A stretch of DNA of 64,000 nucleotides from Daphnia pulex (lineage: Eukaryota; Arthropoda; Branchiopoda; Diplostraca; Daphniidae): the NCBI RefSeq assembly GCF_021134715.1, contig NC_060019.1:12352001-12416000 (forward strand). The letters are read 5' to 3'. Of the stretch, positions 1 through 64,000 are shown in pieces. Numbering within the stretch: position 1 is the stretch's first letter; every line of letters starts with the position of its first letter. The notes under the pieces were generated by a model. That model searched no databases and was not told the origin of the DNA. It saw only the letters and a program-made list of their open reading frames with translations. The position numbers and the translations under genes are program-made.

Positions 1-3000
1 ATAATATTCGTTTATTTCAATATGATTTTTTGAAATGCGATACTAAAATCAACTAAAATTTTCAAACGTTATTTAAAATTCATTTTTTTACTAGTTCATC
101 ATACCTTTTTATAAGAAGGGGTTACAAACGTTTCAATCAAAAAATGTAACAGAAATGGACTTTTCAGTTTATCGCCGTCTCCATTAATTGCACTACACGG
201 TCAGAAGTCAAATGTGATAACAAAATTGAGACGCCTGGTTTGTTGTTGTTGCTCGGTAAACTGAGCATTTGTATAGCGCCTACCTGATAAGATACTGAAT
301 CTTATCTTTAAAAAATCATTAAGTTACGGTCTGTTTTGTTAGAAAATAATAATGAAAAAAAAAATAATAGGTAGGATGGGCAGCACACACAAAAATTTTG
401 AAAAGCAAAATACCAACAAGCGGTGACGATTATCAGCAACCCTTGAAAAAAAAAATTGTGAATTCACTTGACAGGTTTGACAGCTCTCATTATTTTTGGA
501 TGAGAGACGTTTTTTTGTTTTTTTTAACCCAACCAAACCAATAATACAAAAAGAAAAAAAACTAAACGGTTGAAAGAAGCGCAGCGTGTCATCTCTAGAG
601 TTTCGTTAGACCTCTTGAACGCGTCCAAAACTTTGTGGTTTTCTTCCCGACTTTCGGGTTGTCACTTGAGTGTGACGACAGAGCGTCGACAAAACATTCC
701 AACAGACGTGAATTTCTGTCGAGCAATTATTTGACTTGAGCTCATTAGGAAGGGTTCTGTTGCATTTCACAGCATTCAGAAAATGAACTCGAGTCTTCAT
801 CCTTTTCAACGGCTTGTCTCGACCTCTCGTATTCTCATTAAAGCTAAGGTGATTTGACATCAGCTGTACGGTTTCACTCACATTCTTAATTAGCTCCTAT
901 GATTTCGTTCTTGTCTTTTTAAAATTCGACTTTTGCGTTGTCACCTTTGAAACCTTTGGTTTCATTAAGCGCCAGGAAAATGATTTCGGTAAGTGATGAA
1001 TCAAAATTTAAATTCATTCCACCATGACTGCATATTGCTTTGCTCGAACTGTATAGTTTAATGAACTGTAAAGTCTTACATCAACTGAACGCTGTTCAAC
1101 TCTAGCGCAATAACACGGAACACGAATTAAAACTTAAGAAGAAAAAAAAAACAAAGGTAAATACTATAACTACCTATTATACTGATGAATATGATAACGT
1201 ATATATTTTTTTAAAAATTTAGCTGCCTTATTTTTATTAGGTAAACTGCGTTTGAATTAAACAGAATAGAAGAGCGTTGCATATTTAGGTCATTTGCTGG
1301 TGACAATTTGGGACACCTTTTTCACTTTCTACCAAGTCAAACAACGACACACACAAAAAAAAAGATACTTTGAATCGCACAAGGTGAACTGGTGAAGATA
1401 CTTTCCCCTGTGACTGTTTAAACTATATAGCTCTAACGAAAATGAAAAGGGAAAACAAAAACCATTAAGGGGGCTCTTGAGAGTTGTTTTTGTTTTCTTT
1501 AGGGTGTTGTCTGGTCGCGCTTTTGACCCAGCTCTTTTAAAATAATCGGCTGCAAAGAATGCTGTCTACTCACAAAGCTAGCTACAACATGTGAACTATT
1601 GAGAATTCGGAATAGCATCATATAGGCGTATTTTGAAATTTTACTAGTACGAAGAAAATTCTTAAAATTGACTTTGTGTATAGTAGGTAATCAACTAATT
1701 AATAAGTTGCATGATTTGTATGCTGCATGAGCTGTGACCTTTATTTTTAAAAATATTGGAAAAAACGTTTACGAGCTATAATAAACCATAACCAACTGAC
1801 CTGTATATATTCCTTTCTATATCTAACTGAAAACGGTTTATATACAGCAACTAGTTTTCAAAATCCAGAAACCCTCCTTTTCAGGAATGCTTATTGCCTT
1901 GGTGCTGACTTTCTTGTAAATTCTGTTGCGTCATTTTGTTCCCAATGTTCCCACCCTTCACTTTTCGAAGATGTAAAGATTTTTTAAATATCAGTAGAGT
2001 TATTCATCAATGTTTTTCTCATTTTCGATGACCTTTACTGTGTTATTAACCAGTTTTTTTTTCTAGGGCTTATTCTAGATCTTTGGAATTTTTCTTCTGT
2101 TTTATTTAAAATTTTTTCTTTTTTGCGCGCCTGTACCGGTATCCCACGCCCAAAAGTGTCAACCGATTTTCTAAGAAGGGATCTAAATGGTCTCCGCTAG
2201 GTGTAAAAAAAAGCGAGAATGTATGGGCGTCTGCGGCACCAGAGTGTATATGGACTTTTTCTTCTTTACCTAGAAGGTCGACCGACCGATCAATATTTTC
2301 TATAGGGATAACACTGATTTTTTTTGCTGCGCAACGACATATTTAGAAAAACAGAAGCAAAAGAGAACTAAATTTAGAATCACCACGTTCGTCCAACAGG
2401 CGAAAGCGCGCTAAATAGTCATAAATGGAGATGAATGAAGTTGTATCGCTGTTGCGACCACCTTATACGTTAACGCTGCTGTATACCTTAAACCACTCTA
2501 AAAGTAAGCTAATAAACACATTTACACAAACAAAATTAAAATTTATTTATGCTTTGGTTTTTTTTTAATCACCTTAAACACTGGCAATTTTCCTCAAAAA
2601 TCTGTCTTAAAAAATAATTTATACACACATTCAATTAACTGGAAAGAATGATGAATAATGCAATACACTCCTACTACTAAAAAATAGAAAATCCAGTATT
2701 AGACCATCGTTATCGAGTCTGTCAATCAAACGTCAACCCGAGTGGAGCTACGTATTTCAAGGTTTCTGGCTTCTCAGCCGGCAGAGCATAACATAGGGGG
2801 GGGGGGGGGGGGTAAAAAGCAGCACTGTGTGCACTTCCGGTTACGATGCGCATGATTTAAAATCCACAAGGACGACCAGGACCTGGTGCATAAGTTACAG
2901 GGCGATAGTTTACAATCTGAAAGCTGGGCCGAGCTGAGCCATATTTTGTGACAGCCGAGAAAAATGGGGACATGGAAATTTGGAACGCACAATCTGATTA

Positions 3001-4990
3001 AACAGGAGCTGCACGCAACGTACGACGACGAAAGAATTCAGAAAAACAGTTTAAAATTATTTATAATTGTTTTTCAATTTTCCACAGCTAATCAAGAATT
3101 AATCGTGCTTGATGTTAAATCGTTAATTTAGACATTTGAATGGGACATTGCATTGGGCTATATTTTGGAGATGGCTGGATTTAAACATAATTTTAGATCC
3201 TATACCACGAATGTTCACTGATCACGCCTGTTCATGGTTATTCATGCTTTAAACGAAATCCAAATGTGGAAGGACGCCTTATTGAAATTCTAATTTCGGC
3301 TCTAAAAATATGACAAATAACCTGCATATGTTTGCACAGGTACAGCGTAAAACTGGTTTCTTTATTTAAATATGTAAACTTATACGGCACATAACCGTCC
3401 ACGTGTATAGCGTATATAGCGTAGCGCCCATTTCAATATATACCGTACACTAGATTAACTATAACACAATAGATAGCTACAAAAACCGCCAGGCCAGTAA
3501 TTGATTTCTCACGCAAATTCCATGTGATATGCCGTCACTTCATTAGCAATCTTGATTTCCACGTGAATCCTCCTAACATATTGAAACTTAAGGATCTTCA
3601 TGCACGTGAAAAAATTTCCGCCCTCCACATTTCTTGCCAAAATACGCACGACTTTAATCACAGAAGCTTATATTACATAAGCTCCCATTCGGTTGTTGTT
3701 GACGTGGCTAATTTAAAAAAAAGACGTATGAATCAGATATATAATAGTAAGCTGGTAACACCTGAATGCTAAGATGCCATGATAAGTGAAGTAAGAGTCG
3801 ACCTTCACCGCTGTTGTCTTTGGGTCCACTAATAGTACGTACGACTGCCAATATAAACTGGCGTATACCAGCCAAAAACTTTCACCCACGACCTTATTTT
3901 AGTCATTTTAGTGTTGGGGGGGGGGGGGGAAGACTCCTAAATAATCTTGACAAACCACTTTACCAACGTTAACAGGCCAACCTTTTTATATTGATAAACG
4001 CTCAACATTCTTCCGTTCAATTCGTTCGAAAAGTGGTTATCCGAAAATTACTGTAACTATATTATTTTGGTCGATGTATAGCGAAGAAATATTCGAATCT
4101 AGATCACTCTTATATTACTAGTTATGGTCGCCCGAGACTCGTCCGAGTTGACAAATAATGTCTTTGACTCGTGCGATTAATTTTAGACTTTCTGTTTTTT
4201 GTTTTTTGTTTTTTTCATGTCAGAGGATTTATTAGAACTGCCAAGTGCCAAGTCCCAACCTCGTGTTTCAACCTCCAAATAAAATACAAATTCATCTACC
4301 TGCTACCGAATCGTTTTAGGATAAAATCAAACTAATTGACAAAGAATGTTGCGCTTATTTCGGGGAATAAAAAAAAATTAGGCGGTTACGTTAGCGCAAT
4401 AAAAAATTCATTGTCATTGGCAACTCTCACGGATCACACCACATTACTTGGCGCTTCATTAACTGTACCAAATCATGTATGAATGCGTAACTGTTGTGTA
4501 ATGACAGACGCGATAATCTGATTATGCCGAGATTATGCTGCAAAATCCATCTTGCGTGTCGTTGATCACGGTTGATCATCAAGCCTTTTCCAAAATCTTC
4601 TTGTTTGGCTAGTTGCTAGTTCAAGACGAGGGAGAGAGGATAGCGTGTATATTATTATACCCCTAATAGCCTGTAAAGTGTAAAATTTACACATACAACC
4701 ATTTATTTTCACTAATTATTATGCAATATTAAAGCAAAGTTTTTTTTTTGTTTCATAACGCAACTTATATAATACGACGACGATCTTTAATATCAGAAAA
4801 TCCCGTCAGAGTTGACGTGGGCTGGAATGTATTTCCATCATTTTTATCACGTTTAATATGGCCATTTTCGTGTACAGATATGGCAATTAATTGTCAACCT
4901 TTCTTACGGCCTTGTATTAACAGGTTTGTGTTGAGCTTATTCTGGGTTTTGTTACTCGACGTGTTTTCATTTTCTACACCTTCACTAGCG
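1..4990. other. Non-coding stretch, no supportable gene
   Basis: I see no convincing coding exon here. Open frames are short, AT-rich and unlike known families. Visible features are homopolymer runs, including G tracts at 2796-2812 and 3916-3929, and many A/T runs. It may hold regulatory sequence or distal untranslated exons of genes to the left. Confidence 0.5.
2796..2812. repeat. Poly-G tract (17 nt)
   Basis: An uninterrupted run of 17 G. Similar long G or C tracts lie at 3916-3929, 52699-52714, about 53205-53221 and about 57353-57368 (C), all outside coding exons. Confidence 0.9.
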
Positions 4991-4998
4991 CTCCTGAG

Positions 4999-5075
4999 GG
5001 TTTAAAAGGACAGTATCGAGTCGTTTTTGATCAGCGTTCATTTGGTGGTGAATTAGAGAACACCATTAAAAAAAG
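4999..5075 (+). promoter_or_regulatory. Core promoter and 5' UTR exon of the collagen-like gene
   Basis: A TATA-like TTTAAAAGG starts at 5001, and an initiator-like TCAGCG lies about 30 nt downstream near 5031. A candidate non-coding exon then ends at 5075 before GTAAAA. A strong acceptor (long pyrimidine tract, then CTAG) ends at 5519, so the second exon would run 5520-5611 and carry the ATG at 5600. TSS and exon ends are inferred from motifs only. Confidence 0.5.
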
Positions 5076-5599
5076 GTAAAATATTTTCCATCATTTAAAT
5101 TTAAAAAAAAAAGTCAAGAGATATTGCTTTTGTCAGGAATACAGGAAATGTAGTTTCTTTGTTTTGGGTACATTAAGTTGATGTTTTACTATTGTTTTTA
5201 TGTACTATATTTAAACAGTTGTCATTTATTATGTTCACACTGAATTGTGAATAGCAGTTTGGTCGTGTTCGGTTCGTGTTTCATTTAGAATTTTGGGTAG
5301 GTCGGGATATACGGTTGGGCTTCCACATGTAGCCTAAAAAGTAGAATTCTTTCTAGAGTGCTCTCTTTTAAAATTAGAAATTATTAACACTATAAATTTG
5401 CCATTACCTTGCATTGGCATAAACGAATTAAAGAATAAGTAACGTGTTGGCTTTATTGCCTTTATATACACTCTGTGCCGCACTACAAAATACTTTTTTT
5501 CTTTTCATTCCCTGTCTAGTTGGTGTGACTTCTGTGTTGCGCGGGATTAAGGGACTAGAGGAATCTGTATCAAACAACAACAAAATTAACCAATCAGCC

Positions 5600-7503
5600 A
5601 TGAATTCTGTGGTAAGTTATTGAGAATTTAATATAAAATTTATTTTAAGCCACTACCGGTATGTATACAGAAATTTGTTGTGTCATATTAGTTGTAAAAT
5701 AATATTGCAGTTTAATCATTCATTTAAACTTTACGCACTATAAATCCAACGTTGGTTATAGCTTCTTACAATCAGAATTTTGTCCTCCGCGGATGTGATT
5801 AAATGGAAAATTTTACATGGTTAAACATTTGCTTTTCAACTATTGAAACGAATTATAACGTTATTGCAAAAACCACATTGTTCGATTTTACATAAAAAAT
5901 AATAGGTTGATTATCATTGCATTAAATATAGGTTGTTTTAGCGCTTCTGGTCGCAGTGACTTTAGCTGCTCCTTCACAGCCTGGTAAACGTGCTCCAGCA
6001 GCAGTTTCTAAATATCCAGCAGGACCCTCCAAATATAATTTTAATCCGTACACATCCGATGGCTCCGAAGAAGAAGAAGACTCAAACATCCATAAACAGT
6101 TGAACGCTTTCCTAATCGAGTAAGTAAAATTGCTGCCATAAAAAAATAGTGAGTAATTAATTGGAATTTACTTCCTCTAAGAATTTAAATGATTATTTTA
6201 AAGGCTAATTGACCCAGTACGATCCTTATAATACCTAAATGGCCAATTTTACTTTAATAAAAATACGATTGACTATATACAGATATCTTCCCAGGCTGAC
6301 ACAATCAGCTGTTGCCCCTGGAGCCTATGCTGGTACATATAATTCTCCACCAACATTTATTGCTGGGCCACCTGGACCGGCTGGACCTCAAGGAGAAAAG
6401 GGAGACAAAGGAGAAACAGGCTCTCCAGGTTCACAAGGCATTCAAGGACTACCTGGTTCGGATGGAACTCCAGGATCTCAAGGAGAAAAAGGTGCCGATG
6501 GAGCCACTGGGCCGACTGGTGAAAAAGGTGACAAAGGCGAAAAAGGAGATTCAGGATCGAATGGCGCAGATGGCAAAGACGGATCGCCAGGAAAAGACGG
6601 GCAAACTGGAGCAGTCGGACCTCAAGGGCCAAAGGGTGAAACAGGCGAACCAGGCACATCTTACTCATTCCCTGGACCTGCTGGAGAGCCTGGAGTTCCT
6701 GGGAAAGATGGAGTCCCTGGTGCTAAAGGAGAAACAGGGCCTCAAGGACCATCTGGCAAAGACGGATCTAATGGCGAAAAAGGTGAAAAAGGCGAATCTG
6801 GTCCTCAAGGAGGAAAAGGAGAAAAGGGAGACCAAGGAGAAAAAGGCAGTGATGGACTTCCAGGTGCGCCCAGCTATGTGCCTGGTCCGGTTGGGCCTGT
6901 CGGCGCACCTGGAAAAGATGGTCAGAATGGCAATGATGGCGGTTCCGGTAAAGATGGAAAAGACGGTGCTCCAGGCTCACCAGGTATAGGATTTTTTAAA
7001 AAAGTTATAAAATGTCCATCATTATTATTTAATTAACGCGAGGGTTTTTGCAATCAGGCCCCAAGGGAGAGAAAGGAAGCGATGGAGAAAAAGGTTCGAC
7101 TGGTGAAAAAGGAGAAACAGGATCTCAAGGACCGCAAGGCGAACCCGGAGTTGCCGGCCCACAAGGAGTTCCTGGCCCGTCTGGAGAAGTAGGCCCAGTT
7201 GGGCCAAAAGGAGAAACTGGCGCGACTGGACCGAAAGGACCTAAAGGAAACCCAGGCGTTCCAGGCCCTAAAGGAAAAACTGGGCCCAAAGGAAAAACGG
7301 GACCGGCTGGACCTGTTGCTTACGGAGAAAGAAGTTATCCCGCTTCAACAGGCATGTATATCCCTGTGGTAGCGGCGGCATATGGACCAGCAGCCAGCAG
7401 TTCCAGTTATGGACAAGCTGTACCTCAGAACTGGTATCAGTCTCCAGCTTACAAGAAGACCAACAAGTATTCTTCAAACAACTCTGAAGAAGAAAGGGCC
7501 TAA
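5600..7503 (+). CDS. Secreted short collagen-like protein
   Basis: Four coding exons: 5600-5611, 5932-6119, 6295-6983 and 7058-7503, all GT-AG and in phase, giving about 444 residues. The protein opens with a signal peptide ([19 protein letters not shown]), followed by an acidic spacer. Gly-X-Y repeats run from about residue 91 to about residue 380, rich in GEKGD and GPKGE triplets, so it should form a triple helix. The repeat is broken twice by similar Tyr-containing inserts (GTSYSFPGP and GAPSYVPGP). The tail is Tyr/Ser/Ala-rich and ends in an acidic NNSEEERA. There is no fibrillar C-propeptide or collagen IV NC1 domain, so it is not a classical fibrillar or basement-membrane chain. A cuticular, adhesive or silk-like collagen is possible. 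Family assignment is sure; the specific role is unknown. Confidence 0.9.
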
Positions 7504-7788
7504 AAGTGGACTGCATCGTATCCCAATGAATGATTTTTTTTTATTCGTCGTATATATTCTCAAATCACAATTTCAAAAACAAGATAATATTTATAATTAT
7601 GTGAAGACAAATTTATCATTTCAAATAATTGCGCTATTAATTTAAAAAAAAAGAGCTGCTGTGCATATTCAAACGCATCTTATAACTTTTCAGAGTAAAA
7701 TCCTTTCTTATTCAAATATCTTTCTTATACAAAATGTATGGTATAATCTATAAGTCCATGCCCTATCGTAATCATTATTGACATGGCA

Positions 7789-7794
7789 AATAAA
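7789..7794 (+). terminator. Possible poly(A) signal of the collagen-like gene
   Basis: AATAAA about 286 nt after the stop codon at 7501-7503, followed by AT-rich sequence. It is the first canonical hexamer I noticed downstream. Confidence 0.4.
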
Positions 7795-8233
7795 TTTATT
7801 GACTCTTTAAACAGTGGTTTCATATAATTCAATCTTTTGTATGATTCTCATATTCCTGAAATTAATCATCTTATTGGTGTTGTAAAGAAAAACCCAAAAA
7901 CAGTGATAGGAAAGACAAGGAAAAGTATCCAGCACGATTTTTAAAAAAAATTGGCACATAATTATAGGTGAAACATAAAAAGATGGGATGATAAATTTTT
8001 ACATATTAAACCCGAACACGTTATACACTATCACCAACGAATCAAAATCGTGTGTATCAATATTATACATGCATAAATAACATGAGGTAACACAATTCAA
8101 CGTGTTTTTCCGATTATGAAATAGTTCACCTTTTGCCTTCAAACTTACTGCTAATAAAATTGTTTCAGACTGCGTCTTTCAACGGAATCTTAAATAGTAA
8201 TCTCATTATTATATGACACAAATGCGTGCCATG

Positions 8234-9627
8234 TTACTTGACAGTATTCATTTTTTCAGTCCATAGCTTTTGCACTTTGATTCCAACATAAATTTTCCTA
8301 GAAAACCACTGGGCCATAGAACCTGGTAGAGTAAAATGCAAAACCTCTCGCCAGTACAGCTGTTCAATTAAAAAAAAAGTGGAATGAATAATAATATTGA
8401 AAATCCAATTTCTTCCATATTCTATTATAGTTAATAAACTAACCAATATTTTGTGAAGCCAGTACGCTGCAGTTCTTGATTCGATACCAAGTGTTGAAAA
8501 ATTGGCGTCCACAAACGTCTCAGGTTTGGGTACAAACATCGACGACATGTCTTGTAATCCGTGCATTTTCGTTGCCAGCACTGTTGGCATTACGGATTGA
8601 ACAATTATTCCGTCCTGACGGCACTCGACTGCCAAGTCATGAGAAAATTTGTCCACGAAAGCCTATGGTGGAATGATAAAACAAGATTATGTATTATAAG
8701 TAAATAAATTTTTAAATACTGAAATAAAAGGTTATAGACTTTTGTCGCCCCATAAATGATAGAACAGGGTTCGAATTGGTCCGTCGAACACCAAGTGCCC
8801 GTGCCCCATATGGATCCCACGTTGATAATGATTCCGCGTTGTCTACTCCTCATTCCGGGTAGCAATAAATTCGTCAATCTCGCCATGGCCATAATGTTGC
8901 AGTTGATTATTTTCTGGATTTCTTCTTCTGGCGACAGTACGTCAAATTGACTCGTTGTCACGTCCATTCCCACATTGTTTATCAGCATTCCCACTCCTGA
9001 CGGTAGGTTGACTAGCTCAAATTTCAGCAGCGGGTAAATGGAATCTCCTTCGGTGAAATCGGCAGCGATCGTTCTTATCTGGATTGTGTGATGCTCTCGC
9101 TCTGTCCAACGCAATAAATAAATTTAAAAGAATATCATTTAATATTTTTAAAGTGTATAATATGATTTAATCACTGATATCGTATGCCACTTCTTGAAGC
9201 TTGCTGTGCGATCGGCTGATGAGCACGATGTTCATTCCTAAGGAAGCAAGCTTCTCCAAACATGTAATTTTTTCATTGATAAATGTACATCATGTTTAAC
9301 GTTAAAAATTCTATTAATGCAAAAAAGAAGAACCTTCCAAGCGTAAGCTTCACCCAACCCATCTGTTGCTCCAGTCACCACTGTGTTATTATATACAAAT
9401 TAGTGTCAGTCTCGGTTAGAGTTGAAAATAACTTCAATTAGACTGTAGATAGGACTATAAGTTAGTTCAAATTTACCCGCCCAGGGTCCATATCGTCGTA
9501 AATCCAGACTGTGGCCAAGCGCAGCACTCAGTTTAACACAGTAAATAAAATTGCACAAACTGTACAACACCTTTAAGCCCATCAGTCCCAACACAATCCA
9601 TCCAACTACTAAAACAACGAATGCCAT
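8234..9627 (-). CDS. HSDL1/3-ketoacyl-CoA reductase-like SDR, copy A
   Basis: Six exons (5' to 3'): 9627-9477, 9380-9334, 9250-9175, 9101-8740, 8662-8444 and 8359-8234, giving about 326 residues, close to vertebrate HSDL1 (330). An N-terminal hydrophobic anchor (residues about 1-30) precedes GPWAVVTGATDGLG, the NAD(P)-binding TGxxxGxG turn. LINNVGM follows, then catalytic Ser (about 188), YGATK (Tyr about 208, Lys about 212) and the C-terminal LGIESRTAAYWLHK typical of this family. These enzymes reduce 3-ketoacyl-CoA or steroid ketones at the ER membrane; vertebrate HSDL1 itself is thought inactive. The catalytic Ser-Tyr spacing is 20 residues against 13 in copies B and C, because of a 7-residue insertion. 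The start at 9627 aligns with the paralogs; an upstream in-frame ATG at 9675 is possible. Confidence 0.88.
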
Positions 9628-10133
9628 AATCGCTTTTAAGGTTCTCTTTTTACTCCAAAAATCTTGCAAATTCAAGCTGTAAAAATAAATTTTGTTTTTA
9701 AAAGGCTTGATTAAGCCATAACTGAAACGATCAGGTTTTTTCTTTCAATAAAAAACTTGGTTACGATATCGAGAGGCACCTATAGAAGCAATTCATATAG
9801 CGAATCCAGATAAGACCCCCCCCCACCCGTTATCATCATCAGAGCGTACAGCCACTCAAATATAGGAAAGTATGTTATGAATGATAACGTATATCAGCAG
9901 GTCATGTGAGACGCAGTTCCTGCTGCTGCTGTGTTGTAGAATAAATTGTATAGATTTTTACCGTCTTCAGTTTGAAAGTGAGAGCTATACTGAAAAAATT
10001 ATATGAAATCTGGATAGTCTCGTATAATGTAATACGAAAATGGAAACGCTGGAACAATTCCATAAAGCTGCTTGTATATATTGTATATTTAATTAGAAAT
10101 TTAATACACGCCATAAGAAAGCATTTCGTATAT
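9628..10133. other. Spacer between SDR copies A and B
   Basis: About 500 nt. It probably holds the promoter of copy A and the 3' UTR of copy B, both on the minus strand. A C tract lies at about 9818-9826. No gene seen. Confidence 0.6.
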
Positions 10134-11479
10134 TTAGCGAGACTTGCTGGCTTTTTTAATGGATTTCCCTAATTCTTCCATGTGCTTGAGCACCCCACGT
10201 TCCAACAGCGGGCGAGGAATGAAGAAATTGGCAAGGTCCGTGAAATGCAACTGTCAATCAAGGTAAGTAATTAATGGGTAAGTTTGCGTACGTATAATAT
10301 AGCCTACGAATATGCGAAAAGGGGCCAATACTTGAATTTTATGCGTCCAATATCCTGCGGTTCGCTGTTCTAGTCCAAGAGTACGTAAAGTTGCTGCTGC
10401 AAACGTATTGGGATCAGGGCTCAATAACGAGGGTTTCATATGGCTTGCCATATTCGTGGCAACGTATCCCGGATGGACAGTTTGAACTGTAACGCCCAAC
10501 GATTTCACTTCGGCAGCTAAATCTCGGGAGAATTTCTCAACAAATGCCTGTGAATTTATTTTTGGGCAAAAACATTTTTTAATTATTTATAAATTATTTA
10601 TTTATTGTAATGGAGAGAGAAATAATTTTATACTTTCGTTGCACCATAAATGGTGAGGAGAGGCGTTGGCATTGCGCTCGAGAGCGATCCGATATTCACG
10701 ATGACGCCGTTTTGGCGTTTGATCATTTGGGGTAAAACCATGTGACACATCCGCGCCATGCTCAAAATGTTACAGTTGATAATGTCGTGAATACTTTTGT
10801 CATCTTCGACATTTCCGAAACGCCGACCGAAACCATTCAGCATGCCAACGTTATTGATCAGAATACCAATCTGCAACTTGCTCAGTTCCTCTTTGAGAGT
10901 GACGTAGATTTTTTGGCCATCGGTAAAGTCTACAGCGATCGTTTTCACCTGGATCGAACTGTATTCGTTCTCTAAATGAACGCATTGTTAAATTAATAAT
11001 TTCTTATACATCAGGTAATTTAAAAAAAAAATGTTAACTTGCTGATTTCATCGGCAACTGCCTTGAGTTTTGCGGACGTTCGACTAACTAGAACGACGTT
11101 CAATCCAGCAGCAGCAAGCTGTAATATGGAAGGAAAGAAAAGTTAAAGTGGAAGATGATTTAATTTAAATCAACTAAAGGAAAATTTTTTACTTCTTTTG
11201 CAAAAGATTTTCCAATGCCATCCGTAGCACCGGTAACAACTATAATAAAAATGAATTTGATGACTCAGTAACTGCAAGCGTATGTACAGCATGAAAATAT
11301 TTTAAATTAAATATAAATATACCTGCCCATGGCCCGCAAGATTTAAGGTCGATTCCACGTCCTAGCAAACGGCCTAAAAACGTTGTGTAAGCAAAATGAA
11401 TAAGATTGTATACGGTTTTTGCTGTGAAGATGACCAAAACTGCCCAGCCAACGACTTCTGCAATGCAGGAACACGACAT
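10134..11479 (-). CDS. HSDL1/3-ketoacyl-CoA reductase-like SDR, copy B
   Basis: Six exons: 11479-11323, 11239-11193, 11118-11043, 10971-10634, 10547-10332 and 10250-10134, giving about 316 residues. It has the N-terminal membrane anchor (CIAEVVGWAVLVIF), GPWAVVTGATDGIG, LINNVGM, catalytic Ser (about 189), YGATK (Tyr about 202, Lys about 206) and LGLEQRTAGYWTHK. The Ser-Tyr spacing is the usual 13 residues, so the active site looks complete. Exon boundaries match copies A and C. The donor of intron 3 is GC, not GT (11042-11041, reading GCAAGT); the only in-frame join and the paralog exon borders require it. The start at 11479 was chosen because it aligns with the first Met of copies A and C. 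Confidence 0.88.
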
Positions 11480-12727
11480 TTTGATTTCCTTTTTTGGCGA
11501 GGAAACTCCAAACTTGACACGGTAGTTTTTATATGGCAACTGCCCAAACGTATGGCTATTCAATTTAGTAGTCAGTTTCAGGGCAGTTCATAGGGTGAAG
11601 TGCTAAGTGATAAGAATGGAAGAGATATCTCTCGCGAGTAAACGTTGTGTCTACATTTAAAATTTGAACAAAGCATCAATACAATAGGACAACCTATACT
11701 GATGTATTGTAAATGCGCTGACGATTTGAATTAAAACTGTGGGCCGGCCTTAATAAGTTTAATGTAACGCATTCCATGAAACTTACGTTAATAGTAGTTT
11801 ATAAGACCAGTTAAACGCGTTATTGGCTTTTGTCGTTATTTTTTATTTTGTCAAATACACAAGCTTATCAATCACATGCATCATGATAACGTAGGAAACT
11901 ATTTGTTTGAACGTGCACCTGGTTAGCAGACACTTATATTAAGAGCAACTATAGTGGATTGATGAAAATAATTTCAATGGTGATTAAAAAATTCAACCAC
12001 TCTAAAAAAAAATCCTCTATAAATTTTTCCAGCGAATGGAACCTGAACTAAAAAGTCATGATAAAAAAAGCTCATTAAAAAAATGGCGTGTTCAAGGATT
12101 TGAACCACTGACCGCCACTGACAAGGAACCTTGATGGGTCATGGGTATACTTTCATAAATTATCGAATAAATCCCATATTCTTGAGGAAATTTAAATAAT
12201 AGGATAGTATAATAGATAATAATTTAGATAATAGGATAATAAACATTTAAAAAATAGAATCTTATAGATGAGAATTTCATTTTCAATAATGCACTAGATG
12301 ATGGATTCGAAGACAAGCTCTGTCCACCACTTCCATTTCCCCTTTATCAAAACTTGTGGTTGTAAATGACTTCCGAACTCTCAAGTTTTTCTATAGTTTT
12401 CCAGCAAAACTCCCGTGTTATCATTTTACCAGCAATATGTACACTTAATAAACATTTTCATTTTCAGTGTATGGGAAACATCGAAATTGAAACAATAGCT
12501 GCAGTAGTAGGCAATGAAAGAGGGAACCACTTAAACCTACCAAGACGTAACTTTTTATGAAATGAAGCGACAAACAAACAATATTTGAACCATAATCAGA
12601 GTAACAAGGAATTAGAGCAGTGATAAATAATAGTGATACAACTGGTAAGAAAATTGGGTTTCCTTTTCCATTCGTACGTACAGAAGCATACGGTGCACGT
12701 TTGCAACCGGCAACAGGTAGGTATATA
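11480..12727. other. Spacer between SDR copies B and C
   Basis: About 1.25 kb, AT-rich, with no coding signal. It should contain the promoter of copy B and the 3' UTR of copy C. A GGTTCAAATCC-like tRNA B-box occurs on the minus strand near 12090-12105, without a supporting tRNA fold. Confidence 0.55.
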
Positions 12728-14710
12728 CTACTTTGGGAAGGCAAGCGACTTCAACGGGCCATTGACCGACTTCAAGGCTTCGAAGTGTTTCCGTGCAAAG
12801 AAAGTAAAGATGTCAGGGAAAAGGAAGCATGTCGTCTCGCAAAAGGAAAGCTATATAGAGAAACGAAATGGAAAGAATTTGATTGTTGAAAACAGGGAAA
12901 AGAATATCTAATTAAAGCAAAGATAATAAACAAAATAATACCATTAGTTTGTGGTACCAAAATGAAGCAGTGCGTGACTCTAACCCAAGTGTTCGGAAAT
13001 TGGCTTCAACGAAGTCTTGCGGATTAGGAACTGTCCAAGATGATTTACTAAACGAAGTGACACTAAGCATATTTGTCATCACGTAACCGGGCAATACCGT
13101 CTGTGATTTAAAATTAGTATAAATTTGAACGCGCAATTTTTTTAGATATAAATTTTTAAAAATGAGAAAAAGTAATTTTGCAATTACTTGAACTAAAACT
13201 CCAGTGCCGGAAAGTTCAGCCGTAAGATCACGTGAGAATTTGTCGACAAATGCCTATTCATCCAATTTGAAAAAAACAAAAACAATTTAAATCAAAATTT
13301 AAAAAAAGGCATCAATGAGCGTTATGCAGTACGTACTTTGGTGGCGGCATAAACCGTAGCCAGAGGCGCTGTAAATAAAAATTTTGATTAAAAATTTTAA
13401 ATAAAAGTAAATTACTGTAACTGTTTTTATTTTTTTGTTATTACTAGCAAAAGCCCCGGAAATTGATCCAATATTAATGATAACACCTCGACTTTTACGA
13501 ATCATCCGCGGTAAGATCATGTGGGTCATACGTGCCATCGATGATACGTTGCTGTCATTTATGTAAAATAGTTGGTCTGAATTGTTTGAATATCTACATT
13601 TTAAATCTATTTTGAATCTTGAATGTTACCAATGAATAAGATCGTCCAAAATATTTGCATCTTCTAAATCAGTGAATGGTTGGCAAAAGCCATTATTCAT
13701 GCCGACATTGTTGATTAAAATACCAATGTCCACGTCCGCCAGTTCCAAGTCAATGGCCTTATATATCGAACGGTCTCCCGTAAAGTCAATGGCCACTGTT
13801 TTAATATGGACGAATGGGTAGAGAGTTTCTACAGTGAACAAAGGAGAACGGTGTTACTAGCACGGAGAAAATCAACAAATTTCGCTTCCGCGGGAGCAAG
13901 AAGAATCATTTTGGCATACTTATTTCTTTGGCTGTTGCCTGAAGCTTAGACGGTGAACGACTTATGAGGACAACATCAAGTCCTATTGAGGCCAACTAAC
14001 AGAAAAGGAAAATGATTAAGTTAAACACAATGTTGGTAGTACAAATACTGTATAATGTATATAAATTTACTTCATTCATTTGTTGCAAAGCTATAAATTG
14101 TTAAGTCATACCTTGTGTGCATATGCTTTGCCGATTCCGTCTGTGGCTCCCGTGACAACTGAAATGTCAACAAAAATTCTGACTTTAAGTACGTTCAAAT
14201 ACATTTACTAACTAGTTTGTAAAAATGACGCGTAGCAATCATAGCATCACTATTTGATGAATATATTTTGCACGCGTCCTTCTACCCTTTCCTTATGCTA
14301 ACACGCTCAACACAAACACGCTTCATGCATATCCTTTCCACGATATATATGGAATAACGTTTACCAAGGACAAGGCCCCTGCTTTACATGTTCAAAATTG
14401 CCTTAGGCAGGATCAGCGAAAATTATGTATAGCTTGCGACCAACTCTAAACAAAAGCTAATTAATAAAGGAATTCCTATACAAAATAAATTTTGATAAGG
14501 AACAACACGGAAATAGTTCGAAGCAAAAAAAAAAAAAAAAAAATGTTTTTTCTAACCTGCCCAGGGTCCGTAATCCATCAGATTTAAATTCAATTTGAGC
14601 CAGGAACCAAGAAACGTAGTAAAAACAAAGTGGCAAACATTCCAGGTAAATTTTAATGCAATCAGTGATAACATTACAGTGGCAATCCATTCGAGCACGG
14701 AAAATGTCAT
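12728..14710 (-). CDS. HSDL1/3-ketoacyl-CoA reductase-like SDR, copy C
   Basis: Nine exons: 14710-14557, 14158-14112, 13995-13920, 13828-13630, 13551-13445, 13368-13337, 13253-13188, 13100-12942 and 12850-12728, giving about 320 residues. It has an N-terminal anchor (LEWIATVMLSLIALK), GPWAVVTGATDGIG, LINNVGM, catalytic Ser (about 188), YAATK (Tyr about 201, Lys about 205), SWTVPNPQDF and LGLESRTASFWYHK. The SW.VP.P block is closest to vertebrate HSDL1. Compared with copies A and B it has three extra introns: two in the exon encoding the middle of the domain and one after GVLVQ. The last exon (LSFCETTCFLFPDIF to AFPK, then stop) was placed by phase and by similarity in position and length to the last exons of A and B, so it is slightly less certain. 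Confidence 0.85.
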
Positions 14711-17461
14711 CTTGGCGATTCTAAAGTTGCGTGGTGTTTGAAGGTAGACTCCAGTCCACCGGTCGGTTTTTTCTTTTCAAACACAGCTGGAAGGAAAGAG
14801 CAAGCAAAGGGGCGGTTACTCAAGAGGTGCTGTCTAATTTAAGGCTTGGGAGACTCCCATCTCATTTTCAGTCTTTTTATATTTGGCTTTATTTCATAGA
14901 TGCTTATAAAAGACACTTTTACATGGCATTGTGGGCGAATTCAAGGTTACGTCAGACTTCTGTTGAAGCAAAACATTCTTGCCGGATCCGCGAATGGTTT
15001 CCAAGCGAAGCTGTGTGCATTTTTCTGCTGATGAAACTGAGTTATACAACTAAACTCACAATCATAGAAATCAGTTTATAGATGTTATTTGTGGGTTGAT
15101 ACATCTCTATATTAATTCTTTATCTTCTATTCTACATTTCTACTTCAATTCTCATTTATCCGAATCTGCTCTTCCGTCCATTTATCCGGCTGCGTCCGAG
15201 TTCTGCTCTCTTATATATAACTATTAAATTTTGTTTATTAAGTTTTTTGAGCTATCTTTTGTCATTTTATGTTTTATATTTAAAATTACTTCTCCTGGAA
15301 GTGTCTAAAGAGAGAAATATAAGCTATCTAAATTTCACTTTCTAAAATTTCATGTTTTACGTGATTACGGAAGTAACCTGCAGTATTTGTTGCTAAGGTA
15401 GTGCACGGTAGACTGCAGCGCCTGTACAGGTGGTTTTAAGAATTTAAATTTGAAATTCTAAAAAGGGAACCGCGAAGTCTTATACTAACACAACTTGTAG
15501 TCGAAATTTTCAGTCGTTGAACCTCAACACATTCGCTTTCGTTGCGTTTTCCTCGAAAATATAAAACCCGCCGGCACTCGGCAGCACTACTACATTAAAA
15601 TAAGCTTTTGTAATTTACCTTAAAAAATGCTATAGGCTAGTACAGCTTATGATTTTAGTTAAATTTTTATTTTCATTTTCGAAATCGTTCACAAAATTAA
15701 TATATACTAGTCCGAGAATCTGCTACAGTTGGGATAATTTCTTTAATGAAACACACACATATTTGATCGAAATCAGGAACCAGAATTTTTCTTTTGGTCT
15801 GCGTGATCTAAGTATATACCTTTTCACGTTCTTCTTTTATGGTGTAAATCTTATTCAGATAAACATTTTTTGTCATTTATGGGCCATTTCCCGCCGACTT
15901 CAGGCGTCTACGATACCTCCCGCAGGAGAACCCTCCTCTGTGGCTCTTCCCCACGGCAGACTTGCATTTTCGCCGTTCAAAATTGTAATGCTAAAATATT
16001 TTCAAGGTATCCTGTGTTACCGTCTCAGGCTCTATAGTCTCACGCTAGTTGTTGTCTTTATTGACGGGGAAAAATCCCCGAAAATCCCTTAAGGCAAAAT
16101 TATTTTGTGATGGCCATGATAATTTCAATGAACGGACAGCTTTTTGGGGCATTCATTCCCAATTTTAGCTGCCAAAATCACATCAGCGAAACTTAAATTG
16201 CTATCTCAGTTAATTCAATAGGGCAAAGCCCGATTTCAATGCATGAAGCTGACGTTATGCTGCAGTATAGCGACCACCTTAGCGGTCACTCGTTCGGACT
16301 CTTTCCCCCAAATCAACCTTGTTCCCGTCAATAAAGTTCCCTGATTACGTCTTGTGAACAATTGTAAACAAAGAAATGGCCTCTAAAACCAACAGCTGTA
16401 CCATCATATTATTATGGCCTTGTGCGGATGTGGCCGGCAGACTTGCCGGATTCGAAATTTGAAAAATAATCGCGGTTGAAAATTCTAATAAAAATTTTTT
16501 TAAATTATTTGTTAGCGCTAGAAATAATCGCCTGACAAGTCTCACGAAGTGCACCAGGGGTGCATCTGTTTTTAATCACGTGGCAGTTCTCAAATAACAC
16601 CATTCTTGAATAAGTTCTAAAGTATTAAGTTTAAACTCCTATTAGAGTTTGGAGCTACTGTATGCGTGTCGTTATCTCGTCACATATGACGTTCCTTTAA
16701 AACCACTTATTCTTATAAGGCTTGACTCTTGAGCGCCATTCACGGATACACGGGGATTTATGAACTTGACAAAACTATCGGTAGATGAGAAAGCAATTTC
16801 TAGACATTTCTCGATTGACTATGCAAGCTGATACAAGGATAAAGAAAAAAGGTGGCAAGCTGGCAGAAGAAAGATGGCTGTTTTTAAAACACTTCAATTT
16901 TGTAAGAGTTATTACACTATTAACTCTGAGCGCTACCTTAGACAGACTACACCGTCGTTAATTTCATTGAATACTATCACCCCATAAGCACATGTAAAAA
17001 CCGGTTATTTCAAAAACCATTAAAAAAATTTTTGAATTGAATTGAATTTTGCGATATAGTCCATGCTCAATTTTCACATCGATTTTGTCTTAGTGTTCGC
17101 TGTTCTTCGGTATTCCGACCAATTTTTTCAATTGTTGTGACTCCTTTTAAACCAAGAAGGACCAGCAGGGCACGGTTGCTTCATAAATTTGATTGTGTTT
17201 GATTTGATATTTTATCGTTTCCGAGAGACTCGTTTGGAATGCGCCGCCCACATACAAAACCAAATTTTCTCTGATCCTCGTTTCAATTTTCTCTTCATAG
17301 ATGGCGTTATCGACCAATAACAAAAGCAAGTGACAGTTTTGGTTACTATTAGTTACTGCATATGCATGGCTAGTCTACTGAATTTAGAAAGCAAATGTAA
17401 GAACACGATTGACACGAACAAATTTGGTATCTGATAAACCTGCGTGGAACTTAGTTAAGGG
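14711..17461. other. Intergenic stretch with a possible small inverted-repeat element
   Basis: No supportable gene. The 147-codon open frame at 15649-16092 lacks family features and has AT-rich composition with a late GC-richer block. A TATAAAA at about 15560 (+) lies in promoter-like sequence with no gene I can attach. A 13-bp inverted repeat brackets 16056-16336. Confidence 0.5.
16056..16336. mobile_element. Possible MITE-like element (13-bp terminal inverted repeats)
   Basis: CTTTATTGACGGG at 16056-16068 is matched exactly in reverse complement at 16324-16336, 281 bp outer span. No long open frame lies between. I see no clear target-site duplication, so element status is only suggested. 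Confidence 0.3.
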
Positions 17462-18813
17462 ATGAAAAGCCACGAAATCCAGGCGTGTTCTTTTTCTGAA
17501 TGGTATCCACTGTTCAAGAAGGTGACGTTTCCTAGCAAAATTATTCCGTTAACTCAAGAGTTTGTCGACTACCTGCTCGCCGATAACTTGGTGTTGCGCA
17601 GCGATCAAGCGTTGCTTACATATTCCCGTGATGACTCCAGTGATTCTGAAGATGATGAAGAAGGTTGGGCTAAGGCAGAAAGCGAGACACCTACACTTGA
17701 GGTTTTAATTATTAGCATTTTGGTTTTTCTGTATTTTATAATTCTCGCTTTTCTAGGCCCCACATTTTGAAGACATTGACAAAGAGATTACCACAGCAAT
17801 AGCTGAATTTGGTGGTAAAGCCTTTATAAAATTAAACTGGAGTTCTCCCAAGGTTGTGTTAATATTTTTTATTTCTAACTTAAATTTTCATATTATCATC
17901 GAGGTATTATGAATTCTGCAGGATGCTGCTTGGATTGCATTAAATAATTCTCTTCAGTGTCACATGTCTGCTGATGTACATCTACTGCTGAAAAGCTCTG
18001 ATTTTATTCTTCATGATCTGACTGAGCCATTCAAAGTAATATTGTTCAACATCAATTAATCAGCGACTTTATACAACAAACTCATCAGCCACTTTATTAC
18101 AGGAATGTGAAGATCAAAATGTCAATCAAACTCCTGTGAAGTATAATCTTGTTTTGAGAAAGTGGGTTGAAATAAACCCTGTGAATGAATTCCGTTGTTT
18201 TGTCCAGAATAAAAATCTAATAGGTAACGTTAGTGGTTTTACATCATGTTTCAAATTTAAAACATTGATTCTAATTGTGTCAATTAGGAATTTCACAGAG
18301 AGATGATACTCAGTTTTCTCCCTTCATTGAAAAAGAAAAAGAAGACATAGTTCGTGACATTGTCAGTTTTTTCAAAGAACAGATCCGTCCTAAATTTCAC
18401 CTCGACAACTATGTGATGGACGTATTTCGACAACGAAAGGATAAAATTGTTTTGATCGATTTTAATCCTTATGGAGTTATCACAGACTCTTTGTTGTTCG
18501 ACTGGAATGAAGATTTGCTACAGATAAGCGAGGCTTCAAAGACAACATCGCCTTCCGATTGGTAATTACTTCAGCTTGATTTTAAAATCGTCACAACTTA
18601 TAATTAATTCAATTTGTTCTTATTCTCAGCGCTAGCGCTACGCCCGATTTTCGCTTCATTCCCGAAGAATCAGGGATCCGTAGCAATCCACTCCGTCGTT
18701 ATTGCGTTCCGGAAGATATAGCCCATTTAACGTCGGGTGAAGATCCTTTCAAACTGATGGACCTTCTGAAATTGCGATCAGGGACCCAAGAAGATAATGC
18801 CGATAGTGACTGA
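17462..18813 (+). CDS. CDC123: CDC123 family protein (eIF2 assembly chaperone)
   Basis: Six exons: 17462-17701, 17757-17852, 17922-18035, 18103-18223, 18288-18561 and 18630-18813, giving 342 residues against 336 in human. The opening CSFSEWYPLFKKVTFPSKII and LTQEFVDYLLAD, the GGKAFIKLNWSSPKDA block, LVLRKWVEINPVNEFRCFV and KIVLIDFNPYG are diagnostic for the D123/CDC123 family. Family members have an ATP-grasp-like fold and promote assembly of the eIF2 alpha/beta/gamma complex in the cytosol, supporting translation initiation and cell-cycle entry. An acidic insert (DDSSDSEDDEEGW) lies at about residues 57-70, as in orthologs. All splice sites are GT-AG and in phase, and no damage is visible. 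Confidence 0.95.
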
Positions 18814-21800
18814 CAATTTTTGGTTGTATAAATCTTGTGGTTTCACGTATTCATGGGAATACAACTCATACAATATATGCACACTATAAATTCAACGATT
18901 CAATTCAATTCGGAATTTGTTCTAAGGTCTATAAATACATATATAAGAATTTTCTCACTAAGTTTGATTGAGTACTAAGTAACGACGAAAGTGTCTGTGT
19001 TATCTCGGATTGTGATCGATTTCGATGATTTAGAGAAGATTCTCAACCAAAACAAAAGTGAATGTGCGATACAAAGGCGCATGCCGCCCAAGTTTCATGG
19101 GTGAATGAAAGTCAGGATAGGCAACACTAACTTTCACCTTTTCGTTTTCCTACGTGCTAGTAACCCTTTCAAGGACGAACAGTGCCTAGAACATCCGAAG
19201 CGATTTGTGTGGCGCAAACTGCGGTCCACCGCAAACAGCAGAAACAGATGATGAGAGCGACAGATGGTCTCGGCGTCCTCCCTCCTACTGTCATACGCAC
19301 CGAATGGGAGGCGTGTACATGCTCCTGCATGATTGGGTGTCGATAAATAATTTTCTATTTCACTCAAAATTTTTCGAGGGTCGTCAACTTTCGATCGCGG
19401 CGTATATAATAGGTTACAGTGGCCTAGCATTATGCAACTCCTGGGTTTCTCTATGGTGTCATTTTCCCTTTTTTTTGTTTCACTGGTACTCACATATAAT
19501 TGTTTACTCTCCATTGTTTTGCGAGCATGTGAACTGGAACAGTTCTCATCTAGCTATGAGTAGAAATGATTGGATAGCTTATCAAATTCGCTACAACAAA
19601 TGGCCGAAATGATTTTACTCTCGAGGGCGTCCAGTACGTTTAGTGTATGTATACAAATCTCGCGTTAAATCTCAAACGAATAATTCGAGTTATTCAACCG
19701 TGATGCGATGGAAATAGGTGTAGGTATACATGTCTATGTGTTTGTGGGTAAAAGAATGAACCGACTCTAGCCGCGGTACGCAGACCAAATAAAGACGACG
19801 CGTCAGCACCACTTGATTTAATCGTGAGAATACACCGACCAACTTGATGAAGTTCTCTTTGTTACTTCTCGGTTTTATTTTATTTTATTTTTTCAAAGAA
19901 GACTAAGAGCATTGCTGACACGAGAAGAGGAGCAGGACAGCTGCCGTCGAGCACTATAGGTTTTTTTCGTCCTTGAGAAATGTGTGAAAGACCCCAAAGT
20001 GTGTAGTATGTGTGCCTGTTTGTGTCGTGCTCTACCAATAGTTTTGCCGCTGTTTCTTTTCCCTTTTTTCTCTCTTGTGGCTTGGTCGTACAATAGCAGA
20101 TTTTTTTTTATCGATGGAAAATAAAAAGGAGTTGGGAATGGAAGACAACCAGCCGAAGTAAAGTTGCTCCTCACAGTTGGGTGGCAATCGTCAAGAAGAG
20201 CGGACGTTTTAACAAGATTCCCTTTGATAATTCACGCTGGGACAACAGTCCTGCTTTGAAGAAAGGCTACGTTTACTGGGATTTTATTAATACAGGTAAG
20301 AACGAATTTGACTTGAATTAAATCTTATTAAATTATTTGGATTGCTTATAAAACCGTTTAATTAAAATGTCGAGGGTTTGGTGATCTGATTCAAATATTA
20401 CCATTTAGTTTAGATTATAAATTTCGAATCTCGTTACAATTTGTATTAGAGTTATCGACCACAAAATCCAGCGGATAGTTTTTTTTTTTGTTTATTTGAT
20501 TAAGTTAAAAATATCCTTTTAAGATATTACAAAATTCATTGGTGAGGTTCTGGTCTGAAACCACGACACACGATTCCTTTCCATTTTACCGGTGATTCTA
20601 ATGAAAGAATACTTCTCCAAAACATGTTGTACTACGGTCCACAAAAACTACAGATTGTATAGGCTGTAAACAAACCGTGTGGATTTTTATAGCGGATGAT
20701 CATTGAAAGCGTGCGCCGCTAGTTCCCTTGGGAAATTCGTTCGTTAGAATACCTGTGTTCCGCTGAATGGTGTCCTCCTAATTTTTTACCGTTCCCTCTC
20801 TACCTCTGCTCCGTGATTGGCATCATTTGTAAAAAAATTGCTCAGCACAATGGATGTGAAAACACGCGTCCATTCTGTCATTTCATAACGGAGCCCAAAT
20901 CTTGCCGAATACGCCAGAAAAATAAAAAAATAGAAAGGGAATTTCAAACTTCCTCGAATCGGTCCCTGAACCTCATTGCTCCAAAATTGCACTGTGATGC
21001 GTGCACTGCCATGACGGAATGACTATACGTGCCATTGTCTATTATGCCTTTTTTTTTCCTCCTCAATTCAAACAACAGCGGGAAGGAAATCAAATAATAG
21101 AGGAAGAGATAATTAAAACAGGTGGCCGAGCATCATTTGCATTGCGTAGCGCTCTGTAATCATTGCACGGTCGCTAAGTTCTGAGGCTGCACTTGACCGG
21201 ATGACGGGCCTTGATGTCCTCTATACTATACCTTTCGTGTCATTACACCTGGCGCTACTAAACACACGCACAAAAGAAAAAACACTTTATTATTTTATTG
21301 TATACTTATATGTGTCTACTCTCGTTGCTTATTTTACCATGTTAATTTTAAGTTAATTTCATTTGACTTGAAGGCTAGTAATTGATTACCCCGTATCACG
21401 ATGGGTTCAAAGGGTCACACTGTAGTCGCAAAAGTTACCTAACGGTATATTCCAAGCACGAGTTGAACAAAAGCGTTTCTAAAAGCTTTTGAATTCGCTG
21501 CAGTCAGTTATCTCGCAATCCTCAGCAACAAAGGACCAAAGAAAACAGCCCGAAAGGTAACGCGCGTCTCTATATGGGATAGATATACTGCTGCGTATTG
21601 TCTCTATGGGAGATATGGTAAATGTATTGTGATGTGTGCTTTGGTGTTCACGTTTTGTTGAATTTCAATGGTTACCGCAAAACACATTTGCTTGGACAGA
21701 AATCACCATAATGGAATACGTGATGTTTTGTGCATGCAACTATTTGCTATGAACGAACAAGAGATGGGACATGTAGTAAGCCATGTAAGCCATTAAACTG

Positions 21801-22175
21801 ACTATAGACTATCTATTCTCAGTTTCGGTAAGGAACTAAAAGAAAATAATGTCTATCTCATTGTGTATAATTTTATTTTCTACCAAATATTTTGCGATTA
21901 TGACTCGTTATGTTTGATCTTTTCTGGAGACCAGCCCATTTTTCTATATAAATGTTTATTATAAGAAGTTATCATTAAGAATGCGAAGTACTGTATCCAG
22001 CGATAAGATATTAATTATGTACCACAAATAGTTCTCCGATTGTTGTGATGGCCCATTGGGACTTTACGCGCAACCACAAATGACCGCATTTCTATAGAAC
22101 TTTTCCTCTTATAAAATGGTTCTATCAAGGTATTGACTGAAAATAATCTGTTTTTTTTTTTGTTTTTCTTTGCAG
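18814..22175. other. Intergenic/5' UTR region upstream of P4HA
   Basis: About 3.4 kb with no recognised coding exon. A candidate untranslated exon ending at 20295 (TACAG before GTAAGA) could splice to the P4HA acceptor at 22175. The 135-codon plus-strand frame at 19205-19612 has no family features. Confidence 0.45.
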
Positions 22176-22200
22176 ATTATCATTAAACAGAAGAGAAAAG

Positions 22201-25200
22201 ATGGGTCCAATTTTTCTGATAACAACAACGCTGCTGGTGATATTAGGATTCCGGCCAGTTTCCGGTGACATGTTTTCCGCTTCGGCCGATTTGGCAAACA
22301 CCTTTCGCCTTGAACAAAAAGTAGTCAATGTGTTGGGAGAATTGGTGGCACAGACGGAAGCTAAATTATCAATCATTCGACAGTAAGTCCATCATCACCT
22401 ATCATTATTTACGGACATTTTCGCGTAGAAATACAACCGAATCTGATAGTCAAATTACATCACGCTCGTATTATTATTAGCTATCTGGAGGATTACCAGA
22501 GCGTGGTCGAGGAAAAAGCGGCTAGCGAAGAGGAATTCATCGAACGGGTGGCAGGGAATCCCATTCACGCTTACCGATTGATGAAACGTCTTTACTTCGA
22601 TTGGCAGACGGTAGAAAAAGAAATCAAAGCTGACAACTGGCGAAGTATATTTGCGTTTTACAATAGCACTCATCGTGAAATAAAGAAAACATACTATACT
22701 GAAATATTAAAGCTTATTGCGTTCTTGTGAACAACGACAGACGCTCTGCGACAGTTGGAACGCGTTCGCATGGGGGCGAAATTTCCAAAAGAAGAGGATT
22801 TCTTCGGTGCTGCTCAAGCGTTAGTTCGTCTACAAGACACTTACGAGCTGAACATGACTCAATTGGCTCGAGGAAACCTCTGGGGTAGACAAACGCGTGC
22901 AGGTACTGTATAATGTGTGTTTTCATCTTTCAAAGCACTCGTCGTTGATGCGGCACTATTTTACCGCTATCGCTATATGTATTGTGTTCACTTTCCTCCG
23001 TACAGAACTGACCGCCCAAGATTGCTTGTTCATGGGCAAACACGCCTTCAATGCCGGCGCATACGCACGAGCGGTCGAGTGGTTCGAAGAGTCTTACATT
23101 CTAGCCGGACTGGAAAATAACAAAACCATTAGGCAGGATCAGGTGATGGATTTCATTCAGCACGCCATCAACATGGTATGTATTGATTTCTAGCGCTCGA
23201 TTTTGCATGTATTTTTGATCGCGTCATTTTCATTTGATTTTTAGCACGACGACACCTTGCAGCAAACGAAACAACGGAAACCGATGGCCGTGCTATCGCA
23301 CACCAATTCATTCGAATTACCTCTGAGGGAGAGACCGGCTGTTGTCCAACGGAATGAGATTATTCGCAGTCGGAAGTACAATCTCGGGAAACACATCAGC
23401 GATCAGGACGACGCTTCCAACTTTAACGCATTGTGTAGGGGCGAAAGACTACTGGTATGTTGTACAGCAATATGGGATATAGCCTAATTATTGAATAACA
23501 ATTTAATTATAGTAATTTCGGTAGTTTTGGTATAGGATAACATAAATTAATGAATTCGTTTTTATTTTTTGAAGAATGACAAACTGCTGGCGGAGCTGAA
23601 ATGCTGGTACGATACTCGCCATCAGTTTTATTTTCTCCTGATGCCCATCAAAATCGAACAACATTCATTCGAGCCTGCCATTTACACATTTCACGATGTG
23701 CTGAGTGACGAAGAAATCGAAACAATCAAGGAATTAGCCAAACCACTGGTAACTTTTAATTTGAAAAAAATTATCGCTTTGTGCTAAAAACGTGTATCGC
23801 GGGTGTAAATGCAGTTGGCTCGATCTATGGTGCAAGGGAAACTTGGCGTAGGACACGAAGTTTCAAATGTTAGGACCTCGAAAACGGCTTGGCTTCCAGA
23901 GGGTTTACACCCATTACTAAATCGTCTTTCCCGGCGGATTGGACTAATCACTGGCTTGAAAACCGATCCTATTCGCGACGAAGCAGAACTCCTTCAGGTT
24001 TGAATCAAAATTGAATTGTTATGGTAGCCTACAGAGTTTATCTCATTTTAATTATTTTATTTGTTTTTAATAACTGACGACGACTAGGTTGCTAACTACG
24101 GGATTGGCGGACATTACTCACCTCATCATGACTATCTAATGAAAGACAAAGCGGATTTCGAGGTAATACAAATTTGTTTTATTTTATGTCGGTATAGTGA
24201 TGCGCCAGTAGCAAGTTATTTTTTAAAGTTAATTTTCTCCTCGATAACATGTATTTTCATTTTGATAATAATGTTGCAAGCGACCAATAAGTCTCTAAGT
24301 CACTATAGAACACGCCCAAAAGTTGCTTCTTTTCCAGAGTCCAATGATCACGTACAATTTTATACTGACACGATTCTAAAAATTAACGGTCACCTTCAAA
24401 CGACCGCCTTAACTATGGCAGTGGTAAAAGACGATTGAATACGGTTGGATGCATTTTCTCCGTTTACTACTCTTCGATCGCGAAGTTTCTTATTTGATCA
24501 AAACCATCCAAAGAACTGTGTTCCTCTTACTCTCATCTCAGGATGCCCATTTTTATTTGGAATTTGTGAACTATTTTTATTCGCCAGATAGTAAAATGTG
24601 GTCAATTTTTACGATATCGTTTTATTCAACTAGTCAACCATGAAAGTCAAGCTACAATTTGCCACAGACCAGTATCTATAGCTTCTCACCATATACAAAC
24701 TATTTGTTTTCAGTTCGCTGGCGTTCGAATCATTTTTAGTTTCGTGGTTATAAATTAGACATATAATACTTATACTACTGGCGCATCACACATTTCATGC
24801 CTGCTCAATTTATTTTTCCTATACCTTAAACTGTCGACACTGACTATTACAATTGACATTTGACTGTATACGACCCAATGGACCTAATATACTTTACAGT
24901 TGGAAAAGATGCCTCCTCGCGAACTTGCAATGGGCGACAGAATTGCCACTTACATGTTTTACGTAAGTTAACTCTCGTGATTGCTGAAGAAATATAGCCT
25001 ACAGCATAAATCATGCATAGAACAATTCAATTGGGAAAAAGCCCACTGGTGTAGCCACTGGCACGGAAAGTAGTTAGACGGACAGACCCTTTCTCACGCT
25101 TTTAACACGCTGGCTTTGGAAAAAACCAAATCTTAAATCTAGTTGATTTTCTCGTAGTTTTGCCATGTATATAGCATAGCTAACTCTTAGTCGGTTAAAC

Positions 25201-26306
25201 GGCGGGCATTGTTTGGCTTTTTTCTTAGGCGAAAAAAAAGTACATGCACCATCGAGAGCTCCAAGCTGGAGATCGGATAGCGACATTTATGTTTTACGTG
25301 AGTATATTGCTGTGCTGTTCACTTGATTCCTCGGCGGCCGACTTCCCATGATGATGCCACAGCACGTTTCTCTTTCGCATGTCTATTCTTTGTAGGCGGG
25401 AATTTTTTTTTTACTTGGTGTAATTGCGCAGCCTGCTGTTCCTGATGTTATTTAATCTGTCTGGGCTGGTCTGGTTTTCCAAAATTGAACAGTAGCCATC
25501 GTTTTTCTTGTAATTATTTGAAGGTTGAATTTGTTGGAGCTTATAGCTTATCCTAACAAATAGTTTGCACATGTTTCATTACTATTATGGGAACTTTATC
25601 TCTATACTTTTGGGGGATGTATATATACTTAATTCCGGTGAAAACAACAAAACACAAACAGGGGGGAAAAAACAACACTATCTGTCGAAAAATTGCCCAG
25701 GAAAAAGTTATGGGATTTGCGGTTTTACGTCCATCCAAGACAGTTTAGTCATGCTGAATTATTTTCACCCGCAAAAGAGTCTGCGTGTCTGCCTTTTTTT
25801 TTTCTTTTTTGTGATGCTATAAATTCCCAATTCTTTTTATCTTTTACCGGTTTGTGGCTAAGTCAGTCTGTGTGTAATCAGACGGGAGATGGGTATTGGG
25901 TAAACATTTGGCACCGGTGATAAAACACTGTATTTTATTGGAACGATCATCAATGCCATTACAGCTTAATGATGTGGAGCGCGGCGGGTCGACGGCTTTC
26001 CCGCGGGCTGGCGTCGCGGTCAAGCCGGTGAAAGCGGGAGCCGCATTTTGGTATAACCTGAAGCGCAGCGGGAAACCGGATCCTCTAACTCTTCACGGTG
26101 CATGTCCCGTCTTGCTGGGACATAAATGGGGTGAGTTACCCACCGAACGTCCGTTCATTTTTTCTCGGCTAGTCAATTTGTAGCCTAGTAAATATTCATT
26201 CATATTTAATTCGTCGTATTTAAAATGTAAAACAGTCAGCAACAAATGGATTCGGGAAACTGCTCAGACTTTCAACAGACGCTGCCTACTCGATGCCAAT
26301 CAATAA
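22201..26306 (+). CDS. P4HA: Prolyl 4-hydroxylase subunit alpha (P4HA1/2-like)
   Basis: Coding exons: 22201-22382, 22481-22644, 22741-22902, 23006-23175, 23245-23454, 23575-23748, 23815-23997, 24088-24162, then either 24900-24962 or 25229-25297, then 25965-26130 and 26236-26306, giving 539 or 541 residues (human P4HA1 is 534). The signal peptide ends about residue 22. The N-terminal dimerisation region and the TPR-like peptide-binding domain (AQDCLFMGKHAFNAGAYARA, about 225-290) precede the 2-oxoglutarate/Fe(II) domain. Its ligands are visible: HYSPHHD (His428, Asp430), HGACPVL (His505) and GHKW (Lys515), numbered with the first alternative exon. The enzyme hydroxylates Y-position prolines of collagen in the ER as an alpha2beta2 tetramer with PDI. 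The stop codon lies inside an AATAAA hexamer. A 25-nt untranslated stretch precedes the ATG after the acceptor at 22175. Confidence 0.95.
24900..24962 (+). other. P4HA: P4HA alternative exon, version a
   Basis: 63-nt in-phase exon ending in GDRIATYMFY, flanked by TTTACAG and GTAAGT. It occupies the same place in the reading frame as 25229-25297. It encodes part of the catalytic jelly-roll between the HxD motif and the distal His. Confidence 0.85.
25229..25297 (+). other. P4HA: P4HA alternative exon, version b
   Basis: 69-nt in-phase exon ending in GDRIATFMFY, flanked by TTCTTAG and GTGAGT. It is homologous to the exon at 24900-24962, so the two are probably spliced mutually exclusively. Its first half (AKKKYMHHRELQA) is far more basic than version a. 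Confidence 0.8.
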
Positions 26307-26690
26307 AAACAAGAAAGTCGCCATCAAAAATCGAAATTTTTTTAAAACGATATCATTTTTATACCAATAACGGTTGTGGTGTATGACGTATATGTGTAAC
26401 TGTCTAACAGTTGTGTATTCCTTCAAGTACTCTGTCGTAACGTCATTTCAAATTTTTCTGTACGTATTTTAATACTTCGACATTTCTTTTTCTAAATTTG
26501 GCCCTAGTCAAGAATTTGAGCCTTATTTTCCGTGGTATAAAAAGGCATTTCATTGCTTTACTTGAGCGTTTCTACGATACTTTCGTAATGAAATCTGTTT
26601 ATTGGCAACCAAACACAGACCGTATTTATTATTAACTGTCTGGACTGACGTGGATGATTGCGAATTGTGATTCCCTCCTTTTATATTTTA
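26307..26690. other. Convergent 3' ends of P4HA and the WD-repeat gene
   Basis: About 380 nt between two converging genes, AT-rich, holding both 3' UTRs. No gene seen. Confidence 0.7.
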
Positions 26691-28914
26691 TTATGATTTC
26701 TCCGGATTGTAGTTGTGAGAATAAACATGGATTTTACCAATGTCGTCTCCAACGAGAAGTGCCTGTATTTTATTATAATTTATTATTATTAACGAAATTA
26801 TTTCCCCTTTTTTTAACGAATTCACCTTGGAATGAGCGACGAAACACACAGTCGTGAGTCGTGAAGTTTTGCAAGCTGGGTCCGGCATTCGGCGAGCGCT
26901 TATTAAAAACATGGCTGCCGGGAATATTTTCCACAGCTCGATCGAATCGGGTTTTAAGATGGCCATCAGCTCGGGACAGTCGGGATTACACGTGAAATTG
27001 ATGATGGATCCCTGCTCGATAATATTAAATGTTATTGAATTTGCGCTACAAGATTTTATGAAAAACTCGCCAATGGCTCTGGGAAAAGTGGTGTAACTTG
27101 GCTTTTCTGTCCTGGCAGCAACATTTCCACATAAATCATATTGTCGTTGCCGAGAGTAATGATGTACTCCTTGTCTTCGTAGTCGATTCCTAAAGATAAC
27201 AACAACAACCATGTTTAAGTCAAAAGATTTACGGAAAGAAAGAAAGAAAATTATTCATACGTACTTTCCATATGGACTAACGCTCCGACGTGTCTTTGAG
27301 TCGTCATTAGTGGGACATAATTTTGTAGGAAAGAAAACTATAAAACAAAATAAGAAAAATTTATTTATTTTTAGACTGTAAAAAAAAAAGAAAAACGGCC
27401 TGAAAATACAAATATATTACGTACGGTATGGAGAGAACCATCTTCCGAGCCGATGATGAATCGATCCGGGTCGCTTTTGAGCGGAGCCACGCAACATCGC
27501 GCGGCCGGAGTGGGCAAGCAGTCCGGCTGCGAGAGTAGAGTGAGTTCGATCAATCTCGGCAATTCCAGATGGTAATAAGACGGCTCCAATTCTGCAATAA
27601 CTAAACAACACAAAATCACCATTTTCTTATTGTTAGCAAATGCAATTGCATAGCACAGATAATGTATATAGTCTCGGGTGTTGTATATTATACCTTGAGA
27701 TTCGAGTGCGAGTTCCGCCGTCACAGTCGTCCACATGAGAACTCGCCCGTCACTTCCGCTGCTCAGCACTTTGCAGCCAACCCAGCACAAGTCAAGCACG
27801 CTTCCTTTATGGCCGCTGTCTAGAAGAAAAGGAACCGAAATGGCCGTTATCTTCGCTGGCATTCCATATTAATGGCATTTGGAATTGTACTATATACTTT
27901 GAACTCGATTCTCAGCAATGTGTCCTGACGAGGCCGAGATGCTAATGAAGCGAACCATGCCGCTTTCGTCACCGACTGCTATGAGACGTGGATTGTCGAT
28001 CGAGAATTTCACGGTGGTCGGGTTGGTGCTGGTCGAAATGACGAGCTCCGGATAAGTGACGTTCTGCACGTTCCAACAGGTGATAAAGCCTTTGTGGGTG
28101 TTCAGGTTCTGATACGCTACGGCGAACAGCATCTTCAAAATGTTGCGCAAAAACCAAAGATAAATTATACATACATTTCTCTTGGGTTGATAGCGGTCTG
28201 TGGTATAAATAATATGTACCCGATCCTGTGGATTGCAGGCCACGCAATTCACTTTGGTAAATTGATTGTCATCGCTCCAGATCATTTTCCACTCCAATTT
28301 GAATCTTAATCCATCTTCGACTTCCACTCGCTGTAGAGGATCTCGGGGCCAAATCACGCCGACCATTTCGGCCCAAAGAGGTGCAATTTCGATGGAGGAT
28401 AGAGACCTTCCCAGTGAGGTCAATTTGGAAACTGTCGATTCCATCTTTTCTTCAAAACTCGGCTCTTCTCCTTCTTCTCGCTCTTCTTCTTCCTCTTCTG
28501 TAAAGCGGTAAGAATCTGAAAAATAAAGAAATACAGTTTTATACCTTTAAGGCCGTCGGGTAATCAATTAATCAAAGATGGTACCATACAAGTCCCAGAC
28601 GGTTGCTTGCGCGTCTTGATCCTGATAAATGTCCAATCAAGTGTCCAATAATTCGGTTTTTTAAAGGAGATTTAATTGTTTATGGCAAATATACGTACAT
28701 TCATGATAAAAGGAAATGTTTGTTCCTTTTCCGAGATTTGCAAAGCCGTGATTGTTTGGGTGCTTTTAGCGCAACACTTGACATTTGGAGTCAAGTCTGT
28801 CAATTCTAATTGATTTTCTTTTGAAATTTCGACTGACTCTGTAATGAAACAATCGCTGTCTATTTTCAATAACCAAATTGTGGGACTTTCGACGAGCTTC
28901 ACTTTAACACTCAT
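26691..28914 (-). CDS. Dynein intermediate chain-like WD-repeat protein
   Basis: Ten exons: 28914-28699, 28621-28585, 28515-28220, 28132-27898, 27819-27694, 27600-27425, 27337-27265, 27189-27098, 27011-26826 and 26762-26691, all in phase, giving about 502 residues. The N-terminal part has KSTQT and ATVWDLYDSYRF followed by an acidic run (TEEEEEEREEGEE). WD40 blades follow: MLFAVAYQNLNTHKGFITCW, RLIAVGDESGMVRF, SGHKGSVLDLCW with SSGSDGRVLMW, RFIIGSEDGSLHT, EYIITLGNDNMIYVEM and a last blade ALLVGDDIGKIHVY. The NPTxPE-type strand and HxGxV blade are characteristic of dynein intermediate chains. I cannot decide between axonemal (DNAI1/DNAI4-like) and dynein-2 (WDR34-like) types. It starts about 500 bp from the divergent MIER gene, so they may share a promoter region. 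Confidence 0.8.
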
Positions 28915-29416
28915 TTTGTGGCTGTTTGTATTTGGCGTCCGCGTTGCTATGACAACGATACACGACTCGTTGAATCAAATTTCGTTTGTATGTAAAATAG
29001 TCTAAGTTCAAAAGCATTTAAAGTAAAGTAATATTCACACTTTTTAGTTGGTCTCAACCTATGCGGTAGACATGAATAAATTCAATGCGTGACGACACAA
29101 ATTTTGAGCAATACGCTCTAAACGTCGGTCTTAAGGAAAAGGAATCGCAGTTTTAGAATAATTCTTCCAAATATTAATATAAGCACAACTTGAATCAAAG
29201 TAAAACGGTCGATCCAACCATTTATTCTTTATTATTATACTATTAGCTAAAACTTAAAAAAGAAAAGTGAAAAGAAATTGTTTTTCCAATCAATACATTT
29301 TTTTTTCTCATAGCAGGTTCAAAATCGGCCGATTTGAAAAATAGCTTACATTCCGCGCCTTTTAGAATACTAGGCGCGTTCCCAAAGCCCTATGATCCGC
29401 GCAGTATAGTGATACA
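28915..29416. promoter_or_regulatory. Divergent promoter region between WD-repeat gene and MIER
   Basis: About 500 bp separate the two start codons in head-to-head orientation. A GC-richer patch lies at 29350-29410 just before the MIER ATG. I see no TATA box at a suitable distance. Shared regulation is an inference from layout only. Confidence 0.5.
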
Positions 29417-31698
29417 ATGGCGGACTCGGTAAGTGGCTTTTTTCGATTCTTGCTTTTTTAACACTAATTATTAAGTAACTTTCAGTAAAAATTGTTTGAT
29501 TAGCGACAGCTAATTAAAATTAAAGTTCTTATTACCCTTGAAAAAATATATTTCTAAATTAAAATGCCATTAGTGTTTGAAAGCGCCAAATCTTAACTCT
29601 ACGTGTTGTTGTTTTCAGCTTTTGAAAGACGGGGAGCAAAGCCCCGAAAAACCAGGTATGTTAGTTTGATTATGTAAGTGAATTTGTGATTCGAGATTTT
29701 GACATTCTCTTTATTTGGTTGATAAGGTGATGGGGACCAAGAGTTTGAACCTACAGCTGAAATGCTTGTGCATGACTTCGATGACGAGCAAACACTAGCA
29801 GAAGAAGAAGCCATTGCAAGTGCTGGTGGAGAAGATCCTCAAAACGAATTGAATAATTTACAAAAAGTAATTATTTCCTTTTAAATTGTTGTGTGGGATT
29901 GTTTTGTTAAATTTCAAACCTGTTGACACCATGGTTGTTGGTGGTTAACCACTAACCGTTTTATCACACTAAACAGCTACATATCCATACTCGGCCAAAT
30001 TTAGCCTTGACTAAATTGTCTTCTACACAGGAGTCAGACATGCCAATCGAACAGCTACTAGCCCTCTACGGTTATGGAGACAGAGGGAGTGGTGCTGTTG
30101 GCGGAAATGGGGAAGTGGCTGCACCCACGGATGCAAGGCTTCCTGAAGAAGAATTGGAAGAGGACATGGAGGAAGATGAAGAAGAAGACGATGACGAGAG
30201 TCTAGAATCTGAAAGCAGTTCTTCTGGGAATGCAATTTCTAGTAAAAAAGACTTGCCTGCTGAAGATCCAAATGCACTTCCGGAAGAAGCGGCACTTCCT
30301 GTCAAAGCCAGTGCTGAAATCAAACCCCGATCCGACCTTCACCTCCTCTATCCAAATGAAGAGGGTAATGTTCCAGAAGCAAGATTGCTTCGCTCATCTG
30401 GAACGGCCGGGGCCGCTCCATCCGACGAAGAAGCTGACGAAGAAGACGACGTTGACTACGCACCGGGTGAAGACGAATGGCGAAAGGTAATTAACACAGT
30501 CCAAGTTTCAGCCCAAATGTCATTTACTCATGCTATTTGAAATTGTATTTTTTAAGACAATCATGATCGGTTCAGAATATCAATCCAGTGTTCCTTCCGG
30601 ATTGAGTCCTTATGACAACATCCAGACGGTGCCTTATGAAAACGAAGACAAACTGCTGTGGACTCCTTGGGTCCTCGACGACGCCACCACTGACGACTAC
30701 CTGCGTTGCTGCGCTCAAATCCAAATAGAACTCATGAAAAGCAAACTCCCCACGTCTGCCAACAAAACCCAGCAGACTCTTTATTCGTTGGGCAGCCTAC
30801 CCATGGGCGCGCACACGAGAGATGACGAACAGGTCAGTTGACGATCGTTTGACACAAGACAATTGCAACAACGCGAAAAAACTGTATTGACTTTTCTGCT
30901 CATTTCCAAACGTGAATTGTTTCTTTGTTTTTTTTTTCTTTTTGACATGGTTGCAGGCATTGCATCAGCTGTTGCAGTGTGGGCACAACGTCGAAGAAGC
31001 GGTGCGGAGGCGGAAGATGAGCAACGTGACGCCGTGCGACAACGTTTCCCTCTGGTCGGAAGAGGAGTGCCGGAATTTCGAGTCGGGTTTGCGCGTTTTC
31101 GGCAAGGACTTTCACCACATCCAGCAGCAGAAGGTGCGGACGCGCTCGGTCGGCGAGTTGGTCCAGTTCTACTATTTGTGGAAGAAAACGGAGCGTCACG
31201 ACGTGCTGGCCAATCGGGCCCGACTCGAAAAGAAAAAGTACGCCCTCCACCCGGGCACCACCGACTACATGGATCGCTTCCTGGACGAGCAGGAGTTGCA
31301 AGGCACAAACGCCACCGCCGCCACCACCCATCACATCACCCGCGAGCGGAGCAATTCGCGCAGCAGCTCTCCCAACGTCCACTCGTTGATTTATGGCGAC
31401 CCCAAGCGATTACGAGTGGCCGTCACACCTCCTGCCGGTAATGAGATTTGCAATTGGAAAAATGAATTCACGCACCATCGTAACGTTTGAAATGAAATTT
31501 TATACCTCAGCAGGTGGCGAAGACGGGGCTCCGAATGGATTGCCCGTGGCCGGCGACGAGGCCGGACTTTTGGACGGCGCCGACGAGAGCAACGGACAAG
31601 TGTTGAGCGCGGCGGCGGCAGCGGCTGCCGCCGCCGCCACCGTGCTCCCGCCTCCGTCGGATGCCATGACTTCTTCCAGTCGAGACCTGATGAGCTGA
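29417..31698 (+). CDS. MIER1: MIER-family ELM2/SANT transcriptional corepressor
   Basis: Seven exons: 29417-29428, 29619-29655, 29727-29866, 30031-30486, 30557-30832, 30957-31437 and 31514-31698, giving 528 residues. The N-terminus contains the MIER signature (FEPTAEMLVHDFDDEQTLAE) and a long acidic stretch (EEELEEDMEEDEEEDDDES). The ELM2 domain (about 217-300) starts IMIGSEYQSSVPSGLSPYD. The SANT domain (about 338-390) contains LWSEEECRNFESGLRVFGKD and VGELVQFYYLWKKTERHD. MIER proteins recruit HDAC1/2 through ELM2-SANT in the nucleus. The tail has an 11-Ala run and ends SSSRDLMS. The last intron ends in a tandem CAGCAG acceptor, allowing a one-residue choice. The short first exon encodes MADS. 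Which vertebrate paralog (MIER1, 2 or 3) is nearest is not resolved; the symbol is for the family. Confidence 0.93.
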
Positions 31699-32937
31699 TT
31701 TCCAATCGTTTGTGTCCACTTTTTACACAAACCACATTTTTTTTAAATTATTCCCGTCGCGCACTTTTTTGATTCCACGTATATCTCGGCAGTGTCTCCT
31801 GTTACTGGTAACGTAACACACACGGAAAAAAAAAAAAAAACAAAGAAAATAAGAAATAAAGAAAACAAAAAGGGGAGAGGAAAGGAGCCTTTCAATTGTG
31901 TTAAATGAAAGAAGAAGAAGAAACAAAATAACTGAAGTGGTCGGACCCAACCTGCTGCTGGTTTTTTTTTTTTCACCAGCAGGTTCACTTTGAATTACAA
32001 ATCTGGGCTCTCGTGATTTTCGCTTTTCTTTTATCATTTCTGGGACGGTATCGGATGTGATCCGTCATCATTTGGCCTTTTGTGGCCGTTTTATTGTTTC
32101 TCTGCTGCCCACTGGTTCGGCTTGTGACTGTGCCAGCCGGGTGGGGTATGACCGAGTATGATCAGCGTTTTGTTGTGTGTGTGTCTGTGATTGTGTGAGT
32201 GTGTGTGCGTGCGTGCGTGCGTGTGGCCGAAAAACTTCTTCTCATTCCCACCTTCAATCTCCGCTGGCTCCTTTTTGACTTTGATTTTATTCCATTTCAT
32301 TATTATTTTTCTGATATGATATATTTGTGCGAGAGCGAGAGAGGAGGGATTGTAGGAGGAGGAGTTAGGATACTGGGCGGGAGGGCGGGGGCATTACCAT
32401 GTAAATTGGTAATAATGATCGGATTGTGTCGGTGGTGTGTGGCAATCTTCGAGTGTTGTACAGCCGACATCTTTTTTTGTTTTTTTTTTGTTTCTTTTTT
32501 TTCCAGCAGCATGCAGCAAACTCTTAAAAATACAATCGGAAATTTGTTTTCCTTTACACATGACAAATCTTCACCCAAATGATTTTTGTTTTAAATTAAT
32601 TTTTTTTTCCCTTTTACTTACATTTCTTTGGGGGGGTCAGGCCTCCGTCAAATATTGAAATTTGTGGTTTTCTTTGGTATTTTGGTTAGTCATGATTCGC
32701 AGACTTCCAACTGTAACTCGGTCCGGGCTGTGTGTGACGACAATAAATCGCCACGTCATCTAGTACTTATTTTTAATTTTTTTTTTTCAAGGAAGCCGAA
32801 CCGAATCGAGGGGTGTGTGTGATGGGCAAGGTGCAAATGAGTTTTCGTTATCACGGCCACTGTTGAGGTAAATACGTAAAGTTGTGGCGATGGCAGTTAC
32901 ATGTGGACAAAATAGTCATTCATCTTTTTGTTTTCTA
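31699..32937. other. MIER 3' UTR and convergent gap to the coiled-coil gene
   Basis: About 1.2 kb, T-rich on the plus strand with long homopolymers and a TG/TGCG microsatellite at about 32174-32224. An AATAAA at 32742-32747 could end MIER. No coding exon seen. Confidence 0.55.
32174..32224. repeat. TG/TGCG microsatellite
   Basis: Imperfect GT-repeat passing into four GTGC units, in the presumed 3' UTR of MIER. Confidence 0.85.
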
Positions 32938-35900
32938 TCAGCTCCCTTCTAGCACGTTGCTGGCCGGCTGTTGCTGCTGCTGCTGCTGTTGCTGCTGTTC
33001 CAGATCGCGGACACGACCCCAACACCTCATCAGAAGGCCTCTGGTAGTCTGCAGCTCTTGCATGAGCCTCTGCCTATTGATTGGACGGTAGGTTGAAATG
33101 AGAGAAATCAAATGATAATCAAAAGGGCGTGAGAGGAGATCCATCTCTGGCCGCCCGGTGTCGGTCGTATCAAAGAGAAAAGACAAAAAATTCAAAAGGG
33201 GTGTGACTGTCTCTCTCTCTCTTACTTGCTAATGGAGGCTTGGAGTAGACCTTGGCGGGCCAGGTCCAGCTCGTCTTCGGCGTACAAGAGCCGCTGGTCG
33301 AGCCGCTGGAGACAGCGGCGCACCTGGTCCAGCTCCACCTGCGTGAACAACAGTTCCGTCTGCGTCTGCTGGAGCTCGGCCGTTAACCGCCGCAATTCCA
33401 GTTGTCGCTGCTGGAGAATTCGGCCGAGGTCGCGCATGTTCCGACGGTGGACAAACTTTTTTTTTTTTTCAAAGAAACAAAATTCCGGATGAAAATTCCG
33501 ACATGTTGTTTTTTTTTGGCGCCCCCATAAGATTTGAGATAAAATTTTTGGGGGGAATCAAAACTGACCGGCGATGAGAACGGCGATGTGGGTTGTGATG
33601 AGGCGATGTCGCGCAGGTCCTCGATCAACCGGTCCAGTTTGGCCGTTTGGCTGCCGCCCAGGACGAGTTCCTCCTGTTGCTCGGCCATCAGGCCCCACTC
33701 GTCCAACGTTTGGAGTTTGGCTGGTCATATAATCAAAAAAACAAAACCAAAACGTTATTGCATCAGAGAGAAAGAAGAAAACAAGAAAACATTTCAGATT
33801 ATCGGGAGGGCATTTCGAATGGCTATGACCCAACACAAATATTTTATTCGACGATAAATCAAGCTGCGCTGGATCAGCCAGCGTCTATACTTTTTGAGGA
33901 CCCACAGGCACTTGTCTCTCTCTGCATCTATTGTTTGAACGGAACCCAAAAGAGAGAAGAGAGAAGAGGACGCCGAGAGAAAATGAAAACGATCGGCGTC
34001 CCCGTCCATATACGGCAGACTTTGAAGTTGTATTATCAGACGGACTGATCGGCGCGGTCAGCGGCGGCTTGAATTTATGACAAACCAAGGCCGCGAAACC
34101 AATGCGCCGAAACCCGCGTCTATACAGGCTGCATGGTTCGATCTAGACTCCCAAAAAAATCTCTTCTTTTGTTTTATCCCGCAGATTTATACGCGTCGAA
34201 AAAAGCTAACCCGACACCGCGAGGATCCAGCCGGCAGGAATGCTGCGCCTCTATAGAAACGTTCGTGTTTCAACGTGTGTATGCGCTGTGTGACCTCTGC
34301 CGTCGTCCACATAATGAGGCTGCAGTATTTTGTCAAGAGTCAGTTATATAGGTGCCGTGGGTTGGGCGGATGGAATAGAGGAGGAGACTAAATGGGCACA
34401 TCCACAACACACAAGGGTCGCCTATATATGCCCCGTTCCAAATAAGGCGAAACACGCCGTGCATATCTGCGCGCTAACGGCCCAACAATCGGCCAGCTTC
34501 TTCTTCTTCTACTCGACTCTCATTTTAAAAGAAATAACGCTAGAGAGAGAGAATAAGGAGAAAAGAATAAGATGTGGCAAAAGAAAGAAAAAATGATTGT
34601 GCATGACTCGCCCCTTTTTCTCTCTCTCTATTCCTTTTAGAATCAAAGTCTGCACTACTGCACACGCCTAGTTTTGATTTGTCTTCTTCTTCTTCTATTT
34701 CGGATTGAAATTTTTTTTTAAATCTTTGGCACGCAACGAATCATCTGATCTCTTAAGAGGGCACGCTCATCCTTCACCGCAACTCTTTCGTCAGCTTCTC
34801 TGCTGTTATCTGATTTCGGGATTTCTCTTTCTATTCCTTCTTCTTTATTTTTTTACTTGATTAATTATGCAGCGGAGGATATTCTAATTTTTTTTCCCTT
34901 CGTCTGGCGACTTATAATACGGACCTCATTTCATATCCAGTTGCAGTTTTTTTTTAAGAGAAGTTAGAAGAATTTAGCCTGTTGACTGGGATAGGTTGGG
35001 CCATAGGCCAGCGGGCGCCTCCAGCGGATGTCTGTAAATGTACGTATAATCTCTAGAGTCGGGCGCAAGTGAAAGATCTCGCATCTGTTCCCAGCACCGA
35101 CAGCATCAGAGATGACCGTGACGATTCAAAAAAACGAAAGCGCCAAGAGCCAACAACATAACACAGTTAACACACGGGCCCCCGTCATCTCCATTTTTTT
35201 GGGGGTTTGAAACGACATGAAAACGATGACTGAAGCGGCATCATTACCAGATTTATGGCCGGCTATTTCCACATGCTAAACGGCCATATTTACTATCTAG
35301 AGAAAATTGTAATTGAAGCCTGGAGATTTTTCGTGATTAAACCCGCAAGTTACCCGCCGAACAAACAAACAAACGTGCGGAGCCTCAGATTCAAGCTTTT
35401 TTTTGCTGAAGGTTTATACCACATTTTTAACAGCTGATTGTATAGCAATTGAATTGCTTTAGATTATGTACTTTCATCTCTGCACAAAAGAGAAAAAATC
35501 GTGACGTCTCACATTTTTCTTCGTGAGGGGCTCGACTGCGCTGACGCCATTTTGGAAAAAATGCCAGTCGATCTTATTGACGTTAGTTAATAAATTCACG
35601 CCAATCTCATAAATATTACGCTGATACGAACTCGAAATGAATTGAAATCATTTAAAGCCGATAGGAAATAATCGAATGACCTTTGAGTAGAAGATTTTCC
35701 TCTTCGGAGAGTCGCAGTGCGGCGTTCAATTCGCTGGCCAAATGACGTAAGGCGCTCATCTCTTCGTGATCGATGTTTTCGGGAGTCGGCGGGCGGTGGT
35801 GACGTTGAGCCGACGGTGGGCCGGCCGACGTCATCCGGAAGCCCGTCGTGCCAGCAGCAACATCCTTTTGGCGTTGTTGCTGCTGCTGCTGCTGCGTTCG

Positions 35901-36715
35901 CCGAAGATGGGCCGGCGACGAGATGATCATGGCCGGCACGTCGGCTTCGACCAGGACGTCGGGAAAGCGCGGAATGGGCAGTGATGAAGACGGGATGACT
36001 AGTGCGGACGGCGGGCCGGCGGCCATCATGGGCAAAGATTCGCCGCCCAGATTCAAATCGACGGGCGACGTGCGTCGCACGCTGCTCGTGCTGCTGCCGG
36101 AAAACAATTGACTGGGCGTCTCCTTGTGATGATGGCCCATCATCCGGCTCCCGCTGCTCGACCTCTGACCCGACCGCCACGGGAAGAGCCGGTTCAGAAA
36201 TCTCGACCGCTTCGTCCCGCCGCCACTGCCGCCGCCTTTAACCAAATTGAAAGAATTAAAATCAAAGAAAATCAATTCGTCTAGATCTATTCATTTAGCC
36301 GAAGGAGAGAGACGCTCAAAAGAATGCTGTCGCCGTCCAAAAATGGAGAAAAGTATGAGCCGGATTTTTTGAAATGCCTGGCACGCGGGATTCTTTTTTT
36401 TTTCATTAGTCGAAAAATTTCCCCAAAAGACAAACAGTTGTATAGAGGAAAGACTATGTGGTACAATTGACGAAAAAATCTCAAAAAGAATCACACAATT
36501 CCGGTCTGCTGCTGCTGCTGAAAGACGAGTTTGACAAGATCTAGACGGAGATAAACACACACCCGTATAGCAAAGTCCGCCGTGTTGACAATGTTTACAA
36601 AACAAGACGGAAGAGAACGAGAAAAACCAACAACGGGTATATATACACAGCACACGTATATAGTATATTTATATATAGTATACAAACCGGAAGAATGTTG
36701 ATGGGCAGCAGCCAT
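32938..36715 (-). CDS. Unrecognised Q-rich coiled-coil protein
   Basis: Five exons: 36715-36688, 36235-35681, 33720-33569, 33455-33226 and 33073-32938, giving about 366 residues with consistent phases. An in-frame ATG at 36772 would add 19 residues. The N-terminal half is low-complexity: GGGSGGG, a basic patch (KRSRFLNRLFPWRSGQR), Ser/Pro-rich sequence and a 7-Gln run. From about residue 170 the protein is strongly helical with heptad leucines (LRHLASELNAALRLSEEENL, then LGRILQQRQLELRRLTAELQ and LFTQVELDQVRRCLQRLDQR), predicting a long coiled coil. It ends in a 10-Gln run and NVLEGS. I do not recognise the family; a scaffold or cytoskeletal role is only a guess. The second intron is unusually long, about 1.96 kb (33721-35680), and carries no exon I can see. 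The 33455 acceptor has a purine-rich tract and is the weakest join. Confidence 0.75.
33721..35680. other. Long intron of the coiled-coil gene
   Basis: About 1.96 kb, by far the longest intron in this gene. No exon with family features is visible on either strand. Confidence 0.5.
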
Positions 36716-37034
36716 TCGTGTCGAGCCGGGGTCCTGCTCGCCGATGAAGAAAACGGGAAATGGAACAAACACTTTTTTTTTTCTATTTCAATTTCACGCT
36801 CACCCCCAACACACACGAAAACAACCGCGTCAATCGTCGTCGTCTCTCTTTTGTTTTTGTTTTTTGGGGTTTGTTTATTCTCCTCCCTATCTACGGATCA
36901 CTATCTCAAGTCACACTTTATTTTTCCTTTTTTGGTTTCTTTTTTGTTTCTTTCTGAATTTTGACAAACGCGTGTTTTCCCGTTCTTCTCCTATTTGTTT
37001 TCACGTTTGTCAACGTTGTTCGGCTATCGCTCTA

Positions 37035-37061
37035 GTTGTTGTTGTTGTTGTTGTTGTTGTG
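37035..37061. repeat. GTT trinucleotide repeat
   Basis: About eight GTT units followed by GTGTG, non-coding. Confidence 0.9.
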
Positions 37062-38808
37062 TGTGGATCGTGTTGTACGAGGTCTGCTGGATTGCCCCTC
37101 CGCCAACTCGGCATCGCGTCGACGCCGAAAGAAATGGGCCGCGTGCGAGCGGGGGAAATTCGACCGATGACAGTCGATCAGCACATTCTCACGCCAATGT
37201 CTGTCGTCGTCAGATTTCAGTTAAGCCCAAAAAAATCTGAAAAGAAAAGAAGACGAGAATATCAATAAACATTTAAGAGCAGCCACACACACAACTTTTG
37301 GGACTCCCTATTTTTCTTGTGTACATCGCCCCATCCATAAAAGATTTTTTTTTTTTTTTTTAAGTTTTCGAAAAAATAAAAGGGGAAGATACATTTGAAA
37401 AAAAAAAAAGACGGAGTCGTAAAGCTTTTCGTTGCGGGTGCGTGCCGGAATGAAGAAGAGTCGAGTGCGCGCGCGCTCGTCAGCCCAAACGCCGAACGGG
37501 CTGGAGGGGCTGCGCTGCTGCTGCTGTTCAGTGTAACAAGTCGACAGCAGGAGCAGCAACAACCGAGAAAAAAAAAGGATAGTATAACTCCTAACCTCCC
37601 TTTAGAAAAATCACGTAAAAAAGAAGAAGGAGGAGGAGGAAGACGGGGAGTCACTTTGAAGTGGGGTCCATTGAGACTCTCGGCTTCAGAAATAATAATA
37701 ATAATAAAAATAAAAAAAGAAGGAGAAGAAGGAAAGCGCCTTTCTGTGAGAGATGTATTGAGCCTGACTGCTGCTGGTCTCTCTCTCTACAACTCCAAAC
37801 CCATCCCAAATAACGATGCGCTGCTGGTAACAGATTCTCGAAAGTCGTCAATGACGCCATAGCAAAACCCAAAAGGGTTCGCCCCAGAAGAAGAAGAAGA
37901 AGAAGTTGTGAGTGGGAACTCTCCAATCCGCTGTCATCTCTTTCCTTCAAACACACAAGTGATGCTGTTACTTTTTTCCTGTCTTGTGGGTCTCCCCCCC
38001 GTTTTTCTTGGTCGCCGGATATATATACGGGACGCCCATAATAAACTCGATTCCGTTACGAGCTGTTGTGTCAAATCGCAGAGAGAAAGTATCGAACGAA
38101 AAATAGAAAGTCCTTACAAAAAAACAAAGAAGAACTTTTGCAGATCGTATTTTTCCCCCAAGAAATATTGCAGAAGTTAAATTTGATTAAATATTTTGAC
38201 TAAAAGAAGAAGAAGCGTCTGCCTTCATCATCAGGTCGGGAGATGAATGAATGAATGATGCAACACACGACGACGGCGACAGATGCTGGGCGCCACCAGG
38301 AACCGGCGATTATTTTATACAACCAGCGGAAGTGTGTCATTAGTTATAGGGCGTCTATAAAAGGATTGACTGCGACCAGAAATCATAAATCGTGTGGGCA
38401 ACTTGAACAGTTTGACCGCAGTTTGACGAAGAGAGGCTGATAAGGAACGACACAGACGCGTCGAGATCAATACTATACATCCATAAGACCGTCGTTTGTT
38501 GTGTGTGTACATAATACCATATGCTATATTTTGCTATCCGTATATATACCAGTGGGGAATTGAGCGCCTCTGGCCGTAGTAGAATTTCCGATTGTTTTCT
38601 CCTTTTTGAATGGCGTGTTGTGTGTTATATGTTTTTTTTTTGGGGGGGGGGATCGAATGTCGAACTTTCACAAATGCTGACCGCCGAAATTCTTATTATT
38701 CTCTCCGGTCCGATAACACAAACAGACGCACACGCAAGGTGCGCGCTTCCTTACCGTTGGGCCAAACTAATAACCGCGCGTACAACGAGGGACGGATAAA
38801 TAACCCGA

Positions 38809-38888
38809 CACGCACGCACACGCACACACACACACACACAACAATTACGGCGCCGCCGAGTGTAGTAGACGCACACACACACACACAC
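38809..38888. repeat. CA dinucleotide repeats
   Basis: Two CA arrays, 38809-38842 (interrupted by CG) and 38871-38888, separated by about 28 nt. Confidence 0.9.
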
Positions 38889-39378
38889 TTTCCCTCGTGA
38901 CAATATCACGCCCGAAGGCGAACGTTGGCAACCGCCAGCACGCACAACTTTGTCGATTTGTTTTTCTCCTTTTTCTCACCTTGGATGAAAATAAAAAATG
39001 TTACAGGAATTTCGCCAGCACTAACACAATTACTACAATTGGCGAGAAAATGGCGACCAGACTCTCATCACGGCCACATGATGATGATGATGGGTCGGGA
39101 TTTGGCGTTGCACACAGTTTCGTCCGCTCTCTCTCATTTTCGCTGCTGCTGCTGGTTCCCTCTTCGGAATAAAACAAAACAAGAGATATGTTTTAATACG
39201 CAAATGAGCAGCTCCTCCCGAAAAAAAAAAACAAAAAAATCAAAAAGGAGGTAGAAGATGAGAAGAGAGAGCGTGATTCAAAGCGGCCCGGCGGGAGGCA
39301 GCTCGGCTCCTCGACTGAAATGCCGAAACAGCCAACCGAACGCACGGAGGTGATGGCGCCGTGTGTTTCTCTCCCGTT

Positions 39379-39530
39379 TCTCTCTCTCTCTCTCTCTATG
39401 TCGAGGCTCCGTCCTATTGACTTTGAATGGATTTTCTCTCTCTCTCTACGTCTCTCCTTTTTTTTTCTTCCCAACGGACCGCCCAGTTTCAAGTCCGTCT
39501 CTTTTTCCCTCTCTCTCTCTTTCCTATTCC
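39379..39530. repeat. CT-rich tracts
   Basis: Three pyrimidine tracts dominated by CT units within 150 bp, just upstream of a TATAAAAG at about 39552. GAGA-type elements of arthropod promoters look like this on the other strand, so a regulatory role is possible. Confidence 0.7.
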
Positions 39531-40607
39531 ACACGAGAGATATTCCGCCCGCTATAAAAGTTCAACGCAGTGGAAACAGCGCACACACACACACGTCTAC
39601 TACACCGGGGGGGTTATATGCTGCGGTAGAGAGCCTATAGGAATAAGGAGGACTCTCTCGCATTTTGAACCATCCGACACACGGCGGGACCGCGGCCGCT
39701 TTCACGCACATTTTTTCGCCAGTATGTTACTAATGCTAAAATAAGGTAATATAGGCTGCTGCTGGCCAACCGACGTCGAGGGGGAGCGACGGGCCGCAAG
39801 TCGTCGTTCAGACACACACACAGTACAAGAAGAGAGAGAGAGTGGGTCGTGCTGGGAAGATGTTATGTACTCAAGGCCGCAACCGTGAGCGTCTCTAACT
39901 GAATCCGAAATCCTTGGCGTGACGCCCGTCTCTTTCGCACCCGTGTGAAATCGCGACCGACCTCTTTTTCTTTCTTTTTTGACAGAAAAATCTAAATTAG
40001 ACGCATAGAGAAGAAAAACAAGTTTCTGTATAGGAGGAATATATATCTGGACGACGTGTCAACACAGCTGTTTTGAGACTCATCCCGCGTGTGGCCAGCC
40101 GCACCAACCAATTACACACACAATGAAAAAGGGGGTTTTCACGTCGACACACGAAAAAACGGTTGCTCTACTTTAAACAGTTGGAAATATAACAACACAG
40201 CAGGTTGATTCGACTGCTGTGTATAAAATAACGTATTCCATCAACTTTCAACAGGTGCTGAAAAAAAAATACGTACGAAATCTGCTGGGCACTTTATTAT
40301 TACGGCATTTATCTGCCTGGCGGCTAGACATTCAAATTGAGTAGCGTTGGGCGCGCGTGTTTGTTTCCCGATTAACTAAAATAAAAATAAAATTCCTTTT
40401 TGTAAATGTGATATAACCAAGGACAGAACCACCTTCCTAATTCGCTCCATCAAGTCGTTTGCGGTGGTTAAAAAAAATTAATTCAAAATAAAAAAAATAA
40501 AAAATATTGAAAAAGAACCAGCAAACTTGTTCGACATATGGAAGAAAAGTGACTTTTCTTCTTTCGAAATGGTTTGAGTTTCTGGCTTTGATTGAATATA
40601 TCGGTCT

Positions 40608-40625
40608 ATATATATATATATATAT
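40608..40625. repeat. TA dinucleotide repeat
   Basis: About nine TA units in non-coding sequence. Confidence 0.9.
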
Positions 40626-42914
40626 TCCGAATGAGAAGAAAAAAAGGGATTGTGTGTGTATGTTCAAAAGAGGTCACTTTCTCAATTTCAAAGGCCGAAA
40701 TAGAATATTTTTTAAGGAGAGAGAGAGACCGCGCGTTTAAAAAAAAAACGTTCGGGGCGCTAGTTCGATTAGTTCTGACAGTCAGTCAAGCAAATGACAT
40801 TCCGTTCATCTTGTATACGTATTATGATTATATAAAAAAGCTGACGTCATCTCGACTCTCGGCTCTCACAACACACTAATACCACGGCACGCGGTACCCC
40901 ATCCAAAGTGATTTTCAGAACCCTACGTATATTGATGTCGATGATGATTGACTTGTTTATACAGTGGAGAGAAATATTTATTTTGACAATGCCGTCAGAT
41001 CAGACCACCCCGCGCGGGCGGCCGATTTTCAAATTGTTGCCCCCATTTGGACACAATAAAGGCCGTGACATCACAGTTCGTGCCTAGTATAAAGTGTCGG
41101 AAAAAAAAAGATTATCAGAGGTGCCGCTTTGAATTGTTTCTGACCCAGTTCAAATGCAAGTGAACCGCGCTCGGCCATTTTATTCGTTTAGGCGCCGCCG
41201 ACTTCAACCGGTTTTATTTTTTCAAATTTCCTTAGGGGGGGAGTCTGTCAGTGGTGCACTTGCAGACGTCAGCTCGTTGAACGATTACACCTGATTGTAG
41301 TTTTGACGTTAAGGGCTTGATTGACTGTTCAGTGTATATCTCTTAACCAACTACTATCTTTTCAATCATTAAAAGTCTGGCGTTTTTCGATCCTTGTTTT
41401 TCCCCCCTACCGATCGATCGTTGTTTGGATTAAAAAAAAAAAACATACACTAATAAAATAGCGACGTAATAGATTGACACGTAACACAAGAAAAAAAAAA
41501 CAGAAAATAAAAAAGATTAGGAAGAAGAATTTGGGACCTTTGTCCTTTTTTAGGCCCAACCGAAAAAAGCCATTGTGAAATTTCCCTTAACATTATCACC
41601 GATTTGTATAAGGGCCTAACAGTGCCTAATAGAAAAGGTCCAGCAGTGCGAGACGAGGTTTTATTTAAATGTCAATATATAATCAAGAGTAAAATACACG
41701 ATTGTATTTGGCGGTAGTATAAGGTCCTTCCTTGTTTCGTTATCCAAGTTCCCAATCAGTGAGGTGAAAAAGTCTAAGCGTGATCGTGGGGGTGATGGTG
41801 GAATAACACACACACCAGGGCGTGACCTTAATAATGTCGTGGTTGCCGATGCGAGACGGACATTAAGACCTGGGAAAAAAGAATTACAAGAAAAAGGAAA
41901 AAAAAGAAAACATTAATATAGAGGTTCCCGTTTCTTCGGGGGGTCGATACAGCATTCCGCGATAATGTATTTAAAGGAAAGAAGAAGAAGAATCAAGAAG
42001 AGGAGGAAAAAAGAAAAGAAATACACGCGGGAGAGTGAGGTAGGGTTTCTTTGGCCCGTTCACGCGTTCATCGACTCATCGGCAACCCCTGAGGGGGTCA
42101 TTCTTTTTTTGGGCTCCCCATCTTTTTGGCCTCGGTCTTTATTATGTACTACACGGCACGTGATTTGCATAGCGACTTGGTAGTGGGTAGCCCTTAAACA
42201 TAATATTTCTCTCTCCCCATATGATTGTTATTGCTCCGGCGACGCGGAGGCCGCTTTGAATTTCGATTGACCGCCACGACGCCGTCTGACCTTTCATGGC
42301 AACCAGTTACATTTTCGTCTCCGGTATCTTCTTCGCTCTCTCTTTAGAAATTACGTCTCTTCTTCTTCTTCAACAGTTTTCCTTGTCCTATAACAGGCCA
42401 GTCTCTCCATCGTCAAAACGATGAATGCCAACAACAACAACAGTAAATTCCTTTTCTATTTTTTGTTTTTAAAAATCCTTGGCGTTTGAAGCCTGGCCGC
42501 TTTTGTTTCTAAAAATTTTTTTAAGTGTAAAATGGTCAAGACACGAAACAAATTTCGCGCGCAATTTAGGTTAATGTTTTTTTTGGGGGTTTTTGTTGGT
42601 GGTTCTTGTGTTCCGTTTATTTATACATTTGATTGAGATGCGTCAAACAGCGGCATTTAAATGTCAGTGTGGCACGGCAGACAAAAAACAAGGGAAAATG
42701 CCGGGGATAAACATACGGTACCAAGACAAAATAATTGGGGCTGCGTGATGGTGAGCCCAATCAATTAATATAAATCACTGACTCGACTATCGCGTTCTAT
42801 GGCGTGCGAGCACTACCGACGAGGAATTTGAGGATGAATAGAATCAAGTCTGGGAGGGAGAAAAAAAGGGAACAACTCAAGAAAATGTCTAGCTAAATTG
42901 TGATCTTTAATTGG

Positions 42915-43802
42915 CTATTGGTATTGCTGGTTTCCGAACGGAGGCGAAGAATTCATGGGTTCTTCTGTTGGAGGTCCCATTGGTCGGAACTGATCAGCTG
43001 TCATGCGCGTAAACATAATTCCCATGCCTTCAATCAAGGCCAAAATCAAACCGCCAACAACTGCACTGCCAATCATGGCACCTGCACCATCTGCGAAACA
43101 CAAAATTTAATTGACAAAGGTTCATTAGTTTGTTGGTTGAAAAGTTGTTAAAAACAGAATCTTGATTTTACTTCTAGCGGCAAGGATACCACCAGTGGCA
43201 AATCCACTGATGATTGAGTTCCAGGGATCCTCTTTTTGACGGAAGTACACTAGTGTGCAATCAATGGTGGAAAACATTCCACCCCAAACTGCGAAATTTC
43301 CACCAATAATTGGTGCTCGTTCTTTGATGGCAATTATACTGCCAAATGCTCGCCTCTGGAAACCCTGTACATTTGCAATTCAAAATGAAGATGAGTAAGA
43401 CAAATACTTTTACAAATGAAACAAACATGTCAACTCACACTTGGGGCATTTCTGAAACCTTTGATGCTTTGGAAGACAGATCCGCCAATAGCTCCCATAG
43501 TGAAGGCTCCACCACAGTCATCAACAATTCGCCAAGGGCTGAAAAATTTGGTAAAAAAACAAATAAAAACACAGTTAAGAACAAAATTCAAAAGTAAATA
43601 TTCGTGGTCAGAGTATGACAACACAATGGGACGAATTGCACTACAACGTAAGATTCACACGCTGCTTCAACTTCGTCTCACTACCGGCAACGAAATGCTT
43701 AGATTAACCAAAAACTGTCATATTTTCACAGGATTTTTTCACTAATCTACTTCAAAGTAAACACAAAACTTATATTCACCAAGGTTCTCTTTGGTACTCC
43801 AT
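42915..43802 (-). CDS. Tim17: Mitochondrial import inner membrane translocase subunit Tim17
   Basis: Four exons: 43802-43780, 43538-43439, 43364-43172 and 43090-42915, giving 163 residues. [76 protein letters not shown] and [20 protein letters not shown] are all hallmark Tim17 blocks, covering four glycine-rich membrane helices. Tim17 forms the TIM23 presequence translocase in the mitochondrial inner membrane with Tim23 and Tim44. The conserved cysteines are present (Cys8 and the one in TIDC). The C-terminal tail ([20 protein letters not shown]) is hydrophilic and close in length to human TIMM17A/B. The start at 43802 is the only ATG giving the conserved N-terminus. No sign of damage. Confidence 0.96.
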
Positions 43803-44396
43803 GGTTTAATTTAATTGATTTCTGCGACTTGAAAAATTTCAGCACAGAAAATGAGGAAGAACGACTGAAAAGGAAGAACGTCGTCTGCTAGATTTCCATT
43901 CTAATGCACACGTGCTGTTGCCTGATCACTGGCTTCAATCGATTGCGTCATTTCCCATTTGTTTTCTCCCTTAGTCCCTTTGAGACTTGATGTATTCTTA
44001 CTGCTTTAATTATGTCTAGATAAATCTATGTTCTTTCAAGACCCTTCAAGAACCGAATTCTTAATTTTCAGATTTGATTGTCTAGTCATAGAAGTTAGGT
44101 ATGGTTATGGTTACGTCAGAGTTTTAAAGTTGGGATGGTCGAACCTACTCCATCTAGCGACTGCTAGTAATAGATGAATATATTACATCTGCATCCCCTC
44201 AACATAATCCGATTCTGCAATTTGTATATTCAATTATGCTGTTTCGAAAAAAACTTCTATCGGATATTCGACTTTCGGTTACGGACCCACTGATGTATTA
44301 TTCCACAAAAACACACAAAGAATTGCAAATAAGCATCAAGTCAAATCAAGTTTTAAATAAACAAAAAGTTTTGTATTGCACTTATAATCAGGGGAG
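43803..44396. other. Spacer between Tim17 and the Gly-rich membrane protein gene
   Basis: About 590 nt holding the Tim17 upstream region and the 3' UTR of the next minus-strand gene. No gene seen. Confidence 0.6.
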
Positions 44397-45107
44397 TTAC
44401 TTCTTGACTTTAAGGGATCCACATTGAAACTGTTCGCATTTTTGTACTTTGGTGAGGACGTGGTAGGAATCTTTGAGCTTTTCAGGAACATAATCCTCGA
44501 CAGCTTTGGTTACCGTTTGAATTGTTTTGGAGAAGGAGCGGGACAAGGATCCAACTTCACACAGGAGACGCTGGATGCATTCCTGCGAGTTGATTGCGGC
44601 GTAAACAACTTGGGTCAGTCGTTCGACTTGGGCGATGCTCATCGCTGGAACAGCGGTGGAAATGTTCTTGTTCTTCTCCACTTGACGACGCTTGCGATCC
44701 TGGCTGTCTTGATTTAATTTGTTGTATTCGTTTTCATCTTGGTAGTCGTTTCCGTAGGCGCTGTCGTCGTAGTAAGGAGTTGTTTCGTAGATGTCAGTGT
44801 CGTTTGAAGCTAAAGGAAGCGGTCGTCTGCCTCCACCACCTCCTCCGCCACCTCCTCCCAGTACAACAACAACCACTGCAATGATGGGAAGTAAAACGGG
44901 AAGAACGAATATGAGTGGCAACGCCAAGAACTTGGTGACCAGACCACCGCCACCTCCTCCACCGGCGGAAGGAGGATCGCCGGGGATGACCAACGGAGTC
45001 AAAGGGATCGGAGCATATTCGTCACCATAAGACGGAGTTGTGTAATAAGATGGGGGAGCGTAAGATGGGGGAGGGACTGCATAAGGCATCGGGGCGTAGG
45101 AAGCCAT
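44397..45107 (-). CDS. Gly-rich arthropod membrane/secreted protein, function unknown
   Basis: A single coding exon, 236 residues, starting at ATG 45107 directly after an acceptor (TTTTGTAATAG). The N-terminus is Pro/Tyr-rich (MASYAPMPYAVPPPSYAPPS). A hydrophobic segment (FLALPLIFVLPVLLPIIAVV, about residues 59-82) is bracketed by 7-Gly and 10-Gly runs, then comes an acidic Tyr-rich spacer. DRKRRQ resembles a furin cleavage site. The C-terminal domain has paired cysteines (QECIQRLLCEVGSLS and KCEQFQCGS), a layout like small Cys domains of the DM4/DM12 type, though that match is weak. It may be a cuticle- or membrane-associated protein found mainly in arthropods; no specific function can be assigned. 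Confidence 0.75.
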   Translation of the reverse strand: MASYAPMPYAVPPPSYAPPSYYTTPSYGDEYAPIPLTPLVIPGDPPSAGGGGGGGLVTKFLALPLIFVLPVLLPIIAVVVVVLGGGGGGGGGGRRPLPLASNDTDIYETTPYYDDSAYGNDYQDENEYNKLNQDSQDRKRRQVEKNKNISTAVPAMSIAQVERLTQVVYAAINSQECIQRLLCEVGSLSRSFSKTIQTVTKAVEDYVPEKLKDSYHVLTKVQKCEQFQCGSLKVKK

Positions 45108-45213
45108 CTATTACAAAAAGAGAAATAAAAAATAATGATATCATCTTATCTGTTTTTAACTTTGGTACTTTACAAATTAAATTAAATGCTATTGAATAAA
45201 ATCTTAGTATCTT

Positions 45214-45302
45214 ACTATTGAGTTTGCTGATGAGTGGATATCTTTTCTGTGGAAGATGAACTGATTGTGGTGTCGATTGGACATTCGCCGTCGTCTTATA
45301 TA
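45214..45302 (-). promoter_or_regulatory. TATA promoter and 5' UTR exon of the Gly-rich protein gene
   Basis: On the minus strand TATATAAG (45302-45295) is followed about 35 nt later by an initiator-like TCAGTT (about 45264-45259). A short untranslated exon then runs to a GTAAGA donor near 45215. The intron ends immediately before the ATG at 45107. TSS is inferred. Confidence 0.6.
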
Positions 45303-46130
45303 GCGCGGCTCCACGAATTTGCGAACGCTATTAGACAATTTCGTCATTAACCTTAACGTCTACCTGGAAAGAAGCTATTAGGAGGAGCAGGCGATTAAGT
45401 AAGGAGGGGGAGCGAGACTATTAACATATCTTTTTACACTTTTTCCGTTTTTTCTCAAAATCAATCGAGTTAATGACCAAATCGAGTCTGTGACCAGAGT
45501 GGCAGATTCACTAAAATCCATCATTCATTACACAAAAATTTCGTTATTTTTTATAATTAATCTTTTATTTAAGATTTGTTGAAATTGCTGGTGAAACATT
45601 GTTATTCAAGGGGTTTGTCGACTAACGTCCAAACCTCTAGGGTCCAATCGACAAAATCCGCCGCTGCAGAAGATTGCCTACTCAAAAGCGCCAGGTGTCC
45701 GCGGCGGATTTTGTCGGTAACTAATAACTAAGAGGGTGTCACGGTCAGATTTCTCGGATAGTCCGTCTTGCTAAATTCATTTCTTAGAATACAGTTAGTC
45801 ATAATTTAGTCTAGTCATCAGTTAGTCTTTGAGGTCATAAATTATTCTTTAATCCACTACTCTGCTCTGGACCTCTGGTATTGCATTGGCATTTAGTTGA
45901 GCAGGGTAGGGATACGAGCGCTAGTTACCAGTCTCTGGATGGAGTCGGTTGGCCTTAAACTTATGAGGACGGTGCTTAACCGTCCGTGTTCGCCTGCTAA
46001 AATATTTTCGCCAATCATCACGGTAGTCGTATTACATATCCTAAGTGAAAGGAACACGAACGAAAAAACTCGACACGTGTGTCAACATTTTACTGGTCCT
46101 GTCACTTTTATTCCGTCGATTTGCTAAAGG
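45303..46130. promoter_or_regulatory. Divergent intergenic region with a 16-bp inverted repeat
   Basis: This separates the minus-strand Gly-rich protein gene from plus-strand SGT. CGACAAAATCCGCCGC at 45649-45664 is perfectly repeated in reverse complement at 45701-45716. A possible untranslated SGT exon ends at about 46130 (CTAAAG before GTATTG), splicing to an acceptor (TCTTTCAG) at 46203 just before the ATG. Confidence 0.5.
45649..45716. repeat. 16-bp perfect inverted repeat (hairpin, 36-nt loop)
   Basis: GC-rich arms 45649-45664 and 45701-45716 can form a 16-bp stem. It could be a cruciform, a transcription-factor site pair or a remnant of a transposon end. Confidence 0.75.
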
Positions 46131-46204
46131 TATTGCCAAGTGTCAATACTCCTGTGAAGAATCAAAATCTAAAGGTATCAGTTTTGATCCAAACATCTTT
46201 CAGA

Positions 46205-47727
46205 ATGTCCTCTGTAAAGCGGCTAGCTCTGGCGATCGTGCAATTTCTAGCTGAGCAAAAACAATACGGAAACTTGTCACCTGACGCTCAGGTAGATTTA
46301 ACACCAAATTTTCATGTTCTTATATTTTTAAATGTTTGACTATTGTACAATCTATATGCAGGAAAGTTTAGAGGTTGCTGTGCAGTGTTTAGAAACTGCT
46401 TTTGAACTGACACCTGAAGACGCAACATCTCTAAGTGTCTCCAAATCTTTGCTCGATATTTTTCATGATGCTGTTGCTTCTGAAGTGAGTTTTATATTTT
46501 AAATACTCCAATCTAACATGATTTATTATCAAGTCTCTTGTTTGACTTCAGATACCAACCTTTCCTGCTGAAGTACCCGAAGACATCAAACTTCAAGCTG
46601 AAAAACTAAAAAATGAAGGAAACAATCTGATGAAATCTGAGCAATTTACTGAAGCTCTGGTGTGCTATTCAAAGTAAGCTCTCAATATCTGTAATGTATT
46701 TTGATGTTAAATTAATGCTTTGTTTTTAGGGCCATTGAGTTGGATGGGAGAAATGCAGTCTATTTCTGCAACAGAGCTGCAGCACATAGTAAGCTCAATC
46801 AGCATCAGTCTGCCATTGATGATTGTAAAAAAGCAATTACTATTGATCCTCTCTACAGCAAAGCTTATGGCCGAATGGGGTAATCCACTTTTCTGTTTCA
46901 CTCAACATTGACTAATTTTTACTAATTGTGCTCAATCTATTAACATTTAAACATTCTTCTTTATGTTTAGCTTGGCTCATGCAAGTCTCAATCAACATGG
47001 TGATGCTGTTAGGTGCTATGAACGTGCTGTTCAACTGGAGCCAGAGAATGAAAGCTACCAAAGTAATCTTCAAATCGCCGAAGAAAAGCTTAAACAGACT
47101 GGCGGAGCTGAACGTCTTCCCGGCATGGGTCCTGGTATGGGTATCCCAGGGCTTGATGTGGGAGCTATGCTCAACAATCCAGGTAGATTGTGTGTTAAAT
47201 GTTTTAAACTTTGTAGCTCATTGAGCTAAATTTTTAATATTTTTTTTTTTTTAGGTTTGATGTCTATGGCCCAGCAAATGTTAAGCAATCCAAATATGCA
47301 GCAACTGTAAGTTTCTCTTTTGCCGTGATTTTTTTTAAGAAAATATATCTTGACGTGACTTCAACTGATATTTTAAATTAAATACTACGTATTCATATTT
47401 ATGTCAAAAATTGCATTGTTTATTATTTTATTTTATTTCATTTATTTTTAGGATGAATCAAATGATGACTGGGTCTGCACAAGGAGGTGGTGGGCTGGAA
47501 TCGCTGCTTCAAGTGTAAGATACACATTTAGACAAATTGAGATGAATGTATTCTGATCGGCCGACATATTTTTCCTTCTTCTTGGCAGTGGACAGCAGTT
47601 GGCTCATCAGATGCAGGCAACCAATCCCGAATTGGTCGAGCAACTGAGGAGGCAGATGGGCGGACCTGGAGGTGGACCCAATCCGTTTGACCCGTCCTCT
47701 GAACCGGAGGCCAAGGATCCTCAGTAA
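46205..47727 (+). CDS. SGTA: Small glutamine-rich TPR co-chaperone (SGTA/SGTB)
   Basis: Eight exons: 46205-46291, 46362-46484, 46552-46673, 46730-46879, 46971-47182, 47255-47306, 47452-47514 and 47589-47727, giving 315 residues (human SGTA 313). The N-terminal homodimerisation domain ([33 protein letters not shown]) binds Ubl4/Get5 in the tail-anchored protein pathway. Three TPRs follow (about 85-200): [40 protein letters not shown] and [20 protein letters not shown]. These bind the C-termini of Hsp70/Hsp90. The C-terminal Met/Gln/Gly region ([43 protein letters not shown]) recognises exposed hydrophobic segments. All exon phases fit. It is cytosolic and sorts hydrophobic clients between GET insertion and BAG6-linked degradation. 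Confidence 0.96.
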
Positions 47728-48834
47728 AATTCAGTACCTCAGTTCTAACAACTGGATGGCCCAGTTTATTGCTAGGATATCCCCCCCCCCCTAACTCAAC
47801 CCTTCTTCACTATGTTTCATCTCCATTTTTCATTGTTTTTTTTTATATCACTGCAACCTGTCGGTAGTATCATACAGTGAAGCACGTAATAGTAATATGT
47901 ATTCAACGATTCCTGCTTCAAATGCATACGAATGTGTACGAATTGATGAGAAACGCAGGCGGTAATGAGTAAAAAGAAAAAATGGAGCATCACATATTCT
48001 GCGTTTCATACCAATATTTGCTCGAAATCGAGATTAAAATTACCATTACATTAGTCGACGGCAATTCAGCGGGAATAGATTAAAGCATTTGAATTCTGAC
48101 AATAATCGGTCGAAACATTCTTAATCGGTTTCACACTGCAGGGCCGTTAGTTTTTTTACAGTTCAAGAAAACAATTTTTCCACTGATTCAACTTTTTGCC
48201 AGAGATGGAAAGAGCAAATAAATTGTTTTTTATTGTGCATGTTATAAACTATGTAGTGGCCGAAGCAATTAAGTATCATAGATTTTTAGAAATGCCTTAA
48301 TTCAAGTTCAAAACTTCCAACTATTCAGGTAATTGATATTCTTTCTTGTTAATATCATGTTAATATCAGATTAAGATTTTGTTTATAGGGCGAATGAACA
48401 GGTTCTGACTGTTTCAACTTGTTACAAAGGTAAAAATTCTTAAAAAAAAAACCCAAAAACGGGTTGGTTGTTAGTTTGACAAGTTTTTTTTTTCTTTTTT
48501 AAATTAGATAACATTAAAGATAGTGTGTATTGTTTTCCTTCATCCGCGTACAAAGAGATGAATACGTGCAACATGGAAACGTGACGAAAATGAAGTGAAA
48601 CACGTTCAAACATTGACGATATCAAGATGGTGATATCTGACATGAAATAACGAGATTTTTTGGTTTCAGGTTTACCAGTAATGAGTATTAGTGGGGAGGT
48701 GGGGTTAGGGGGGGGGGAGGGATGAATATCGTGTTATCGAAACGGGGGCTCTTTATTTTCGTCAAAAATAAATCCTCCCTATATATATATATAACGTTGA
48801 GATCATACATCGAAAATGTGTAATTCTATTTCTC
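47728..48834. other. Convergent 3' region of SGT and the GPCR gene
   Basis: About 1.1 kb without coding exons. Possible SGT poly(A) signal AATAAA at 48217-48222. C and G tracts lie near 47780 and 48706, and a TA repeat near 48781. Confidence 0.55.
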
Positions 48835-51800
48835 TCAAATGTCTTCCGTACTAAACAGCCCCGGCCGTTCTTGGTAGAGAGAGTTGCGCGGAATGGCCGT
48901 CGCTAAAGTCGCTTCGGTCGTGGCTATCGAGACGCAGTACGCCGACGTGTGACCAAGTGTCCCGTGTCTCCGAAGTCCCGTTCCATTGCTCATTTCAAAC
49001 ATGACTAAAAAATAAATAAATAAATAAAAAGAAACATTTAATTATAAAAAAAATGTCGTTGAACAATCAAGACATTTTAGTCTTAACTCTTATCTACAAA
49101 ATACGAACCCGAGTTTGGACGAGTGTTGTGGGCGTCGTCGTCTTCACAGCAGCGGACGAGACAGCCACACATTTGAGAGAATCTTCGTCTCCGGGTGCAA
49201 CACCGAACCATCATTCGTCGGAAATTTGTCGACATGAAACTATTTGAAAAAATAAAACAGGCCGATGATAATTAACAATTTGCCTTTAATTACTTGATTT
49301 AAAATTCAAAAATAAGAAATAGCTTGCCCGTAGATGACAGGATTGATGCAACTGTGAACGAACGGCAGTAGATAGAAAACGAAACGCAGTTGATAGACGG
49401 TGTGATCGTAGCTGGGCAAGCCCCACTTGATGATGACGTTCAACAAGAGTCTCGGTCCCCAGCAAACCAGGAAAAGTAAAACCACCAAAATCAACATCTT
49501 GATGACCTAATATATAACGAAATGAAAAATGACATCGTTGATCCCCCTTAATGGCTCTGCTAGAAATAGGACTAAAAGAAACAATAATAATAATTATAAT
49601 GACGCACCTGTTTACGAGCTTGTTTGGCGCCGTCGCCGCTGCGCGAGTGTCCGTATTTGTTGGCCGGTTTGCGACAGTGATGATGCGGTTGGTGCTGCTG
49701 CGGATGTGGTTGCGTGTGGCTCAGCCGGCCGGCGACGGTGTTGAGCGAAGTGCCGTGATGATCGGAGCCCCATCCGGTCTGGGCGTCGTGAACTTCCAGA
49801 CGTCGGGGCGAGCTGCTGTTGTACTCGCGAGTCATGGCCGTGATCTGCTTGGTGGAGAGCCAGAGCTCTTGGATGACTCGCGAGTAGCAGATGATCATCA
49901 AGAGCAGCGGGAAAACCAGCATAATGAGCAGCTGGTACAATGCGATGACGAACCCACTGTAAGCTCCTAGACCTTGTTCCTGGCCGATATCCCCCGTATC
50001 CATGCAATCTATTCGATATAGAAATCAAATGAGAATACATTAATCATGCTTGCATAATTAAAATTAATTATAGATTTCAAATTCCGACTCACAATGGACG
50101 GCAACCGAAGTCTTGTTGTTGTAGTAGATGTACGTCACGCTGTCCTGTATTAATGACCAATCATTAGATATTGGGATAACAAAAATGATTCAGCAACTTT
50201 GTGCTGAGCATTTTGAATCGAATCGAGGAAGGAAACAAGAACGTGATGTATCTATACACAGATGTAACGATATAGAGCCGAACTCGTCGGTCGACAAAGA
50301 CCTACTCTGGCCCAAACGGATGGAGCTGTGAGCAGGAGAGCGAAAATCCAGACGGCGATCAGAGCTCTTCGGCAGTTGTGCAGCGTGCAGAAGGAGCGCG
50401 ACTTCATCGGGTACACAATGACCAGATATCTATCGAGAGACAAATCAAATGAAAATGTCCACACAACAAAAATGCCAAAAATTAAAATTCAAAAAAAGGA
50501 AAAAGTCGCTAATACAAATATTTTCTGCCATGTATTCAGTTTGATTGCTCAACAAATCAACCAGTTTTACTGCTTTCAAAGCTGTCAATAATATCGATCG
50601 ATATAATAGTCGGAAGTATATAAAATCCGATGCGCTACTGCTGGGCACTCATCCAACCCATATAACTGACGTCGAAGAATAAATCTTTTGCGCGTTATGT
50701 TATAGCTATATACCCGCGAAATTGGCCGAAATTCAATCAACCGGAAGCCGAACATAATCAAGGCCAATCAAACCATTATTCCTGTATACCCGGATGCGCT
50801 TTCCCGTTGTGCGCTATAGATCGAATTGTTCTGCCCAAATAATCAGGACGCCTAAACCTATACACAAAGAAAAAGATGATTGCACAGTCGTACTGTACAT
50901 ATAGCATAGCCTACAGTATAGACCTTGACGACGACTCGAACCTTCCATCCATCGGTAAAGGATGACGCAAAGAGTCAAACGTGACTCGGATTAAGTGCTG
51001 CCGTCGATCATCCAACCGAATGATTGGCGTTATATTCCCCTACACTTCACTTCACTTTCTAACAATGCCTTTTGGCCTTTTCTTTCATTCCGGCAAACAC
51101 ACTCCGCTCGCATCCAGTGTGTCAACATAAAAAAAAGAAGCAGAAAAATAAATGCGGGCAAGTGAGCATCAGTATAACAGCACAGTCGCCCCTGTGAGCC
51201 CATGACAAATAATGTGACGCACGAATTTCTCCCGAAAAAAAAAAAAGTTGACTCCTCCATCTATCTGTGAGCTTGACTCTGTTTAAGGCGGACGTCTTAC
51301 CAGGGGATATGTCGACCCAAAAAAAAAATCCTTTCTGGCATCGAAAAAAGAAGAGGATGTTTACCTGATGTAGTCGCTCTCTCTCTCTCTCTCGGTTAAG
51401 TGCATCGATACATCTTCCCCATCAGGACACAGGAAATTCTTTTATTAACGTGTAGAACGGGGGAAAATAAAAGCGAAGACGAATTGCCCGATTCTATACT
51501 GGAAAGAACCTTGCGACAACGTCGCATTAACTCCCGCGTGTATATAGGTTTAAACAATGGATGATTTCGAAATGTTTTTACTAGGAACTCGTGTAGAAAT
51601 AGAAATATATAGAGTTATAGAGTAGACGACGAATGAATTGGAAATGATGGAATCGGAGTGAAATATTATTTTGGGAGAGGGGCTTACCTTTCTAGGCTAA
51701 CGGCTGTGAGATTGAGGACGGAAGCGACGGCCGACAGCATTTCGACGTAATACTGAAGCTGACACAGTCGACCGCCTTTAGTCCACGGATTGAGGAAGTA

Positions 51801-51873
51801 TCCCATCGTCTCGAGTGGGGCGCTCACAGCCACCAGCAGCAAATCGGCCACTGCCAAACTCACCAGGAACATG
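48835..51873 (-). CDS. Rhodopsin-like neuropeptide GPCR (5' exon not found)
   Basis: Seven exons (5' to 3'): 51873-51688, 50429-50306, 50144-50093, 50008-49608, 49506-49328, 49239-49109 and 49004-48835, giving 413 residues from TM2 to the C-terminus. Seen: TM2 with SLAVADLLLV; TM3 with the conserved Cys (GGRLCQLQYY); an ERY motif split by an intron; TM4 (AVWIFALLLTAPSVWA); ECL2 with glycosylation-type NNKTS and its Cys; TM5 (FVIALYQLLIMLVFPLLLMI); TM6 with FLVCWGP; and TM7 with NPVIYG followed by FMSTNFRRMM (helix 8). The TM7 exon uses a GC donor (49327-49326). Cys-rich RCCTRRRR after helix 8 suggests palmitoylation. This is a class A peptide receptor at the plasma membrane; I cannot name the ligand. 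The exon for the extracellular N-terminus and TM1 lies upstream (higher coordinates) and was not located, so the model is partial. Confidence 0.9.
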
Positions 51874-54800
51874 CTTTTATTTGAAAAAAAAAAAGAAAAA
51901 CACGAATCAAATTACGCATACGATATATAAATTCATTATATATGATTAAATTCTATAGTCTATGGATTATTTTCAAATACTCCACGTCAAATTACATTTT
52001 TCATCCCATATACAGACTGTATAAAATAACTATCACAGAAATGAAAAATTTCTGATTATTGCGAATTTGATGTCGTTAAATTCCGTTCGAGATTTTACAG
52101 CCGGATAAAAGAAAAACCCGCGCGGTCGTGAAAATGTCAACGACCGAGTTGGAAAAGAAAAAGCGTTGAGTTATACGCGCCGATGAAAGGAAAACACGAG
52201 CCGATGGATATACGCAGCACAGCGAAGGAATCTCCCGCGTTCAGCGACGCTTCGATGGCGCGTGTAACGAATTCAAAAATGGCGGATTAAAAATAAGAAA
52301 AAAAGGAAAACTCTTGCACAACCATGGATATAGACGCTCGCACCACCTGCTGCCAAGCAGCAACTATATAAGCGAAAATCAGAGATCGCGCATACGCATC
52401 CAGCGAGAACCATTTCGGTTGGAATAAATTGTCATTTTGAGCTAGTAGCTGTTTCTTTATTACGCAAGGTTTTACGTCAAACGTATATTTTTAAGGCTAA
52501 TAAAGAAAAACCGGGGTTATCAAACCAAAAGTGCATTTGCGATGGGAAATTACCTTGGAAATTACGAAAATATCGCCAGATCTGAGATGCGCATTTCTAT
52601 AAAAGTCAGCGACATTTAATCGGTTCTTCCCGTCAGTTATTTTCTCCCTCCTGTATGTATAAGGTATTATTATATAGGCCATATCTATATTTTTTTGAGG
52701 GGGGGGGGGGGGGGTTTGCTCGTGTTTCCAAAACGCGTGGCCGACAATCTCCAATCGGACGGGATACATACCCTGACAGCTGTCTCCGCTAATATAAAAG
52801 TCCAAGAGCGAAATAAGATAAGGAACTTTGACATTGCCAATGAAAGCTCTCTCTCTCTCTATACGATATCCTATAGAGCATATTTCTGAAAATGTCGACA
52901 CCGTGAGACACTAAGACTGCGGTGAAATGTGTGACCCAGTCGCGGGAAAACGGAGAAAGTTTGTTGTTTATTCCCTTAATCCAGCATGCATGCACGCCAG
53001 CCAACAGCAGTTGATGCATAAAAGAGTAGAAGAGAAGACGAGGCAAGGATATGCATAATTCATTCTTTTTTCAAAAACAAAAAAATTGAAACTGGGTTTT
53101 CTTTAATGGCTTATGGTGGCAGCAGCACTTTCCCCTTCGGAATTCCCTACATTTCGAAAAGTCAAAATGGAACATTTGTTAGGCGAAATATTATCGCTTG
53201 CCTTTTGGGGGGGGGGGGGGGGTAGTAGCCTATAGATGTCGTCATAAAATATTTGCTCTATATGATCGTAGAAAAAAAAGAAGTTTGTTCTTGTTATGTA
53301 ATGGGAACGCCCGCAGTGCAGCTGTGGAATTCAAATTCTTAGACGTCGTCTTTTAAATATCACTTAAAATATTTTCTTTCAGACTGTCGCTGCATATTTA
53401 AATTTTTGCTCAGTTCCATTCCGTTACATGAAAAGGGAATAAGGTTCTCGTAGAAAAATTCGCATTCGCTACGAATAGAATTTAGAATAATTTTCTCACG
53501 TCGTTCAATTTTTCCAAGTTGTTACATCATCACTCGATTTGTCTTTTTTGTTTGAACTATTTTTCAAGTTGGGCTATACAATAATAGTTCTAGTCGCAAT
53601 ACGCTATATAGCTATAGCTTCATTACATTTCTAAAGAAAATAAATATCATCTTTTTTCGTCATGTCCATCTTTTCTTTATTGGTCAAATTCTTTTTGTTT
53701 TTTCGATTGGTTTCATCACTGTTATGTACCGTAGCACCAAATCTTTTGTATACGACACAGTAGTCCGTTAGACGTCGTTGTGTCACAGCAAACTCAACAT
53801 GTACAAGGCGAGAGATAGAGAGAGAAAGGGCAAGGATGTGAGAATTAACAAAATCGGAAGAAAGGACCGGAACCATCGGACCGGCTGATTCGTCACGTAG
53901 TGCACGTACGCAGGCGGGGGTTTCCGATTGCGACACATAACGCGAGTCAGTCAGTCCTGTTATATGAACACCTAATGAACTAACACGGATATATATAAAA
54001 AAATGAGAATCCACCCACATTTGCTGTGTGTTCGCCTGTGCTGTTGTACAACGGCAAACGCCCAAAAAACACGTTCAGCGGAATTACATCACCTTACAAC
54101 TTATTGTATTTCCGCATTTTCTGTTAGCTTTTTATCAGTGCCATTGTGGACTTGTGCATCAAAGATGACGGGACTACACATTTATGAAACTAAGAATTTC
54201 GTCAACAATGTGCACTCAGACAAAACAAGGCCTATAGAACTTTTTCCCCAAAGTTAAACATCTTTCGTGATTGATCATTGCGCAGTGCATGCACCAGCAG
54301 CAGCACAGCAGAGTGTGTCAACACATCAAAGTAATCTTTTCCTTGATGATGACGACGGGTATACTACTATATAGTATAATAGTGCGTAGCCTATACACCA
54401 GCAAGTCCGGATAAGAAAGTCATGGGCAATTTCTGCGTGCTCCTATTTACTTTTTTTTCTCTTTTTTTCTCTTGTTGATATCCTCGCGTGACTGGCACGA
54501 TATATATATATAGGCTACTCGTCAGTCGTTATTATACCGTTGGACTATTAAGTTGCACACTTGGCTGACCACGCCATGAATGAGATTGCATTTCCTTTTC
54601 TTTCTTATATACAGACTTTTTATTTCTTCCCTTTTTCTTTCATTCTTTTTTTTTATATATTCTAACCATTATATAGACGTTTCTTTTCTTTCTTATAATG
54701 TCAACGAAAACAAAGCAAAAAAACAAAAATAAATGCCATTAGGACATTTTGACATTTTGGCCATCTCCTGCGCGACGCCTGAAATAAATGGCCGGCTCAA

Positions 54801-57800
54801 CTAATAATCAAAGCAACGACACGTCAAACCGATTTCTCGTGCGTTATGTATTCTTACCTCCGCCTACACACAAAATGCCGGCCAATTCAGAAAGCGTCTA
54901 AAATATTAGCGTCGCTCGCGTCGTCTCTATTAGAGCAATAAAGTAGTGTACACACGTGTACAGCACAGAACGCATTAAGCAATGATGAAAGGAATTTATT
55001 AAAAACCAATAAACGAATCACATCGCGAGCGCCAGCAGCAGCAGCAGCCGACAAATAGAAATAGTAATTCAATTAGCAGCTTTGTTGCTGGGGCGTCTGG
55101 CATATGTTTTCGGACCAACATTAATCTATACATTCTGGAGCGCACATCGTCAGACATATATCGAAGAAGGAATTGACGCTGTGACGTAGGCCAGCGGATA
55201 TATAATAACCTGCTGGTAAGATTTCTTATATAGGCTGGAAAAGACGTACGACGTCTTTGCTGGGAGACGCTCGATATGTCGATAATAAGGTCCTATATTT
55301 ATATGATGTCCGCGTATACATGTACGCACTCTCATCTCAATATGTATACTGCCCAGCCCAGCAGCTACTTTTCTACAAGTTGATGTAGTAGTATACGTAG
55401 AGTAGAGTATATAGGCTATATACATGTACTATATACACTCGCCAGCACACGGCATGAATAGCGTCTCATAAGAGATGGCGAATTGTTGCGTTATTGATCG
55501 CGGTGCTGGCATGGCGCGCGTCGCGACCACCAGCAACTTTTGTTCAATTTTGGCTTCAGTGTTCCGCTGCTGTGCCCTTAAGATATGTAATACCGCGGCT
55601 GAAAGATTTTGTGCAATTTCTTTCTCTCATATTTTTATCTTTTTAATCAATGTTTTATTCGTGATGTCGCATTATATTATCGATTGCTGCGGCCAGGAAT
55701 CTTTGACATTCACAACGCTCAAAATTAATAAGCGTGTATAAATATAGTCCGACGACTTATCCCCAAATTGTCTTTTAAATTTCTTACTGTTGAGTATAGA
55801 AAATAAATTTAGAATCAATTATTATTCATTAAAAAAAAAAATTAAAAGAGATTGCCGATTTAGAACGCTCCCATTCAAATGATTTTTCTGTTGGAATAGA
55901 ATAAAGAGCATCATCACAGTTCCGATGATTTATAGTTTCCCAAAACAACTGGTGAAATATATGGCTATATATACGATATGTATGGAATAGTAGTTCACAT
56001 GCAGGCTTTTATTGTCAAAGATGAGAAGTCGACTGGAAATAAAATAAATTCGCTGGCGTTATGGATTGAGCCTTTAACGAACAGCAACAAAGGCAGACGT
56101 CAAGTGTTGTTTGGCTGCTGCGTGCTGCACACCCCCAATTCTACAAAGAGTGTTGGGTTCGGGCCAATCAAACGAACGCGCGCGTACGCCAGTTGATTAA
56201 TACATTTTCGACTATATAGCCTATATTATATGCGCAGTGTTGTTGTATGTAGGACTAATTATACGTTCATAATAGACGTATATATTAAATGTTCCGTATA
56301 TATCTGTAGAGGTTACACATAACGTTTTGAAAGGACGATGGCAGCGCCTATAATGCGTCTACCTCGTTTATCTCTTGTCAATCAAACCTGCTGGCCGCGA
56401 TATTTAGCCCATCACATATGACCATGTATAATTGGGTTTAGATTTGTGATTCTTTTCATTCGTGTGTGATGTTTGCCGCTGTAGATGTCTCCCCCAACTA
56501 TTTGATTCAAAGAAAACAGTGATCCGTACATCATCATCAATCTTTACGAAATCGACTTGCGTGCGTATATAACCGTGGACGCGGTAGCACGCACTATATT
56601 TCATTGCTGCCGAACATTGATCGGCCTGCTGTCCAAATCTGGTTCATGTTGTGGTAATAGTGGTACTGTGAATTTGTGACGCTTCAACTGCTGTTCTTAC
56701 ATTTAAAACAAAATAAAGAATAAGATATATGGAAACCTGAAGGTAATATACTATAGGATATTGCGGGGGAGATTATAATGAAAATATTTCCCCAAGCAGC
56801 GCTGTATAGGAATTGTATATATACACTGTGGGTACACACATGATAAGGTTGCAGTCCGCCCATGGTTTCTTGATGATAATGCCAAGGCATCCTTGTATAG
56901 ATTAGGATTACATCTAGGCTTTTATTATATGAATAATAATACCCTGCTGGCGGAATAAGTTATTAGAGTCTCTTACACAACAGCACGCGCAGGCTAATAT
57001 AGCCTACCTCCTACACACGTCTGTAGTATATAACATCGTGTAATCCAACACTTAAATTGAAATCAAATAGCAGCAGCAGCAGCAGCAGCAAAGGGCTCAA
57101 TTAATGACCGGAACTGATCTCGTGACGCAAATTCCGAAACTACGTGCGCCATTCGTGATTCGTTCATCACGCTCGGCTGGCATCACTGATATGATGATGC
57201 TGCTGGTTCGCAAGTTTCAATCAAGTTAGACGCACCAATTCGAACATCACATCATGCGTGCTGCTGCACCGATTGCATTTGCGTCTATAACATTTGGATC
57301 TGCATATGATAGATAGGTTATTTATAGGCCTATTATTGACAGTTTTTTCAACTGCCCCCCCCCCCCCCTGTTGAATTTCCATCTGATTTGAAGAGTTTTG
57401 AATCATGCCCACTCCGGAGAGAAAACCAAACGAAAACGTTGATATTTTAATATATACATATATCCCTCCAGAGAGTTGGGAATCCATATATATTTAGGTT
57501 TTTAGTGATGTATTACGCAACATAGTCAAATAACAAAAGAAAAACACTGCTGCCGGCGCTGCATGGGGTCTTTGCGAATTCAATGGTCATTCGTGGAAGA
57601 GAAAGACCAATATAAGATGAGCACCGTCACTTGTCGGCATAGCGCTATATATACATAGAGAAAGAGAGACCTGTGTGCTGGACGATAGTCAATATTGACG
57701 CAACGCATCTATATAGTTTGAAAGTTAGCCAACCGACTTAGATATATTCTTGTTGTTTTTCTCGGGATCTAACACAATGCTATATAGCCTATATAGACGC

Positions 57801-59921
57801 GACAAGAAACTTGACGAGTTCAAAGAATAACGCGCCGAAATGGATCGGACATAACACAGCACACACAGCCCCAAATACAAATATCACAAGTCTAGGCTAT
57901 ATTTTGGCTAGCGCACATGTAGGCTATAGTACCTATATAGGCCTATGTCTATATTGGCACATTGAAGAAAGTCAATCATTTCATTACAGAATGCAATTTC
58001 TGTTATTGAATTTGCAAAGTATACCCAAGGCTCCTCTCGTTGTTCGATTGATGAAATATCCAAGTCAAACATTATAATACAGCAAAACTTTATATACTAA
58101 CTATGGGAGACAAGATGTCGCTATACAATTTGGAAGAAAAAAAAAGGAAAGCAAAGAATAAATAATGGACCATAATTTCCCAGAAAAAATGAATCGATAA
58201 AGCCAAAAGTTTTAGTAACTAATACGTGGGCGCGTGCTGTGATGTTAAATGAATTCCCCGGCACACTATAGATTATTAAGCCCCCACGCGCATTGCGTTA
58301 GTAGTATGCGACACCCAAGTTACAACCCATTTTATGCGTTCATGAAACAAAGTTTTCTTTAATAAAGTTGGTGCGTGATTACATTTGTGATCCACCTTTT
58401 GTACTAATAATGTACTGTTTTTCCATATCATACACGCGCGTGGAGGATGGATAAAAGTATTGGATTTACAGTTTAGGAACAAATTCGATTAGATTTAAAA
58501 TTTTGGCGCGTTCGCCAACATATATGTATACATCTATCCGCGCTTATACATATGTGTACAATAGGACCAGTATTAAAATGCCTATCTCTGTGTTTGACAG
58601 CTTTTTTCCCCTGTGACGCCTTAGGCAGATGTTCTCATTTCGCATTCGTTTCGGCATGTCAAGTCAAGGGCCTCGGTAAACCCAGCAGCAAAGGTATGCG
58701 GCAGCGCAGTATTAAGTCCTCCCACGATATAATACAGCACAGGATATTCGACATAGAAACGCTGCTGCTGCTACTGGAAATGGCGCGCTGCTGCTGCTAT
58801 ATGCAGCAATCATTACCGCGGCAAGTTTCAACAATCCTCGGTGGGATCTTTGCAACGGAGCAGCAGCTGAAGGAAAAGTATTTTAACGGCGCGGTTTTCG
58901 TGAATAGTATAAGATCTATTGAGAAATGCCAAACCGTCTCGAGCTGCTGGGGTTTTTCTTCTTTTTTCTCTGTTGCGCTGAATAACCCGCAAGCCCGGGT
59001 CCCGTCGCTGCTGGATATGTGCTGCTGCTGATGTTGCTGCCCGCGCGATTCAACTGATGTTTCTGTCTGCTGTGATGCCGCTCGTAAGATAAGACGATCC
59101 AATTTTGTTTAACTGGTACTTGCACCGCGCAGACCCAATTCTGCTGCTGCCGTCTATAGTTTATTTCCTTTTTTTCCCCCTTTGCCTCTATACACATTTA
59201 TTCTTTTGGGTTGCTGCGCTGCTGCTGCGCTGTATATATAGACTGAGATGTGAACCGCACACGACAAATCGTCAATGCTCTACTTCTTTTCTTTGTGTTG
59301 GATTCTTTTTCTCTCTCTCTTTTTTCGTGTTTTTCTTATTCTTCTTATTTTGTCTGAGGAGGGAGCTTTACAATGCACGAGTTCGTTTCAATCCCATCGG
59401 CAAATTGCTGCCCTTACACCTCCAGCATCATATATATATTTCTCTCCGGCACGTACCTATACATATATAAATGTATAGTATAATATAGGGCCATCATTCA
59501 ACCACGTCTTTCGATTATTGAATTCCTTGATTTGGTTATATGAAAAAAAGGGGGGAAACCCTGTTGTTGGAACCCTATTCTTTATATATTTATTCCAACA
59601 GTTTAGAGAAAGAAATGCTCTTATTGCTTATACACAGACAATCCTTATTTCTTTTATCATTGGGGGCGAGCGATCCTTCAATTCCGCCTCCCCGGCGTGA
59701 TGCAGCAGCAGCAGCATGCAGCCCTTTGCTTTTCTATATATCGTCGTCTAGTTTATTTAATGGAATCCGCTCTTCTGTGATGCACGTTCTCTCTGTTTGC
59801 GCGCCTACAAGTTTCATTACACAAGCCTTTTGCTTGTAGAGTTGTAGACTACAGCTCCCCCCTTCAGTGTACATATTCGGAGGCGCAGCATATATATACT
59901 ACGTACACACAAAAGAATAAA
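51874..59921. other. Non-coding repeat-rich region upstream of the GPCR
   Basis: About 8 kb with no supportable exon, although the missing first GPCR exon should lie here. Features are poly-G/C tracts (52699-52714, about 53205-53221, about 57353-57368), CAG/CTG clusters (55035-55048, 57069-57090, about 58760-59230) and many copies of the word TATAGCCTATA or its complement. Confidence 0.5.
57069..57090. repeat. AGC trinucleotide repeat
   Basis: Seven AGC units in a row, non-coding; several shorter CTG clusters lie 1.7-2.2 kb to the right. Confidence 0.9.
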
Positions 59922-59937
59922 TTTTTTTTTTTTTTTT
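59922..59937 (-). other. 3' A tail of the retrotransposon
   Basis: Run of 16 T on the plus strand, i.e. an A tail at the 3' end of the minus-strand element, just beyond the AATAAA and hairpin. Confidence 0.75.
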
Positions 59938-59951
59938 AAATGAGGTGTGTA

Positions 59952-59966
59952 TTCGCCGAAGGCGAA
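59952..59966 (-). other. 3' terminal stem-loop of the retrotransposon
   Basis: TTCGCC-TTC-GGCGAA on the minus strand: a perfect 6-bp stem with a 3-nt loop, 14 nt before the A tail. It may help the reverse transcriptase recognise its own RNA. Confidence 0.6.
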
Positions 59967-60169
59967 TGTTACCAATTTATTGTCATAGGCATGGTAAAAT
60001 ACAAGAGTCACACTATTATGAAGTAGAGATAAAATAAGGATAAGAGAGGGGGATGGGAGAAGAGAGAGGGAACCGAGAGGAAAGATTAGGCAGAAGATCG
60101 AAAGTAGAACTGGAATTCTGGAAAGTGAAGCGGAGCGGCACGCGATTGAAAAACTGAGTAAAAAAGAAT

Positions 60170-60665
60170 AAGAAGACTAAAACGAATAAAAAGACGCCGC
60201 TGCCGACCCCCCAGATAGACCGGTGCGACGAGATGCTGATTTGGATGTCACCAGCACCGCGAAGCAACGGACGACTCTTACGGCCACGGTCCGGTTAAGG
60301 CGCCCGCTAGAGCCTGAGGATGAGAGCAGGGTTAAAAGCGCCAGAAATTAGGGCACGAGGGACTCATGCGAAACAAAAGAGCGGCCAAAATGCATCAACT
60401 AAGAGCACGAGTAAAGAGAATAGGAAGACTAAAAAGAATAAAAAGACGCCGCTGCCGACCCCCCAGATAGTCCGGAGCGACGAGATGCTGATTTGGATGT
60501 CACCAGCACCGCGAAGCACCGGACGACTCTTACGGCCACGGTCCGGTTAAGGCGCCCGCTAGAGCCTGAGGATGAAAGCAGGGTTAAAGCGCCAGAAATT
60601 AGGGCACGATGGACCCATGCAAAAATGTACAGAGTACCAAGACGCAACTAAGAGAAGAAGTAAAA
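60170..60665. repeat. Tandem repeat of about 252 bp in the retrotransposon 3' UTR
   Basis: Two near-identical blocks, about 60171-60367 and 60422-60619, share roughly 200 bp with few differences and lie 252 bp apart. The sequence after each block is more diverged but still alignable, so the duplicated unit is close to 250 bp. Confidence 0.85.
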
Positions 60666-60694
60666 TATAAAGAACTGGGAAAAGGTGGTGGTGG

Positions 60695-63600
60695 TTAAAG
60701 TCTTTTGATAGAACATAGGAATTTAACAAGCGAAGACCAAAGAATTTTGGATTGGGAGAAAGCGTCTAATGGGACTGGCCACGACAGCTTTAACTCAACC
60801 GCAGAATTAATAAGGCTGACTCTGTGTACGGCGTGGCTGGTACAGACAAACAAAATATGAGCCACATCTTCCACTTCCCCTGAAAGGCAGGGACAGAGCG
60901 GTGACGGAGACTTTTTTATTTTAAAGAGAAAGTTGTTTAAGCCGCAGTGGCCCGAGAGAAAGCTGCAGAGAAAGAAGGGTAATTTAGAGGAGGACAAAAT
61001 CGAGGCGGATTCCACTGAGGGAAAGAACAAGCGGGTCTGGGCACCAGTATTTGCATTTTGCCAGGCTTCATTCCAAAGGGAAAGCATTTCTGACCGCAAC
61101 AGTCTTTTCCTGTGCAGACCAAGGGGTATGCCTGCTGGAGCTTCAGACGCCAGAATTTTGGCAGAGATAACGCCAGCAACTTGTAACGACGAGGGTGGCA
61201 GAAGCGCAGCTAGGGTAGAGATGGATCTCTTTAGCACCGTTTCGATTATTTTGAGGTGCAGAGGGAGGGTGTTGGCGAGAATGAGGGCCGCGTCAGTAGA
61301 CGTGGATTTGAACAGACGGCCAATTGTCAGCGCAAAAGGGCGTTGGGCGGATTTCAGGGCTGCAATTACACGCTTCCTGCGGATGGCCGAGGCCCAAACA
61401 GAGCAGTTGTATAGTATAGTGGGAATCACGGTTGTTTTATAAAGAAGAGAAATTGCATTACGCGAGAGGCCCCACGAAAGCCGACAGCATTTTAGAATAA
61501 GAAACAAAAGTTTTTTTACCGCAGCGCATTTGTTAGATATGTGGGTGTTCCAGCTGAGTTTGTCATCGATGGTTAGACCAAGGTACAGGCATGAGTGGGA
61601 ACGAGCAACACATACGTTGTCAACCTTCAAGGGCAGAGACGGCATGGTTCGTTTCGAGGAGAAGACCATGAAGACGGATTTTAAACCGTTGAAAGTAAGT
61701 TTGACCGAACGACCCCATGCTACAGAGGAATCGCACATTGCTTGAAGGTTGGCAAAAGCAGTATCATAGTTTTTGTCCATTGCACAGAGAACAATGTCAT
61801 CTGCATACGCCAAAATAAGGAAGGGGAAGGGGAAACTAAGGCTTAGCAGTTCCTCTATAAGAATGTTCCAAAGAAACGGCGAGAGGGCACTGCCTTGAGG
61901 ACAACCGAGCTCAGTGTTGGCAGTGAAGGTGTCCGAAGCGTTTTTCAAAATGCTTGAGCGAGAGCTGAGGAAGTCACCCAGAATTTTTACTAAAAACTGG
62001 GGGCAGCCTTTTTTGATCAGGCTGTTCAGAATGGCTGGGTGCCAGGTCGCGTCAAAAGCTGACTTAATGTCTAAAAAAGCACAACAAGTGACCATCTTCT
62101 TTTTTTTGTTGCCTTCGATTAACTTAATAAGAGAGAGGGAGGCCGTTTCTGTGGATAAACCTGCCCTGAAACCATGCTGACTGGGGCTGAACCAAGAGTG
62201 CGTAGCAGCCAAAGCTTTGAGTTTAGCAAGAATGATTTTCTCAAACAGTTTAGAGAGGCTGTTGATAATACTGATTGGTCTGAAACAGTTTGGGTGAAGG
62301 TAATTCGGCTTATTGTTTTTTTTAAGGATGACGATAGAGGCGGTTTTCCAGCAATTAGGAAAGTAGCCGAGGTTAAAGCAAACCGAGAAGAGGGCCGCTA
62401 AATGGGATTTTATTAAATCGAAGGAATGGCTTAGCCAGATGGACGAGATTCCGTCCGAGCCGGCGGACTTAGAGAGGCGTACACTATCGAAGGCCTGCTT
62501 AACTTCGGAAGGGAGGACCAGAAATTCCGTAGAGGAGAGAGGTGCTTCGCAGAAGGTAGTTGAGGAGAGCAGAGCGGATTTGTGAAATGAGTCATCTGGA
62601 GGGTTAGTCGGGAAGAAGTGCGAGCTGAAGGCAGAAAGGATGTCCTTTGGGTCGGTAATGGAAACTCCATCAATTAGTAGTTCTGAAGGATGATTGTTTA
62701 CTGGGGTGGATAACGTCAACTTTTTTAACTCTCCAAAAATATCTCCGTTTAGGTTATTGGAGCAGAAGGATTTCCAGCTTTCTTTTTTACCTGCTCTTAG
62801 GGTCCTTTGGTATTCGGCTTTGAGGTGACTGTACGCGTCTCTATTCCCTTGAGAGGGAGACTCACGGCTGAGTTTGTAGGCGACTTTCAGCTTTTTACGC
62901 AGAGACCACATCATATCGGACCACCAGGGCATCCTAGCAGGAGCTCGGGAGGGATGAAATGGGAGTTTACTTTTCAGAGCAGCCGACTTGATAGAGTCAG
63001 TCAAATTTGCAATGAATGCTTCGATATCCTGAGGAGAAGTAAACGTCTGTACAGTACTGGGGCTGGCCATGGAACCGAGGGAGGCTTCAAGGTTTGAGAG
63101 AAAAAGAGGCATGTTGCAGTTGGGAGGAGACGGAAGTCGGAACTCAGTACGTGCAGGCAGGGCAACACGACAACCAAAGGGCACACGGAAAGAGATAAAA
63201 GGGTGGTCCGAAAGAGACGGATAGGCCGGGTACAGCCAACCATTGAGGGAGACGGAGTCCCCAGCCAGGGTGACGTCAACAAAGGACGTGTTGGACGGCT
63301 TGTGTGAGAGTAGTTTGAGATTCACATTTGAAACAGAGAGAGCGTTATTTAGGAAGCAGAGCTCTAGGTCAACGCCGATGTGGTCAGTGCGAACGCTGTT
63401 CCAGGCCTGACTTTTGGCGTTGCAATCAATGCCGAAAAAGGCGTGTTTTTTTACGGCCGGCGGAATAGAATTAAAAATTGACTCGAGGTGTAGAGGAATC
63501 GATACCAGAGATGGTCTGCAGTAAATAGAAAAGCAGAACAGATCGTTGGACAGCTTGATGCCACAACAATTATTTGATAGACCAAAAATGCAGAGCGAAG

Positions 63601-63877
63601 CGTTCAAAGAACTTTTGGCAATAATCAGGGCGCCGAAAGCATGCTCGGAAGATAGATTGTGGAAAGAAGAGTAGCCAAGAGGAACGAATTTAGGCTCAAA
63701 CGAAGAAGACAGGGGGGACATAGCTGCATACGGCTCTTGAATTAAAATTACATCAATGTCAAGATCGAGTATCAATTGAGAGAGATTAAGCGCAGCGCAG
63801 CGCGAGTGCCTTAGATTGATCTGAAAGCACTTGAGTGGGGCAGACGCTTTACTGATGTTGTGATGGGCGACTGGCAT
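60695..63877 (-). CDS. Retrotransposon ORF2: AP-like endonuclease and reverse transcriptase
   Basis: 1,060 residues from ATG 63877. The open frame extends 34 codons further upstream to 63979, but those overlap ORF1. The N-terminal endonuclease (about 15-230) opens with FQINLRHSRCAALNL and contains LIQEPYA and FVDVTLAGD. The reverse transcriptase follows (about 480-760): FRPISIINSLSKLFEKI, HGFRAGLSTETA, FLDIKSAFD, GCPQGSALSPFLWNIL and the catalytic YADD (61807-61796, residue about 691). A C-terminal Cys-His motif (CPCLSGEVEDVAHILFVC) matches the zinc knuckle found in R1/Jockey-type elements. It nicks target DNA and copies the element RNA onto it. The clade is judged from motif style (QINL, GCPQGS), so R1, Jockey or a neighbour remain possible. 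No internal stop or frameshift. Confidence 0.93.
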   Translation of the reverse strand: MPVAHHNISKASAPLKCFQINLRHSRCAALNLSQLILDLDIDVILIQEPYAAMSPLSSSFEPKFVPLGYSSFHNLSSEHAFGALIIAKSSLNASLCIFGLSNNCCGIKLSNDLFCFSIYCRPSLVSIPLHLESIFNSIPPAVKKHAFFGIDCNAKSQAWNSVRTDHIGVDLELCFLNNALSVSNVNLKLLSHKPSNTSFVDVTLAGDSVSLNGWLYPAYPSLSDHPFISFRVPFGCRVALPARTEFRLPSPPNCNMPLFLSNLEASLGSMASPSTVQTFTSPQDIEAFIANLTDSIKSAALKSKLPFHPSRAPARMPWWSDMMWSLRKKLKVAYKLSRESPSQGNRDAYSHLKAEYQRTLRAGKKESWKSFCSNNLNGDIFGELKKLTLSTPVNNHPSELLIDGVSITDPKDILSAFSSHFFPTNPPDDSFHKSALLSSTTFCEAPLSSTEFLVLPSEVKQAFDSVRLSKSAGSDGISSIWLSHSFDLIKSHLAALFSVCFNLGYFPNCWKTASIVILKKNNKPNYLHPNCFRPISIINSLSKLFEKIILAKLKALAATHSWFSPSQHGFRAGLSTETASLSLIKLIEGNKKKKMVTCCAFLDIKSAFDATWHPAILNSLIKKGCPQFLVKILGDFLSSRSSILKNASDTFTANTELGCPQGSALSPFLWNILIEELLSLSFPFPFLILAYADDIVLCAMDKNYDTAFANLQAMCDSSVAWGRSVKLTFNGLKSVFMVFSSKRTMPSLPLKVDNVCVARSHSCLYLGLTIDDKLSWNTHISNKCAAVKKLLFLILKCCRLSWGLSRNAISLLYKTTVIPTILYNCSVWASAIRRKRVIAALKSAQRPFALTIGRLFKSTSTDAALILANTLPLHLKIIETVLKRSISTLAALLPPSSLQVAGVISAKILASEAPAGIPLGLHRKRLLRSEMLSLWNEAWQNANTGAQTRLFFPSVESASILSSSKLPFFLCSFLSGHCGLNNFLFKIKKSPSPLCPCLSGEVEDVAHILFVCTSHAVHRVSLINSAVELKLSWPVPLDAFSQSKILWSSLVKFLCSIKRL

Positions 63878-63879
63878 AT

Positions 63880-64000
63880 TCACTCGGTGGAAATGTAGTC
63901 GAGGTATTGAGCTACGGCTTTGGCCAGAGCAGGACAAGCGATAGATCCAACTTGGTGGTTTTGCTGACAATTCGCACATTTGAAGTCTTTAGGGAATGAT
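63880..64000 (-). CDS. Retrotransposon ORF1 (gag-like), 3' end only
   Basis: The last 39 or so codons of a minus-strand frame entering from the right edge and stopping at 63882-63880. It contains CANCQQNHQVGSIACP, a C-x2-C-x3-H-x6-C knuckle typical of the last zinc knuckle of R1/Jockey ORF1 nucleic-acid-binding proteins. The ORF2 ATG follows the stop after only two bases, which suggests termination-reinitiation translation of ORF2. The rest of ORF1 is outside the window. Confidence 0.75.
   Translation of the reverse strand, partial: SFPKDFKCANCQQNHQVGSIACPALAKAVAQYLDYISTE

Follow-up and report, generated by a model that had tools for sequence, protein, structure and literature searches.

The window, a stretch of 64,000 nucleotides of Daphnia pulex DNA (contig NC_060019.1, positions 12,352,001 to 12,416,000 of the forward strand), contains a gene for the alpha subunit of prolyl 4-hydroxylase (P4HA), a class of enzymes that, in alpha2beta2 tetramers with PDI, hydroxylate the -X-Pro-Gly- sites of collagen. 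The gene has 11 coding exons per transcript and one alternative exon. Joining the exons yields isoform A of 539 amino acids or isoform B of 541 amino acids, depending on which of two neighboring exons is taken; the frame is open in all four combinations, including the one with both exons (562 amino acids) and the one with neither (518 amino acids). The Pfam domains P4Ha_N (111.6 bits), TPR_P4H (27.7 bits, with a cut-off of 27), and 2OG-FeII_Oxy_3 (50.1/50.2 bits) were all detected above their cut-offs in both isoforms, and the window motifs HHD, TLHGACP, and GHKW line up with the motif residues of human P4HA2 (7zsc alignment). The roles of the His-X-Asp...His iron ligands and of the distal Lys for 2-oxoglutarate are described in PMC9676403. 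By its domains and motifs, the window gene is a complete P4HA with predicted collagen -X-Pro-Gly- hydroxylation. Elsewhere in the window, a 1094-aa open frame with Exo_endo_phos_2 and RVT_1 domains (60695-63976, minus strand) marks a non-LTR retrotransposon-like element. The parts of the P4HA gene considered here, in window coordinates, are as follows:

22201-26306, plus strand: P4HA gene, coding region from ATG to TAA (stop TAA at 26304-26306), defined by exon joins and Pfam domains
23815-23997: hairpin exon of the gene, single copy
24088-24162, plus strand: constitutive exon with the HxD iron-binding motif (HHD), ending ...YLMKDKADFE, phase 0
24163-24899, plus strand: intron before exon A, 737 nt
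24900-24962, plus strand: alternative exon A, 63 nt, 21 aa, LEKMPPRELAMGDRIATYMFY, betaII-betaIII loop version A and strand betaIII
24963-25228, plus strand: intron between A and B, 266 nt
25229-25297, plus strand: alternative exon B, 69 nt, 23 aa, AKKKYMHHRELQAGDRIATFMFY, betaII-betaIII loop version B and strand betaIII
25298-25964, plus strand: intron after exon B, 667 nt
25965-26130, plus strand: constitutive exon with the distal His and Lys, starting LNDVERGG

The earlier note had placed exons A and B at these coordinates, in phase 0 with good splice sites, as two candidates for the same slot between the HxD motif and the distal His with nearly the same ends. The exon joins and AG/GT borders bear this out: exon A has the acceptor ...ctttacag and the donor TAC/gtaagt, exon B has the acceptor ...tttcttag and the donor TAC/gtgagt, both are phase 0-0, their ends read GDRIATYMFY and GDRIATFMFY, and the frame is open either way. 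The exons are neighboring, homologous, and internal, with the same phases and similar length. The acceptor of B has 16 pyrimidines in 21 positions (equal to two other exons) and that of A has 11 in 21; constitutive exons range from 9 to 16. Aligned at their right ends, A and B have identical residues at 13 of 21 positions and identical bases at 36 of 63 (27 differ), with a local DNA alignment score of 29 vs. a maximum of 26 among 500 mononucleotide shuffles. Synonymously different codons are used for 9 of the 11 shared residues that have degenerate codons. When the same number of changes was placed at random, at least 13 residues were kept in none of 20,000 simulations from A and none of 20,000 from B, and a stop codon was present in 55% and 60% of those runs. 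The 150-nt intron flanks of A and B show no similarity (P 0.98 upstream, 0.24 downstream). Dissimilar flanks and saturated synonymous change with residues kept point to an old duplication with both copies constrained; in this one genome, A and B both look held to their protein sequence by selection. An ungapped profile scan of 22100-26400 on both strands revealed no third copy of the exon (B scored 115, A 111, and the next best place 27), although the profile was built from A, B, and the exon of a paralog on contig 7, so the scores of A and B are not independent. An exact 20-mer of exon B had a single match, in an archaeal bin, among 84,980 prokaryote genomes, as expected by chance.

Two human genes of this class have comparable exon pairs: P4HA2 has exons 12a/12b (60/66 nt, borders after FSR), and P4HA1 has exons 9/10, also called 9a/9b or 10a/10b. 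The window slot aligns between the HxD motif and strand betaIII of human P4HA2 CAT (7zsc), that is, with the betaII-betaIII loop, and across the slot isoforms A and B match this sequence with 128.8 bits each. The human residues aligned to the slot, Arg435-Gly448, are named the substrate-binding loop, with the limits given in PMC9676403. According to the same source, splice variants of P4HA2 (C-P4H-II) alter the betaII-betaIII substrate-binding loop, and those of P4HA1 (C-P4H-I) alter the hairpin loop. The P4HA1 exons 9/10, which the earlier note had put forward as the human counterpart, resemble A and B in being tandem homologous exons with exclusive use (PMC11868403, PMC5224494) but differ in encoding the hairpin loop rather than the betaII-betaIII loop (PMC9676403). 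A switch of the P4HA1 type was therefore dismissed for the window slot, which lies outside the hairpin loop and matches P4HA2. The hairpin exon itself is not duplicated: it has 10 matches in 10 gene copies, one in each. Since the slot is the betaII-betaIII loop and the P4HA1 variants change the hairpin loop, the human counterpart of the window pair is, judged by alignment, the pair of P4HA2 splice variants (exons 12a/12b), which form a splice switch at this loop.

The loop, counted from the residue after the HxD Asp up to the conserved Gly, is 22 residues long in A, 24 in B, and 22 in the contig-7 paralog; the same span has 16 residues in human P4HA2 and in another exon pair, on contig 9. The residues by which the window loop exceeds that of human P4HA2 come from the end of the constitutive HxD exon. 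Net charge over this span is -1 in A and +2 with two His in B, and within the slot only it is 0 vs. +3 plus two His, in agreement with the difference in charge that had been noted before. The position, length, and charge of the loop suggest that the A and B isoforms may differ in substrate preference. For P4HA1, one source describes two isoforms that differ in promoting invasion (PMC11868403), and another describes both transcripts as similarly expressed and probably alike in function (PMC12525012).

We searched the genome (133.19 Mb in 13 contigs) for paralogs and found 16 P4HA places, 15 of which, including the window, were examined; the one left out is a weak last-exon piece (C2:11997683-11997742, E 0.054; here and below, C2 stands for contig 2 and so on). 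Intact slot pairs are present in two of the 15 places, the window and C9:7.818 Mb. The latter pair is located as follows:

C9:7818974-7818909 and 7818812-7818747, minus strand: slot exons of the contig-9 gene, PSEVKAFQGLGTGNRIATWLMY and KEEVNAFKDLGWGNRVATWLFY, within C9:7816000-7823000

Like A and B, these exons form an intact tandem phase-0 pair in the same slot, with 66 nt each and GT/AG borders. The contig-9 gene differs from the window gene in that the 5' border of its pair falls directly after HFDYAR, in that it is nearer to human P4HA2 (184.1 bits, gap-free, vs. 128.8 for the window gene), and in that pairing between its introns is not significant (P 0.095, 0.565, and 0.65; 200 shuffles each).

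The closest paralog of the window gene, at C7:1.781 Mb, has a single slot exon, MEKLSPRDKAMGDRIATFMFY, which shares 15 of 21 residues with A and 11 of 21 with B. The introns that match the 737- and 667-nt introns of the window gene are 76 and 74 nt long in this paralog, with no room for a second exon. This paralog has near-copies at C8:1.805 and C2:11.992 Mb, the latter with in-frame stops or indels. A single slot exon was also found in the contig-9 genes at 7.841, 7.842, 7.850, and 7.543 Mb and at C5:3.400 Mb. With one slot exon each in the contig-7 paralog and in five contig-9 genes, one copy per protein appears to be the normal state. At C2:1.918 and C12:5.433 Mb, the HxD motif and the slot lie within one exon; at C9:6.265 Mb, a pattern search found no slot. 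The gene at C9:7.835 Mb retains a frame-broken remnant (about 3149-3230 of the region analyzed there), whose alignment score is 74 against the first exon of the contig-9 pair and 31 against the second; thus, loss of an exon after duplication is directly visible in this gene, the only single-exon gene scanned for remnants. A truncated copy of the window gene at C3:6.366 Mb ends in the intron before A. This copy (about 3913-4642 of the region analyzed there) is ~6 Mb from the window gene and looks like a rearranged dispersed copy; upstream of it, a short piece was recognized by eye that resembles window 28105-28150, from the neighboring gene on the other strand.

We propose, with a probability of about 0.8, that A and B are tandem-duplicated, mutually exclusive exons at one P4HA slot. 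Several lines of evidence speak for this reading, in which the exclusive use is inferred: the exon borders and phases and the frame, which is open in either isoform; the synonymous saturation with residues kept; the equal fit of both isoforms to P4HA2, whose variants, as described in PMC9676403, change the same loop; the single-exon paralogs and the second gene with a pair in the slot; and the long introns around A and B (266-737 nt, the other eight introns of the gene being 66-120 nt). Each exon would supply the outer betaII-betaIII substrate-binding loop together with strand betaIII, and the gene would thereby encode two enzymes that share the iron and 2-oxoglutarate site but differ in the lid over the substrate tunnel. 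The choice would be controlled by intron elements, possibly by a docking stem through which exon A would be placed close to the upstream donor.

On the other side, three observations speak against this proposal: both exons are multiples of three, so transcripts with both or neither would escape frameshift decay; the A-B intron has enough length for splicing, so exclusion would call for an active mechanism; and the contig-7 paralog manages without B. If both exons were spliced nonexclusively, some transcripts would include both or skip both; the phase 0-0 borders would keep every combination in frame, and the intron between A and B is of spliceable length. However, two serial copies of strand betaIII misfit the double-stranded beta-helix, a structural argument, and the single-exon paralogs carry one copy, which makes nonexclusive use improbable. 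A reading in which only A works and B is decaying or unused would agree with the A-like exon of the closest paralog (15 shared residues vs. 11). Yet saturated synonymous change has left B with its frame, GDRIATFMFY, and both splice sites intact, its acceptor is among the most pyrimidine-rich of the gene, and real decay, as seen at C9:7.835 Mb, takes the form of frame-breaking indels. We rejected this option on the codon evidence and consider it very improbable.

The earlier note had described the resemblance to the human pair, should the positions match, as either very old or convergent. Within the genome, our trees of 12 slot exons (leaving out the degenerate copy at C2:11.992 Mb and the genes at C2:1.918 Mb and on C12) split A, B, and the C7 and C8 exons from the contig-9 and C5 exons, with a support of 70 for codons and 99 for protein. 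A, B, and the contig-7 exon have GDRIAT.MFY in common, and the contig-9 exons mostly have GNR(I/V)ATW..Y. Because of this split, the window pair probably arose separately from the contig-9 pair, as judged from exons of ~21 codons in one genome. A joins the C7 exon with a support of 63 and 28 only; thus, the A/B duplication may, on this weak grouping, predate the split of the window and C7 genes, with B lost in C7. In other families, human and fly orthologs are documented to have duplicated exons convergently (PMC9741552).

A single ancestral pair would tell a different story: it would predate the split of the P4HA genes, and be kept in the window gene, the contig-9 gene, and vertebrate P4HA2, while the contig-7 paralog and most contig-9 genes would each be left with a single member. 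The pairs in the window and contig-9 genes do occupy the same slot with the same phase-0 borders relative to the G(D/N)R motif, and the dead first exon at C9:7.835 Mb shows that loss of a member occurs. One old pair predicts, however, that A and B each group with a different contig-9 copy, and neither tree has this form; instead, the exons of the GDRIAT.MFY type fall together, apart from the contig-9 exons, with the support given above. Exon conversion within genes could mask an old pair, and exons this short give weak trees. We regard a single ancestral pair as possible but rather unlikely, and separate origin in the same slot of two genes as the better reading. On the question raised in the earlier note, the tree split favors a duplication separate from the contig-9 pair, in a comparison of short exons from this genome only.

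Exclusion by crowding was considered and rejected: the A-B intron has 266 nt, and constitutive introns go down to 66 nt. Since this intron is spliceable, crowding cannot explain exclusion, and an active mechanism would be needed. The following elements in the introns are candidates:

24197-24211, plus strand: left arm of a perfect 15-bp inverted repeat, candidate docking site, 34 nt downstream of the HxD exon
24775-24789, plus strand: right arm of the repeat, candidate selector for A, 110 nt before exon A
25044-25059, plus strand: weak candidate selector for B, imperfect pairing with the docking site (duplex -16.9 kcal/mol)

The two arms of the repeat, separated by 563 nt, are perfect complements over 15 bp. 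Shuffling the whole region gave a perfect repeat of this length in 5 of 2000 cases (P about 0.0025), shuffling the intron gave one in 0 of 2000, and the duplex of the docking site with the A selector reaches -30.3 kcal/mol (0 of 1000 shuffles). With the candidate B selector, the docking site gives P 0.057 vs. 1000 shuffles (0.10 for the longer arm), and with the intron after B nothing notable (P 0.684 and 0.843). The 15-bp stem is therefore a candidate docking element that would bring the HxD donor near exon A; a B selector at 25044-25059 is suggestive. The arrangement is reminiscent of exon 6 of insect Dscam1, where, as described in PMC8042237, a docking site follows the constitutive exon and its complement precedes the variable exon. 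The window differs from the Dscam1 docking site-selector system in its single strong pairing, with A, and its weak partner for B, so that one half of such a layout has support.

We searched for comparable repeats elsewhere. Among 171 half-overlapping 737-nt pieces of the window, there was one longer perfect repeat (16 bp, 45649/45701) and one 14-bp repeat with a distant partner (31831/32476), which is nearly all A/T. The 16-bp repeat (45649-45664/45701-45716) has G+C-rich arms and a 36-nt loop and forms a short hairpin. Within the window, no third match to a repeat arm was found with up to 2 mismatches. The idea that the two arms mark the termini of a mobile element is unsupported: in a genome search that skipped very common words, the 737-nt intron occurs elsewhere only as an 83-nt left piece (C3:6366561-6366642, 93%), with the left arm and without the right one. 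Within 24163-25964, 11 inverted-repeat pairs were listed; one of them, with 19-nt arms of 89% complementarity (24690-24708/25555-25573), would enclose both A and B.

Taken one step further, the exon for the betaII-betaIII lid could be a recurrent target of tandem duplication, hit at least two separate times in this genome and again in vertebrate P4HA2. Each event would have produced exclusive lids while the active site stayed the same, and the window gene would make its choice by a long-range RNA stem docking A to the upstream donor. This broader proposal is speculative, and as a whole we doubt it more than we believe it.

A literature search of titles and abstract beginnings revealed no exclusive P4HA exons in an invertebrate, and none of the words "P4HA," "prolyl," and "hydroxylase" occurs in the main texts of PMC5740500, PMC9741552, and PMC3228551. 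The kind of switch is already known from human P4HA2, and the window pair is very likely another instance of it. What goes a little beyond the routine is the second, probably separate pair at the same slot, the dead remnant, and the candidate RNA stem. If confirmed, the pair would mean that exclusive-exon control of the substrate lid, known from vertebrate P4HA2, also operates in a large arthropod P4HA family. Two genes with a pair, one with a dead copy, and several with a single exon can be compared within this one genome, which would make two questions testable: whether selection for substrate choice lies behind the repeated duplication at one loop and whether the choice is enforced by an RNA stem.
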